Shown: positions 1 through 64,000 of the stretch, in pieces
How the letters are laid out: the number at the start of each line of letters is the position of its first letter
Numbering within the stretch: the first letter of the stretch is position 1
From: Haliclona indistincta
Taxonomy: Eukaryota > Porifera > Demospongiae > Haplosclerida > Chalinidae
NCBI GenBank assembly: GCA_964017065.1
Contig: OZ024787.1
Span: 6,958,996 to 7,022,995 of the forward strand
Length of the DNA: 64,000 nucleotides
Direction: 5' to 3'
Position numbers and translations under genes: made by a program
The notes under the pieces: model-generated
Told to the model about the DNA's origin: nothing
Seen by the model: only the letters and a program-made list of their open reading frames with translations
Databases searched by the model: none

Positions 1-361
1 TTGTGACTATAAATTCAGTGAAGAAGCTGCAGAGAGAGTTTTTGTGGAGCTTTTCGAGCGGTGAGACGTAAACAAGCGTGTTTTTTGTCCACACACATAC
101 CGACGGACACAAACGCATAACCCTGGCGCATACTGCGCACGGGTAACAAACGCATAACCCTGGCGCATACTGCGCACGGGTAATTACAAACATACCTTAC
201 TGTTACTAGCGGGTACTAATTTTAGCGAATTTAGCGATGACATCATAATCGCTAAAAATAGTATACGCTTACATGGTTTAGAAATTTTAAGAAAACGCTA
301 ATAAATTAGTGTTCGCCAATTTGTAAAATCACTAATTTTGTACCCACCAATAATAGTGACC
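1..361. other. No gene; short repeats
   Basis: No supported coding sequence. Positions 109-182 hold two tandem copies of a 37-bp GC-rich unit. Positions about 215-350 are AT-rich with scattered forward and reverse GCGAA/TTCGC and CGCTA motifs, suggesting an old MITE. Confidence 0.5.
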
Positions 362-975
362 TTAAGGGACGGGGTACTGTTTGGCTAATTAATTATTCAT
401 AAAATAAATACAAATACTGAGTCGAAAAGAAGAGCGCTAGAACGTCATAGTGGCAATCCATGTACACACAAAAGACTAGTCTTCATAATAAGTGCAAGAG
501 CTAAGCAAACACGCAACAAAGTTGGGCAGCAAGCAAGCAGAGCTTGAGAGGTATGAAATTCTATTTTCGTCGTCAAAATTTGCGAACGCTTTGAAGGAGA
601 AATGGAAGAGTTTAGCACTAACCGACACTTCTGTATCCATGCGAGGGCCTGAGTATGTTTTGCAAGTAATCAAGTAAGTCGTTTCAGAGAAAAAGCCCAA
701 AAAGTTATTATGAGACTCCAAACGGCTAATATTTTGGTGAGAACTGCCGTCATAACTCACAAACAGGTGGCTTCTAGGCGAAGTTTATAGTTTCAGGCCC
801 TGTCCAAGGCCCTGTACAACAGAAACGTTCGGGTTTTACCGATAGCAAGCAAGTGCTGTTCGCAAATTTTGACGACGAAAATGTAGCTCATCGATCGCAG
901 CCATTTTACATTGCTGGTATTACATGCTAATTATATTCATAAGTGCGGGGGTGTAACTGTACCCCGTCACCTTAA
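362..975. mobile_element. piggyBac-like non-autonomous element (MITE), about 606 bp
   Basis: TTAA at 362-365 and 972-975 flank inverted ends. The left end reads GGGACGGGGTACTGTT and the reverse complement of the right end reads GGTGACGGGGTACAGTT. A TTAA target duplication is the piggyBac hallmark. A second inverted repeat lies inside (about 562-588 against 849-876). There is no transposase. An open stretch at 492-677 ends in a good donor-like site (GTAAGT at about 674), but I do not recognise the peptide; it may be captured exon or chance. Confidence 0.55.
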
Positions 976-987
976 GGTAATTCATGT

Positions 988-1560
988 GCTGTTGTGCAAT
1001 GCACCACATCCGACAATTTTTATGTTTTTCATTCTTATTTCTGAGCACTCAAAGAAATGCAGACCAGCCAATGGCTGACAAGTAATGACTATCTCACCTT
1101 CGCTGCCATTACCCACAATAGCTAGCTGTGATACATTCCTGAGCTGAGTCTCACTGCCATTGTGCAGCTGGTGTTGTCCTGGTTGAAGGAGGATGGTGAT
1201 CAGTGGCGGATCTAGGATTTGAAGTTGGGAGGGCACAAGTGTTAGTTAGGGGACCTGTGCCCCCCCAGACCCCTTATAGATACACATTAGGATTTGAAAG
1301 TTGGGAGGGCACAAGCATTAGTTGGGAGGGCCTGTGCCCCCCAGGCCCCCCTGTAGATACGCTACTGATGGTGATGGAATGGTTGTAGTGCTGGGCTCCC
1401 TTGAGGGCCAAGTTGAGGGAGAGGCAGGGAGTGGAGTATCCTCTCTCCCAGCATGAAGAGTCATTGATACCAGTCTGGCTGACATAGATCAGCTCATGGT
1501 TGGAAAGAGCGAGGATTGGAAAGAGTATGATGATGAAGACCGTGAAGGCAGTAATACCCA
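988..1560 (-). pseudogene. 5' fragment of a beta-helix/multi-pass receptor
   Basis: On the minus strand from about 1560 it reads the signal peptide and first about 130 residues of the receptor at 5481-9221, including the segments SQTGIDDSSCWERGYS-like and GALHNS. It then stops at the duplication edge. A 167-bp hAT-like insertion (1201-1367) splits the reading frame. No beta-helix body or membrane domain follows, so this is a truncated, non-functional copy. Confidence 0.88.
1201..1367. mobile_element. hAT-like MITE with 8-bp target duplication
   Basis: The insertion begins CAGTGGCGGATC and ends GATACGCTACTG, so its ends are inverted. It is flanked by ATGGTGAT at 1193-1200 and 1368-1375. The two paralogous sequences (about 9030 and 55370) carry a single uninterrupted ATGGTGAT, which proves insertion. 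The interior is two imperfect about 75-80-bp tandem copies. The 8-bp duplication and CAGTGGCG end fit the hAT superfamily. Related ends occur near 15945, 32225, 32374, 37690 and 48211. Confidence 0.85.
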
Positions 1561-2462
1561 TGCTAAAAAAATTCAAAAGTTAGTTCTGTAATTTGTATGC
1601 ATGCTTAATAATTTTACCTGAAACTTGATACTTCAGCTAGCTGAAGCAAGCTGCAATAAAATTTGTATTTTTGGTTTCATATACTAGCTAACGACTGACA
1701 TTAAATAGTATTATTTCTGTTGTACTTTTTGTCATGATCTAATTCATTTTGTTTGTAATGAAAACATTTTACTGTTGTTATAACTCAGGCAGCCTTATTG
1801 ACAAATTTATTTGACAGAAGGCTTTGGTAACAGCACATCGTATCATAACATGGCTACAACGAACACAATTGATTTCATGTAATGTACCGTGGCATATTAC
1901 ATGTATCATAATGAAAGTCGCTCCACTGTTATGTAGCTGATCGACAAGTACGCTCTCTTGTGTATTTGTGAGCTGAAAATGAAATAAATACCAACAAGAC
2001 ACCTGTGACAAATTTACAGATCTCTTCTCAAAGATACTGTCATGAGAATCACAAGTTTGAAGAACTCACTATCTCATGTAACACTAGCAATTATACAGTC
2101 ATACTATGACATAAACATTGAGGCTGCTATTGCTAGTTGCAGCATTGAGAATTCAAGCAATCAAACTATTTGGTTGGTAAAGCAACAATCATTTTATGCT
2201 GACTACTGAAGAGATCATTTACGCTTAAATTAAGTCAAACCCTTGTACATGTACGTGAACCATATGAATTTGGCACAAGTTTTATGAACTCTCCCACGCA
2301 ATTATACATTTCTACCTAAAATAAGACATAATGAGCGTGCAGTTAATGAAATTTAACAGACAATTTTTTTTGTTTAAATTAAAAAATTTTATTAGAAAAT
2401 TTTTAAAATTAGAATAAAACAATATTTTATCAGAAAATTTTTGACAAAATTAATTTGTTAGG

Positions 2463-2775
2463 TTATTGTAGTTGGTCTAGTATTGTGATTTTCTTGGTCA
2501 GAGATGAGGAAGATGGGAATAGAAGAGTTCGCATAATCTTATCTAGCTCTCCCAGAGCAGCAAGAGCATGACCACGAGTAAGCTCGTCCAGATCAGATGA
2601 TTCAACCTTCTTCAACAATCGATACATCTCCAACAATGACTCACCTCCAACCACCTAGAGAAAGACAGACACATGCACAGTACTAGGGTTTAAAAGTCGA
2701 CATTACCTCAACAGTTTCTTCAGCTAGACCACAAAACAGTAACTTCAGCACTGTGAGAGCAGCCTGTCGAACACT
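2463..2775 (-). pseudogene. Duplicated 3' exons of TANGO6
   Basis: 2463-2654 encodes the 63-residue C-terminal exon of TANGO6 with almost no change (one Phe to Leu near the start). 2707-2775 is the 3' 69 bases of the preceding exon. The rest of the gene is missing: at 2776 the sequence switches to an unrelated plus-strand ankyrin/ROC gene. It can only be a relic. Confidence 0.9.
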
Positions 2776-5169
2776 GATCCACTGATCAAGAACAAGTATG
2801 GTAACACTGCATTATACTATGCTAGCCCATACTATGATATCATAAAACTATTTCAACCATTCGAAGAATGTAAGATAGTCTTCCCAGTCCACACTTTCAC
2901 CAAATTAATTCTTACTGGAGACAGTAGAGTAGGAAAGACAACCATGGCTAAATACCTCATTCACCTAGCTCATTCAGATATGCCTACATCAAATATTGCG
3001 GTTGAAAGCTTCACAGCAGGAATTATTCCACATCACATAGAGAGTAAAAAACTTGGAAACTTTGTCATTTATGACTTTGCTGGACACCAAGAATACTATT
3101 CGAGCCATGCTGCCATACTTGAGCAAGTAATGCAAAGGTCGACAGCCATGTTTTTTTGTTTGATAGATCTGAGTAGAACCAATGAGAGTAACTGTCAGTC
3201 GCTCAACTACTGGTTAGGTTTTATCAACAATGCTTGCAAAGCAGCAGATGAGAGATCACACATAGCAATCATAGGAAGTCACGCTGATCAGGTTACTGTA
3301 TTGGCGAAGGAGAAGATCTTAACAATGCTGCAGACAATGGCAAGTCGGAGAGTAAGGCGCCAAGAGATGCTGGATGCATTTCTATGGACTGTCGCAGAGC
3401 TGAAACTGATGCTTCACGCCGTTTTATTTCTTTACTGACTAATAGCCAGAAAGCCATTGCTGGCAGTCAGCCTGTCATTAGCTATTATAGTCACGTTGTC
3501 TATGCATTTTTGCGTACGAAACTAAAAGTTGTAGGCTGTACACTACAGGACCTTATTTCTGCAATAACTATGGAAAACGATTCTTCACTCCCAAATGATC
3601 CATCTGTTCTCAAAAAAATTCTGACCACTCTTAGCGATAAAGGTCTTATTCTCTTTATACAACATCATTACTTTAGCTGGATTGTAGTGAAAACGGAAAT
3701 CTTGCTAAATGAAATTAATGGAACACTGTTTGCTCCTTGTCAATTCAAAGAGCACCGTGACATTCTTGCCAGCAACACTGGTATAGTATCCACCTCCAGC
3801 CTACTCAGTGTATTCCCTCACCACAACATAGACATGCTTGTTGGGTTTCTGCATCCATTGAATTTCTGCCGACCAATTGATTCTTTCGCACTAGAAAATA
3901 CTAACCTACAAATTTCTCACTCCAATACAGGTGATCTTTTATTTTTTCCTGGTCTTGTTAAGTCAGAGCAACCAGGCAACCTTGTAAAGTATGGAACACT
4001 GACATTTGGCTGGTGTCTAGGATGTATGGATCGTAATGAATTCTTTAGCTCTCGACTTCTTCATGTACTCCTTCTCTCAGTGGCTTACAAGTTCCCTTTA
4101 GTCAATCCAGGTCTAAATCGAATGTGTAAAATATGGAGAAGTGGAATTTTCTGGAAAGATTATGATAACATCACAACAGTTGTGGAAGTTCTTGACAACA
4201 ACCGGCGGGTACTGTTGGGCATGTCAGGTGATAACACTAGACCAATTGAGCATGCCAAACTTCATAGTTCTCTGATTGCACTAGCTCGTGAACTTCAACA
4301 AAAACATTGCTCACATCTCAGTGTACGAGACTTTCTAATATCTCCTGATCTAATGAAACAATACCCTCTAAATTGTCTTCCTGGATCCAATCTGTTTGAT
4401 ATCCGTCACGTTGCTGAATGTGTCCTTCTCCACAAATCAGTGATTCCCTGTTATGAGGATAGTTGTACATGCCTTCCTGTTGAATCACTTCCATTTGAGC
4501 CATATTACTGTCTTAGTTCTCTCTCAGTCTGTCAGTTACTTACCCCAAACATGGCCGACCAGCCAGTTCTTGAGACCATACTTTGCGATGTACAGAAGCA
4601 CTGCTGTCAAACCAATTTGAAGAAATTTGAAGTGTACAAGGAACTGAGGGAGCATGTGGACAGTCTAAGTCTGTTTGCAGGCAGGAATCCTCTTGTGAGC
4701 ATTTCGGTGTTGATTTATAGAACATAACACAGTGACTTATGTATGTGTTTACAGGAGATTGCTGAGCTGAAGGAAGAGGATCTTCTAAGTACATGTAGCA
4801 GTGATACAAATGCTGCTTTTGGTGATGAAGCATTAAGTACCCTCAGTAAGTTAAGTCAGCAAGCAAGAACAACACTGTTTCATTGATGCACATTTAGGTA
4901 TTGGCAATTTGTTTCAAGTAAAGATATTCTTAAAGGGTGTGGTTGACTGGCAGTCTCTGGGCCTAGCCTTGGGACTCCTCTACCCTACGCTAAAAAGAAT
5001 AAAGAAGGAGCAACATGGAGACATCAATGACTGCATGATGGAGATGTTGGCAGCTTGGCTGCAGCAGTATGACAATGTCTCCCAGAAAGGTCTCCCATCC
5101 TGGACTATGCTGAAAACAGCTCTTGAGAAAATTGAAGGGAAGCAACTAGCTAGTAAAATTACCATCTGA
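2776..5169 (+). pseudogene. Ankyrin-ROC-COR-Death (ROCO-type GTPase) gene, truncated and frameshifted
   Basis: The plus-strand reading from 2776 gives the end of an ankyrin repeat (KYGNTALYYA), then a ROC GTPase: P-loop GDSRVGKTT at about 2917-2943, G3-like DFAGHQEYY near 3070, and GSHADQ near 3280. A COR-like region follows (about 3450-4690). Splice sites then join 4694 to 4755-4845 and 4898-5169, phase-consistent, adding a C-terminal Death domain (DWQSLGLALG to PSWTMLKTAL). ROC-COR-Death proteins are cytoplasmic signalling switches in immunity and death pathways. Two lesions are visible. The upstream ankyrin exons are missing because TANGO6 relic abuts at 2775/2776, and the first in-frame ATG (2944) lies after the P-loop. 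Near 3380 the frame shifts from LDAFL to MDCRRAETDASR, with no intron signals. Probably a pseudogene, unless either lesion is an assembly error. Confidence 0.75.
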
Positions 5170-5480
5170 AGTGATGAATAAACCAGTACTATGACTTAAC
5201 ACAATCCACATACATTAGCTAGGCAGTACGTAACCTATACATTGCAGCTAGAGTATGGTTACATTTGTTGTGATTTGGGAAAATATACTACTTTTTTACA
5301 AAGCATTTTTGTACTATTATAGTGTGATTATACCAACAGCTATGCTGCATGGGCCTTTATCACATGATGACCTTATTTTAATGCAACGTGATTATTGATT
5401 TCATTATGTAAAAAATCAGGAAAACAAACTGAATTAATAATTGGCACATATAAATTCATGTAGTGCAGGAATGATTCTGT
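5170..5480. other. Convergent 3' intergenic region
   Basis: This is an AT-rich spacer between the 3' ends of the ROC-COR-Death gene (plus) and receptor 1 (minus). I see no gene or repeat in it. Confidence 0.5.
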
Positions 5481-8400
5481 TTATTTGTATTGACCAGGAT
5501 TGAGTATCCGATCAGCATAGAGATCATCTTGAACATAGTCATCTAATATAACTTCTGTAGTAGTAGGAGGTACAAGAAGCGGTTGATGCTCAGATGGTGG
5601 GTCATTGTCAGGTAAGGAATGCTTAGCAGTCCATTTTCTGCGAGCACAACTGAGCACACAATAGATGAAATAAGCAAGGAGAACAAAAAATGGTAAAAAT
5701 AAAGGACCAATAATGTCATCAATACTTAAAATTGGTACACCAATCACTGCCATGAAGAACATCATCAAAAAGTCAATAAAGTTATGTGCAGTTTGTTTGT
5801 ATGGCTGCAGTATAAGTACTAATCCAATCATTAGAACACTCAAACAAACTTCAATTGTTCCTAAATATCTAAAACGAATGTACTGTATTTTGAGAATGGG
5901 ATTATGAATAAAAAATATTAATGATGTAATAAAGCAAAATCGGAATAAAAGATAGATCCCAGCAAAATACCTCCTCTCTTTACCATCAGTTGCACTGTTT
6001 TTGAAGCAACCTTGATAAGCATCAACAAGAGCTTGTAAACCAGGCCTGTTCAGCCTGCAAAATGCAAGAAATTGTTGAAATATTTTTAAATGATACACAA
6101 AGAGAACTGCCATTGGGAAGAAAACGAACACTATTAAACACAGCACGGCTATGGCACCCAAAGTGGCATGTACAGGCATAGTCTTCAATGGAGATCGTGA
6201 CTGTGCATCAATAATAATAAAGTGCAAAAGCTTTAGTGATACAGCAAGAAATCTTGTGTATGCCAGTAGAAATAAGCCAGCGTATGTGTCAATTAGAGAA
6301 GGTTTTATACTTAATTTTTGCCAGAAGCGAGCTAGTAGTCGATGAACTGGTCTAGTAGTGTACACAACAAGCCTGTAGCCATTATTGTAGCACTGGATCC
6401 AAGTGTATGAGACTATAATGAACAACAGAGGACAGGCAGCTGTCACATACTGGAGAAGAATAACACCTGTTGCAGTACGTATGCCAGGAATGCAGAAAGG
6501 ATCTCGATACAATGTTAGAAAGTTGAGATTCCAAATACTGTACACTGTGAGTGGAATGCCTAAGAAATAATAATTGAAGTATTTTAACTGAGTGTTTGGT
6601 ACCCAGCCTGTGTATCCTAGTGCTGGAAATTGTAGTGTCACAATTTGACTGTACAGAATAAATGCATTGAGATTTCCATTCACAATATTGATGTGAAGAA
6701 CTGTTAAAATAATCATAAAGATCAGAACTGGTAAGAGTTCTATTAGTATGAATAAAGACAGGTCTAGAGATTTGCATTTGGCACAGATAAATTGTGGAAA
6801 GTTGACAGCAATGCCAAAATCTGGATCACTACAGCTTCCACACACTGTGATTATGTATTCTAAGGAGGGTTTCTTGAAACAGCTTGAATCAAAATAGGAA
6901 TCACAATCAATAGCATAATATTTGTCTAAGCTTTTGCAAACTGCATTGTAACAATAAGCATAACTGGCATATTTTGTAATACATATGTCGCCATCCCGAT
7001 TACAAGCATTGTCACACAGTTTGAGTACAATGTCTATTACAGTTCCAGAAAACTGTGGTGGATGAACCAATATTTGTAAAGAGTGATTATAATCTGTTTT
7101 ATAGTCAGTGAGCAATTGTACTTCATGATGTTTACATGGTCTGAATAGGTATTTATACGTTGGTAGCACTTTAGGGCAGCTACATTGGTCTTTATTAGAA
7201 CTTAAAATAGATATTCCAGGAGCACCAAGTAAGACATCGGCTTGAAGATTAGTCTGATTTGTTATATCGTGATCCCAAACATCATATACTGCAATATTTT
7301 GTAATAAATTAATACATTCTCCAGGATAAACAGTTTGATTTGTGAGACCAATACTTTTTATGTGATCTGGACCAGATCTTAACTGATTGAGGCAATAATC
7401 TATAGCTCCCGAAGTGTCTCGATAAGACCATCCATTCCAACAAAATGCTATTTGTTGCTTTGAGCTGTCAGACCATATGCAGGATTGTATTGAATCAATG
7501 TAAACAGAGTTTTCAACACTCCGATATTTTCCTTGAATTTGGTTTTTAAGAAAAGTGAATGTAGTGTTCCAATCATCAGGATGAAGTGCAGGGTTATTGT
7601 GTTTAAAGACACAATTCCAAGTTTTATCGAATACGCATGTCTCAACATATATAGCGCCTCCCTTATTGGCAGCTGTGTTGTTTTCGAAGAACAGGCGTGT
7701 GCCATTATTTACAATAACTGAGCTACATTCTACAATATGTAGAGCTGCTCCATTGACAGCACTATTGCTAATAAACTCTAGTGTAGTTAATGGTAACAAA
7801 TTGATTTCTGAAGAACGAAGACTAAGGGCCGTTGAATTATTTCCAGAAAACAGTAAATTACCTTTAAAGAATAGTGAAAATGATTCAATGAGAATATTTC
7901 TTACGCAATAGATTTCAGACTGCGAGGAAGTGCCACATAAACCATTATTGAAACTACAATCACCGATTATCGTATACAGGAGGGTTTGACAATCTATTCC
8001 TGACTGAGTAAGGACAGCAGATGATCCATCCAATCCACTGTTACTATCAAAAGTACAATTATTAATGAGCAGTTTGTTACCAGCGGCTGAACAATAATTT
8101 GAAAAGTGTAACACGTTTGTTGTAATTCCACCACCTCTCTTAGCCTTATTCCGGGTAAATCTGCTTAAGCTAACGGAAACAGTGTTATTTAGCAAATAAG
8201 TAGTAACAAGCTCAATGAAGATACCTCCGCCACTTGTGGTAGATGAGTCCATTGGTGTTAAAGCAGTATTTGCTCTGAACTCAGAATTTACCATGATAAT
8301 ATCATTTGTATGTGCATTATCATAAAAAGCCAGAAACATGCCACCACCAAACTGAGCGATATTGCTGTCAAGACATACACTTTTAATCAGTACAGTGTTG

Positions 8401-9221
8401 TTAGTAGCCTTTCCTCTGAACACCACTGAGATACCTCCTCCTCTACCTAGACCAAAATATTCGCTTCTATGATTGACCATTTGAGAAAGATAAAAGAACT
8501 GTCCACTACTAGCAGCGTTACCAGTAAAGATGGAGTTAGCTATAGTACAGAATGACTGAGAGGTGGCATCGTTAGCCTCTATCACTAACCCTCCTCCTCC
8601 TGCATTCAAGGCTGCCTGGGGTTGCATGTATGACAAACCATTTTTCAAAAACTGACACCTCTTGATAGAAACCACATCTATTGGGTTGTAAAGGATGACA
8701 CCAGTGCCATTTGACTCAATAATGTGAACTTCAGCTAATTGTACAATTTTGCAAAATCTGAAAAGTACTGCAACTTGAATTTTCAGAATAGCTGAAGAAT
8801 ATCCTCTAATATACTGACTGTTGCTGTTGTGCAATGCACCACATCCGACAATTTTTATATTTTTAATTTTTATTTCTGAGCACTCAAAGAAAGCCAGACC
8901 AGCCAATGGCTGACAAGTAATGACTACCTCACCTTCGCTGCAATTTCCCATAATAGCTAGCCGTGATACATTCCTGAGCTGAGTCTCACTGCCATTGTGC
9001 AGCTGGTGTTGTCCTGGTTGGAGGAGGATGGTGATGGAGCGGTTGTAGTGCTGGGCTCCCTTGAGGGCCAAGTTGAGGAATAGGCAGGGAGCAGAGTATC
9101 CTCTCTCCCAGCATGAAGAGTCATCGATACCAGTCTGGCTGACATAGATCAGCTTATGGTTGGAAAGAGTGAGGATTGGAAAGAGTATGATGATGAAGAC
9201 CGTGAAGGCAGTATTACCCAT
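5481..9221 (-). CDS. Beta-helix ectodomain, multi-pass membrane receptor 1
   Basis: Single-exon frame, about 1,246 aa from the ATG at 9221; the open frame extends five codons further to a TTG. A T-rich TTTTTTAG just upstream could be a splice acceptor from a non-coding exon. Order: hydrophobic signal peptide; about residues 60-570 a right-handed parallel beta-helix-like region with recurring GGG turns (RGGGISV, FGGGMF, SGGGIFI, KRGGGITT, KGGAIYVETC) and many N-glycosylation sites; about 570-840 a Cys-rich juxtamembrane part ending CGSC...CAKC; then about 8-10 hydrophobic segments starting LFILIELLPVLIF; and a short acidic tail. It should be a plasma-membrane protein with a large extracellular recognition domain. 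The family is not one I can name; ligand and signalling are unknown. A second full copy lies at 51771-55589 and fragments at 988-1560 and 51115-51340, so this is a local expansion. Confidence 0.85.
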   Translation of the reverse strand: MGNTAFTVFIIILFPILTLSNHKLIYVSQTGIDDSSCWERGYSAPCLFLNLALKGAQHYNRSITILLQPGQHQLHNGSETQLRNVSRLAIMGNCSEGEVVITCQPLAGLAFFECSEIKIKNIKIVGCGALHNSNSQYIRGYSSAILKIQVAVLFRFCKIVQLAEVHIIESNGTGVILYNPIDVVSIKRCQFLKNGLSYMQPQAALNAGGGGLVIEANDATSQSFCTIANSIFTGNAASSGQFFYLSQMVNHRSEYFGLGRGGGISVVFRGKATNNTVLIKSVCLDSNIAQFGGGMFLAFYDNAHTNDIIMVNSEFRANTALTPMDSSTTSGGGIFIELVTTYLLNNTVSVSLSRFTRNKAKRGGGITTNVLHFSNYCSAAGNKLLINNCTFDSNSGLDGSSAVLTQSGIDCQTLLYTIIGDCSFNNGLCGTSSQSEIYCVRNILIESFSLFFKGNLLFSGNNSTALSLRSSEINLLPLTTLEFISNSAVNGAALHIVECSSVIVNNGTRLFFENNTAANKGGAIYVETCVFDKTWNCVFKHNNPALHPDDWNTTFTFLKNQIQGKYRSVENSVYIDSIQSCIWSDSSKQQIAFCWNGWSYRDTSGAIDYCLNQLRSGPDHIKSIGLTNQTVYPGECINLLQNIAVYDVWDHDITNQTNLQADVLLGAPGISILSSNKDQCSCPKVLPTYKYLFRPCKHHEVQLLTDYKTDYNHSLQILVHPPQFSGTVIDIVLKLCDNACNRDGDICITKYASYAYCYNAVCKSLDKYYAIDCDSYFDSSCFKKPSLEYIITVCGSCSDPDFGIAVNFPQFICAKCKSLDLSLFILIELLPVLIFMIILTVLHINIVNGNLNAFILYSQIVTLQFPALGYTGWVPNTQLKYFNYYFLGIPLTVYSIWNLNFLTLYRDPFCIPGIRTATGVILLQYVTAACPLLFIIVSYTWIQCYNNGYRLVVYTTRPVHRLLARFWQKLSIKPSLIDTYAGLFLLAYTRFLAVSLKLLHFIIIDAQSRSPLKTMPVHATLGAIAVLCLIVFVFFPMAVLFVYHLKIFQQFLAFCRLNRPGLQALVDAYQGCFKNSATDGKERRYFAGIYLLFRFCFITSLIFFIHNPILKIQYIRFRYLGTIEVCLSVLMIGLVLILQPYKQTAHNFIDFLMMFFMAVIGVPILSIDDIIGPLFLPFFVLLAYFIYCVLSCARRKWTAKHSLPDNDPPSEHQPLLVPPTTTEVILDDYVQDDLYADRILNPGQYK

Positions 9222-10132
9222 GCCTAAAAAATTCAAAAGTTAGTTATGTAATTTGTATGCATGCTTAATAATTTTACCTGAAACTTGATACTTCAGCTAG
9301 CTGAAGCAAGCTGCAATAAAATTTGTATTTTTGGTTTCATATACTAGCTAACGACTGACATTAAATAGTATTATTTCTGTTGTACTTTTGTCATGATCTA
9401 ATTCATTTTCTTTGTAATGAAAACATTTTACTGTTGTTATAACTCAGGCAGCCTTATTGACAAATTTATTTGACAGAAGGCTTTGGTAACAGCACATTGT
9501 ATCAAAACATGGCTACAGCGAACACAATTGACTTCATGTAATGTACCGTGGCATAATTATTACATGTATCATAATCAAAGTCGCTCCACTGTTATGTAGC
9601 TGATCGACAAGTTAGCTCTCTTGTGTATTTGTGAACTGAAAATGAAATAGATACCAACAAGACACCTGTGACAAATTTACAGATCTCTTCTCAAAGATAC
9701 TGTCATGAGAATCACAAGTTTGAAGAACTCACTATCTCATGTAGCACTAGCAATCATATACTATGACTTAAACATTGAGGCTGCTATTGCTAGTTGCAGC
9801 ATTGTGAATTCAAGCAGTCAAGCTATTTGGTTGGTAAAGCAACAATCATTTGATGCTGACTACTGAAGAGATCACATTAAGTCAAACCCTTGTACATGCA
9901 CATGAACCATATGAATTTGGCACAAGTCTTATGAACTCTCCCACGCAATTATACATTTCTACCTAAAATAAGACATAATGAGCGCGCAGTTTAATAAAAT
10001 TTAACAGACAAAATTTTTTGCTTATTAATTTTATTAAAAAATTTTATTAGAAAATTTTTTTAATTAGAATAAAAGAATAAAATTCAGAATAAATATTTTG
10101 TCAGAAATTTTTGGCAAAATTAATTTGTTAGG
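9222..10132. other. Receptor 1 / TANGO6 spacer (duplicated at 1561-2462)
   Basis: Intergenic DNA upstream of receptor 1 and downstream of TANGO6 (both minus), so it should hold the receptor promoter. It is conserved at 1561-2462 with small indels. The part next to TANGO6 (about 10000-10130) is very A/T-rich with AATTTT runs. No ORF is supported. Confidence 0.55.
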
Positions 10133-13100
10133 TTATTGTAGTTGGTCTAGTATTGTGATTTTCTTGGTCAGAGATGATGAAGATGGGAATAGAAGAGTTC
10201 GCATAATTTTATCTAGCTCTCCCAGAGCAGCAAGAGCATGACCACGAGTGAGCTCATCAAAATCAGATGATTCAACCTTCTTCAACAATCGATACATCTC
10301 CAACAACGACTCACCTCCAACCACCTAGAGAAAAGACAGACTCATGCACAGTACTTGGGTTTTAAAGTCGACATTACCTCAACAGTTTCTTCAGCTAGAC
10401 CACGAAACAGTAACTTCAGCACTGTGAGAGCAGCCTGTCGAACACTTGGGCACTTGTCTACCTCAAGCACGCTCCTAATCTTGCTCAATACCTAAACCAA
10501 TCACAAACATAATTCAAATGATGTCTGCATTCAGTTGACTGCCTTACCTCATGCTGTACTGAGGTGAAAGTGTGCCCTAGTAGTTGACAGACGTCCGCCA
10601 GGTTGGAGTAGCTACTAGCACGTATGGTGGAGTCTTTGTCGCTTGTGTTGGACAAGATAGCAGACAGGACCAGCTGAGAGTAATGTGGCAGTAGCTCACC
10701 ACAGCCTTGGACCACCTTTACCAATGCTTCGCCAACCTTGAGCCTCCACTCAACCTGTTCTCCACCTTGTTTTCTTATCACATAGCTACTCTGTCTTCCT
10801 TTTAGCACACCGGTCTTTTGATCAACACCACTGCACACCTGATCGAGCTTAGCATACTCACGACAAAGAACATCCAGCACCTTCTGTGAGCGTATAGAAG
10901 ACAGCTCAACCAAACCATTGATAGCAGCTAGGTAGATGTACGAATCATCGTGTTTCAAGCGTTCGGTGAAGATTGTTAGTAAAGTGTCTGTGTTGCTGGT
11001 GGTCTCTTTGTCTTTGGCTCTGATTAGTCTAGTGAGCTGGATCAGACCATGGGCTTGTGATGGAAGGAGAGGACTAGAGAGGAACGACAGTGCTTCAGAG
11101 TATGCAGACGTTTTAGTTCCTTTATCTTCAGCAGAAGAAGTGCTGTGTTCAACAGTCTGTGGTCTCTGTGTTAGGTGCTTCTCGTTTTTAGTGTTGTCTC
11201 TAATCTCTGCAATGAGTGAATGTCCTTCCTTGGGTCCTTTACCCACCACATGCCCTGCCTCCTTCATCTCAGCTGTCCACACTGCTCCTAGTGTGCTGAT
11301 ACATATTCGTAGGTCGTTAGCCAGCGAGGCCAATTCACTAATCTGGTAACCCTCTGCTAACTTCTCTAGATTGACAAGCATAGATTGAAGAATTGGACGC
11401 CATGGCTTATCGATCTACAGACAAAACAACAGACATTGTTACTACAGATACAGTACAGCATGTGAAGTTGGCGTGCAATAGAAAAGTTTACAAACATAGG
11501 CTATATTTACTCAAAGTGTGTGGTCACCATACCTCACTCCTCTGTGCTAGTATAGCTGACAGCAATCCCAGTGTGATACTGAGAGTGACCGGTCCTCCTG
11601 TCAGCTCAACAGGTGAAGCACCCAGCAACTGCTGAGGAGTTGACGGCTTTAGACAGCGAGCATGACAGCCCACCACACCAGCAAGAACAGGAAGGAGGGA
11701 GATGGTGTCTACTTGTTCAAGGAGCTCTGAACCCATTTGCTCACACACAGCAGCCACTACATACAGCACCATGATGGACGACGAGGTCGACTCATGTCTC
11801 ATGCTCCTCTTTGCTTCCCATTCCAGAAGAACAGACTGACTGTCTTTCATAGCTTGCTCATCTTCTCTCGCCGTATCACACCCATCAGCCGAAAGAGATT
11901 CATTCTCTAGAACCATCTTGAGGTGACCCATAACAGTGAGAAAAAGCGGCCCCAACAAGTCACATAACTTGAGGTCACCGAGTAACTTAACTACAGCAGA
12001 TGCTAAGTCTTCCATCTTTCCACACTCGCTAATTTCCTCCTCTTCCATATCATGTGGTCTTTGTGCGTGTACTCCTAGAACACCATTCTTGCTGCAAGTG
12101 ATGACTACAGGTCCCAGTTTGTTAAACACAACACTAGCAGGTTCATTAGACGATGGAATACCCATGAGATGGTAAAAGAAAGAGAGAGTGGTAGCAGTGT
12201 CTGTCATAGTTAGTACTCGTACCAAAACCTCCTTTGTTTGAATACTGAGTAAAGACAAATTTACATAACGGTTAAAATGACTCTGAAATTCAAGTCACAG
12301 TCAGTCGGTCGGTCGGTCGGTCGGTCGGTCAGTCAGTCAGTCAGTCAGTCAGTCAAAATTACATGCATATTACCAATGGTTACGTACCTTGTGTGTGAGG
12401 TGTGGAGGCGAGTGATTCGCCAAATCTCAAACAGTAAGGGAAGGTTCCTGACTATAGATGGTAGCAGCAACGAAGATGGCTCCACTACTGATAAAATCTG
12501 TACGAAAAGAGGGCAGAAGAATGTAGCAATAATTCAAGTCTCTCACATACTCTGTGTATGTTTTGTATACAAGTCTCCAGTTCTCCTGCCAACACACTCA
12601 TGTTCTCTTTTAGTGAAGTAACTGATAAAGAGAGAACGTAGAAAAGTGATTTTCACTAAAGCTGAAAAATAGTGTAAAAATTTACCATAAAACATGCACA
12701 TTAAAATTTCCTGCATTCAAGACTGCGCTAGAAGCACATTTTTTGCAAATTACATGCCAAATTTATACCTGAGGAAAGCTGTGTGAGGGGAAGGAGGAGA
12801 GGGTCGATGAGCAGTCTGGTAGCTAGCTCAGGATGTTGTGACAGCATGGTGGTGAGAATGGCTACGGCTACTCTCAACAGCTGTCTACCACTGCTCTCAG
12901 ATGGTAAGAAGAACAGACTAATAACCTAAGGAAGAGAGGTAAATGACACTGCAGGCTAGGGAGTAAGAATAAGATACTGGTCTATACTGACCTGAGGGCA
13001 CACACAGTTGTAGTACTCTTCTACTGACGCTGCTTGGGAAGGACAAGTAGCTATGAGCCGTGCCACAGCTTGGCATCTCTTAACCTCTTCCGCACTCTCT

Positions 13101-14151
13101 TCTTTTTCTGAGAAATTAAGGAGAGAAAATTAAAATTAAAAAGGCTTTGTTTCTTACCTCTTACTGCTCCTAGTATTCCTTGTAGTACACACAGCACACC
13201 ATTCTTCTTCATGAGTCTCTGAGATAGTAGTCGACCACAAGCTCTTTGTAACCAAGCCGGGCTACCCACTCTCTTGCTCACTCTCGCTCCTCTTTCATTG
13301 GATGTTCGAGGCATTCCTTGAAGCATCAGTAATTCTCTAACAACAGTTGGCTGGTGAGTCTGGTCAAGGAGACACTGAAGTGCAGTCATACACCACTCTC
13401 TATCAGAAGGTAAGAGGCAGGGTTCAGTACTAGTAATGGGTGTGGCTTGATATGTGATATCAGCAGGTGTGCGAATGGAGGAATGGACAGCGACTGGTGG
13501 AGAGAAAGAAAGATTCTGTGCTGGTTTCTCAGATGGAGCAAAGCATATTTGCACAAGAGTAGATAGCATATCGGAGAATGCAGTTGAACTGACAATGTTC
13601 CTCAGTGGCTCCACCTCCTCGGTGACTTCTATCAGCACTTTTGCTACCACATATAGATGCCACGCCTTTCCCTCTCGTCTCATTCCTTCCACTTTTGTCA
13701 CACTCTCATCTGGGCTATTAGAGTGAAGGCTGAGTGGAAGACCCACTCCAGGGAGAAGGTATGGGTAGAGACCAAGATTCACTATAAACTGAAGGAGATT
13801 ACGGATCACTTTGTTGTCACTAACACCGAGTAATGCCCTCGGAGCAGCAGACCCTCTCTGACACTGGTCTTGGTTCTCTGCCTCAATGAGCAGTTCCTTT
13901 AAGCACAAAAGGAGAGACAAACCTTCCAGGACGTAGGTCCACTGAGCATGAGAATCGGATGAATGACACGTGGGTAGCTTCTTCTTCCTAACACTGCTCA
14001 AACGTTCTCTCATGCTTGAATACTCATCTCTCGTCAATAGCTGGTGAACCGCTGTCGTGTTATGGGCCAGTCTTTCCAGCCAACCGGTTGGTGCGTCCTC
14101 TAGTCGCTCTGAAGACGCCAGCACTCGCATGAGAACAATGACGGTCTCCAT
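10133..14151 (-). CDS. TANGO6: TANGO6 (transport and Golgi organization protein 6 homologue)
   Basis: Eight exons, all GT-AG and phase-consistent: 14151-13158, 13107-12992, 12925-12769, 12487-12388, 12244-11533, 11414-10548, 10491-10378, 10324-10133. They encode 1,083 aa, close to the vertebrate length of about 1,090. Diagnostic stretches include CQAVARLIATCPSQ with EEYYNCVCPQ (exon 2), the HEAT-like region HDDSYIYLAAINGLVELSS and RLKVGEALVKVVQGCG (exon 6), and the C-terminal ALGELDKIMRTLLFP (exon 8), which match the conserved C-terminal domain shared with yeast Rtp1. The family is alpha-helical HEAT-repeat protein linked to Golgi organisation and secretion; Rtp1 relatives assist RNA polymerase II assembly. 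The start was chosen as the first ATG of the exon-1 frame. Exons 7-8 are copied at 2463-2775 and the exon-1 start is relic at 51355-51660. Confidence 0.93.
12298..12354. repeat. (CGGT)n(CAGT)n microsatellite
   Basis: Tetranucleotide run switching from CGGT to CAGT units, inside TANGO6 intron 4. Confidence 0.95.
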
Positions 14152-15380
14152 GATGTGAGGGGTTAATTAATATTGACAGACCCCTCGATTTTTCTGCTTT
14201 ACTAATACATGTACATTATGTACTTTCCTGTCGGTTGACACAGGAATTAGACAGGAAATATGCTCCCGAATATTGTAGGATAATTGCATGCATGGTGCAT
14301 GCGTGGGTGTTGGTATATAAGGTGTACAGGTATGATAGTTAATCATTCCTAGGCAACGTGCAGCCTCTCAGTTTGTCCCACCCTCCCACCCATGTGTGCT
14401 GAAGGGTTCTGATATGCATTTGATATCTTTCTGAGTATTTTCCTCTCAGTTACCAACCAATAGATGGGGTGATCAAAGCAGGAGCAAGAGCAGGGAGCAA
14501 GGCTGTGGACTCTGTCTGCTAATAATAATATTGTGATTACTTTTGTAATTATTGTGTTTGCACAGGTGCGACAAAAATTTTTTCAGGTCAGCACTATGAT
14601 GTCGGCATAGTGATTGAGATTGACCAACGATCTTATTTAGCCTGTCTAAAGAAATCCTAGCTGGCGTGTTTTTTAAAGCACCATTGTGAATGCAATAATA
14701 CCAGTAATGTGAGCTGTTTAAATTTCTTTGGGTTTTACCAGAGCATTTTTTCCTCTAAAGAGGTTTTATCTCTGGGTTTTTCCCTTGGGTGATGTTAGAC
14801 CAGCATCACCCATGAATACGAAGCATTATGTTTTTTTCTTTTGGTCTCAGCTCAATGTTGTTTAGAGTGTGTTACTTGCGTAATGTGTGTGTGTGTGTGT
14901 GTACGTACGTACAAAGATATGGTAGAGTTCATGCTGCGTCTAAAGATTGTTAAAGTTGGGCATTGTACATTTTGAGATGGTTGGTTAATTATTCACATGA
15001 GGCGAGCTTATATTAGTTCATAGTTATAGTGGAGTGTGCGAGCTGTTCAGTTAATGCTTTGCATCGAGCTTGTGTTTGCATTGTTGATTGCCTTAGGCAT
15101 ACCATAATAATATTATTTTATTAAGTTGATTTTGAGTTCTTCAGTTTTTTGTACTTTTCATGTGTGTCATGTGACATAAGAAAATGTTTGTGGCGTGCAC
15201 AGCAGGCCTTAACCAAATGTGTGGTGTTATGGTGCATGCAAGTGGGTGCATGTTCGGGAGTGTACATCATCAGCGATCGATGACCCGCAACAAATGCAGA
15301 ATCCTCTTCCACAACGTTAACCATAAATTACTTTATCGGACTGCGTCCTCCAAAACACAGCTACACCACCAGCTTATTTA
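14152..15380. other. Intergenic region upstream of TANGO6
   Basis: It should contain the TANGO6 promoter. A GT/GTAC microsatellite lies at about 14883-14912. About 35 bases next to the ATG (TTAATATTGACA.ACCCCTCGA) recur at 51630-51660 beside the TANGO6 relic. No coding sequence supported. Confidence 0.5.
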
Positions 15381-15502
15381 CAAGTAATAAAAACAATTTT
15401 TAACAAAAATGAAAGAGATTTTTAGGGTTGGTACAGATTGTGAAAATGTAAGTAAAAAAGATTTAAATAAAAGGATTGTAACAATAGTAGTGTAATGCTA
15501 CC
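15381..15502. mobile_element. Half copy of the hairpin MITE found at 32438-32763
   Basis: Runs from CAAGTAATAAAAACA through GGATTGTAACAATAG to GTAATGCTACCTCC and matches the left arm of the complete hairpin at 32438-32763. The right arm is missing. Confidence 0.75.
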
Positions 15503-15573
15503 TCCGAGTCTTCCTGGTAGCTGGTACACACTGCAATGGTACTAGTGCGCGTGCTCAGACTATACCCCGGTAC

Positions 15574-15785
15574 TAGCCTCGTCCCCAGGCCCCGCCTCCC
15601 AAAGCTGAGGAGAGGGCCTTGTACACATTGTATGCGCATGCGTTAATTATGTCCAAATAAGGCATGATTTTCACCGAATCTGTTGAATTTGCCCATTCAA
15701 TTGATCTTGCCATATTTGGACATAATTAACGCATGCGCATACAATGTGTACCAGGCTCTATATCGAGAGCCTGGGGACGAGGCTA
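15574..15785. mobile_element. TAGCCTCGT-family MITE with 10-bp target duplication
   Basis: Ends TAGCCTCGTCCCCAGGC and GCCTGGGGACGAGGCTA are exact inverted repeats. A second inner inverted repeat contains GCGCATGCGTTAATTATGTC. Flanks ACCCCGGTAC occur on both sides, a 10-bp target duplication. Other members: 48744-49355, 49426-49490, and probable ones at 33763 and 39201. The 9-10-bp duplications suggest Mutator-type mobilisation. Confidence 0.88.
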
Positions 15786-15943
15786 ACCCCGGTACCTGGA
15801 GTATTCGTATTCTTTGGGGGATTCTCGCTACATTACACCGTATACTAGCCCGGAGCACTTTCCGTGTTTTTCCAAGAATAAAAGTATCCTACAGCTCGGA
15901 ATTTGTTCTTTCTGCCTTGATCAACACGGCAGTGTGTCATCAC

Positions 15944-16060
15944 GCAGTGGCGTAGCCAGGACTTACAGTCAGGCGGGGCACTAGTCTGGCCGCTGCCCCT
16001 CCCCGCCTATTATTATTATTATTGTGAAACACACCACGTAAGGTGCAGAGTTGAAATAAA
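15944..16060. mobile_element. hAT-like end (CAGTGGCGTAGCCAGG), partial
   Basis: A GTGGCGTAGCCAGGAC terminal motif followed by GGGGC-rich sequence and a short TAT microsatellite. The other end is not found, so the extent is uncertain. Confidence 0.4.
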
Positions 16061-16065
16061 TTAAA

Positions 16066-16985
16066 TTATGCCGTAGCAATTGTTCTTAACATCGAATCAA
16101 TCGGAGAGGAGCCATGTACTACATCAGAATCAATGCTCGAGAGAATAAACGATCGCAATACACCTGCACACTCTTGATCATCTGAGGAGTAATTTTTCTT
16201 ATAACTTGAACCGAAGAAAATGTTGTGTCCAGCAAAGGTGTACGCCAGAATGTCATTGAATACTGCCTTCACCAAAGAATTGTTAGAACGCCCGGCACGT
16301 TGAATGAAATTGTGGGATCTTGAAAAAAACAGTATTATAGATACTCACAAATCCAGCACAGCAGTGGAGAATACCAGTGTGCGTTCTTGGGGGAAGACCC
16401 CAGATACGTCGTAAACATTTATTAAATGTTACCTCTATAGCTTTAAGACCAGGTGAGGACAGATTCCAGAGTTCACAACCATAAAGAGCTAAACAGTGGG
16501 AGAAGAAGAGATAGGACAGAGGAATTGGTCCGACCTTTGGAAAGGTAGAAAATAAACTGTTAGCAGCTCTCGAAAGATAGCGGGACTTTAATACTGAATA
16601 TGTCTTGATCATCGAAAAGATCATATGATAATTTATTTCCTAGGTGTAGGACAGTGGGGGAAAATTGAAGAGTTGAACCACAGAAAGAGAAGATAGAATT
16701 AGAACCAGAGACACCCAAGCGAAATTAATAAGTTGAGTCTTGAGGGGATCGATTGAACTGTAATCCAAGGCGGCTGCCATGTGATTCACAATTAGCAAGA
16801 AGAATGCGCAAGGCAGAGGCACTTGGCTCCAATAGAACGATGTCATCAGCATATGCAAGGGCGCCAGCAAAATGGTTAAATCAACCAACACCAAGAGACT
16901 CAAGCTTCATAAGTAGCTCATCCAGGTAAATAGAAAATAAAACAGGAGATAAAGCACCACCCTGACGAACACCATTACAGGCGGG
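16066..16985 (-). pseudogene. LINE (non-LTR retrotransposon) reverse transcriptase relic
   Basis: On the minus strand, frames in series give RT motif B (VRQGGALSPVLF, about 16945), motif C (AYADD, about 16850), then the RT C-terminal segment ALYGCELWNLSS...RRIWGLPPRTHT (about 16500-16360) and a 3' tail peptide to 16066. Frameshifts and a stop separate the pieces, and the 5' end is cut at a GC-rich junction near 16985. A dead 5'-truncated insertion; the exact clade is not determined. Confidence 0.85.
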
Positions 16986-18983
16986 CCGCCAGCGTTCCCA
17001 AATCTGCTTATTTACGGAGATTTACTTGCCCTCTAAATAACGCGCACCAAGCGCGAGTAACTTTGTTAATTATACGTGCTTTACTCTGAAAGTGTGGCGA
17101 TATACTCGATTAAACTCCAAGCTACTTTTATGCCAAGATTTTCTGTCTTTAACAGTGTTAATTTGAAAAAAATCTGTTCTGTAGAAATCAAATGCCACTG
17201 CAAAACATCAACTTTACAAAAAAGTTGGGCACACGCGTTTTTGCACAGCTGTGAACAGTTTGTCTATTTTAACAGTTTAATAATGCATCACACAACAAGC
17301 TTGCCAAGTTTCATCTGTGTCTAAGCAAAACTTGACCGATCAGAGATTATTGTATGGTCGCCATTACATTCATGCATAATTATTAACACAAAAATCAGTA
17401 TCCACACTGCATTGGCTAGTTCTGCTGTCAGTACTCGGTATGGCCATCTCTCAGAGACACATGAATGCAGAAAATATAACCCTGATTTCACAGCAGGACC
17501 CAGGGAGATGATCAGAAGAAAAATTACGATATTGCAGTACATGAACAGAAAAATGAACAGATTTCACGAAACCCTCGGCGTGTTGCACATTGTAGAGTTA
17601 GCTCCTTAGTAATGGTTTGCAGAAGGAGCTTTGCAGCTAAAGCCAACCTGCTTGCTATTGAAACTGCACTGGTAACCAGAAGACAGCAAAGTGCTGACCA
17701 CAACCGAGACAAGGTGTGTCAAGTGGGCGTGACCGTGAACACTGAGTAGGTAGCCATTGCTCTTGTCTTTGCATGATAGGCTTTTTCTTGAGATGTCTAC
17801 GCACCCCCAGAGCTGTCCTGCTGTTTAGATGGAATCTACAAGTACATAGGTAGTCAACTATGGGCGCGTTTGTTGTCAGAGAAGTCTAAGATGGCCGTCA
17901 TGCAAGGTGAGCCAGCCATAACTCAAGAACGAAAGCACTTTAGCAAAATCCACGAGTCACATTGCAAGCCATGGTCATGCTTAGCCTGTTCATACCTTAG
18001 TTGACGCGTAGAAGCGATCGCTGATCTCTGTAGCAGAAGAGACAGACAGACAGACAGACAGACCGACCGAACGACAAAGCAAGTACCGTAACCCTCGCGC
18101 ATGCGCCGAGGGTTAATAAGGACCCAGAGGAAGGATAGAGTCAAGAAAATAGAATTAGAGTGTACAATACAAACTGACATACTAAGATAATAAGTATGAA
18201 GTTGATACAACGTCTTCATCTGTATCTTTCCATAACAGTGAAGCCACTTTAAACTCCAAAAAGCTGTACTAAAAAGTTGGGCACTGCCGTTTTTGCAAAG
18301 CTACGTGGTTATTATTACTATGGAAAGGTAGCTAATAGTCTGCTTTATACAGTCATTAACTTACAAGCTGTGTCTGGCGTATTGTTTGATCAGTGGGGGA
18401 GCGGAAAGCAGAAACATACCGTGTCCAAATGTGACGCTCAAGCACTTTACACCGCGTTTATTCAACTACGATGCAACATACAGTTCCCAAGACCTCTCGT
18501 AGATAAAATCCAGCCAATAAAGAACAAGCACACACGTTGTTAACAAGGAATTACAGGTTAACAGAGACAAAATCAGGTATTTTTGTAAGCCAACACTTTC
18601 GTCCATTTCTCCTCTTCCACGGACGGTTACCGCCCACTTCCGTTGCAAGTAAAATTGAGAAATTTGGTACGCTGGCGGCTTGCCTGATTAGATACTGTAA
18701 AAGGGGTAGAAGAAGCACGTCCCCATCGAACAGACAGACTTTGAGTAGAATACAAAGAACTCAGTAAGCGGACTACTATTGAGTGGGTGGTGGACTAGCG
18801 GGGCGCAGAAATGGGCGCGCGCGCTTGCGCGAAATTTTCGCAACCCCGCCCCATTTGTGGTCAAAATTCGTAGCGTTCGAGCCACGTTGTTGAACAATCT
18901 GGTTCATAGTGGAGTCACAGATACTGTAAATCAGCCGATAAGATCAGTGTGCTACTGAACAAGAAGTGACTTGGCGTTAGTCT
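16986..18983. other. Gene-free repeat-rich region
   Basis: No gene supported. AAAAAGTTGGGCAC motifs at about 17219 and 18270 begin similar short stretches, likely copies of a repeat. A GACA tetranucleotide run at about 18040-18065 precedes a CCCTCGCGCATGCGCCGAGGG palindromic end. The 18790-18845 stretch is rich in GCGCGC. The last bases AGTCT (18979-18983) are the target duplication of the gypsy element. Confidence 0.5.
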
Positions 18984-21201
18984 TGTTGTGACCTCTCATG
19001 CAGAGACTTGTTGGCAGACAGACACTATTTTTATAAACAATGATCTTGTATAATTGTATCATGTGACCATGTTCACCTCTGCCTATTTATGATGCTACAC
19101 TGTCTGCCTGTGTTCTGTTCTGCTAATAATACTTTGCTGCCGGTTTTTACATCGCTGTCAAACTGCTAGAGTAATTGATCAAACTTCGTCCGGTATCAAT
19201 AATCGGCAATCCGTATGCCGAGAGAAAAAGGACTTTCTAGTCAGCGACTGTATGTTTCAAGAGCTGTTCATGTCCCTATAAAGTAGTGATAATTATAAGC
19301 GCTGATCTTTGTCAGAGACGGAACTGTGATACAAAGGAAGACGCTGACGAATAGTATCAATCTTCGTCATACAGGGACTTAACTCCGTCTTTGTGATTTA
19401 TTGCTAAGCCGCAGCTGGCGCTGCTAACAAAAACACTTGCATGCAACTCCCACTAGTTAGCTCTACAAGGAAGCACAACGGCGCCAAACTACAAGCGTCC
19501 TCTTTCCTGTAAGGCATGACGAATTTACGAACGAAAATTGCTGACTATGCAATTAATAACTATTATGTTTTATGTCAAATATTAGAGAGAGGATTATAAT
19601 TTTTAATGATTGAGGATTTGAAAGTGCTGAATAATAATTATTTCAGATCTTCCTGTTGACAACTGTAATAAATCAATAAAAATAATTGTAATTTCATTAT
19701 TATGTACCTCCTCTTATTAACTTGCTCTTGTACAGTTTAGATCTGAATCTGCATGTGTTTACAAGTACATGTATCAAGTTATATTTTGGTTAACAATTTC
19801 AACATACCAACAGGAGGTTTCAATTTCTGAGTACGTGTAACACCAACAGAGCTGTCTGAATCTGACAAGCACATGTCAAAGGTTAACAATTTCAACATAC
19901 CAATAGAAATCTTTGACTTCACTCCTCACTGAGTACGTGTAACACCACCAGAGCTGTCTGAATCTGACAAACACATATCACATGATATTTTGGTTAACAA
20001 TTATTGTCAAGAAGTCTTCGACTTCATTCCTCGCTGAGTATGTGTAACACCACTACGTTAATAAGAGGAGGTACATAATAATGAAATTATCCTCAAACAA
20101 TCATGTTTATTGATTTGTTACAGTTGTCAACAGGAGGATCTGAACTATTGTTCGACACTTTCAAATCCTAAAAATTATAATCCTCTCACTAATATTTTTG
20201 ACATAAAACTTAATTTTTATTAATTGCATAGTCAGCAATTTCCGTTCGTAAATTCGTCATGCCTTACAGGAAAGAGGAAGCTTTGCAGTTTGGCGCCGTT
20301 GTGCTTCCTTGTAGAGCTAACTAGTGGGAGTTGCATGCAAGTGTTTTTGTTAGCAGCGCCAGCTGCGGCTTAGCAATAAATCACAAAGACGGAGTTAAGT
20401 CCCTGTATGACGAAGATTGATACTATTCGTCAGCGTCTTCCTTTGTATCACAGTTCTGTCTCTGGGAAAGATCAGCGCTTATAATTATCACTACTTTATA
20501 GGGACATGAACAGCTCTTGAAACATACAGTCGCTAACTGGAAAGTCCTTTTTCTCTCGGTATACGGATTGCCGATTATTGGTACCGGTGTCACAGGAAAT
20601 CTGGCCGCTAGGACATTTTGCAGCTGCGACAATTTTTCCTAGGAAATTCGGTAGCGGCGTGTCGGCTCAGAGGCAAAGTTTCCTAGGAAATACAGCTGCG
20701 TTTAGGAAATCGTGCCGCTATAGCAATCGCCGGTACGCAGGTCACGAAACGGTACGAGTAGGTAGAAACGCCACGGAATGATCTCTATATCTGCTGTGCT
20801 ACATAGCCTAACTCAGACCAACTCATGCACTCAGTGTAACAACTACTAATATAACAACTTAGCAGTTCCACATGGAGCTAGAAAATATCCAGCGCCTAGC
20901 TTGATTTGAATCATGGGGCGTGTATAATTATTGTCAACAGAAACAGAACACAACGATAGATAAATAGTCAAGTGTTAATGATTAATAAGTGATACAGGTA
21001 ATGAAAAACAAAAGGAAAACAATTATTACAGCAAACAGTTTGACGTCAACAGTAAAGATTATTTATCTCATTGCTCATCATGGTAGTCTGGATTGACAGA
21101 GATTGTATGGTCTTCTGCTTGGATCAATACTCTGTCCTATAAAGAAAATATTAATAGGCGATAATCAAAAATTACCAACTTCATTTTGTTTTTGTGCAAT
21201 T

Positions 21202-24200
21202 TTAACCACTAACATGTTGGATAAGACGATCCATAACAAGTGTGAGTTGCATCATATTTTCATCAGTATTTGTCTCGTTTGCATACCATATCTCCAAGTC
21301 TCTACGGCTCTCTAAATGTGCAAGAATGACAGTGTCATAAAACACTGAAAATTGATGTAACATAATTTGGATACGCAAACATTTCCAGATCTACGATAGT
21401 TATTTATAGCTCATTGAGATGACGCACCATACCTTCTCCAATGTCGCGAAGGTGTTTTATCACTTTTAGTGCTATTTCACGATACTGCTCATAAGTGATC
21501 AAGGTCTTGGGTATCTGTATTACATAATCCAGACAATAACATGAAAAAAGAACTTCTGCAAGCATAGAAACTCAACCTTTTTCGGAGGACTCCCATCTTG
21601 AGCTATGTCTGCACATTGCCTATGCAGGCAGACTTGCTTTTTCTTGCCTGCTCCTCCAAACTTGACCATATCTTTGCAGTTTATACACTGCCCGCAATCT
21701 TTCCTAGTGCACCCAGCACAACTACCACAACGTCTTCTTCGTTTTCTTGAAGTCTTATGAGCAGTTGCTTGAGATGGGGCCTGCATAGGAGGTCAATAAT
21801 TCAACTGCAAGTATTGTCAGGAGTTTATCATCCTATCAAAATAATAAGTGCAGTAGTAAATATATTTCCGCCGCTCAGCATATTGCAAAAACTTCCTTCT
21901 ATAAAATTTTGTACATTACAGCTGCACAGTCAAGCATGAACATACAATGTGCCCGTTTATTTTCTGTTTTTCCACAGACGTATGCTCCTTAATTGGAATG
22001 GCTATTATAATAATTTTCAACGTACTGTATAAGGGTGACTTGGTGTTGATGTTTGCTTGTTTGTGATACTCTGTGTGAAGTACATGTACAAGGTGATAAT
22101 TCAAACAGCTTAAGTAATTGCATGTTTACCGAATGAAGATGCTGAGTTAGCTCTTCTAGGACTTTTGTTCCACCTTGTGTAACTCTTTCTCTCAAATCTA
22201 TGACCCACTCACAGAGATTGTCTACTTGTTCTTGTGTGAGAGTCACATGACCGGCACCAAAAAGAGAATACTGGCAAACGTTGTGTTGAGTAAGAATCCA
22301 AAGATTTAGTAGAGTATTGCACTTAATGACAGAGGATCCCAGCGGAATGTTGTTTTTCTTAAAGGTATCAAATTCCTCCATCAGACAATTATCCATGATC
22401 AGAAAGTCACGATAGCTCTTTATCGGTACTTGCTGATGATATACACGACTTTCCTCCCAAAGAAGTACATCTAAGTCGATGTTTAGACCAAATTCACCCC
22501 TAGTTTTGTCCAAATGAGGTTCCATCTACACAAAAGTGTTAATGAGTTTAGTAGGTACTATAACATGACTTACGTTTACATCATCATCATCATTAGAATT
22601 GAAAGCATATTCTTTACTGCCAGTTGTCCACCTCCGGTACAAAGAGCTGCTGTACAATTGGTTTTCCAACATCTGCAAGCTCTAATAATTGCATTAAATT
22701 ATTGTTGTAATTATTTTAATTTTAGAAATCACTTACCTCTTTCTGATCAGATAGAGTCATGAAATTGGAAGTGAGTGTATTAACAGCTGTGAAAGAGCTA
22801 TTAGCTGAACTAGTAGAAGGAAGGCAAAGACCTGTAGTCAAAGTGGAAGGTACTCGAGATGAGAAATCACAAGCAGTTGCTGAGGTGGAAGGCGATTGAG
22901 GAGAGCGCTGGAAAAACTGCTTCAGACGGGAAGTGTTTACCTTCTGTGATAATACTTTCGATGGATTACCTTGGTCACGTAGTCTGTAAGTACCCTTTGG
23001 AAGCACTTCATGAATTACATACGGGCCAGTCCAGTTGGGAGCTAGTTTCATTCCTTTCTTGGAATGCTTTTTGCTGTTCATTAACAACACAAGAGATCCA
23101 ACAGTATACCGAACAATGTCTTTACAGTGCTTTGCGTCATAGTACTTCTTCTGTCGACTCTGAGCAGACTTGATGTTTTTAAGAGCTTTTTTCCGAATCC
23201 TGACTAATCTTTCAAGAGACGTATCGAAATCCAGCAAGTCGTCTGAAGAGAAGTCTGAGTCATTACCTGGAGCTGAAGCAGTAGAACTAGGGGTGTTGAG
23301 ATTAAAGTTGCTAGAAGATAGAGGAGCACTACTGGGTGTGCAAAGAACTTGGAGGTCATGTGCTGATGAACTACTGTTGTGGGCGGAGTCAGAGAGAGAA
23401 GCATTAGTAGGAGCTGTAGTTTGGTCACTACTGTTGCAGGCGAGAGAAGCATTAGTAGGAACTACAGTTTGATCACTACTGTTGCAGACGAGAGAAGCAT
23501 TAGTAGGAGCTGCAGTTTGGTCACTACTGTTGCAGGCGAGAGAAGCATTAGTAGGAGCTGCAGTTTGATCACTACTGTTGCAGGCGAGAGAAGCATTAGT
23601 AGGAGCTGCAGTTTGATCACTACTGTTGCAGGCGAGAGAAGCATTAGTAGGAGCTGTAGTTTGGTCACTACTGTTGCAGGCGAGAGAAGCATTAGTAGGA
23701 GCTGCAGTTTGATCACTACTGTTGCAGGCGAGAGAAGCATTAGTAGGAGCTGCAGTTTGATCACTACTGTTGTGGGCGAGAGAAGCATTAGTAGGAGCTG
23801 CAGTTTGATCACTACTGTTGCAGGCGAGAGAAGCATTAGTAGGAGCTGCAGTTTGATCACTACTGTTGTGGGCGGAGTCAGAAAGAGAAGCATTAGTCGG
23901 AGCTGCAGTTTGTTCACTACTGAGGGTGGAGCCATTGTTGAAATCAGAGTAATGAGAATCGTTCTCACCAAGATCTGCACCTAGGTTAAACTCTATAGGT
24001 AACCTTGCCTGTCTTCCGAATACAAGTACAAAAGGTGACTGCTTAGTTGAGTCTTGACGAGAAATTCGGTAGGAAAAAAGAATCGAATCAATGTACAAAT
24101 CCCAATCTGTTTGCTCCTCTTCCACAAACTTCAAAAGTTGTCGTTGGAGTGTTTGATTAAAGCGTTCATCCAATCCATTGCTTTGAGGATGATAAGCACT

Positions 24201-25077
24201 TGTTAAATGGCTCCTGACACCCATTAGCCGGCAAAGCTCATCATTCACCTATTATTTGAAATATTATAGTCGAAATAGTATTAGTGTTATTTTTTGATGT
24301 ACCTGATTGACAAACTCTCTTCCTTGATCAGAAATCTTGATGCGGCAGCATCCGTGGATCGTGAAGCACTTAAACAAGAACTCTGCAATACCATCTGCTC
24401 CTTTGTCTTTTAACGCTGTTGCCTCAGGCCATTTGGAAAAGAGGCAGCTGACAGTCATTATGTACTTGTTGCCTCTGGGTGTCTCAGGAAGAGGTCCAAT
24501 CAGGTCAATTCCCACAGTGTCCCATACTTCTGCCTTTACAGGTATTGGGTGAAGCTCAGCTGTTGTTTTGTCAAATTTCCTAACGTGTAAGCACAATAAT
24601 TATTTTACACATGAATTGTGTCGATATCATGTACCTGTTTGCTCTTTGGCACTTTTCACATGTTCGGCAAAAATTCTTAACATCCTCGACAATTCCCTGC
24701 CAGTAAAATCGTTCTGTAATCTTAGCAAGAGTCTTGTCCCTTCCAAAATGCCCCCCTCCTAGCACACTCGAATGACACTCCTCCAGCACTTGTGATTTTT
24801 GACAGGACTTCACTACCTACACCAGTGATGATTTAGCAGATAAACTAACAAGTTGTCAATATAATATAGTAACTAGCTCATGCACCCACCGTGAGTTACT
24901 CGCACTGACCTGCAAATCTACTTGCCTCTTCTTCTCCCTGTGATACAGCAAACCGTTTTTGATTAAAAAGCTCTTCCCTTTCCTTCTCAAACCGTCTTTC
25001 TCTGCCTTGCTGAATTCTGAAGGGAATGTACCGCTGCAACAAAGATTGTACAGTCTGTCGTACAATTCGGGCTCCAT
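21202..25077 (-). CDS. Ginger1 transposase with C-terminal CXXC zinc finger
   Basis: Nine exons, all GT-AG, phases consistent: 25077-24910, 24816-24635, 24579-24303, 24248-22737, 22681-22574, 22525-22130, 21780-21577, 21514-21433, 21311-21202; 1,012 aa. Exons 2-4 hold an integrase-like H2C2 zinc domain (ECHSSVLGGGHFG...CRTCEKC) and an RNase H-fold core with Asp in GIDLIGPL, Asp in KISDQGREF and Glu in GLDERFNQ. Exon 4 then has about 11 tandem 16-residue repeats (SSDQTAAPTNASLACN) and an integrase-like C-terminal part (KLAPNWTGPYVIHEV). Exon 7 encodes a CXXC zinc finger (CGSCAGCTRKDCGQCINCKD, then MVKFGG and a CLHRQC pair) preceded by KRRRR. Expected role: cut-and-paste of this element in the nucleus. 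The C-terminal fusion to CXXC is inferred from splice phases; two separate transcripts are possible. Confidence 0.85.
23375..23930. repeat. 48-bp tandem repeat coding array
   Basis: About 11 near-identical 48-bp units inside Ginger1 exon 4, encoding the 16-residue Ser/Thr/Asn-rich linker. Because the period is a multiple of three with few stops, several antisense and shifted frames are also open; those are shadows. Confidence 0.95.
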
Positions 25078-25346
25078 TTTATACTGCAGCTGCAGACGGA
25101 ACACGCGTAGCAGGTGTGAATCAAAACAGCGGCACTAGTGCGCGGTAAGCTGCAGAATTTCCTAAACGCGACCATTTTTCCTAGGAAATAGTGCCGCTGA
25201 TGCTGCCAAATTTCCTAGGAAAAATTGTCGCAGCGGCAAAATTTCCTAGCGGCCCGATTTCCTGTGACACCGGACGAAGTTTGATCAATTACTCTATCTC
25301 GATAGTGCGAACCCTGAGTATTACAACATTACACTGGGCAGGAGCG

Positions 25347-26096
25347 ATGTTGGGTGCAATGAAAGAGTTTGACCCGGACAGAGGAAACTGGACCGAGTAT
25401 GCCGAGAGGTTGAAACACTATTTCACTGCTAACAACATTGAAGATGCAACCGTGAAGCGGTCAGTACTCATCACAGTTATGCATGGGCGAAGCATGCATG
25501 CAGCATATGCTCGTTTGAGAAGGAACGTGGCTCCAGCGAAGGTGGACGACAAAACCTTTGACGAACTAGTACAAGTGATGTCGGACCACTGTAACCCAGC
25601 GCCGTCTGTTATCATGCAGAGATACAAGTTTAATACACGTGGAAGACAGCCGAACGAGTCAGTGATGACCTACGTGTCGGAACTCAGAGCTCTGGCAGAA
25701 CACTGCAAGTTTCCGGCAGACTTTCTGGACGAACTATTGCGAGACAGATTGGTGTGCGGGATAAATGACCAGCAAATTCAGCGACGACTGCTGGCTAGAA
25801 GAGACCTCAAATTACAAGATGCGATAGACGACGCAATGAGCTGTGAAAACGCTACCAAGGACTTCAAGGCCTTGCAGTTGACGCCTGAAGATGCAGCTCA
25901 CCCGCTACTCAAGGTGAAAATGGGTAGAGGACAGACACCATCTCCTCCAGTACGTTGTTTTCGCTGCAACAAGACAGGTCACAATGCTGCATCGTGTCGA
26001 TTCAAGTCTGCATGTGCGCTGTCACCAGTGCCGGAAAAACAGGACACATCAAGGCAGCTTGTCGTTCGTCGCAGCGTCCAGCTAAAGGCGGAGTGA
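25347..26096 (+). CDS. gag of the gypsy element
   Basis: Starts MLGAMKEFDPDRGNW 13 bases after the 5' LTR. A capsid-like retrotransposon Gag domain (about residues 10-180) is followed by a CCHC zinc knuckle (CFRCNKTGHNAASC, about 25967-26006). Beyond about 26013 the reading frame is suspect: a second knuckle is readable only by moving through the other two frames (CHQCRK at 26020, then KTGHIKAAC). Forms the nucleocapsid/particle protein of the retroelement. Confidence 0.85.
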   Translation: MLGAMKEFDPDRGNWTEYAERLKHYFTANNIEDATVKRSVLITVMHGRSMHAAYARLRRNVAPAKVDDKTFDELVQVMSDHCNPAPSVIMQRYKFNTRGRQPNESVMTYVSELRALAEHCKFPADFLDELLRDRLVCGINDQQIQRRLLARRDLKLQDAIDDAMSCENATKDFKALQLTPEDAAHPLLKVKMGRGQTPSPPVRCFRCNKTGHNAASCRFKSACALSPVPEKQDTSRQLVVRRSVQLKAE

Positions 26097-29000
26097 AGAG
26101 TCTGAAAGCTGAGGATGATTTCTCGCTCAGTCCACCAGTACCCGAAGAAGAGTACCAATTGTTTGCAGTCGAAGCTGAGGACGTCGAGTGTAAACCACCG
26201 TTGACAGTACAGATGCAGTTGGATGCAGTTGGATGGAGTGCCACTGCGGAGGTGGATACCGGTGCCGCTATCTCAATCATTTCAGAAAACACCTTCAAGC
26301 GGTTGTGGAAGAACAGAGAACTTCAGAAATCATCGGTAACACTCAGGACATACTCTGGTGAGCCTCTAAAAGTACTGGGAGTTTTTACTGTCCTAGCAGA
26401 GCATGGGAGTAACAAGAAAGAGGTTATTCTCACCGTTGTCAAAGGCTCTGGGCCTTCACTAGTGGGTCGAAATTGGCTTGATAAGTTCCCGTTCGACTGG
26501 GGTCAGATTCACCATGTGAATAATGCATTGCAGGAGGTATTGTCTCGTCATTCCTTAGTGTTTTCTGCAGAATTAGGAGCGCTGAAAGACTTCAAAGTAT
26601 CACTGGACGTAGATGAGACAGTCAAACCAAGATACTGCAAGGCACGACCAGTTCCATATGCAATGCGAGCTTTAGTGGATGAAGAATTGGACAGACTGGA
26701 GAGTTTAGGTGTGATCGGGCCAGTGACACATGCCAAATGGGCTGCGCCGATTGTTCCTATCCTCAAACCAGACAAGAAATCCGTTCGAATTTGTGGTGAT
26801 TTTAAGCTGACTGTGAATCAAGCAGTCAAAGTGGATCGATATCCTATTCCCCTAATTCGAGATCTGTTCACTGGGTTGAATGGAGGCAAGTTCTTCTCTA
26901 AGCTAGACCTATCTCATGCCTATCTACAATTGTTAGTCGATGACAAGGCCAAGGAGCTTCTCGTTATTAACACTCACAAGGGTCTATTTCAGTATAATAG
27001 GCTACCGTTTGGAATTGTATCAGCTCCGGGCATCTTCCAGCGGACCATGGAGAATCTCCTGCGAGGCATCCCAAGAGTTGCTGTCTATCTCGATGATATT
27101 CTGATCTCAGGAGAGACTGAAGAAGCTCATCTGCAGACCCTAGACCAAGTACTTGAGAGACTTGAGAAAGCTGGTCTTAAACTAAAGGAAGGTAAATGCT
27201 CCTTTTTGTCTTCTTCTGTGGTGTATCTTGGCCATAAAATTGATGAGCATGGTCTTCATCCGACTCAGGTCAAGATCGAAGCAGTCTTAGCCGCCCCCGA
27301 GCCTAAGAATGTAACAGCCTTGAAATCTTACTTGGGTCTGCTAAACTATTATGGTAGATTCACGTCTAATTTATCTTCTACCCTCGCCCCATTGTAAAAG
27401 CTTCTGAACAAGAACGCACATTGGCGTTGGACCAATGTAGAGAAGCAAGCATTCCAAGCTTCGAAAAAACTGTTAACAGAAACCCCTGTATTAGTCCATT
27501 ATGACCCGAGCAAAGAACTGATCCTTTCTTGTGATGCATCTGCATATGGTTTGGGTGCTGTGCTGGCGCACAAATTCCCTGATGGTAGTGAGAAGCCCAT
27601 TGCTTTTGCATCTAGAACTCTATCTCCAGCAGAGAAAGGATATTCCCAATTAGAAAAAGAGGGATTGGCTTGTGTTTTTGGTGTTAAAAACTTCCATGAA
27701 TATCTATTTGGGAGAATGTTTTCTTTATATACAGATCACAAGCCCTTGTTGGGTCTCTTGGATGAAGATAAATCTATTCCTGTTCAAGCTTCCGCTAGAA
27801 TTCAGCGTTGGGCACTCACTCTGGAGATGTATCAATATCAGCTGAAGTTCAAGACATCCAACCAGAATGCCAATGCTGATGCCCTCAGTCGTCTTCCGCT
27901 AACAACTATGCATTCTCCGACGCCACAACCCACGGAGTTAGTTCTCATGATGGAAGCATTGGACGGGGAGATGCCTGTGTCGTCACACCAAATCAAAACC
28001 TGGACAAGAAGAGATCCAACGTTATCCAGAGTACTACAGTTTGTGCAGAAGGGATGGCCGTCCACAGTGAAAGACGAGCAACTCAAGATCTATGAAAAAA
28101 AAAAGTTGGAATTGTCGTGTCAACCTGTTATGGGGTAGTCGTGTGGTTGTTCCTCCTCAAGGGCAGCAGGCTATCCTTCGTCAATTGCATTCGTCTCATC
28201 CTGGTGTGGTTCGCATGAAGCAGCTGGCTCGTGCCTACATCTGGTGGCTGAGTATGGACAAAGATATTGAGAGACATGTCCATCATTGTTCAGCCTGTCA
28301 AGTGAATCAGTCTTCCCCTCCTGTAGCACCTGTTATACCGATTCGTTGGCCTTCACGACCATGGTCTCGTATCCATGTTGATTTGGCTGGTCCATTTCTG
28401 AATCATACATTTTTGGTGGTCGTGGATGCTTACACTAAGTGGTTGGAGGTACACATTCTACCCTCAGCAACCTCAAGTGCTACTATTACTGGTCTCAGAA
28501 AGATCTTCGCCACATTTGGAGTTCCCGAGATCTTAGTCTCTGATAATGGACCCAACTTTTCGAGCCAGGAATTTGAGACATTTCTAAAACAAAATGGAGT
28601 GATTCACAAGACATCAGCACCATACCATCCAGCCTCGAATGGTTTGGCAGAGAGAGCTGTGAGAACATTCAAACAAGGAATCAAGAAAATCACGAAAGGA
28701 TCGCTGCAAGATCGACTATCTCGATTCCTGTTTGGATATCGTAATATACCACAGACTACAACTGGACACTCTCCTGCAGAATTGATGTTTACCCGGCACT
28801 TGCGTTCTCCTATGGACTTATTGAAACCAGACTTGAACAGAAGGATGGAGGAGAAACAAGATGAACCAGTGGATCCAGTTCGAGAATTCAAACCACGTGA
28901 TCTGGTGTTTGTCAAGAATTTTCCACCAGGATCCAAACCCAAGTGGTTACCCGGAGAGATTAAATCAACTGATGGTCCTCGCTCATTCGCTATATCACTA

Positions 29001-29297
29001 GCTGATGGACGAATCATTCGCCGTCACCTTGATCATATCCGAAGTCGTTATCCCGAGAGCCAAGATGATGTGGACCTCACTCCTGCAGTTGAGCCCTCTC
29101 CGAAAGAGATCGACAAACCGGAGGAGTCAGATCATGCAAGTTCTCCACTTGATGAAAAACCCACTGAGCAACCAACCGTCTCAGAGCCCACTGATCATGA
29201 CTCCTCAGACGATCCACCGACTCCTCCTCCCAGACGCAATCCTCCTTCCAATCGCAAACCACCTTCTCGCTTTGGTGACTATGTGCGTTCAAACTAA
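26020..29297 (+). pseudogene. pol of the gypsy element (PR-RT-RNaseH-IN), broken
   Basis: Protease motif VDTGAAISII (about 26253), RT with YLDD (about 27087-27098), RNase H beginning [13 protein letters not shown] (about 27527), integrase zinc domain (HSSHPG...HHCSACQ, about 28188-28300) and DDE core (HVDLAGPF, SDNGPNF, NGLAERA). Disruptions: an in-frame TAA at 27395-27397 between RT and RNase H (LAPL-stop-KLL), and a frame change near 28100-28130 close to a run of ten A. The C-terminus is acidic/Pro-rich, with no chromodomain seen. As written it cannot yield a full Pol. Confidence 0.9.
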
Positions 29298-29308
29298 AGG
29301 AGGAGGAA

Positions 29309-29530
29309 TGTTGTGACCTCTCATGCAGAGACTTGTTGGCAGACAGACACTATTTTTATAAACAATGATCTTGTATAATTGTATCATGTGACCATGTTCA
29401 CCTCTGCCTATTTATGATGCTACACTGTCTGCCTGTGTTCTGTTCTGCTAATAATACTTTGCTGCCGGTTTTTACATCGCTGTCAAACTGCTATCTCGAT
29501 AGTGCGAACCCTGAGTATTACAACATTACA
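29309..29530 (+). repeat. 3' LTR of the gypsy element
   Basis: 222 bp, TGTTGTGACC...ACATTACA, followed by target duplication AGTCT at 29531-29535. It is the uninterrupted reference for the split 5' LTR. Confidence 0.96.
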
Positions 29531-29535
29531 AGTCT

Positions 29536-30119
29536 CACGAGTACTGTACTGAGCCCAAGAGGTGCCCACAAATGAGGGGCTCCGGTCAAAAAGGGGCTTA
29601 AAACGTATTTCGGTTGAAAATTGAGCTAAAATCGAGAAGTCTGATGTCCGAAGAACAAACTGAGAAAATATAGAGGCGATAGCCCTTCGCTTTGTTGCAC
29701 AGCAGCGACGCGAGCAAAGCCGAGTAATTATAGGCGTAATGGGGCGGAGTTTCAACGCTAGCGCCGCGCTTACTACCAAGTCTTGCAGGTGGTTGATAAG
29801 CGACTAAAACTGCAGTGAAATGATGTATTTATGTGAAAAAAACCTTTACAAGTCGATGAAAAAGGAAAGAACTTCGCTCTGCACGAGATTGTTTTACACA
29901 TAATGTCGCAATACTTATACCGGTTGTTCTTTTTATTTGTTATCTCTTTGACCACTGAAAAGTTGTAAAAATACAACGCTACTTAGTATTCATGGTAAGT
30001 GCCCACTTTATAATAATCATTAATAACACAAGTTATAATGGTTATTGTACAGGAAATGAGATACAGGCGGCATTCAAGTACCGTGAAACCACCCCCTCTG
30101 TCGGCATGTATTCGGAACC
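29536..30119. other. Intergenic, no gene seen
   Basis: Non-coding. Contains a CG-rich stretch (about 29700-29780) reminiscent of other repeat ends in the window. No ORF or RNA gene supported. Confidence 0.4.
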
Positions 30120-30128
30120 TTCATCTTT

Positions 30129-31649
30129 GGGTGTCTCTAAAATCCGGACCGGACCGGACCGACGGACCCGAACTGTCTAAAATACTGACCTCGTTTGGGT
30201 GCGCAACGTAAGGCCGATAATGTATAATACGAGGAAAGATGTCTAGTATAAGAGCAACATTATAAGTAGTAGTAGTAATACTGTAATAGTTGTATACTGT
30301 AATAGTAGAAGTTATAATATTGTAATAGTTTTACATACTGTAGTAATAATACTGTAATACTCAGGTAATACTGAAGTTATAATACTGTAGGAAAAACACC
30401 AAGTGAGCTGTGCACTAGCTAATAACAACTGGGTTGCCAGCAGAGGTGGACCTGTCCTCGTTAAATGGTGGAGTTCTCGGCAAATTTTCCATCTTTTGTC
30501 AAAGAGACATGACTCAGTTTTTCCAGATTCTCAAGTAGCTAAATCTTTTAGCAGAGTAAACTTGAACTCTGATCAGTGTGAACACATGTGGTTTGCCCAG
30601 TAGTATGTGAGGACTCGTTTAATAGTAGCTACAAAGACGGGCCTAAAAACCAAAACAGAAAGTTCAAATTAAGATTTCGGCTTGAGTTCCCCAAACATAA
30701 TTGTTTTCCTGGTGAAACAAATCCCGAATATCACTAACGTACATTGGAACTTCACTGGCTGTAGCACCATGCTTACGCTGCCAGAATTTAACGGCATTAA
30801 TTGCATGGTTCCAACAGAGAAATCTGCAGATATTAGGTAAGTGGAAATCAATAGCTTCAAAAGGCATCATGAGACAGACGAAATGCTTTTCTCCTGAGAT
30901 GTTGACAATTAGACACTTGCTTTCTGTTTCTAGGTAGCAATACTGGACTATAAGCATTGCGCTACTACAATCAGCAATCTTGTGATTGTAAACAACAGAT
31001 GGAGACTGAGTTGTATTCTCCAATTCTCTTAGCACTGAACTACAAGTTCTGACATGAAGATTTTCATTGACAATAGAATGTAATGAATAAGTGTGAGATT
31101 GCTTGCTCGATCACTAATTGTGTACGCATATCTTTTGAACTCCTTCTCTGCACCTTTACCTGCATGTCATGTAATTAAAGTATGTTTTGGATATGACAGG
31201 CTCTGTCTTCAGTAGTTTTCGTCCAAAACGCTCCCACTTAAATTGGTCACACCTCCAATCATCTATGAAACAATTCGGGACAATTCAATTTTGGAATCAG
31301 AAAATTTAATCTATCAACATTCATGTACATGCTTAGAGTAATGCATGCATGATAGAAGTAACCTTTAGCATGCTGTTTTTCTGGTGCAAACAGAAACACT
31401 TGGCCAGCCTTTGGTCTAATAGGAGGTACTTTGCACAACTCTTGCCCCTCAGGATTCAATAGTAGGTCTAAAATTGTGGAATTGGTAGGTCTTCTTGAGG
31501 CTGTAACACCAGGCAAGGCGCTGCTTTCCTCGCTGCTTCCATTCCGACTCCAAAGTCAGCGTTGTATGTCCGGACTAGCGGTCCGGATTTTAGAAGTTGT
31601 CGCAAGTCTGGTCCGTCGGTCCGGTCCGGTCCGGATTTTAGAGACACCC
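30129..31649 (-). mobile_element. MULE copy A (1,521 bp), internally deleted
   Basis: Ends GGGTGTCTCTAAAATCCGGA and its inverse with several CCGGA units. The exact 9-bp target duplication TTCATCTTT is at 30120-30128 and 31650-31658, typical of Mutator-like elements. Same family as 33995-36892. Carries transposase fragments but has lost SWIM, CXXC and most of OTU. Confidence 0.92.
30403..31516 (-). pseudogene. MULE-A transposase/OTU fragment
   Basis: Minus strand. 31516-31370 gives an N-terminal piece (VPPIRPKAGQVFLFAPEKQ). 31035-30690 gives a transposase core segment (ICRFLCWNHAINAVKFWQRK and SEVPMYVSDIRDLFHQ), typical of invertebrate MULE proteins. This jumps directly into the OTU-tail sequence NNYVWGTQAEI. 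The join marks an internal deletion that removed the C-terminal transposase, SWIM and CXXC regions. Confidence 0.8.
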
Positions 31650-31658
31650 TTCATCTTT

Positions 31659-32437
31659 ACAAGTTTCCGGTGTCGGCGCTTTGAGGATCAAAGGATCTAG
31701 CGACTGAAGAACTCTTTTTTTTTTTTTTTTTTTTTAAGGAGACAGATATGAACTGTGTGGATGATAAGATATGTTTGTAGTGTCTGTGTGTGTCTAGCCG
31801 AAGGGGCCTGAGCCGCTTGCAAGAGGAAGAAACGAGCGAGCAAGCGAGATAGCTAGCTGCACTTACTTCTGTCTATTGGTCAATGGCAAGCATTCAGAAC
31901 TGGTAGGAATTACTGGCGCAGTCATCTAAATGTACCTGGATAGCTGCAATCAGTCACACAATCCGGAAAAGCTGGGTACAAGAGCACCCAGAATTCGCCA
32001 TAGTTCCAGACCAGAAGAAACCACGCCTACAGTGACGTGTCTGGTCGTCAACGCGTGGGTGCATGGGTTAAAGTCACGTGCTCCGCCCCAGCTAGCTCAG
32101 TTGTCAAGGAGTTATTCAAAATAATTTTGTAACGTTTAATTGCCGTTTTTGAACGGAGGTCCTCAAATGGTGGGGCACCTCCTTGACTTGGTGGGGCCTG
32201 TGCCCACCTTGGCTCACCCGTAGATACGCCACTGGTGTCATGTTGATCACACTAATTAAAGCACTAGGAGACTTTTCTGCAACGGTTTTGTGATTTTTGT
32301 CTAATTTTCTAAGTGGAACAGCAAGTGTTTTAGCCGCCGGCCATTGCTTTGTGACAGCGAGCTGAAGCAATCCCAGTGGCGTAGGCAGGGGGGCAATTGC
32401 CCCCTTTTTGCAGACTCGGTAGATGAATTTAGTTGTT
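31659..32437. other. Non-coding, old repeat pieces
   Basis: A T23 run at about 31711-31733 may be the tail of a retroposed sequence. GTAGATACGCCACTGG at about 32221 and CCAGTGGCGTAGGCAGG at 32374 are hAT-like ends in opposite order. No gene. Confidence 0.45.
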
Positions 32438-32763
32438 ACAAGTAATAAAAACATTTTAATAAAAATGCAAGAGATTTAGCGTTGGTACATGTGTCGAAGA
32501 AGTATGGAAACAAGATTGTGAAAAGTAGACAAGATTTGAAATAAAAAGGATTGTAACAATAGCAGTGTAATGCTACCCCCCTATTAAATTAACCACAACT
32601 ATCGAAAGCAGTTAATTTAGGGAGGTAGCATTACACTGCTATCGTTACAATGCTTTTTATTTCAAACCTTGTCTACTTTTCACAATCTTGTTTCCATACT
32701 TCTTCGACAGATGTACTAACCCTAAATCTCTTGCATTTTATTAAAATGTTTTTATTACTTGTT
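32438..32763. mobile_element. Hairpin MITE (long inverted repeat)
   Basis: Left arm ACAAGTAATAAAAACATTTT... and right arm ...AAAATGTTTTTATTACTTGT pair along about 140 bp around a short centre near 32590. Each arm contains the GTAACAATAGCAGTGTAATG motif. A half copy lies at 15381-15502. No coding capacity. Confidence 0.88.
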
Positions 32764-33762
32764 TCTTTTCTTTTTATTTATTAATCATTTAGTTGGCACT
32801 TATGCTAATACAGTGTAAAGAGAAGGCTATTCCACTGAATGCACTGTGCAGGCTGCACTCGATCGGCTCTGCACTGCATGCAACACGTACCACGCAACAT
32901 TAGCTAAGCATAATCTAGCATTATTACAAGCCTGAACAGGCAAATCCAGTGTACCAGTGAAGATTTGCTCGTTGTCTGCTGTGAACACTTCTATAGTGGC
33001 AGCAGCACTCGCGTTCCAAGCAATTTGTACTAAGGTGCGTTTGTATTAGAATAATTACATACACGGGCGTGCGCGAATAGGCGCAACCTGCATGGAATGG
33101 AGTCGGTTATGGAATCGATGTTTTCCTGGAAATAATCGCTTCTGGTAGTGTTTTAGGCTTAAATAGACATGTGCACTGCTCCCAACGACTAGTGTAGTTT
33201 CTGTGTAGGTTTTGTCTTGAATAGCTCACTCGCCACGGCGCTAGGCTTGCTGGAGAAGAAGAAGAAGAAGAAAGAAGATGAACAAACGGGTGATCACGTG
33301 AACTTTGGTTTACCACCTTAGACTTCGTTTCTGCTGTTACTAAAGGTCTCTTTAGCATCGACAACATCGTCTAAGACGCCTCAGACGGTTAGAATCACTT
33401 GAAACGCCCGTGCGGCGAAGATATGAGCGTGCCGTAATTTTGCCTCCTGACGAGACGCCGTATTGTTTTTTGTCTACCAACATGTTCTCTTGACGGACTT
33501 AATGGACTCATTGCAAGCGCTTACCCATCAGCATGAACATCAGGTGATTAAAATACCGTGAGATTTTACGAGAGAAGAGAAACACACGATTAACTCGTTT
33601 TTAGTCTGGTGTATCCGCCATCTTGTTTTCGTGCCAACCCTAAATATGCCCCAACTACCGCGTGGCATAATTCATGCAGGGTTGTGACCATGTTGGCCAC
33701 GTGGTTGATTTAGTGCGAGCCACATGTAAACTAGCTATTTTATCTCTGTTTACACCAAGCTA
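32764..33762. other. Intergenic, no gene seen
   Basis: Non-coding; a GAA-rich run at about 33256-33275. Short open frames here lack splice or domain support. Confidence 0.4.
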
Positions 33763-33910
33763 GCCTCGTACCCTGGCTCTCGGTAGTCAGGCGTGGCCAG
33801 ACCCATCGCGTCTACGTATGGCGTGGCCAGACCCATACGTAGACGCGATGGGTCTGGCCACGGCTGACTAGGCTCTCGGGTGGGCTGCGTGGGTGGCTAT
33901 CAGAGAACCT
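33763..33910. mobile_element. TAGCCTCGT-family MITE remnant with perfect 30-bp hairpin
   Basis: Starts with a TAGCCTCGTACCC end. Contains 33792-33821, which is the exact reverse complement of 33833-33862 with an 11-nt loop. The GGCTCTCGGGTGGGCTGCGTGG stretch near 33871 recurs at about 39215. The right border is not clear. Confidence 0.65.
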
Positions 33911-34169
33911 GGTATTGTAGGCATTGAAAAAACGCGGGGGAACAATCGAAAGACACCGCCCTCGCCCCGCCTTTATATATTTATGCATTAATGCGGGTGT
34001 CTCTAAAATCCGGACCGGACCGACGGACCCGAACTGTCTAAAATACGGACCCGAACTGTCTAAAATACTCGCTTGGGTGCTGTGATTATTCAAGCGAGGT
34101 CAGTGCAACGTAACGGGCCAATAATGTATTATACGAGGAAAGATGTACAGTATAATTTGAGAGCAACAT

Positions 34170-34465
34170 TATAAGTAGTAGTAATAATACTGTAATAGTA
34201 CATACATTAGTAATAATATTGTTATAGTAGTACATACTGTAGTAATAATACTGTAATAGTAGTACATACTGTAGTAATAATACTGTAATAGTACATACAG
34301 TAGTAGTAATATTGTTATAGTAGTACATACTGTAGTAATAATACTGTAATAGTACATACAGTAGTAGTAATATTGTTATAGTAGTACATACTGTAGTAAT
34401 AATATTGTTATAGTAGTACATACTGTAGTAATAATATTGTTATAGTAGTACATACTGTAGGAAAC
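34170..34465. repeat. AT-rich tandem repeat (TAGTACATACTGTAGTAATAATA)
   Basis: About nine imperfect units of roughly 30 bp inside MULE copy B; a shorter, degenerate version occurs in copy A at about 30255-30370, so the array is part of the family's 3' end. Confidence 0.9.
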
Positions 34466-34483
34466 CACCAAAAGAGCTGTGCA

Positions 34484-36853
34484 CTAGTTAATAACAACTG
34501 GGATACCAGCCGAGGTCGACCAGTCCTCATTGTATGGAGTACTTCTTGGCAATTGCCCATCTTTTGTCAGAGAGACATCATAATGAACTCCTCCTACATT
34601 AAATATTTCTAAGTGACTCAGTTTTTCCAGATTCTCATGTAAATCTTCTAGCGGAGTGAACTTGAACTCTGAACTGTGTGAACACATTTGTTTTGCCCAG
34701 TAGTATGTGAGATCTCGTTTAACAGTAGCTACAAAGACGGGCCTAAAAACCAAAACAGAAATTGCAAAGATTTCGGCTTGAGTTCCCCAAACATAGTTGT
34801 TTTTCATCTTCTCAGCATGTTCGCTTACACTATTTGGCAAACAATAAGGCCTGAATTAAGTATTCCTCATTTAGTTTTATGACTTGAACTATTTCTTGTC
34901 TTACATAAGAATGTCTATCTTCAGTGTTGAACAGTACGTATGAAATGGATCTGAAAAGGCAGTTTCCATCGCCACTGATTTCTTTCCGTTTTCGCCCATA
35001 ATGGTTCAGAAATTCATCTATCTGAGTTGAATAGCCAAGCTGCAGTTCTTTTTTGATACATTTAGATGCAACTGGCATGAATACCTCCTGGAATAATTAT
35101 TAAGTAGATAAAATAATTGTTATGTTAAGATTAATACTTATAGTTATGCTATTTTAGTGTATACCTTTTGCAAACCAGTGCACTTTCGTTGAATGCAACC
35201 TTTCTTTTTTTTACCGGGTCTGCCAAATTTTTTTGTCTAAACAACAGATACATTGTCCACAATCTTCTGCCTTGCATCCGACACATTGTTTACACCTTCC
35301 CTCTAGAAAAGTAAATTTTATACCATTATATAGTTGGTATGTTGCATGCTGTAACCCATACTTGTGTTGTTTGATGACCGAGATTGTAATTCAGAGACTG
35401 CAGAGGAAATGTATAAATTATGAATACTAATAAAAATACCTAAAGTAGCTACTAGAAGGCATATTAAACACAGATACATACTTAATACATACCATCCATC
35501 AGTTTTGATCTTTTGTGCATCAAAGGTACAGCAGTGCTGGCTGTCTCGATCTTCGTCACAGCAGGAATCAAGCATGCATCAATTTCACCTGCCCACTCAG
35601 AATCAAAAGGATCAAACTCGTCATCGAAGATGATATCAGCTTGTGAAGCTGCTATAATAGAGTCTGGTGCAGGTTGTACATCATAGTCGTCTAATATGCA
35701 TAGAGTGCATAAAAATAATTATGGTATTGAATTAATCTGTAATAGAGTCTATACCAGGCCTTGGTCTTTTCCTCCCAGACTTCTTACGACTTTTACATCG
35801 AGTATTCTTTCTTAATTGAGTCAGGTTTACTTTGGTTTGATTGTGGAAGGAATGCCGAGACTCATCTTCACATCAATGATGTGGTAACATGTAGCTACAC
35901 TGGGGCATGAGCAAATTTCAACAGGAAACAATTTGACAACATGTGGTTTTCCTCCAGTTCCAATGACTGTAAATGTCCCTAGCTTTGGGTCATGAGAAAT
36001 GCATTGTTGTTCAATAATCAATAAGAAAATGAAAAGCATTGCATGATCTAATCTCATTAATTTACCTTGCACGAGCCACCTGAGAACTCTCATTTAGCTT
36101 TGAGTGATCCTCTGATCTGTAGTAGGCAAGATAACAATAAGTCCAGCTTGAATGCAGGTAAATTCTAAACTGACTTTTTTTCTAAGTGTTCATAAACCTC
36201 AATATTACTAGCACCAGACTGTTCATCAGTGGCCGAGCAGTTATCATGCAACAGCTGTGTGCTACTACAGACATCTTCTGCACCTTCACTTGTCTCTGGT
36301 TTTGCACTTCATGGTTATAATGTTATATAAACCAAACAGGGAACCTGTAGCTATACACTTACTTGTTCTGATTCTCTTTCAACTCACTGAAAATTTTATG
36401 AACATCTATGGCTGCAATTAGGTTCATTTCATCTACTGGCAAGTAGTGACCAGTTCTAAGCTCTTCACACAGTTTTAGCACTCCCAATCCTGCTTCAAAT
36501 TAATTTTAAGTAGGTAACACATTGTAGTCACAAGTTAATAGATACACACCAGCTAATCCGCGCTGCCATTCATTCCAGTAATAAGCTTGAAGAAGATACA
36601 GCGAAAGAACTGCAGTGTCCACAGGCATCTCTTTCCATTCTTGCATTCTTTTTAACACAGCATTAAAGGACTCTGACTGATTACTGGTAAGCCTCTCAGG
36701 ATTCAATAGTAGGTCTAAAACTGTGGAATTTGGTAGGTCTTCTTGTGGCTGTAACACCAGGCAAGGCGCTGCTTCTCTCGCTGCTTCCATTGCGACTCCA
36801 AGGTCAGCGTTGTATGTCCGGACTAGCGGTCCGGATTTTAGAAGTTGTCGCAA
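34484..36853 (-). pseudogene. MULE-B transposase C-terminus with SWIM, CXXC and OTU domains
   Basis: Minus strand, N to C. 36853-36550: a join from the N-terminal piece (LLLNPE) straight into SNQSESFNAVLKRMQEW, a transposase end segment; the catalytic core present in copy A is missing here. 36093-35830: SWIM zinc motif (CSCPSVATCYH). About 35305-35165: CXXC zinc finger (CKQCVGCKAEDCGQCICC, then FGRPGKKKKGC), where one extra A in an A run breaks the frame before FGRPG. 35078-34484: OTU cysteine-protease domain (GDGNCLFRSIS; His in HYDVS). Several introns are likely. OTU-family peptidases remove ubiquitin in host proteins; their role in MULEs is unknown. Confidence 0.82.
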
Positions 36854-36900
36854 GTCCGGTCCGTCGGTCCGGTCCGGATTTTAGAGACACCCATTAATGC

Positions 36901-37120
36901 AAACAACGCTGGAAATATTGAACCGCGCTCAGGCAAGCTGCTGCATCTACTTAGCCGCTTGTCCAGGTAAACAAGACCAAATTGTGAGCAATTGGAGATC
37001 TGTCCATACATAATTATAAACTTATTTTGTCGAAATCAGGCCAAAATCGAGAATATTTTCCGCTCGTGGCGTTCGATATGGCTCATAGCAGTCCAATGGG
37101 ATCAACAATAAAGAATGGAC
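36901..37120. other. Spacer
   Basis: Non-coding between MULE copy B and the inverted-repeat element; nothing recognised. Confidence 0.4.
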
Positions 37121-37585
37121 AAAACCACCAGCGACCGCGAAAATCCACCCAAGTCCATCGGAAGTCAGTGCTACACTCACGTGACAACTCACAGCTAGTA
37201 ACTAAACCCAAACCCAAGACCCTAAAAACCTTCGCCTAACGGCGACCAGTATTCGCCGCTAACTTGCGACCAGTATTCGCCGCTAACTTGGCGACCAGCA
37301 TTCGCCGCTAATTTGCTACCAGTATTCGCTGCTAACTCGCGACCAGTATTCGCCAAGACAATACTACGATGTAGGCAGTAGGCATGTTAGGCGAATAATG
37401 GACGCCGTTAGCGGCGAATACTGGTCGCAAGTTAGCGGCGAATACCGGTCGCCGTTAGGCGAAGGTTTTTAGGGTCTTGGGTTTGGGTTTGGGTTTAGTT
37501 ATTAGCTGTGAGTTGTCACGTGAGTGTAGCACGTGACTTCCGGTGCACTTGGGTGTATTCTCGTGGTCGCTGGTGGCTTTGTACG
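37121..37585. mobile_element. Inverted-repeat element with internal 25-27-bp tandem units
   Basis: The left arm (CCACCAGCGACCGCG... near 37121) and right arm (...CGTGGTCGCTGGTGG near 37575) are inverted copies. Both include CTAAACCCAAACCCAAGACC and CTAAAAACCTTCGCCTAACG. Between them are about five direct units of GCGACCAGTATTCGCCGCTAACTT. No ORF. Confidence 0.8.
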
Positions 37586-37689
37586 TTCTTTATAGTTGAT
37601 CCGTGTTATTTATATACTCGGCAATGAACGATGAAACAAGCAATACTAACACGACACAGCGCTCGTCTTTAAAATTGAGATACTGGATT

Positions 37690-39180
37690 CAGGGGCGTAG
37701 GCAAAAATTTTTGAAATGAGGGGGCAAATTATTTTCAAAATAGAGGGAGGTTGGGGTCCTCCCCAGAAAACTTTTGAAATTGAACTGCTAATGGCGCATA
37801 TGCATTATTATTCTCGCATAAATAAAATTTCCGGCCCAGGGGTAATGGGCGTTATTTAGAATCATTCCCCAATCATTGCTGTGTATTTTGTACCAGGAGC
37901 CCATAACGAGAAGGAGCGTCCAACGTGCAGGACCAACCTATGACCAAAATCCTTAAGTAGGAAGTCCATATATGGGGACCGCTGTGTAAACTGTTGGGTT
38001 AACATTAATGATATTCATAACTACTTCGTTTTCGTAGTAACATACGTACACAACCACGAGTACGATCGAGTGCTAGTTCAGCGGTACGCGGTGCATGAAG
38101 TATGGAACCAGCTGTCAGCGTTGTAGATGTCGAAACGACACCTAGTACACCTCTTTCGGGCCAGAAGCGGCCACACACGGCTGACCATGACAATCCAACA
38201 ACGCCCCAAACGTACAATTACACGTATAATGTACGTACGTACAGAACGAACAATTGTTTTGACAGTGGCGTGGCCTTGTTACAAGGGGCTGGACCTGGTC
38301 TGCCAAATATGGACTTTCTACTTGAGGATTTTGGTCATAGGTTGGTACCGAGGAAATGTATTAGTGTTGGACGCTCCTTCTCGTTATGGGCTCCTGTTTG
38401 TACCAAGATTCCGTGTTCTTCTCGTCGGTCTTACGAAGGGAATCGTTTGTCCTATGACTACCATACTTTGGGAAACAAGAAAGTAGTAAGTGGGACACTG
38501 ATAAACAAGGAAATTTTTGTCTAGAGGCAAGTCTGTTGCATCTGCAGTCACCACTCATTTCATGCCTGAAATCACGCTGTTTTCAGTTGTGAATCGCTAT
38601 TCACGTCTTCAGATGCATGGATATACACCGCAAAGGTTCGCTAACTATGTTACTTGATGCACTAGACGCGAGAAAACAACTGAGGCCGAGAAACACGGTC
38701 GGATTAGACGAGTTGCGTCTGCCATCTGTTCTCAACTTTAACTGTCTTTAGTTGCTTTCTTGCACTTAGTACTTAAAACAACATTGTCAGCAAACCTTTG
38801 CGGTGTATATCCATGCATCTGAAGACGTGAATAGCGATTCACAACTGAAAACAGCGTGATTTCAGGCATGAAATGAGTGGTGACTGCAGATGCAACAGAC
38901 TTGCCTCTAGACAAAACTTTCCTTCTTTATCAGTGTCCCACTTACTATTTTTTTGTTTCCCAAAGTATGGTAGTCATAGGACAAACGATTCCCTTCGTAA
39001 GACCGACGAGAAGAACACGGAATCTTGGTACAAAATACACAGCAATGATTGGAGAATGATTCTAAATAACGTCCATGACCCCTGGGCCGGAAATTTTATT
39101 TATGCGAGAATAATAATGCATATGCCCCATTTAGTAGTGCAATTTTTAACTCTTAAATTTCTAGTGTAGACATCATAGCT
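37690..39180. mobile_element. Large foldback element (about 1.5 kb)
   Basis: 37795-37893 plus 38400-38640 pairs as an inverted repeat with 38795-39135 (shared blocks: AATAATGCATATG, TTCCGGCCCAGGGG, CTTACGAAGGGAATCGTTTG, GAAATCACGCTGTTTTCAG). The left arm is interrupted by a second inverted-repeat element at about 37892-38399. The left border near 37690 resembles a CAGGGGCGTAGGC hAT-like end. Confidence 0.75.
37892..38399. mobile_element. Inner MITE carrying a possible captured exon
   Basis: Ends CAGGAGCCCATAACGAGAAG and its inverse, about 90 bp of inverted repeat, inserted in the foldback arm with TTTGTAC on both sides. Its centre has a readable segment starting ATG at 38102 (MEPAVSVVDVETTPSTPLSG) that is Pro/Thr-rich and runs to about 38225, next to a GTACGTACGT stretch. 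It looks like a first exon, but no homologue is recognised. Confidence 0.55.
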
Positions 39181-39200
39181 GGCAGTTGGCTTGGTGTTAG

Positions 39201-39652
39201 CCTCGTACCCAGGCTCTCGGGCGGGCTGCGTGGGTGGCTATTATATATTATATATATACAGCGCTTTGCAGTTAGGTTGTCACAAGCAAGCAGACAGAGT
39301 CTAGCTTGTGGTCTTGATACAGTATACACAATGTACCACAAAAAGCCACCCACGCATTGTGAATATCATTATAAACAATACATGCAAGTATGTGCACTGT
39401 GTAAACCACAAGCTAGACTCTGTCTGCTTGCTTCTGCCAACCTAACTGCAAAGCGCTGTATATATTATTAGAGAGCCTGGTACGCATTGCATACGCATGC
39501 GTACCACAGTACAGTACATGACATACTACAGTATAACTACTGTTGATGTCCGTGCACTCTTGCTTATAATAACATCATCACTACCAGCATTGCAGTGTGT
39601 ACCAGGCCCTGTTGCGTTTCTGCGTTGCGAAAATTTGGCAGGGGACGAGGCT
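39201..39652. mobile_element. TAGCCTCGT-family composite MITE next to the Fz gene
   Basis: Left end TAGCCTCGTACCCAGGCTCT near 39200, right end GGGGACGAGGCTA near 39650, only about 45 bp before the Fz-CRD start codon. Inside is an inverted pair at about 39255-39310 and 39408-39475 (AGCGCTTTGCAGTTAGGTTG / inverse; GTCTAGCTTGTGG / inverse). No matching target duplication seen, so it may be composite. Confidence 0.6.
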
Positions 39653-39697
39653 AGTCTTCTCCTAGCCCTAACGGGACTCTAGTCCGAGTTATCGATC

Positions 39698-42598
39698 ATG
39701 TTGCCATATCTGTTAGTAACTCTCTTGATCGCTGGTTTCATCAGTTGTTCCCGGAGCACTGAGGTCCGACCAGTAAGTACTCTACCGCCAGATTCGAACT
39801 CACGCTGTGAACCGATCGATGGAGTCCTCATCTGTCAGTCGATGGACTGGCAGAATGCCACTTTCCCCAACTATAGACAGCATATGACTCAAGTTGAAGC
39901 TAACGCTGAAGTAATCGATTTTTATCAAGTCATTAGAACCTGTTGCTCTCCCGCCATCGTTCACTTTCTCTGTTCGTACTACACACCGGCATGCCTTAAA
40001 CAGCCGGGAGGAGCATTGGTTACTGTTCCACCTTGCAGGGAGCTTTGCCAAATGGTTCGGGATAGTTGTGAACACATCTATCTGTCTAGCTCTCTTCAAT
40101 GGCCGAGTCACCTTGACTGTGAGAGATTTCCTCTCCAGTCTGAAGGCATATGCCTTATGTCCCCCCAACAACAGCTTGTAATCCCGGCTAATGTGTACAG
40201 TATCATCCCACAGATCTCCTGTATGTCCAGTGACTCTGTGTCTGCTTCAGTCTCTCCAGCTAGCACAGAGAATATCACACTCTCTACGACAGCTCCACCT
40301 GCTCCAGTTGGCACAAGTCGTGTTGATGGCTCTCTTGACGGTACTAGACCCGCTACTAGATCTACTGCTGCTAATGCAGGTCAGTGGCTACACAAATTTC
40401 AGATCAGATTCAGACATTTCATTAAAAGCTGTTTCCTGTCACTTGCAACACTGTGGTTTACTTGCAGAGTAAGTGTTTGTGAAGGTTAGGACAACATCTG
40501 TATTGTCACAGCAATGTCTGTCCTACCAGAAAAAAAATTGTCACATGGGACAAAATTCAGCTGATGATAATTGTCCTAGGATAAAAATTGATTGACAAAT
40601 TTTGTCCTATGACAAAATTGGATCGACAGTTTTTGTCCTAGCCAACACAAAATTGTCCTAGGACAAAAAATGTCAACGGAACTCTCCTAGGACAAAATAA
40701 GCTAACGGGAACTGCATGCACATGCATCGGCAATAACAGAATCCATTGTACTGTCATCAGTACAATGGATTCTGTTATCCATTGTACTGTGTTCAGTACA
40801 ATGGAGTGTCAGGTAAAGTAGACTATTATAAGTATAATTATTGTAAGTATATACCATGAGTGTATCACTAATACAGGAGTGATGAACACACAAGTTTTAG
40901 CTACAGATACTCCGAACTTCAGTACTGCTTTTGATGGTCTTATAACTGGTTAGTCAAAGTGTGTTAGCAATACACTGTGTGTGATAAATGTACAGTACGA
41001 GGCCATTAAATGTTTTATTTTTTATTTATTTTTTAATGAGAAATCACGCTCAATATTCAGTGGCTAATAGAAAGCAAAATCAAAATAAACACGAATAAAT
41101 TTTTAACATACTCACCTATGAAATTATTTAGTGGGGTGTAGTAGGTTTGAATATATGACTAGAGACTTTAGAAGAGAAAACAGACAGTGAGGGTGAAGAC
41201 TTAATAGAAGAGCCAAGAGAGTTCCACAGAAGAATTGTAGAGGGAAAAAGGATTTAACTTTGGGTCCACAATTAATTTTGGGAGGTGTCAAAAATTGTTG
41301 CAACCAGCATCCTGAACCAAAATTTGGCTGAAAGGCTCTGTCCTTTTGAACAGTCACTTCAGTTAAGAGAGATATATAATACCTTCATGCTCCCGTGTGT
41401 GCGTTCTAGGGGACCTATAGGCATCACTATGGGACTTAGCAGAAATTCTTGTGTAGAATAAGTGACTCAATTTGTTGTCTGATTTGTTTCACGATGCCAA
41501 TGAGAGGGTGCACAACACTTTTTAATATTCCTTCAATTATTATGAGGATTAAAAGTTTATGTGCAATAGTAACATTTCATCATCAGTATGCATGCATGTA
41601 GTTTTGTGGATATAGCTATTGTTCTATAGCTCTGCTCATTATTAGCATCTGCTTCTCTATTCAGTCTGTTCAGTTGATGCATGCACATGCATCGGCAATA
41701 ACAGAATCCATTGTATATTATACTGTCATCAGTTTAATGGACTCTGTTATTATGTTACATGATCCATTGTACTGTGTTCAGTACGATGGAGTGTCAGGTA
41801 AAGTATAGACTATTATAAGTATAATTATTGTAAGTATACCATGAGTGTATCACCGATACAGATGTGATGAACACACAAGTTATACCGACCTTCAGTACTA
41901 GTACTGCTACAGATACACCGACCTTCAGTACTGCTTTTGATGGTCTTATAACTGGTTAGTCAAAGTGTGTTAGCAATACACTGTGTGTGATAAATGTACA
42001 GTACGAGGCCATTAACTTTGGTACCACAATTCATTTTGGGAGGTGTCAAAAATTGTTGCAACCAGCATCCTAAACAAAAATTTGGCTGAAAGGCTCTGTC
42101 CTTTTGAAAAGTCACTAGAGATATATCCCTTCATGCTCCCGTGTGTACATTCTAGGGAGGCATCACTATAGGACTTAGCACTGAGAAATTCTTGTGGAGA
42201 ATAAGTGACTCAATTTGTGTTCTGATTTGTTTCACGATGCCAATGAGAGGGTGCACAACACTTTTTAATATTCCTTCAGGCTTCTGTGTTTAATCTATGT
42301 ATCACCTGCAGCTGGAACAGTCATTGGAATTCTCGTTGGAATTATTCTATTCGTCATCATAATTTCAGTTTTTCAATTCGTTGTATTGCTGATTATTATA
42401 ATATATTGCAAGCACTGGAAGAAGAGACCAGAAGAACCTGACAGTGACAATAATAACCATATCTATGTTTCAGTTCCTCCTCAACTTCCAGCATCACGAC
42501 TAACTAATCAGGAAAATCCTGCTTATGAGAAAGTTGACTGTGTAGCTTATTCGAGTGAGCAGTCTCAAGAAATAGAGATCAAGGAAGGATATATGTAG
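39698..42598 (+). CDS. Frizzled-type CRD single-pass membrane protein
   Basis: Four exons with GT-AG sites and consistent phase: 39698-40379, 40877-40948, 41862-41954, 42312-42598; 377 aa. Residues 1-20 are a signal peptide. Residues about 35-155 are a Frizzled cysteine-rich domain with the usual Cys spacing (CEPID, C, CC, FLCSYYTPAC, PPCRELC, SC, LDCERFP). A Ser/Thr-rich linker follows (end of exon 1 plus exons 2 and 3, which are duplicates of each other), then one strong transmembrane helix (TVIGILVGIILFVIII) and a about 60-residue tail containing NPAYEKV, an NPxY-type motif. It is not a seven-pass Frizzled receptor. By family, the CRD should bind Wnt or a lipid ligand outside the cell; the function here is inference. 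Confidence 0.87.
40500..40700. repeat. Cluster of TTTTGTCCTAGGACAAAA-type palindromes
   Basis: About eight TGTCC(T)A motifs in both orientations, several forming the GTCCTAGGAC palindrome, in intron 1 of the Fz-CRD gene. Non-coding; may be a small MITE or local expansion. Confidence 0.75.
40712..42285. repeat. Imperfect tandem duplication including an exon
   Basis: 40712-41560 and 41686-42285 share, in order, GCACATGCATCGGCAATAAC, the small exon, GTACGAGGCCATTAA, GGTGTCAAAAATTGTTGCAA and GAGGGTGCACAACACTTTTT. The first copy has about 255 extra bp (about 41008-41262). The duplication created exons 2 and 3 of the Fz-CRD gene. Confidence 0.9.
41008..41262 (-). mobile_element. 5'-truncated LINE 3' end
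   Basis: The minus strand reads a non-LTR ORF C-terminus (ILLWNSLGSSIKSSPSLS...) ending in a stop, followed by an A/T tail (complement of about 41012-41035). The second duplication copy lacks the segment, so it was probably inserted after the duplication. Confidence 0.75.
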
Positions 42599-43077
42599 CT
42601 AGAAGCTTTAGTCTGTTTGGATCAGTCTACAATGTGCTCAGTTATTTAATTGTTTCATCTGCCGATAAGTTTTTCACCACAATCACTGTGTTAATATAAA
42701 ACGCGCTAGAACGGCATAAAAGCAACTGATAGAAACACCAAAGACTGCTCTTCTGCACTTGTTTTAAAACTAAACTTATAATTATAGAAAGTACCCGTAG
42801 GTGGCAGCCCCAAAAAGCACATCACGAAGTTTTCGACTTTCTGCGTCAACTTTTGTCCAAGCCTTGCCGCAGAGAAATATGAACAGATACGCCTTCTTCA
42901 AGCCATGAATCTTGAACGGCTACTTTCTAGACAAATATTTCACCCTCTGGCCCTGCCCACGACTTCATACAAATGAGAAAACTTGGTCATATGGCTGTTC
43001 GTATATAATATTATCACCACAAGTTTACATAAAATAACATTGCGTGGGCGAAAAGGTACCTGCCACCTTAATAAACT
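42599..43077. other. 3' flank of the Fz-CRD gene
   Basis: Non-coding. Two ATATAATATTATCA-CACAAGTTTACATAAAA stretches (about 43005 and 43120) are the first signs of the following minisatellite. Confidence 0.5.
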
Positions 43078-43565
43078 TTTGCCCTCATTATGCAGCATCC
43101 GGTGACTTCTTGGGCTTGTCATATAATATTATCAGCACAAGTTTACATAAAATAACATTGCGTGGGCGAAAGGGTACCCGCCAACTTAATAAACTTTTGC
43201 CCTCATGATGCAGCATCCGGTGACTTCGTTGGGCTTGTTATATAATACTTTTGCCCTCATGATGCAGCATCCGGTGACTTCGTTGGGCTTGTTATATAAT
43301 ACTTTTGCCCTCATGATGCAGCATCCGGTGACTTCGTTGGGCTTGTTATATATAATACTTTTGCCCTCATGATGCAGCATCCGGTGACTTCGTTGGGCTT
43401 GTTATATATAATACTTTTGCCCTCATGATGCAGCATCCGGTGACTTCGTTGGGCTTGTTATATATATAATATTATCACCACAAGTTTACATTGCGAAAGA
43501 GTACCCGCCACCTTAATAAACTTTTGCCCTCATGATGCAGCATCCGGTGACTTCGCTGGGCTTGC
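43078..43565. repeat. Minisatellite, about 55-60-bp unit
   Basis: Seven units centred on TTTTGCCCTCATGATGCAGC ATCCGGTGACTTCGTTGGGC-type sequence, separated by TTATATATAATA spacers of variable length. The middle five are nearly identical; the outer ones have longer spacers with CACAAGTTTACATAAAATAA. No coding role. Confidence 0.95.
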
Positions 43566-44046
43566 GCATGCAGGAACGAGGAAGTGGTTTGCCATAGCGA
43601 ACTACATATTAGTCATTGGCACCAGGATCACGTGCACCACCATGCAATAGATCTAGAGGTGAGGTTTAGGTTTAGATTCACGTCGACGGTGAACGATCGA
43701 ACGTGAACGCTAAATCGTGACGTCACGCTTTTTTCATTGAGGGCAGTACAAAATTGAATCCAGTCGCCGTTAAATCGCTCGTCTACAGCCCCTTTTTGGC
43801 GTTAGCAAACGTGGTTATGCGACCAGTCTAGACCAAAGTAGAGCTTACTTTTTTATACGAGTTTGTACACAGTTCCAGACAGGGAATGAAAGAGCAGGTA
43901 CAGGGTGAGAACCAACTAGCGGAATGCTAATACGAGTGGTGAAACCCAAAAATAAATAATAGATAAATAAGTTGAGGAGCAATTAGGTGAGTTAAAAAGG
44001 TTGAAATAAGAAAACAGTTTCTGTGTTATGGGAAATAGCTTTTTTA
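43566..44046. other. Spacer, no gene seen
   Basis: Non-coding; a short GGTTTAGGTTTAG run at about 43664. Nothing else recognised. Confidence 0.4.
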
Positions 44047-46956
44047 AAGGTGGCAGTGCACTTAATTAATATTCAACACCCACGCAACGTGCATTTTATT
44101 ACAGCGATTTACATAACAGTATGGGGGAAATAATACATGTAGCGTCTGTGGCTGCTATCTCTTCTGTCGAGCAATAGATCGACGCGCAATACGCACGTGA
44201 CCAAGCAGTGGTTAGCGCACGTGACCAAGCACTAGCTTGAGTTTCGCCACACCGAATGGATCACGGAGAACACAATTTTGTCTGGAGTCATCGAAGAACG
44301 GTAAGCTCGTATAGGATCACAATTCTGTGCTTGCCAGATAATTATAACCGTCGTACAGGCCTACAAACAAGTGTGGGCGGGGCTCGTATGCACTGCATGC
44401 ATCTATGCGTAGGCGAGCTGATATGTACAGCACAACAATTATTTTTAGCTACAAGTTTAAAATTGTTAATAATTAAGAAAAGCCATCAACAACAGGAAAA
44501 CTAAACATATGGTGGAAACAAAGACGGCTTAGTACGTGCATAATATTGAACTGCTAAAAGAAAAAAGGACACAAACAAAAGATTTCTATCGAAATCAAGA
44601 GGACGTAGGGTTGTGAAATAAGCATGGAATGGTAACACGATTGACTTGCTATAACAGTAGACTTCCCCGATGCTCCCATACGTTTTGTTTCTAGTCCATA
44701 TTCAACAAGGTCACTCCACTCCTTGAGTATCGCCAGTTATCTATCTAAAATTAATCAATTCTCCTCTTCTTTCTTTCCTTCTTCAACTAAACTTTGGAAC
44801 AGTTTAAGTTATGATGTTGTTTCTTTATCTAACTTTTCGTCTTTTAAAAAATGTACTAAACCTTAATTTTTGTGCTGTGTGTTACTGTATACTTATAATT
44901 TTAGTGTAACTTTTTGTTATTTGGGGTGCATACCTCGTGTTAGCATTTTTTTGCTATTGTATGTATCCAGGCTTATGTCCAAAAAAAACAGACCGTAGAT
45001 CCCTACATCAGTGGCTGTACATAAGATCTATGTTTAATTGTCACAATACAATGCACGTCTGGTGTCAGTCAACAGCAACTAGCTGAACTAGCTATAGTCA
45101 GCCACTGATGTAGGGATCTATGGTCTGTTAGCAAGTCAATCGTGTTACCATTCCATGCTTGTTCCTTGTTAGTTTACATTGTGGACCAGTGTTATATTTC
45201 ACAACCCTACATCCTCTTGATTTCGATAGAAATCTTTTCATTTCTTGTTTAATTATCTGTAATCGAACAACTCAAGAAACTGATGGAGCTCGAATACATA
45301 ATTTTGTTGTGTGTACAAAGGTGCTTTCTCTTACTATCACTATACTGTTACTGCTACTCCTGTTGCTACAGAATATTGCATTACATGTCATGTCTTGTTC
45401 CTTAAATTATTATAGTAAGCGGTGGCGAGATCTTATTTATCATCCACACAGATGACCAGTAAATGCTGACCTCACTACACACATGATTCACTCAAGCTAA
45501 CAAGGTGGCAGTGCACTTAATTAATATTCAACACCCACGCAACGTGCATTTTATTACAGCGATTTACATAACAGTATGGGGGAAATAATACATGTAGCGT
45601 CTGTGGCTGCTATCTCTTCTGTCGAGCAATAGATCGACGCGCAATACGCACGTGACCAAGCAGTGGTTAGCGCACGTGACCAAGCACTAGCTTGAGTTTC
45701 GCCACACCGAATGGATCACGGAGAACACAATTTTGTCTGGAGTCATCGAAGAACGGTAAGCTCGTATAGGATCACAATTCTGTGCTTGCCAGATAATTAT
45801 AACCGTCGTACAGGCCTACAAACAAGTGTGGGCGGGGCTCGTATGCACTGCATGCATCTATGCGTAGGCGAGCTGATATGTACAGCACAACAATTATTTT
45901 TAGCTACAAGTTTAAAATTGTTAATAATTAAGAAAAGCCATCAACAACAGGAAAACTAAACATATGGTGGAAACAAAGACGGCTTAGTACGTGCATAATA
46001 TTGAACTGCTAAAAGAAAAAAGGACACAAACAAAAGATTTCTATCGAAATCAAGAGGACGTAGGGTTGTGAAATAAGCATGGAATGGTAACACGATTGAC
46101 TTGCTATAACAGTAGACTTCCCCGATGCTCCCATACGTTTTGTTTCTAGTCCATATTCAACAAGGTCACTCCACTCCTTGAGTATCGCCAGTTATCTATC
46201 TAAAATTAATCAATTCTCCTCTTCTTTCTTTCCTTCTTCAACTAAACTTTGGAACAGTTTAAGTTATGATGTTGTTTCTTTATCTAACTTTTCGTCTTTT
46301 AAAAAATGTACTAAACCTTAATTTTTGTGCTGTGTGTTACTGTATACTTATAATTTTAGTGTAACTTTTTGTTATTTGGGGTGCATACCTCGTGTTAGCA
46401 TTTTTTTGCTATTGTATGTATCCAGGCTTATGTCCAAAAAAAACAGACCGTAGATCCCTACATCAGTGGCTGTACATAAGATCTATGTTTAATTGTCACA
46501 ATACAATGCACGTCTGGTGTCAGTCAACAGCAACTAGCTGAACTAGCTATAGTCAGCCACTGATGTAGGGATCTATGGTCTGTTAGCAAGTCAATCGTGT
46601 TACCATTCCATGCTTGTTCCTTGTTAGTTTACATTGTGGACCAGTGTTATATTTCACAACCCTACATCCTCTTGATTTCGATAGAAATCTTTTCATTTCT
46701 TGTTTAATTATCTGTAATCGAACAACTCAAGAAACTGATGGAGCTCGAATACATAATTTTGTTGTGTGTACAAAGGTGCTTTCTCTTACTATCACTATAC
46801 TGTTACTGCTACTCCTGTTGCTACAGAATATTGCATTACATGTCATGTCTTGTTCCTTAAATTATTATAGTAAGCGGTGGCGAGATCTTATTTATCATCC
46901 ACACAGATGACCAGTAAATGCTGACCTCACTACACACATGATTCACTCAAGCTAAC
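44047..46956. repeat. Tandem duplication, 2 x 1,455 bp, apparently identical
   Basis: 44047-45501 and 45502-46956 match at every position I compared, with the second copy starting directly after the first. Each unit holds a dispersed-repeat fragment (about the first 350 bp; cf. 63770-64000) and a foldback MITE disrupted by a LINE fragment. The short open frames inside are repeated twice only because of the duplication and I do not call them genes. Confidence 0.96.
44578..45237. mobile_element. Foldback MITE with a LINE 3' fragment inserted (also 46033-46692)
   Basis: Arms AAGATTTCTATCGAAATCAA... and inverse pair around TAGATCCCTACATCAGTGGC. Compared with the clean copy at 49513-49890, the left arm is interrupted after GACTTGCTATAAC by about 330 bp. 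The plus strand of that insert reads a non-LTR ORF end (SSTKLWNSLSYDVVSLSNFS) plus 3' UTR. Confidence 0.85.
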
Positions 46957-47239
46957 AAAGTGCACCGGGGTCACATTGTACATACCAGCCAGGATGCCCA
47001 TGAACTCTTACAACCACCCACTAGAAGCTTTCAGGAAGACCACAACTGTCTTCAAAATGATGTCAAGTAAATGCAAGTAAAATGAGCTACCCAAACAGGA
47101 AAATCGACTTCAACATACACAAACCTACACAAAAGTTAATTGTATACCCAAATCTATGATGAACACACTCCTGTATCAACTCAAGAGAGGTGCTGAATTC
47201 CCAAATGGATTCAGTTTACACTGCATGCATGCAATGCAC
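46957..47239. other. Spacer, no gene seen
   Basis: Non-coding sequence after the tandem duplication; nothing recognised. Confidence 0.4.
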
Positions 47240-47660
47240 TTTTCATGTTCTTCGAGTGACAGTGTGGATTTAATCAATATTTTGTCAGAGATAGCAGCTT
47301 CATGTCATCAGAATGTGCACTACTTCTGTGTTTTTACATCAATGCCTTGAGGCAATTACTGCTAGCCACATTAAAAAATCGTAACATTGAACATTGAAAA
47401 ATTGAACAATATGGAGAAATTTATTGCTGTGTTAGTTGCAATGGAAGTCAGCGTATATATTGGAGCAGGATATGTGAGTGTGAGCGGGAGAGATGAGCAG
47501 GGAGTTGATGATGACTTAATTGGAGATGCTGATGCAAGGGATAAGCCATTCAAACCACATGTGAAACATGGGTTGTTGAGGATTCCTATAATTATAGTTC
47601 AATTAAATCAAGAGGACTGCATGCCCATAGGTCTCTCACTAATAAACGTAATATTATAGT
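47240..47660 (-). pseudogene. Relic of the 3' end of the secreted Cys-rich gene at 50070-51096
   Basis: Positions 47590-47640 match the last coding bases of that gene (GATTTAATTGAACTATA on the minus strand) with a 5-base insertion that breaks the frame. 47290-47370 matches its downstream flank (TGCCTTGAGCAATTACTGCTA). Intervening sequence is diverged. Confidence 0.5.
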
Positions 47661-47704
47661 AACATTGATTTAATAATCTAATCGTTATTTTGGCAATGCA
47701 TGCA

Positions 47705-48210
47705 TATTAGGGAGGCACGGTAGTGACTCCCTATGTAGGGATGAACGAGAAAACAAGATGGCGGCTACATACAATGTATTAGCGTTCAAACGCTGATATT
47801 TCACCTGGTGATGAATTTTATACGTCCATAGACACTTAGATCTGCTATCTGGCATTGCTCCATCTTACAGTAGCAAGGAGATTGCTCGAAATTGTTACTA
47901 AAGTGACGAACCTGGAAACGGTGAAAATCGAATTTCGTCATCTTCGTTTTCTTCTTCTTTCTTCAACTCGCCTAGTGCCTTTACGCGAGCAGTGCCGAGA
48001 CCAAAACACCCACGAACAGTCGTGAAATTCTCCTGGCATGTGCCTTTTGAACTTTGTTTTTAGCGTAACGGCGATATAAATTCAGCGAGTTCTCGATCGT
48101 GATCCATTGTCAGCTAAGTGTTCGACGCCATTAATGTGATTGCGCAATACGCACGTGACTAAGCAGTGGCTAGCGCACGTGACCAAGCTGCTAAGGTATC
48201 TCCGCGCCGT
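47705..48210. repeat. Dispersed repeat (copies at 63306-64000 and 44160-44400)
   Basis: Starts AGGGAGGCACGGTAGTGACT-CCCT, a small hairpin, then GATGAACGAGAAAACAAGATGG. About 500 bp align with 63306-63830 at high identity. Includes the motif ACGCACGTGACCAAGCAGTGG with CACGTG boxes. Non-coding; class unknown. Confidence 0.85.
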
Positions 48211-48340
48211 ATCAGTGGCGGATCCAGAGGGGGTTCCAAGGGTTCCATGGAACCCCCCTTTGCGCTCAATAATGATATTCACAAGCTATATTAATTGCCA
48301 TACCTTATGAGGAATTTAGTTTACACAATCATAACTAGGG
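48205..48340. mobile_element. hAT-like end CAGTGGCGGATCC
   Basis: CAGTGGCGGATCCAGAGGGG at 48211 directly follows the dispersed repeat; GGGGTTCC / GGAACCCC form an inner inverted repeat. The second end is not identified. Confidence 0.45.
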
Positions 48341-48614
48341 GTTGTCCCACATTCACCACGTGCAAGACTGGTAGCACTTAGCTAAAAATAACAAGTGAAT
48401 AAGAATTAGATGCGACAAGAACGCAAAATAGACGGATTTTGTCCGGAAGTGGGCGTGGTTTTGACAAAATTCGAGGGCGCGCAAGCGCGCCCATTTAACT
48501 AAGGTTCCGGTTAGGTACAGGAGGAATGCCGCATAATTAATATTCATAATTCAATTAACCACGCCCGTTCTTTGCTAGCTACTAAACCCTAAACCCTAAA
48601 AAACCTTCTCCTAA
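48341..48614. other. Spacer with AAACCCTAAACCCTAAA run
   Basis: Non-coding. A short telomere-like CTAAACCCTAAACCCTAAAA stretch at about 48582-48602, then TTCTCCTAACTGCGCAAAG, similar to 37200-37230. Confidence 0.45.
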
Positions 48615-48743
48615 CTGCGCAAAGTCGGGAGGGTATTCCTAACCCGGGCCTTCGGCCCTTGATAAGCCTAAGGATCGTCGGGAGGGTATCCTAACCCGGG
48701 CCTTCGGCCCTTGGTAAGCCTAAAGATCGTCGGGAGGGTCGTT

Positions 48744-49355
48744 TAGCCTCGTACCCAGGCTCTATTGTGTGGGCGGATTATAGAGCCTGGTTTATACTGT
48801 CTGCGCATGCGTTTAATTTTTTGCTTTTCCAAGAATATCACGGATTCTTGTTCATCCTTGTGTTATGTATACGCTAAGTGACGTCGAGTTTCCGGTGTGT
48901 GCTAATAGCTGAATGCTAACCCCAGATCTAAAGCAGGTCTCTCCAGAGCGCCAGTCTCTTCTCCTACTTATAACAATCGTGTTAGTCAGGTTGGCATCTG
49001 TAACAGTTATTTCTAACAGACTGCTGATTCGTGACGATATACGTCGGTAAGTTTGTTAATAACTGGATTTACTATGCACAGCGATGGCGATCGTGGCTCG
49101 TACATGGCATAAACAACACAGCAGTGTGATCTGGGACCGATAATCCTGTAGACTTGAGTCGCTTGACACTACTGCAGCTCTGTTATTGGTGCGCGCCATC
49201 TTATTTTGACGTCTTAGCTGCAAACAGGCTTATCAGTAAACGTCATTCGATCGTTACGCCCACCATCCACCCACTCAAATAATTGCAAATTCTGCCATAA
49301 TTAAGCGCATGCGCATACAGTATAAACCAGGCTCTAAAGCCTGGGGACGAGGCTA
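48744..49355. mobile_element. TAGCCTCGT-family MITE (612 bp)
   Basis: Ends TAGCCTCGTACCCAGGCTCT and CTGGGGACGAGGCTA. Flanks GAGGGTCGTT (48734-48743) and GAGGGTCGTC (49356-49365), 9 of 10 bases equal. A second inner inverted pair is at about 48785-48820 and 49295-49335 (GCGCATGC with GTATAAACCAGGCTC). No ORF. Confidence 0.88.
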
Positions 49356-49425
49356 GAGGGTCGTCCTAAACAGGGCCTTCGGCCCTACCTAAGGATCGTC
49401 GGGAGGGTTGTTGTGAACAGACCCT

Positions 49426-49490
49426 TAGCTTCGTACCCAGGCTCTATTGAGTGGGCGGATTATAGAATTTAGAGCCTGGGGACGAGGCTA
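49426..49490. mobile_element. 65-bp minimal member of the same MITE family
   Basis: TAGCTTCGTACCCAGGCTCT...AGAGCCTGGGGACGAGGCTA with exact 10-bp flanks AACAGACCCT at 49416-49425 and 49491-49500. Confidence 0.9.
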
Positions 49491-49512
49491 AACAGACCCT
49501 CTGGCCCTCACT

Positions 49513-49890
49513 AAGGATCGAAATCAAAAGGATGTAGTGATGAAGAAATCTATACCACTGGTTCACAATGTAAACCAACAAGGAACAAGCATGGAATGGT
49601 AACACGATTGACTTGCTAACAGACCATAGATCCCTACATCAGTGGCTGTACATAAGACTATGATCAATATTTTGTCACAAACAGCTGAATTCAATTCAAT
49701 GCATGTCAGGTGTCAGTCAACAGTAACTAGCTGAACTAGCTATAGTCAGGCCACAGCAGCCACTGATGTAGGGATCTATGGTCTGTTAGCAAGTCAATCG
49801 TGTTACCATTCCATGCTTGTTCCTTGTTGGTTTACATTGTGAACCAGTGGTAGATTTCTTCATCACTACATCCTTTTGATTTCGATAGAA
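49513..49890. mobile_element. Hairpin MITE, uninterrupted sibling of 44578-45237
   Basis: Left arm CGAAATCAAAAGGATGTAGT... and right arm ...ACATCCTTTTGATTTCG pair along about 150 bp. The centre holds CAGTCAACAGTAACTAGCTG. Compared with 44578-45237 it lacks the LINE fragment. Confidence 0.88.
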
Positions 49891-50069
49891 ATCTTTTTAA
49901 TTTACTTTACATGTATGGGTAGCTAGAATGTCCACTATTTCCTTCTGTGGTTTCACATGCAATGCCTTGAGCAATTACTGCTAACAACATTGAAAAAATT
50001 ATTATTGCATTTCTACTGCAAAGCTACTACAAGTACAACTTCTAAAAACATGTTACAGGTGTTATGAAT

Positions 50070-51096
50070 TTAGCGTATGTATAGTTCGATTAAATCAAGA
50101 GGACTGCCCAAAGGTCTCTCACTACTAAACAGCAGTCTCAGTTCAATATCACCATTTGCCGTCCCTAATGTCCTGTAGAACCACGGCATTCGACTGTTTG
50201 TACAACATGTAGTCTCAAGATTGTTGCACTGCATTCCATCCCACAATGGGTCGTCAGGATAGAGTACATCTAGTTGAGAAACATTAGTTCCAGATTCACA
50301 GTAGTAGTTATCACCGACAAATGATGATACATTTTGAGTACTTCCGTTGCTGCAGGGACAGTCGGTACTCTCTGCGGCATCATCATTTCTACCTACTGCA
50401 TACGTCCAGATATGCTGGCGAGGATTAGTACCGTGTGTTATGGACGTTCCATCAGTATACACTTCGTCAATATTGTCATTTAAAGAAAACCCTGATGGCA
50501 AGCCAAACTGATAGCCCTGCACTCTACCGCATACTTCAGAATATTCCAGTTCAAACGTAGTAAAGAATGTTCTTTGAACTATATTAGAAGAATCACGGGA
50601 ACAGAGAGTTAGACCAGATTGTTGAATTTGTGTCAGTCCTGTAGGGCAGGTTGCACCTGGTTGAGACATGTTGACAAATGCTACTCTTGTCCAGCCTCCC
50701 TCTCCATTGCAGTTTATGCCCTCCATATCGCAGTACACATTGGCTATTGTGCCATTGCTTAGCCCTAGCTGGTAGCTGCCTGATAGAGCAGATGGGTTGA
50801 TGCGATGAAGGTCCAGACAGCTTGCAATCTGTAGAAATTATAGCTGTGTATCAGGTTGAATAGTATAGCTTACTGGTGGGCAGGGTAGCGGTACACGCTG
50901 TCTTTTTCTTCTCAGTCCATTGCAAGCAAAAGCCATTATATTTTGATCACAGTCTTGTGTTCCTTGTTGAGTACATATTGTTGCTGCAAGATCAGAGAAT
51001 GATTATCAAGCAAGCAGGCACAAAAGACTAAACTAGCTTACCAGTTGCCTGCACAATGGACAACAGTAGACAGCAGAGCACTGCACAGTGAAACAT
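50070..51096 (-). CDS. Secreted Cys-rich protein, fibrinogen-like N-terminal fold (GGWTRVA type)
   Basis: Three exons, GT-AG, consistent phase: 51096-51042, 50983-50874, 50828-50070; 307 aa. Exon 1 is a signal peptide (MFHCAVLCCLLSIVQATG). Exon 2 is short, with three Cys and a basic RRKRQR stretch that could be a furin-type cleavage site. Exon 3 has IASCLDLHRINPSALSG, VYCDMEG and GEGGWTRVAFVNMS, the start pattern of fibrinogen-related/GGWTRV secreted proteins of marine invertebrates, then a Cys-paired body with several N-glycosylation sites. No membrane segment, so secreted. The family is known by motif only; ligand unknown. A relic of its end lies at 47240-47660. Confidence 0.82.
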
Positions 51097-51114
51097 ATTT
51101 GTAATAACAGTAGT

Positions 51115-51340
51115 CTGGTTACCACTCGTAGCTGTAATATTTTGCCTGATCTTGATTCCCAAAAAAGTGAAACTTGTGTTCCAATCATCAGGATGAAGTA
51201 CTGGGTTACTGTGTTTACCTCATTGCCAGCTGTGTTGTTTTTGACAGAAAGGGTCGTGCAACTGTTTATAACAACTGAACCACAGTCTGCAATATTATCT
51301 ATGATAGTATCAAAGCACCTTTGAAGATTGGTGGTAATGA
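51115..51340 (-). pseudogene. Beta-helix receptor fragment
   Basis: Plus-strand sequence matches parts of 53875-54250 (receptor 2), e.g. TTCCAATCATCAGGATGAAG and CAACTGAACCACAGTCTGCA, with internal deletions joining separate parts of the beta-helix region. Not translatable as a unit. Confidence 0.85.
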
Positions 51341-51354
51341 GTCGATAAGTACAC

Positions 51355-51665
51355 TGCTTGGCCGAATGACATATGGGTAGCTTAATTCTCCTTCCTAAGA
51401 CTGCTCCTCGGACTGCTAGCTAGCTATATAGCTCGATCACTAGCTGTCTCACGCTGGAAAACTCATCTCTTAATTGTCAATAGCTGATACTGTCGTGTTG
51501 TGGGCCAGTCTCTCCTGACCCGTAGGTGCGTCCTCCGGTCACCATCTCAGTCTGAAGACGCTGGGCAGTGCCATATAGATGATAGATCTATGGCAGTAGC
51601 CAGCTAGCTCTAAATGTCACGTGTCACGTGAGGGTTAATATTGACAAACCCCTCGACTTCATCAT
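51355..51665 (-). pseudogene. Relic of TANGO6 exon 1 start and promoter
   Basis: Positions 51355-51560 match 13960-14120 (GAATGACA..TGGGTAGCTT, AACTCATCTCT, GTCGTGTTGTGGGCCAGTCT, GAAGACGC) with frame-breaking indels. 51620-51660 matches the 5' flank at 14150-14195. It sits next to a receptor gene, as in the 5-14 kb locus. Confidence 0.85.
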
Positions 51666-51770
51666 AGTACATGTAACTGTTAGAAATAAAAATACTACAT
51701 TGTATATAAAAAGTAGTGTGGAAATACTTGATAATGTGACAAACAATACAGCAAACTACAGTGGTCAAAT

Positions 51771-54700
51771 TCAATCAAACAACTTATATTCACTAGGATG
51801 AAGTACACGATCAGCATATAGTTCATCATGAACATAGTTATCTAGTGAAACCTCAGTGGTGGTGGTAAGAGGAGCAATGGCTGGTTGATTCTCTAACTGT
51901 GAGTAATCCCTTTCATCATTTTCTGATTCATTACGCCGGGCAGTCCATGCTACACAAGCGCACCAGCAGCACTTAAGCAAACGATAGATGTTGTAAGAGA
52001 AGAGAACTAAGAAAGGCAAAAATAATGGACCAATGGTGACAAATAAACTAAAATTTGCAGAAGACAGTCCGCCAATTACTCCCATATAAAATATTATCAA
52101 AAAATCAATAATGTTGTGGAATTTCTGTTTGTATGGCTGTAGTAAAAGAATTATTCCAATCATTGCAACACTCAAACATGCTTCAGCTGTTCCTAATGGG
52201 TTCAAAGCGACATTCTGGACTTGAAAATAAATCACAGGACTAAGAAAAGTAACAAAGAATGCGACATAACAAAACCGAAACAGAAGATATATCCCAGCAA
52301 AGTACCTCCTCTCTTTACCATCTGTTGCACTGTTTTTAAAGCAACCTTGATAAGCATCCACTAGAGCATGTAAACCAGGCCTGTTCAACCTACACCAGGT
52401 CAGAAATTGTTGAAATATCTTCAAATGATACAATGAAACAACTGTCATTGGAAGGAGATTAAACACTATTAAACACAGCACGGCTATGGCACCCAGCGTG
52501 GCATGTACAGTCATAGTCTCCAATGGAGATGATGACTGTGCATCAATGGCTATAGATTGCAATAGTTTAGCAGAGACAGCTAGAAACCTCATATATGCTA
52601 ACAGAAGCAAACCAGCATATGTATCAATTAGTGAAGGTTGTATTTTGAGTTTACGCCATAAGTGAGCCAGTAGTCGATGGACTGGTCTAGTAGTGTACAC
52701 AACAAGCCTGTAGCCATTATTGTAGCACTGTATCCAAGTGTATGAGACTATAATGAACAAAAGAGGACAGGCAGCTGTCACATACTGGAGAAGAATAACA
52801 CCGACTGCAGTACGTATGCCAGGAATACAGAAAGGATCTCGATACAATGTTAGAAAGTTGAGATTCCAAATACTGTACACTGTGAGTGGAATACCTAAGA
52901 AATAATAATTGAAGTATACTAACCCTGTATTTGGTACCCAACCTGTGTATCCAAGTCCTGGAAATTGCAGTGTCACCATTTGACTGTATAGAATGAATGC
53001 ATTGAGATTTCCATTGACAATATTGATGTTGAAAACTGTTAAAATTGCCATCAAGATCAGAACTGGTAAAATTCCTAAACAAATGTAAATAGCAGCGTTA
53101 AATGGTTCACATTTGGCACAAGTGAAGTGTGGAAAGTTAATAGCGATGCCATAATCTGGATCTGTACAGCTTCCACAGATTGTAATGTAGGGGAATATGC
53201 ATCTGGACTTGTAATTTGATTCACAATCATAATCGTACGAAGAATAATTGTATTTTTCACCAACTGCATTGTAACAAACATACATGTACTGGTTGTTATA
53301 ATTAGGACGGCATTCACCATAGTCACAAGTAGTCTTGTTGTCACATAATTTGAATGCAATGTCCAAAACAATTCCATCAGGAAGTCGTGGTGGATGTACC
53401 AAGATTTGTGAAGTGTAGTTGTAATATTCATTGCTACAGTTAGTCTGCAATAGTACATCATGAGTCCCGCATGGTCTGTATGCTAGTTGATAAGGTAGGA
53501 GACAATTTGGTAGTGGAAAATAACTGCAATAACAATGCTCATAGGGGCTATAGCTATTGATAGTGAGTATGTCAGTAGCATCTGATAAGACATCAGTTTG
53601 AAGATAAGTTCGATTTGTAATATCGTGATCCCAAATATCAAATACTGTTATAACTCGAAATAAATTAATGCATTCTCCAGGATAGACTATATACTTTGTG
53701 AGACCTGATTTTTTAATATAATTTGGGCCTGATTTTAATTGGTTAAGACAGTAGTCTTTAACTCCTGAAGTGTCTCGATAAGACCATCCGTTCCAACAAA
53801 ATGCTGTTTGTTGCTTTGAGCTGTCAGACCATATGCAGGATTGTATTGAATCAATGTAAATTGAGTTCTCAAGACTGTAATAATTTGCTTGGTCTTGATT
53901 CCCAAAGAAAGTGAAACTTGTGTTCCAATCATCAGGATGAAGTGCTGGGTTACTGTGTCTAATGAAGCAATTTTCAGCTTCATCAAACTCACAAGTTTCA
54001 ACATAAATAGCACCACCATTATTGCCAGCTGTGTTGTTTTTGAAAGAAAGGCTCGTGCAATTGTTTACAACAACTGAACCACAGTCTGCAATATAGAGAG
54101 CTGCTCCATTGTGGGCAATGTTGTTGATAAACTGTAATTGAGTTGATGGTAACAGTTCAATTGATGATGAGTAGAGACCAAGAGCTGATAGACGGTTTCC
54201 AGAGAATATCAAAGCACCTTTGAAGATTAGTGGTAATGAGTCAATAAGTACACTGCTTGTGCAAGAATATCCACATTGGGCATTAGTAAAGTTACTGTCA
54301 CAAACTGTTGTAACAAGTAGTGGCCACCTATCCTTTTCTGATTGAGAAATGATAACAGATGACCCAGCTGATGCTGCATTTTTGTCAAATGCACAATTGG
54401 TGATAAGTAATTTATTACCAGTGGGCGAACAATGATGATCAGTATCCCTTTGTGCATAAACAGTGATACCGCCACCTTTTTTAGCTTCATTTAAGATAAA
54501 TTGAGCTGAGTTTATGGTAACAGTGTTATTAAATGGGTAGTTAGCTTTGATAGCAACGTAAGTAATGAAGACACCTCCGCCACTTGTAAATGCATCTGTC
54601 ATTGCCATTGCCTTGTTTCTTGCTACCCGGGTGTTTGCTACGGAAACATTGTTGCCTTTTGTACCATCGTGGAAGACGAGAAAGATACCTCCTCCGAACT

Positions 54701-55589
54701 GAGCCGTGTTATTTTCCAGTTGCACGCTTTCAATTAGCACAGTATTGTTGGCTGCTCCTCCTCTAAACACCACTGAAATACCTCCTCCTCTACCAAGACC
54801 AAAGTATCCGCTGGGATTGACTATTGGAGACAGAAATGAAAACTGTCCACTACCAGCTGTGTTACCAGTAAAGATGGAGTTAGCTATAGTACAGAATGAC
54901 CGAGAAGTGGCATCGTTAGCCTCTATTACTAACCCTCCTCCTCCTGCATGCAAGGCTGCCTGGGGTTGCTTGTCTGACAAGCCATTGTGCATAAAGTGAC
55001 TCTTATCTATACAAACCACATCCATTGGGTTGTAAAGGATGACACCAGTGCCATTTGACTCAATAATGTGAACTTCAGCTAATTGTACAATTTTGCAAAA
55101 TCTGAAAAGTACTGCAACTTGAATTTTCAGAATAGCTGAAGAATATCCTCTAACATACTGACTGGTGCTGTTGTGCAACGCACCACATCCGACAATTTTT
55201 ATATTTTTAATTTTTATTTCTGAGCACTCAAAGAAAGCCAGACCAGCCAATGGCTGACAAGTAATGACTACCTCACCTTCGCTGCCATTACCCATAATAG
55301 CTAGCTGTGATACATTCCTGAGCTGAGTCTCACTGCCATCGTGCAGCTGGTGTTGTCCTGGTTGGAGGAGGATGGTGATGGAGTGGTTGTAGTGCTGGGC
55401 TCCTTTGAAGGCCAGATTGAGAGAGAGGCAGGGAGTGGAGTAGCCTCCCTTCCAGCACGAAGAGTCATCGATACCAGTCTGGCTGACATAGATCAGCTTT
55501 TGGCTTGATAGAGTGAAAACTTGCTGAGCCAATAGTGTAAAAAGTATGAAGGAAGCAATATCCATCAATGAAAAATCTAAATAATTCAT
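51771..55589 (-). CDS. Beta-helix ectodomain, multi-pass membrane receptor 2
   Basis: Uninterrupted frame of 1,272 aa from the ATG at 55589 (a second ATG at 55565 is possible). Same plan as the 5481-9221 gene: signal peptide, Gly-rich beta-helix repeats (GRGGGISV, FGGGIFLVF, SGGGVFI, KKGGGITV, NNGGAIYVETC), Cys-rich stalk (YITICGSCTDPDYG, CAKC), then about 8-10 membrane segments with the shared NGNLNAFILYSQ motif, and a tail ending in a YADRVLHPSEYK-like block also found in receptor 1. The first about 140 residues and the membrane part are close to receptor 1; the mid-ectodomain differs much more. The distinct signal-peptide sequence shows that the 5' ends have separate histories. Probable cell-surface recognition receptor; mechanism unknown. 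Confidence 0.87.
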   Translation of the reverse strand: MNYLDFSLMDIASFILFTLLAQQVFTLSSQKLIYVSQTGIDDSSCWKGGYSTPCLSLNLAFKGAQHYNHSITILLQPGQHQLHDGSETQLRNVSQLAIMGNGSEGEVVITCQPLAGLAFFECSEIKIKNIKIVGCGALHNSTSQYVRGYSSAILKIQVAVLFRFCKIVQLAEVHIIESNGTGVILYNPMDVVCIDKSHFMHNGLSDKQPQAALHAGGGGLVIEANDATSRSFCTIANSIFTGNTAGSGQFSFLSPIVNPSGYFGLGRGGGISVVFRGGAANNTVLIESVQLENNTAQFGGGIFLVFHDGTKGNNVSVANTRVARNKAMAMTDAFTSGGGVFITYVAIKANYPFNNTVTINSAQFILNEAKKGGGITVYAQRDTDHHCSPTGNKLLITNCAFDKNAASAGSSVIISQSEKDRWPLLVTTVCDSNFTNAQCGYSCTSSVLIDSLPLIFKGALIFSGNRLSALGLYSSSIELLPSTQLQFINNIAHNGAALYIADCGSVVVNNCTSLSFKNNTAGNNGGAIYVETCEFDEAENCFIRHSNPALHPDDWNTSFTFFGNQDQANYYSLENSIYIDSIQSCIWSDSSKQQTAFCWNGWSYRDTSGVKDYCLNQLKSGPNYIKKSGLTKYIVYPGECINLFRVITVFDIWDHDITNRTYLQTDVLSDATDILTINSYSPYEHCYCSYFPLPNCLLPYQLAYRPCGTHDVLLQTNCSNEYYNYTSQILVHPPRLPDGIVLDIAFKLCDNKTTCDYGECRPNYNNQYMYVCYNAVGEKYNYSSYDYDCESNYKSRCIFPYITICGSCTDPDYGIAINFPHFTCAKCEPFNAAIYICLGILPVLILMAILTVFNINIVNGNLNAFILYSQMVTLQFPGLGYTGWVPNTGLVYFNYYFLGIPLTVYSIWNLNFLTLYRDPFCIPGIRTAVGVILLQYVTAACPLLFIIVSYTWIQCYNNGYRLVVYTTRPVHRLLAHLWRKLKIQPSLIDTYAGLLLLAYMRFLAVSAKLLQSIAIDAQSSSPLETMTVHATLGAIAVLCLIVFNLLPMTVVSLYHLKIFQQFLTWCRLNRPGLHALVDAYQGCFKNSATDGKERRYFAGIYLLFRFCYVAFFVTFLSPVIYFQVQNVALNPLGTAEACLSVAMIGIILLLQPYKQKFHNIIDFLIIFYMGVIGGLSSANFSLFVTIGPLFLPFLVLFSYNIYRLLKCCWCACVAWTARRNESENDERDYSQLENQPAIAPLTTTTEVSLDNYVHDELYADRVLHPSEYKLFD

Positions 55590-56141
55590 GATCAGTTGTC
55601 ACATGTACATTTATAGTTTACCTGATAAGTAAGAAATGATAGACTACTTGACTTTCTGCTTTTCTAGCTATACACGTAGCAAAAGGAATGAACTTGCAGA
55701 TCACTGTTTCACTTTCACACTTGCAGGTTGTTCAAAAAGAGCAAAATTGACATTCTGCTGCAAACTGTTGTAAAAACATGATCTCGACCAGTTATGAGAA
55801 AGTGTAACAAGCATGATGATGATTGTATGTATAAGGCAGATGGACACAGCCATGCTGAGTATGGCAAAACATCACTGCAGTGAAATGAAAACATTTCATA
55901 ATAGCATAACAGACACATCACTGCAGTGAAATGAAAACATTTTAAAATAGCATAACAGGTGCCGATAACACATCACTGCAGTGAAATGAAAACATTTCAA
56001 AATAGCATAACAGGTGCCGATAACACATCACTGCAGTGAAAAAAACATTTCAAAATAGCAAAACAGGTGCCGATGACACATCACTGCGCTCTACTTGGCC
56101 GGGGCCGGGGTCGGTTTTTGATTTTGACCCCGCCTTACAGC
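55590..56141. promoter_or_regulatory. Divergent intergenic region, receptor 2 / RINT1
   Basis: Only about 550 bp separates the two start codons, which point away from each other, so both promoters must lie here. The RINT1 side carries tandem repeats (55865-56090). Immediately before the RINT1 ATG is a GC-rich GGCCGGGGCCGGGGTC stretch (56098-56113). No TATA box is convincing. Confidence 0.6.
55865..56090. repeat. About 50-54-bp tandem repeat (five copies) in the RINT1 upstream region
   Basis: Units read ACATCACTGCAGTGAAATGA then AAACATTTCAAAATAGCATA then ACAGGTGCCGATA. The first four have the CACTGCAGTG palindrome; the last breaks off at CACTGCGCTC. Confidence 0.93.
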
Positions 56142-58740
56142 ATGGCGCTCACACAAAAGCAGCTCGACGAATTCGCGAACGAGAGATTAGGAGACAATTA
56201 CAAGATTCTTCCTGACGTGCTTTGTGAGCTAGAAAGAGAACGTGAACAACTGATACTCCGAGTAAGTAAAAAATCGAGTCAAAAACGCCAGACAGTTGAC
56301 AGACATAGCTAGACCTTAGACGCGAGGCTGGTTGTGCATTATTAGAACTAAATCTGTTCATGAATACTTGTGCTTGAGAGTCCATGTATGTACACAAAGC
56401 CTAGTTTGTTTATGGAGTTCTTCACTACTTTGTTTTGTAGTTGTCAGGAGGAGGCGGGGTCAGTGGAGGAGGTGGGGTCAGCTGTGAATCAGGCTCTACC
56501 GAGTGGGAAAGAGTTGCTGCTGATGTGCAGAGCACAACAAGAGAACTGTCAGTTGTTCACTCTAGAGTCGCTACCATTCTGCGCGACCATGGGAGGGAGA
56601 ATGGAGAGGTGGAGTTAACTTCAGCTCAGTCAGTCAAGGCGGCTAGTGGTATCCGCCATCTTGTCTTGGAGCTGGTGGAGGGAGAGCGTTTGAGAAAATA
56701 CCTATCCTGGGTGAGACAGGTACATCAGCTCAGGTGAGCAGACTGCAAACATAATATTAGTTTGTGTATTGTTGCATCATTGGAAGAGTAATCTTGTGCA
56801 ATAAAAATTAATTTAGTTGCTGCATTTGTGACCAACAATCGCAGTTTATTACTGTATGAGAAGCACGTTTAATCATCAAAATTCATTAAAGTGCAAATAA
56901 TACAAGCAGAGCACTGCTTGGCTCTGCCCACCGAGCCATAATTTACTAACTGCAGTGAAACCTCTCTAAGGCGGACACCATTGGAACCAACAAAAATTGT
57001 CCATTATAGAGAGGCTGTCCTCTGGTCAGGGGTTTATTATACATTATGTGGGTTATATTTGGGATTCCATTATAGAGGGATGAGGGGTGTCCTCTAAGAG
57101 AGGTTTCACTGTATAATGGTATTTTTGTGTCACTTGTACAGTGCATTACTGTCTGTATGACTATTTACCATTCAGTTCCAAAATTGATGGCAAGGTGTCT
57201 GTTGGGTCACTGAGTGGAGCGGTGGAGGCATTTGAGCAGTTGTGTGCCCTATCCATAGAGCTAGAGGGCAGCAGGTGTGTTCAGCTGGTGTCATTCGTTG
57301 GTCACCAGTGTGAGCAACACAGAATACAACTAAAGGAGAGATTGACAAGGTAAACAAGGGGTTCCTCTCATTTCAATATTCTCATTAAATTTTAGTGGTA
57401 AAGGCTACTGTAAATTTTACAAGTGCATCTTAAATTTTATTGCAAATTTTAACTTAACATTCTAAACTGTTTTTGTTGTCTCTCACTCTCCTCTCTTTTT
57501 CACTCACTCACTCACTCACTCACTCACTCACTCACTCACTCACTCACTCACTCACTCACTCACTCACTCACGCACTCACCAATCTCAGTATATTCTCTGA
57601 CCTGCTCAAAGCCATGGGTTGGCCACTAGTTGGTACAATCTCTTCTAGTGCTGTTGCTGCTCAGGATCACAAGAAAGGAGAATTCATGTTGTGTTTCAAA
57701 CAGTTGTTGGCTCTTGATCCTTCTCATCAGTTCCCAATAGCTGACAGGGAGGTACCCACACTAGGTGACCCACTCCTTTTCCCATTGGAGCTAATGCTGG
57801 CTCCTCTCAGGAAGCGGTTCCGATTCCACTTTTACGGAAATGTCAAGACTAACCTGCCTGATAAAGTTTGGGAATGTGCATGTACATGTACTGAATAAAT
57901 TTATGAACTATTATTCTTCACAGCCAGAATGGTTCTTCACTCAAGTCTCAAACTGGATAAACAGTCACACCCACTTTTTGAAGAACCATGTCCAACCAGC
58001 TCTTGAAGACACTACATTCAAACATGTGGATTCAAAGGTTGTCTGTGTATTTTAATACACATTATTACATAGTACGTCATCTTTGACCAATCGGATTGCT
58101 CTATTCGAGGGCATTAATATAGGTTATTGACCGCGCGTAGCGTCTTCTATAGCAACAGACCGTTGCGTCTTTGCGAGTTTAAAAAATTCACGATGTTATT
58201 GCGCTCACAGAGATGAACTATGTAATAAATCATTTATTGCCCTACACAACTCGGGCATTAACCGACATTAATGACCTCGGGAAAGTCGGTTGCCCTCGTA
58301 CAGTCTCGGGCTGCGCCCTCGACCGTAACTCGGGCAACCGACTTTCCCGCGGTCATTAATGTCGGTTAATGCCCTCGCGTGAGGGCAGTAACTAATACAT
58401 GATTGTCATATTATTATTTCTGCATAGACTGAATTCATACGGGGCTTGCTTCAAGAAGTGGACAAGCGCTTGCGTCACAGTATCTCTCTGTCAGGAGGGA
58501 GCCCCTCCAATGAGCGACCACTAATTGACGATGATTACCTCATGTCTCATCTTGTTGACGAGCTGTTGCTGTTCGAAAAAGAGTTGAGAAATGTTCACTC
58601 CTACCCTCCTCTCTTGCCTAGCTGCATGGAGGGACTGCTCAGCGAGGCTCCTCTCTGTCGCTGGCTAAACCTTGAGAAACAATGTGAGAAGGATAGCTGC
58701 TGTCATAATACTCACTCACATACGCTCACCTACTCACCCA

Positions 58741-58796
<56 letters not shown>

Positions 58797-61079
58797 CACA
58801 CTCACACTCACACTCACACTCACATACACACACACACACACACACACACTCTCTCTCTCTCTCTCTCTTTTCTCTCTCATGCAGTTGCTGTAGAAAAGCT
58901 CAAATCCATTATAGAGTCACCCACTGCATGGCAGCCACAGTATGCTGCAGTACTGGAGGAGGATGAGACCAAGGTACCTGAGTGTGCTGAGAATCTCATG
59001 AACCTTATCGCTGGAATCACAGGTGAGTAAGAACCTGTAAGTACAGTCAAGTTGTGTACCGTAAATTTGGAAATTTTTAGTGTCAAAATCTTTTCGTCGT
59101 TCGTCCTTACGATGAAAATTAAATACACGAATTTTACACGCATTGGTTTAATCAATGCACACTCAAGCTAAAATTAGATACGCCAAAAATTTGATAGAAC
59201 AAAATAATTTGGACATGCGAAAATTTCCAGATCTATGGTACATGTATATAGTGAGAGAATGCTGTATGCAAGACTTGATAAAAGGGTTAAAGGAGTTATA
59301 AAATTGATCAAATTCAGATTATGGTAGCCTATACTAAAATGTATTTTTCTTACAGAGCGATACAGATTACTCCCCACACTGTTTCCTCGACTGCGGTTTC
59401 TTGAGCTTCAGTCTGATCTTCTACTTGAGTTCCATCAGGACCTGACCTCTACAGTGACATCACTAGCCACACCTCCTGTCTCTCAACGCTTCATAGCTTA
59501 TCTCAATGCTAGTCACTTTATCACCACTGTGCTGCAGGGATGGGGAGAACAAACGGTGAGAGAGAATGATAGAGAAGCAAGGGAGGACTGTATTTAATAG
59601 TAATACTATGTAATGCAGCGGTTTAATAACAGCTGTAAAAGCGTAAAGCGTGATCCGTGCCTTATTTATTACATTGTGTGATTCAGCTTGGACCCGGTTT
59701 ACGCTCTATGGTTTTAGATTGCAAGAAGTAGTAATACCGCTGTACTGAAATGATCCAAGAAGGCCAAGATTTATTTTATCTGATAAAATTTTTGTGATTA
59801 CTGTGTGGTTTTTGCTGTTATCATTGTTATTTCTTGCTTTTCTCTTTCAGTTTTTCCTTGAGCTCAACTACTATTCACAGCATGTTCATAGTTCCTCTTC
59901 ATCCTCATCTTCAGCACTTACACAGCAATTAGAGGCACTCAGAAAGATCGATCCAGAGTTTGCTGAACTGGAAGGGACAGCATTTGACTCGGTCATAGCT
60001 GGTTTCACTTCACTAACCACTGACATGTTGTCAATGGTGACCAATCACACCATCAACACTCTACAAACAACTCTTAAACCATACCAATCTAACAAGTGAG
60101 CTTTACTACCATCTGTACACAGAAAATTTAGTGCATTAATAATTGTTGTGCCCTCTAGTGTTTGCATAATATCATACAGGAGCTACAAAACTTTTGCTTA
60201 CAAAAATTGGTCAAACTGACCTTTGACCTTTGCAAATTTACTTGCAAAATTGAACAAAAATGCAAAATTATATGTATACGGTATGCAGACGGTACATTTA
60301 GTTGTTAATACAGTATAATGAAGAGATGCCTAATAGTGTAAAATAGGCTTTTGTCCAGGAGACCAGAATTTAAAAATTTCATGGTCTAAAAATTTCGTCC
60401 TCTAATGATAAATTATTTATTGCATTAATTTTTATATGTGTGCTTCAAATTTTTCTCTCCAAATACCAGATGGCATAATATCTCAATTGTAAAGGACTCT
60501 CTTCTCGAAGTGTCTTCTTCCTTGTTGAGGTTCTTAGACACACTCCAGGAGCAGCTCTTCTTCCTTAGCTCTCATCTCTCTCTTCTTCTCTTTCCTCGTC
60601 TTGTCTCAGAGCTATGCGTCTTGATAGATGACCTCATCTTCTCCAAGGTACCTTACAGCATACTCAAGATGTCTAGCAGTTATCATTCTTTCTTTAGGTA
60701 GTATTGCCCAATCACTTCAATACAAGTGGAGCCATTCAACTGACCTTTGACCTTTCTAAAGCTATTATACCTATTTTAGATCGGCATACGGACGTAGATT
60801 ACAAGAACATTCTTAGAAGGTGACTATGTTTCTAGTTTCTGCTTTGTTTATTTATTATCATTGCTTCAATTTTTAACTCTCTTTAGATCATTGGATGCCT
60901 CTCATCTTCTCCAGCAGCTGCCTGGATCTCTAGAGCTATTGAAAAGCTATCTCAAGCCAGCTCTGTCCGGTGATGAGGAGGCTAGTGGACTAGCAGTCTC
61001 CACCCTACAGGACATGAGTATTTGTAGCTTAACACTCAATGAGGCTTACACTATAGTGAAACTGAGAGTAAATAGTTAG
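56142..61079 (+). CDS. RINT1: RINT1 (RAD50-interacting protein 1 / Tip20-like tethering factor)
   Basis: Twelve exons, GT-AG, phases all agree: 56142-56261, 56441-56733, 57176-57349, 57589-57865, 57924-58037, 58428-58683, 58885-59022, 59356-59555, 59851-60095, 60470-60647, 60698-60819, 60887-61079; 769 aa (vertebrate about 790). Diagnostic stretches: LMLAPLRKRFRFHFYGN-KTN, KPEWFFTQVSNWINSHTHFL, LVDELLLFEKELRNVHSYP, KVPECAENLMNLIAGIT, LPTLFPRLRFLELQ, VVLPNHFNTSGAIQLTFDLS. An N-terminal coiled coil (ELEREREQLIL onward) precedes the RINT1/TIP20 domain. In animals RINT1 with ZW10 and NAG forms the NRZ complex tethering Golgi-to-ER vesicles at the ER; it also binds RAD50 in checkpoint control. Introns hold several MITEs and microsatellites. 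Confidence 0.95.
56953..57111. mobile_element. Small TIR element (CAGTGAAACCTCTCT), RINT1 intron 2
   Basis: Ends CAGTGAAACCTCTCTAAG and its near-exact inverse, 159 bp. The right end is followed by TATAA. Looks like a Tc1/mariner-type MITE. Confidence 0.82.
57496..57578. repeat. (CACT)n microsatellite, RINT1 intron 3
   Basis: About 19 CACT units ending 10 bases before the exon 4 acceptor AATCTCAG. Confidence 0.97.
58060..58400. mobile_element. Hairpin MITE, RINT1 intron 5
   Basis: 58252-58294 and 58331-58373 are near-perfect inverted copies (CGGGCATTAACCGACATTAA / inverse; GGAAAGTCGGTTGCCC / inverse). Non-coding. Confidence 0.8.
58739..58880. repeat. (CA)n-(CACT/CACA)n-(CT)n compound microsatellite, RINT1 intron 6
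   Basis: CA repeats, then CACACT units, CA again and CT repeats that run into the exon 7 acceptor (TCTCATGCAG). Confidence 0.97.
59058..59243. mobile_element. TIR MITE (GTACCGTAAATTTGGAAATT), RINT1 intron 7
   Basis: The left end GTACCGTAAATTTGGAAATT pairs imperfectly with the right end AATTTCCAGATCTATGGTAC. A fragment with ACATTTCCAGATCTACGATA also occurs in a Ginger1 intron at about 21378-21400. Confidence 0.7.
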
Positions 61080-61684
61080 TAGCACTTGTCATATATTTTC
61101 ATTGAATTTGGTAATTACATTAGGACCAAAATCTGAATCTATACACCATGTTTGTATAGACACAAAGCGCAGAAACGAAATGTATTCTTTTATTTTGTCC
61201 ATGAAATCAAGAGTAAATAATGTAGAGAGAGTATCGAATGCCATATACATGTAGTGGTAGTGGTACGAACCAGCGTTGCGTAATAACACGTAATTTCTCA
61301 CTTGCCTGTCACGTTACTTCGCACAGAGTGTTTGTATGGGGCTATACAGCGTTCGATACTCTCTCTACATTATTTACTCTTGATGAAATGAAGACCCAGG
61401 ACAAATTCTCTGTCTTATTGGTGTGTATATTGGCAAGACTCCAATGTGATTATTATAATTTTTATAGTGGGTACTCCACCTCTACCAATGTGGTCACATG
61501 TCACAGGCTACAGTTTAGATGAATGTGTGATGTAAATGAAAGTACAAGTAAATTATCATGTTACCCTAATGCATTTCCTAGACCATAGTTTACTTATTGT
61601 GGTCACTGGTACAATAATATTAGAGAAATCTTGTCTTATATAAACTGAATACATGATCAATTCCTCAGTAACTGCTGCAAGTCA
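61080..61684. other. Intergenic with a foldback element at about 61185-61415
   Basis: 61207-61238 and 61352-61383 are exact 32-base inverted copies, and weaker pairing extends outward by about 25 bases. The loop has CACGTAATTTCTCACTTGCC. No gene; the promoter of the following transporter must lie at the right side. Confidence 0.75.
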
Positions 61685-63076
61685 ATGGCTAGTCCACAGG
61701 TTTTTGGTCAACTGAAGCAACGGAGATCACTTGGTAGTAAGAAGATATTGTTGCTACTGGTGTGGCATGCTCTGTTCACATTCTCCTGGTTGACGCTTGT
61801 TAAGGCAAGGCGAGTCTTTTTGCAGATAGACACTTACCAATTTCTTCCGTATCTTTTTGCTCCATTTATTGGTTGGCTTGCTGATGTCAAGTTTGGCAGA
61901 TATGCAGTTATTAGATTTGGTTCAAGAATCTTGTTTTTGACCAGTGTGTATCTCTTTGTCTTTGAACTGATCGCGGCTAGGAAGTTCAGTTCCGTCGAAA
62001 ATACCGGGTGCCCCATATCTCATACTTGCCATACTTCACTATACACGAAACCATGTGATATGCAATATGCATTTTCCAACAGTAGTGTGACTTGCTGTAT
62101 AGAGCTTACTACATTCACTAACTCAATCTTGCCAATAGTATCTGTAATAGTGAATTTTGGTGCCACCTGTTACATGGTAGCCATGCCTCCCTTCCTAACA
62201 GATCAGATAATCGGTCCCACTTCAGATGAGCAAAGTGCAATTGTACAATGGTATTACTGGACAATAATCATTGGCCATGCTTTAACTGAAATTATTTGGC
62301 AGTACTTTGGTTACAATGAAGTCATAATCGGTAAGATTCTTGTGGTTCCTCTTGCTGTGATCATCATCAGTGACTGCTTGTGTCAGCAGTGGTTGGACAG
62401 GACTCATAAGGTCACTAACCCCATCAAGCTCATCATACAGGTACTCAACTACACTAGGAGGCACATATACAGACGCAGTGCCTGTATTAATGAAGAACAA
62501 CTCCCACGAATGAACAGTGCTAAGAATAAGTTTGGAGGACCCTTCACTGAGGTGGAGGTTGAAGATGTTAAGACTGTATTATGCTTGCTTCCAATGGTGG
62601 TATGCTTGAGTCTCTTTGTGGATGGTCTGATTAGTATTCATATTATTCTATACTATTTAAACTCTCGCACTCTCTCAAGGAATTATTGGGTTCCGTTTAT
62701 CTTAATTCCATTTTACCAACTGGTGCTTCGTCATATTATTAACAGCTACAGTTCAAGAAAGTTGAAATGCTTTGGTGCCTGTTTGTTCGTGGCTATACTT
62801 TTCTACTTGATATATATTGATTTATCTTCTAGTACATTATATTTTGTGCATGTAGAATGGTACTGGCAAGTTTATTATGATTTCTTGTTCAGTATCGCAA
62901 AAACTATAGGCAACATTCTTCTGCTAGAGCTCATTATTACTCGATCACCTGACAAGATGAAAGGTCTTGTTCTTGGCTCCATGTTAGCTTGTCAGGGCGT
63001 TGTTATGATTGTCTCAAATTGGACAGTGCGTCTTATAGCTTTTATTTATTATATCACATATCTTATGCATGACTAA
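61685..63076 (+). CDS. POT/SLC15-like major-facilitator transporter
   Basis: Single-exon frame of 463 aa with about 10 hydrophobic segments. The GWLADVKFGRY loop between early helices is the major-facilitator motif A. FLTDQIIGPTSDEQSAIVQWYYW followed by a helix matches the position of the PTR2/POT signature. Expected role: proton-coupled uptake of small peptides or related solutes at a membrane; substrate unknown. The usual ExxER-type motif of bacterial-type POTs is not apparent. The stop at 63076 comes soon after helix 10, shorter than usual 12-helix members. A hydrophobic same-frame stretch continues at 63101-63301, so a small 3' intron or a nonsense change is possible. Confidence 0.75.
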   Translation: MASPQVFGQLKQRRSLGSKKILLLLVWHALFTFSWLTLVKARRVFLQIDTYQFLPYLFAPFIGWLADVKFGRYAVIRFGSRILFLTSVYLFVFELIAARKFSSVENTGCPISHTCHTSLYTKPCDMQYAFSNSSVTCCIELTTFTNSILPIVSVIVNFGATCYMVAMPPFLTDQIIGPTSDEQSAIVQWYYWTIIIGHALTEIIWQYFGYNEVIIGKILVVPLAVIIISDCLCQQWLDRTHKVTNPIKLIIQVLNYTRRHIYRRSACINEEQLPRMNSAKNKFGGPFTEVEVEDVKTVLCLLPMVVCLSLFVDGLISIHIILYYLNSRTLSRNYWVPFILIPFYQLVLRHIINSYSSRKLKCFGACLFVAILFYLIYIDLSSSTLYFVHVEWYWQVYYDFLFSIAKTIGNILLLELIITRSPDKMKGLVLGSMLACQGVVMIVSNWTVRLIAFIYYITYLMHD

Positions 63077-63305
63077 TCTCATGCATGTGATGTATGCTGT
63101 TTGTTCTCAGCATTGTTATTATTATCTTCGTACCTATACATGTACTTTCAGTTGTTTTATAACTTACTTGACGTCATTGTTTTGTTGCACTTTGTACTGC
63201 TTATGATAAAACATTTGATTTCAGTTCTGCAACTGTTTAGCCTAAGTTGGTCATTGATTCAATCTATAATCAGAATCACTGGATTATTAAAGGCACCATA
63301 GCTAG
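63077..63305. other. 3' flank of the transporter with a hydrophobic open stretch
   Basis: After the stop at 63076 the same frame is open to about 63301 and rich in Leu/Phe/Tyr. It could be the missing last helices, read via splicing or broken by a nonsense mutation. Not called as a separate gene. Confidence 0.4.
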
Positions 63306-64000
63306 GTATTAGGGAGACACGGTAGTGTCTCCCTATGTAGGGATGAACGAGAAAACAAGATGGCGGCTACATACAATGTATTAGTGTTCAAACGCTGATA
63401 TTTCGCCTGGTGTTGAATTTTATACGTCTTTAGACACTTATATCTGCTCTCTGGCGTTGCCCCATCTTACAGTAGCAAGGAGATTGCTCGAAATTGTTAC
63501 TAAAGTGACGAACCTGGAAACGGTGAAAATCGAGTTTCGTCATCTTCGTTTTCTTCTTTCTTTCTTTCTTCTTTCTTTCTTTCTTCCACTCGCCTAGCGC
63601 CTTTATGCGAGCAGTGCCGAGACCAAAACATCCACGAACAGTCGTGAAATTCTCCTGGCATGTGCCTTTTGAGCTTTGTTTTTAGCGTAACGGCGATCAA
63701 AGTTCCGCGATTTCTCGATCGTGATCCATTGTCAGCTAAGTGTTAGACGCCATTATTGTGATTGCGCAATACGCACGTGACCAAGCAATGGGTAGCGCAC
63801 GTGACCAAGCAGCTAAAAGTATCGCTGCGCCGTGTGGATCACTATCACGGAGAACACACACCCGGCATTTGTCTGGAGTCTTCGAAGAACGGTAAGCTCG
63901 TGTAGGATCGCCATTCTGCACTTGCCAGATAATTATAACCGCCGTACTATAGGTCTACAAACAAGTGTGGGCGGGGCTCGTTTGCACTGAATGCATGCGT
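63306..64000. repeat. Dispersed repeat, second copy (cf. 47705-48210 and 44160-44400)
   Basis: Starts TTAGGGAGACACGGTAGTGT-CTCCCTA. It matches 47705-48210, then continues into sequence that matches the start of the tandem duplication (GTCTGGAGTC.TCGAAGAACG, GATAATTATAACCG, AAACAAGTGTGGGCGGGGCT). So the two shorter copies are different parts of one longer element. A (CTTT)n run sits at 63550-63585. It runs off the window end. Confidence 0.88.

Follow-up and report, generated by a model that had tools for sequence, protein, structure and literature searches.

The window analysed here, a stretch of 64,000 nucleotides from contig OZ024787.1 of the demosponge Haliclona indistincta, contains at positions 20588-25269 an apparently intact cut-and-paste DNA transposon, which we assign to Ginger1, as the initial annotation had done. 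Ginger1 elements are recognized by 4-bp target-site duplications (TSDs) of CCGG or CCGT, 5' TGTNR termini, terminal inverted repeats (TIRs) of ~40-270 bp, an H2C2 zinc domain with a Gypsy-like DDE core, and a GPY/F motif. Both ends of the window element read CCGG followed by TGTCACAGGAAATC, so that CCGG is duplicated on both sides, as had been proposed, and both termini begin with TGTCA. The TIR proper is 68 bp long (inverted arms of 72 nt, 93%, at 20584-20655 and 25202-25273, include the 4-bp TSDs), and a weaker inner inverted repeat of 53 bp is present as well. In the encoded protein the H2C2 domain and the DDE core match Pfam profiles, the catalytic residues have D58D35E spacing, and WTGPY is found at residue 615; the SH3_Tf2-1 match is weak (E 0.02). 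An F-P..F..Y pattern at approximately residues 18-45, ahead of the zinc domain, resembles the YPYY motif by eye. The features are listed in the table.

Features of the Ginger1 element in the window (positions in the window; strand "." where not applicable)
Feature	Position	Strand	Evidence
TSD CCGG, left	20584..20587	.	direct reading
TIR, transposase-gene 3' end, CpG-rich	20588..20655	+	inverted repeat I1; CpG o/e 1.36 over 20588-20760
Exon 9, C-terminal tail to stop	21202..21344 (to 21214 with tenth exon)	-	gene model
Exon 8	21433..21514	-	gene model; identical in L069
Exon 7, CXXC zinc finger	21577..21780	-	PF02008 (zf-CXXC) E 6e-15; PDB DNMT1 E 5e-13
Exon 7 landmarks	first Cys codon 21729, KFGG 21663, KKKQ 21645, last Cys 21615	-	
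Exon 6, bulk of Ginger middle domain	22130..22525	-	P0008/P0012 similarity
Exon 5, middle domain start	22574..22672	-	gene model; P0008/P0012 similarity
Exon 4, catalytic residue 3, 48-bp repeat linker, GPY motif	22737..24248	-	gene model, repeat family D1
Tandem 48-bp (16-aa) repeats within exon 4	23408..23912, limits approximate	-	repeat detection
Exon 3, DDE core, catalytic Asp 1 and 2	24303..24579	-	PF00665 (rve) E 8e-5, below curated cut-off
Exon 2, H2C2 zinc domain	24635..24816	-	PF17921 (Integrase_H2C2) E 7e-22
Exon 1, start codon, YPYY-like motif	24910..25077	-	gene model; motif by eye against published pattern
TIR, transposase-gene 5' end, CpG-rich	25202..25269	-	inverted repeat I1; CpG o/e 1.22 over 25097-25269
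TSD CCGG, right	25270..25273	.	direct reading

In our gene model nine minus-strand exons are joined in phase and without a stop across eight GT-AG introns. The splice sites and phases agree with the joining described in the initial annotation, but the product is 1,020 aa long, not 1,012 aa; an alternative model with a tenth exon gives 1,039 aa. From the splice sites, the CXXC exon is predicted to be joined to the integrase exons. The H2C2 domain, the DDE core resembling gypsy integrases (D142, D201 and E237) and the tandem-repeat linker, all noted earlier, were each confirmed; the rve match falls below the cut-off probably because the domain is split over exons, and the rve_3 and SH3_Tf2-1 matches of exon 4 are below their cut-offs too. 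The middle domain encoded by exon 6 has no Pfam family above cut-off and its predicted structure (pLDDT 45) is too poor for a fold search, but in a BLAST search against 121 proteins it matches two Ginger1 proteins of Ephydatia muelleri, P0008 (E 2e-16) and P0012 (E 2e-17), which share this domain with the window transposase.

The full eight-Cys CXXC domain with KFGG that had been read in exon 7 lies inside the element, with DNMT1 as its best PDB match. All eight zinc-binding cysteines, KFGG and KKKQ are present, in accordance with the description of type-1 CXXC domains, in which a KQ pair reads CpG (PMC3685328). The eight cysteines, KFGG and a KQ/RQ pair are shared with the type-1 CXXC domains of host DNMT1, KDM2, MLL and CFP1, which are chromatin proteins, whereas the window CXXC is carried on a transposase. 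Binding of unmethylated CpG is its predicted function. A structure model of the CXXC alone (pLDDT 56) is too poor for a fold search. When the C-terminal third of the transposase served as protein query, nothing reached E <=0.001 except a CXXC-containing KDM2 protein and a piece of a near-identical element, and among the 121 proteins compared the CXXC pattern occurs in one KDM2 only.

A second copy, on C3 (L069), is 97% identical to the window element outside gaps and has the same exon order. Its AG/GT borders are kept in exons 2-8 and its CXXC exon retains 8/8 cysteines; because order, splice borders and cysteines are all preserved, the CXXC is not in the element by chance. The exon 9 acceptor fails to align, and the reading frame is shifted by the lengths of exons 1, 3, 4 and 9; it is therefore a broken copy. 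Loss of zinc-binding cysteines, named in the initial annotation as an observation that would count against it, was not seen in either copy, and in both the CXXC lies inside the TIRs on the coding strand. A rearranged copy on C1 (0.94 Mb) retains a CXXC fragment near the 3' TIR, which brings the CXXC-bearing Ginger1 copies found to two with a whole domain and one with a fragment. In a more distant copy (82-83%) at C1:12.98 Mb, no CXXC part was found in the DNA region examined. The CXXC exons of the two whole-domain copies differ by 3 substitutions in 204 bp, too few for a selection test.

The Ginger1 elements of Bao, Kapitonov and Jurka 2010 (PMC2836005) have CCGG, TGTNR, TIR length, H2C2, DDE, GPY and introns in common with the window element, although they have at most four introns against eight here; the tails in the 2010 table are OTU, Ulp1 or Ulp1+PHD, and neither a CXXC nor a sponge appears in it. 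No Pfam match to an OTU or Ulp1 C-terminal domain was found in the eight ORF segments scanned; a CXXC stands there instead. We treat the OTU/Ulp1 tail as a variable Ginger1 trait rather than a defining one; Ginger1-1_BF, as given in the same source, has none (PMC2836005). Among related Ginger1 proteins of Ephydatia muelleri, P0003 aligns with 93% of the integrase part at 69% identity, and P0004 with 73% of it at 75% identity. Ulp1 is weakly matched in P0003 (E 0.06), P0004 has a PHD in the precomputed list, and P0008 a Ulp1 above and a PHD match below the Pfam cut-off. In the predicted transposase, the CXXC occupies the place of the Ulp1-like protease and/or PHD finger of these proteins. Neither a Ginger1-CXXC nor a MULE-CXXC association was found in the open-licence literature searched, and the available part of the Imagin paper (PMC12863088) contains no CXXC.

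It had been suggested that the CCGG target, which contains CpG, reflects the CXXC. We reject this explanation because CXXC-less Ginger1 families have the same target: two such families in this genome, whose integrase copies (4 in one, 1 in the other) lack a CXXC within 8 kb, use CCGG or one-base variants at 14/14 and 10/10 ends, duplicates included. CCGG is general in Ginger1, and Hydra families with OTU or Ulp1 tails have CCGG/CCGT targets (Bao 2010, PMC2836005). In the TIR family of the CXXC element, 13 of 29 ends have CCGG and 9 have one mismatch; the other 7 were dropped from the CpG test because the TSD departed from CCGG at two or more positions or the end was poor.

The genome shows CpG depletion and TG/CA excess and contains a DNMT1-like locus, which suggest germline methylation. 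The methylation level reported for Amphimedon, to which the initial annotation had appealed, should not be carried over, since the GC content here is 41-43%, against ~36% in Amphimedon. With CpG o/e as a proxy for methylation, the flanks of the CXXC-type TIR family average 0.96 (n=19), against 0.64 (n=21) for the CXXC-less Ginger1 families (p=0.0004), of which two only were compared; most of the CXXC-type insertions tested are partial or non-autonomous, with ends 77-91% similar to those of the window element, so that another enzyme may have moved them, as it may have many CXXC-less ends. The difference persists when related flanks are removed (p=0.002-0.004) and among exact CCGG duplications (0.98, n=10, against 0.65, n=12; p=0.003). 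Compared with 46 background CCGG sites, from 20 random 1.2-kb regions and the window, CXXC-type flanks are richer (0.96 against 0.68, p=0.0001), whereas CXXC-less flanks equal the background (p=0.75, with L085 included), at nearly equal GC. The closest-end subfamily averages 1.03 (11) and the other subfamily 0.87 (8); at 100 bp, flanks of the CXXC-less F47 family are also CpG-rich (1.08 against 1.18).

Against CCGG of the random regions alone, the excess is not robust: the first comparison gave a random mean of 0.81 (23 flanks, p=0.09), the TSD-filtered one 0.77 (15 sites, p=0.04), and removal of repeat-sharing flanks p=0.11-0.16. The proposed CpG bias of insertions thus holds against the CXXC-less families and falters against random-region CCGG (p=0.04-0.16). 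For this test 20 of 40 TIR matches were taken in addition to the other copies analysed (those left out include C5:2.90, C1:16.23, C6:5.32, C1:13.51 and C1:15.46 Mb); apart from the comparison giving p=0.75, L085 was excluded as a near-duplicate of L084, three duplicate F43 flanks (L139, L140 and L144) were removed, and the own flank of L047 was too short. The data give modest support to CpG sensing by CXXC-type Ginger1, whose insertions sit in better CpG-preserved DNA than those of the CXXC-less families, although post-insertion selection could yield the same pattern.

We hypothesize that the integrase core of this Ginger1 would by itself select the 4-bp CCGG cut site, while its type-1 CXXC would tether the enzyme to accessible regions with abundant unmethylated CpG; new copies may then land in hypomethylated DNA and escape silencing. 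We assign this reading a probability of roughly 45%. CpG methylation silences transposons in many eukaryotes, and a transposase that senses missing methylation would let an element pick open regions and stay clear of silenced ones. Chromodomain integrases of some retrotransposons read histone marks; a cut-and-paste transposase that read DNA methylation would reach the same goal in a different way. Ginger1 families with and without a CXXC share the CCGG target and are natural controls within one genome; methylation-guided jumping is therefore directly testable.

A broader and more tentative reading is that, within one genome, at least two unrelated superfamilies of transposases (Ginger1 and MULE) acquired CXXC domains, with the Ginger1 CXXC steering insertion towards CpG-rich, unmethylated DNA and the core keeping CCGG. 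In this genome 36 of 97 CXXC matches lie downstream of a MULE core (CXXC places were compared with 49 Ginger-like integrase places picked by eye, as short open frames, from 140 + 150 rows). Three MULE/SWIM loci (L071, L072 and L073) carry the CXXC C-terminal to the catalytic part, like the window element, but have the catalytic core PF10551, unlike Ginger1, and an OTU-like stretch (by eye) after the CXXC; L072 also has a middle-domain-like piece downstream (38.6% over 57 aa). In a tree of 30 CXXC sequences of <50 aa each (40 of the 97 places were taken singly, in addition to the other copies analysed), support is mostly weak and the Ginger1 pair is not nested inside MULE sequences; from such a tree of short sequences we claim no origin for the domain.

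The CXXC might instead bind the element's own CpG-rich TIRs, only if these are unmethylated, in which case methylation by the host would shut transposition down. The TIRs have repeated GCCGC/GCGGC sites and TTTCCTAGGAAA palindromes, their CpG o/e (1.36 and 1.22) contrasts with 0.49 in the interior, and of the 173 readable positions among 10 CpG sites across 19 TIR ends, 124 are CG, 21 TG/CA and 28 other. However, CpG richness of the ends does not go together with the CXXC, because the TIR of F47 is equally CpG-rich (o/e 1.31) although its single integrase copy lacks a CXXC within 8 kb; we do not accept CpG-rich TIRs as proof of self-binding, and consider this explanation unlikely.

Less likely again is a post-insertion role of the CXXC in recruiting or shielding chromatin, as in host proteins with this domain, which would keep the promoter unmethylated or expressed and have no part in target choice. 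The OTU, Ulp1 and PHD modules of other Ginger1 proteins belong to families that target ubiquitin, SUMO or histone marks, and such a role would suit them; it would also suit the CXXC-bearing MULEs, which are not known to have a CpG target site. By itself, though, it does not predict CpG bias in insertion flanks, and the CpG-depleted interior (0.49) gives no sign of body protection.

That exon 7 starts a small CXXC protein, the transposase ending in or after exon 6, appears improbable: an ORF at 21520-21792 has an in-frame ATG just before or at the exon 7 acceptor (PPMQAPSQ), and exon 6 is open for 46 codons beyond its donor, but the donor of exon 6 and the acceptor of exon 7 match in phase, and both are conserved in the C3 copy. 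Least credible is a captured, functionless CXXC, with flank CpG bias from retention near genes or small-sample chance, for although whole-CXXC copies and compared families are few, the eight cysteines and reading loop are intact even in the otherwise broken C3 copy, and MULE families of the same genome retain the domain too. The 48-bp repeat arrays vary among Ginger1 copies, and over one stretch of 1,212 bp the window element is identical to a copy on C5, which suggests recent activity or duplication.

The element in the window is a genuine Ginger1 DNA transposon bearing a new type of tail. The TIRs at its two ends can pair along 68 bp (93% across the 72 nt that include the TSDs), and weaker inner repeats are also present. 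The transposase gene, on the minus strand, was modelled with nine exons encoding a stop-free protein of 1,020 aa, with all eight introns GT...AG and of compatible phases. The predicted protein consists, in order, of a YPYY-like motif (recognised by eye), an H2C2 domain (PF17921, 7e-22 in Pfam), a DDE core (D142, D201, E237), a linker of 16-aa tandem repeats, a GPY motif, a middle domain, a CXXC domain (PF02008, 6e-15 in Pfam) and a short tail. The open, in-phase model and the Pfam matches support the initial annotation, in which nine exons would join H2C2, DDE core, repeat linker and CXXC in one protein. No CXXC-tailed Ginger1 was found in the literature searched. Reading frames of a Gypsy-like retrotransposon adjoin the element, and the Ginger1 may have inserted into or near the 5' region of that retrotransposon.

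Coordinates of the Ginger1 element, its copies and other features in the Haliclona indistincta genome
Feature	Position	Strand	Remarks
Ginger1 element	window 20588-25269		both termini TGTCACAGGAAATC; CCGG at each flank, read directly
48-bp repeat array of linker	window 23408-23912
Gypsy-like reading frames	window 25185-27397	+
C3 copy (L069)	C3: 11303732-11308599
C5 copy	C5: 0.68 Mb
Rearranged C1 copy	C1: 0.94 Mb
Distant C1 copy	C1: 12.98 Mb
CXXC-less Ginger1 copy (L043)	360-1088	minus	terminal Cys-rich stretch
DNA-methylase match	C2: 3.557 Mb
DNA-methylase match	C10: 7844087-7845175		open frame 384 aa

The integrase part has 314 protein relatives. The domain check covers 120 of them, all of which lack the Pfam CXXC family, and the sole match in a CXXC pattern scan of 121 proteins is a KDM2 protein that came from a search with the C-terminal third of the transposase. 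Sponge proteins are frequent among the best integrase-part matches, and the closest by identity among the matches listed are the Ginger1 proteins P0003 (69%) and P0004 (75%) of Ephydatia muelleri. A precomputed domain list gives PHD for P0004, P0003 matches Ulp1 weakly (E 0.06), and P0008, from the same species, has Ulp1 over its cut-off and a PHD match under cut-off. The middle domain is common to P0008 and the related protein P0012 (E 2e-16 and 2e-17; BLAST against 121 proteins), and is therefore an older part of Ginger1. Accordingly, the CXXC occupies the place that Ulp1 or PHD takes in other Ginger1 proteins.

In the 144-Mb genome, the integrase exons were found in four closely similar copies, including that in the window. 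In the C3 copy, 97% identical to the window element with gaps excluded (4,468 of 4,605 aligned bases), the exons follow one another in the original order, exons 2-8 keep their borders and the CXXC has all Cys; the copy is nevertheless broken, because the lengths of exons 1, 3, 4 and 9 shift the frame and the exon 9 acceptor is unaligned. The C5 copy (99-100% identity) ends just short of the CXXC exon, and the TIR search of the genome found no 3' TIR for it. It shares an identical stretch of 1,212 bp with the window element, which points to recent movement or duplication. A rearranged copy on C1 retains a CXXC fragment, and a more distant one on the same contig (82-83% over the 5' part) has no CXXC part in the DNA examined. 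The repeat array of the linker varies from copy to copy.

A profile search of the genome gave 97 CXXC matches, 36 of which lie on the same strand as a MULE core, 1.4-3.7 kb downstream of it. Three others are near window-type Ginger1 elements, one more has a MULE core nearby though not in that order, and the remaining 57, which will include host genes, are unclassified. Among the 52 MULE-core matches (50 over the curated cut-off), 38 have a CXXC within 8 kb. When the cores were placed at random, the mean was 0.56 CXXC and the maximum 4 (1000 trials). Ten CXXC matches have one common score, and the two of these that were compared are 99% identical. That a single genome has CXXC in two transposase superfamilies unrelated to each other may outweigh the one element in importance. 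In the MULE/SWIM transposons L071, L072 and L073, a stretch resembling an OTU protease, seen by eye in the translation and not scored by Pfam, comes after the CXXC. The CXXC-less Ginger1 copies L043 and L046 end in a Cys-rich stretch resembling a tesmin-type CXC domain; Pfam gave no match for this end of L043. The stretch is possibly another DNA reader.

The CXXC had initially been tied to the CCGG borders, a connection that has to be abandoned. Two Ginger1 families of this genome have no CXXC within 8 kb of their integrase copies: F43 (L043-L046 and relatives; four integrase copies), with CCGG at 7, CAGG at 5, GCGG at 1 and TCGG at 1 of 14 ends, some of them duplicates, and F47 (one integrase copy), with CCGG at 7, CAGG at 2 and CTGG at 1 of 10 ends. 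Hydra Ginger1 families, described with OTU or Ulp1 tails, likewise use CCGG (75%; CCGT/ACGG 24%; 112 elements) (Bao 2010, PMC2836005). Therefore, the CXXC is unnecessary for the CCGG target. CAGG replaces CCGG at 10 of 53 ends, some non-independent, in F43, F47 and the main family, which comprises the insertions whose TIRs belong with those of the window element; it is no simple product of CpG decay and may be a second target.

CpG observed/expected (o/e) was determined in 350-bp flanks of the main family (22 of 29 ends kept by a TSD filter, giving 19 insertions), of F43 (11) and F47 (10), and of CCGG sites taken as background (31 from the window and 15 from 20 random regions). Most main-family copies have ends just 77-91% similar to those of the window element and may have been mobilised by another enzyme; the same applies to many F43 and F47 ends. 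After filtering, the mean was 0.96 for the main family (n=19), against 0.64 for the CXXC-less families (Mann-Whitney p=0.0004; one-sided permutation 0.00025) and 0.68 for background CCGG (0.0001 in both tests). With the window as sole background, main-family flanks had 0.92 (30) versus 0.75 (p=0.0016); the filtered insertions gave p=0.04 against random-region CCGG alone (mean 0.77), and p was 0.09 when both flanks of the random-region sites were used (23 flanks, mean 0.81). Without the filter, the main family had 0.92 (23) and the CXXC-less families 0.64 (21), at GC contents of 0.448 and 0.436, and the latter were indistinguishable from background (p=0.75). Over just the 100 bp next to the insertion, F47 too is CpG-rich, which leaves a weaker contrast (p=0.04). 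Within the main family, window-like ends had 1.03 (11) and other ends 0.87 (8). The flanks of four insertions (L077, L086, L090 and L093) have 16-mers in common, and some copies may have entered one same CpG-rich repeat. Removal of three or four such flanks gave p=0.002-0.004 versus CXXC-less families, 0.001-0.002 versus background and 0.11-0.16 versus random-region CCGG alone. CpG-preserved flanks are the trace that an enzyme preferring unmethylated CpG would leave, with the sample small and CpG o/e a proxy.

We favour a division of labour in which the integrase core would cut at CCGG, and the CXXC would tether the complex to DNA that is accessible and carries unmethylated CpG; beyond domain identity, we infer every mechanistic step. 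Type-1 CXXC domains are described as reading CpG via a KQ or RQ pair and as requiring that both grooves of linker DNA be accessible (PMC3685328), and the CpG-reading pair is present in the window transposase. Binding of the CXXC to the element's own ends is also possible, because the TIRs are CpG-rich (o/e 1.36 and 1.22) within a CpG-poor element (interior 0.49). However, the TIRs of the CXXC-less families are rich in F47 (1.31) and not in F43 (0.73-0.74), and TIR CpG richness therefore does not go with CXXC presence.

Methylation levels differ among sponges: Amphimedon queenslandica has 81% of its CpG methylated, and Ephydatia 37% (PMC7385117). Random DNA of the genome (24 kb) has CpG o/e 0.68, TG 1.18 and CA 1.24, a CpG deficit with TG/CA excess that is the mark of methyl-CpG decay. 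The DNA-methylase match on C2 follows a CXXC match by ~2.4 kb in the same orientation, an arrangement like that of DNMT1; four stops interrupt the match, as expected from introns or decay. A second DNA-methylase match is located on C10.
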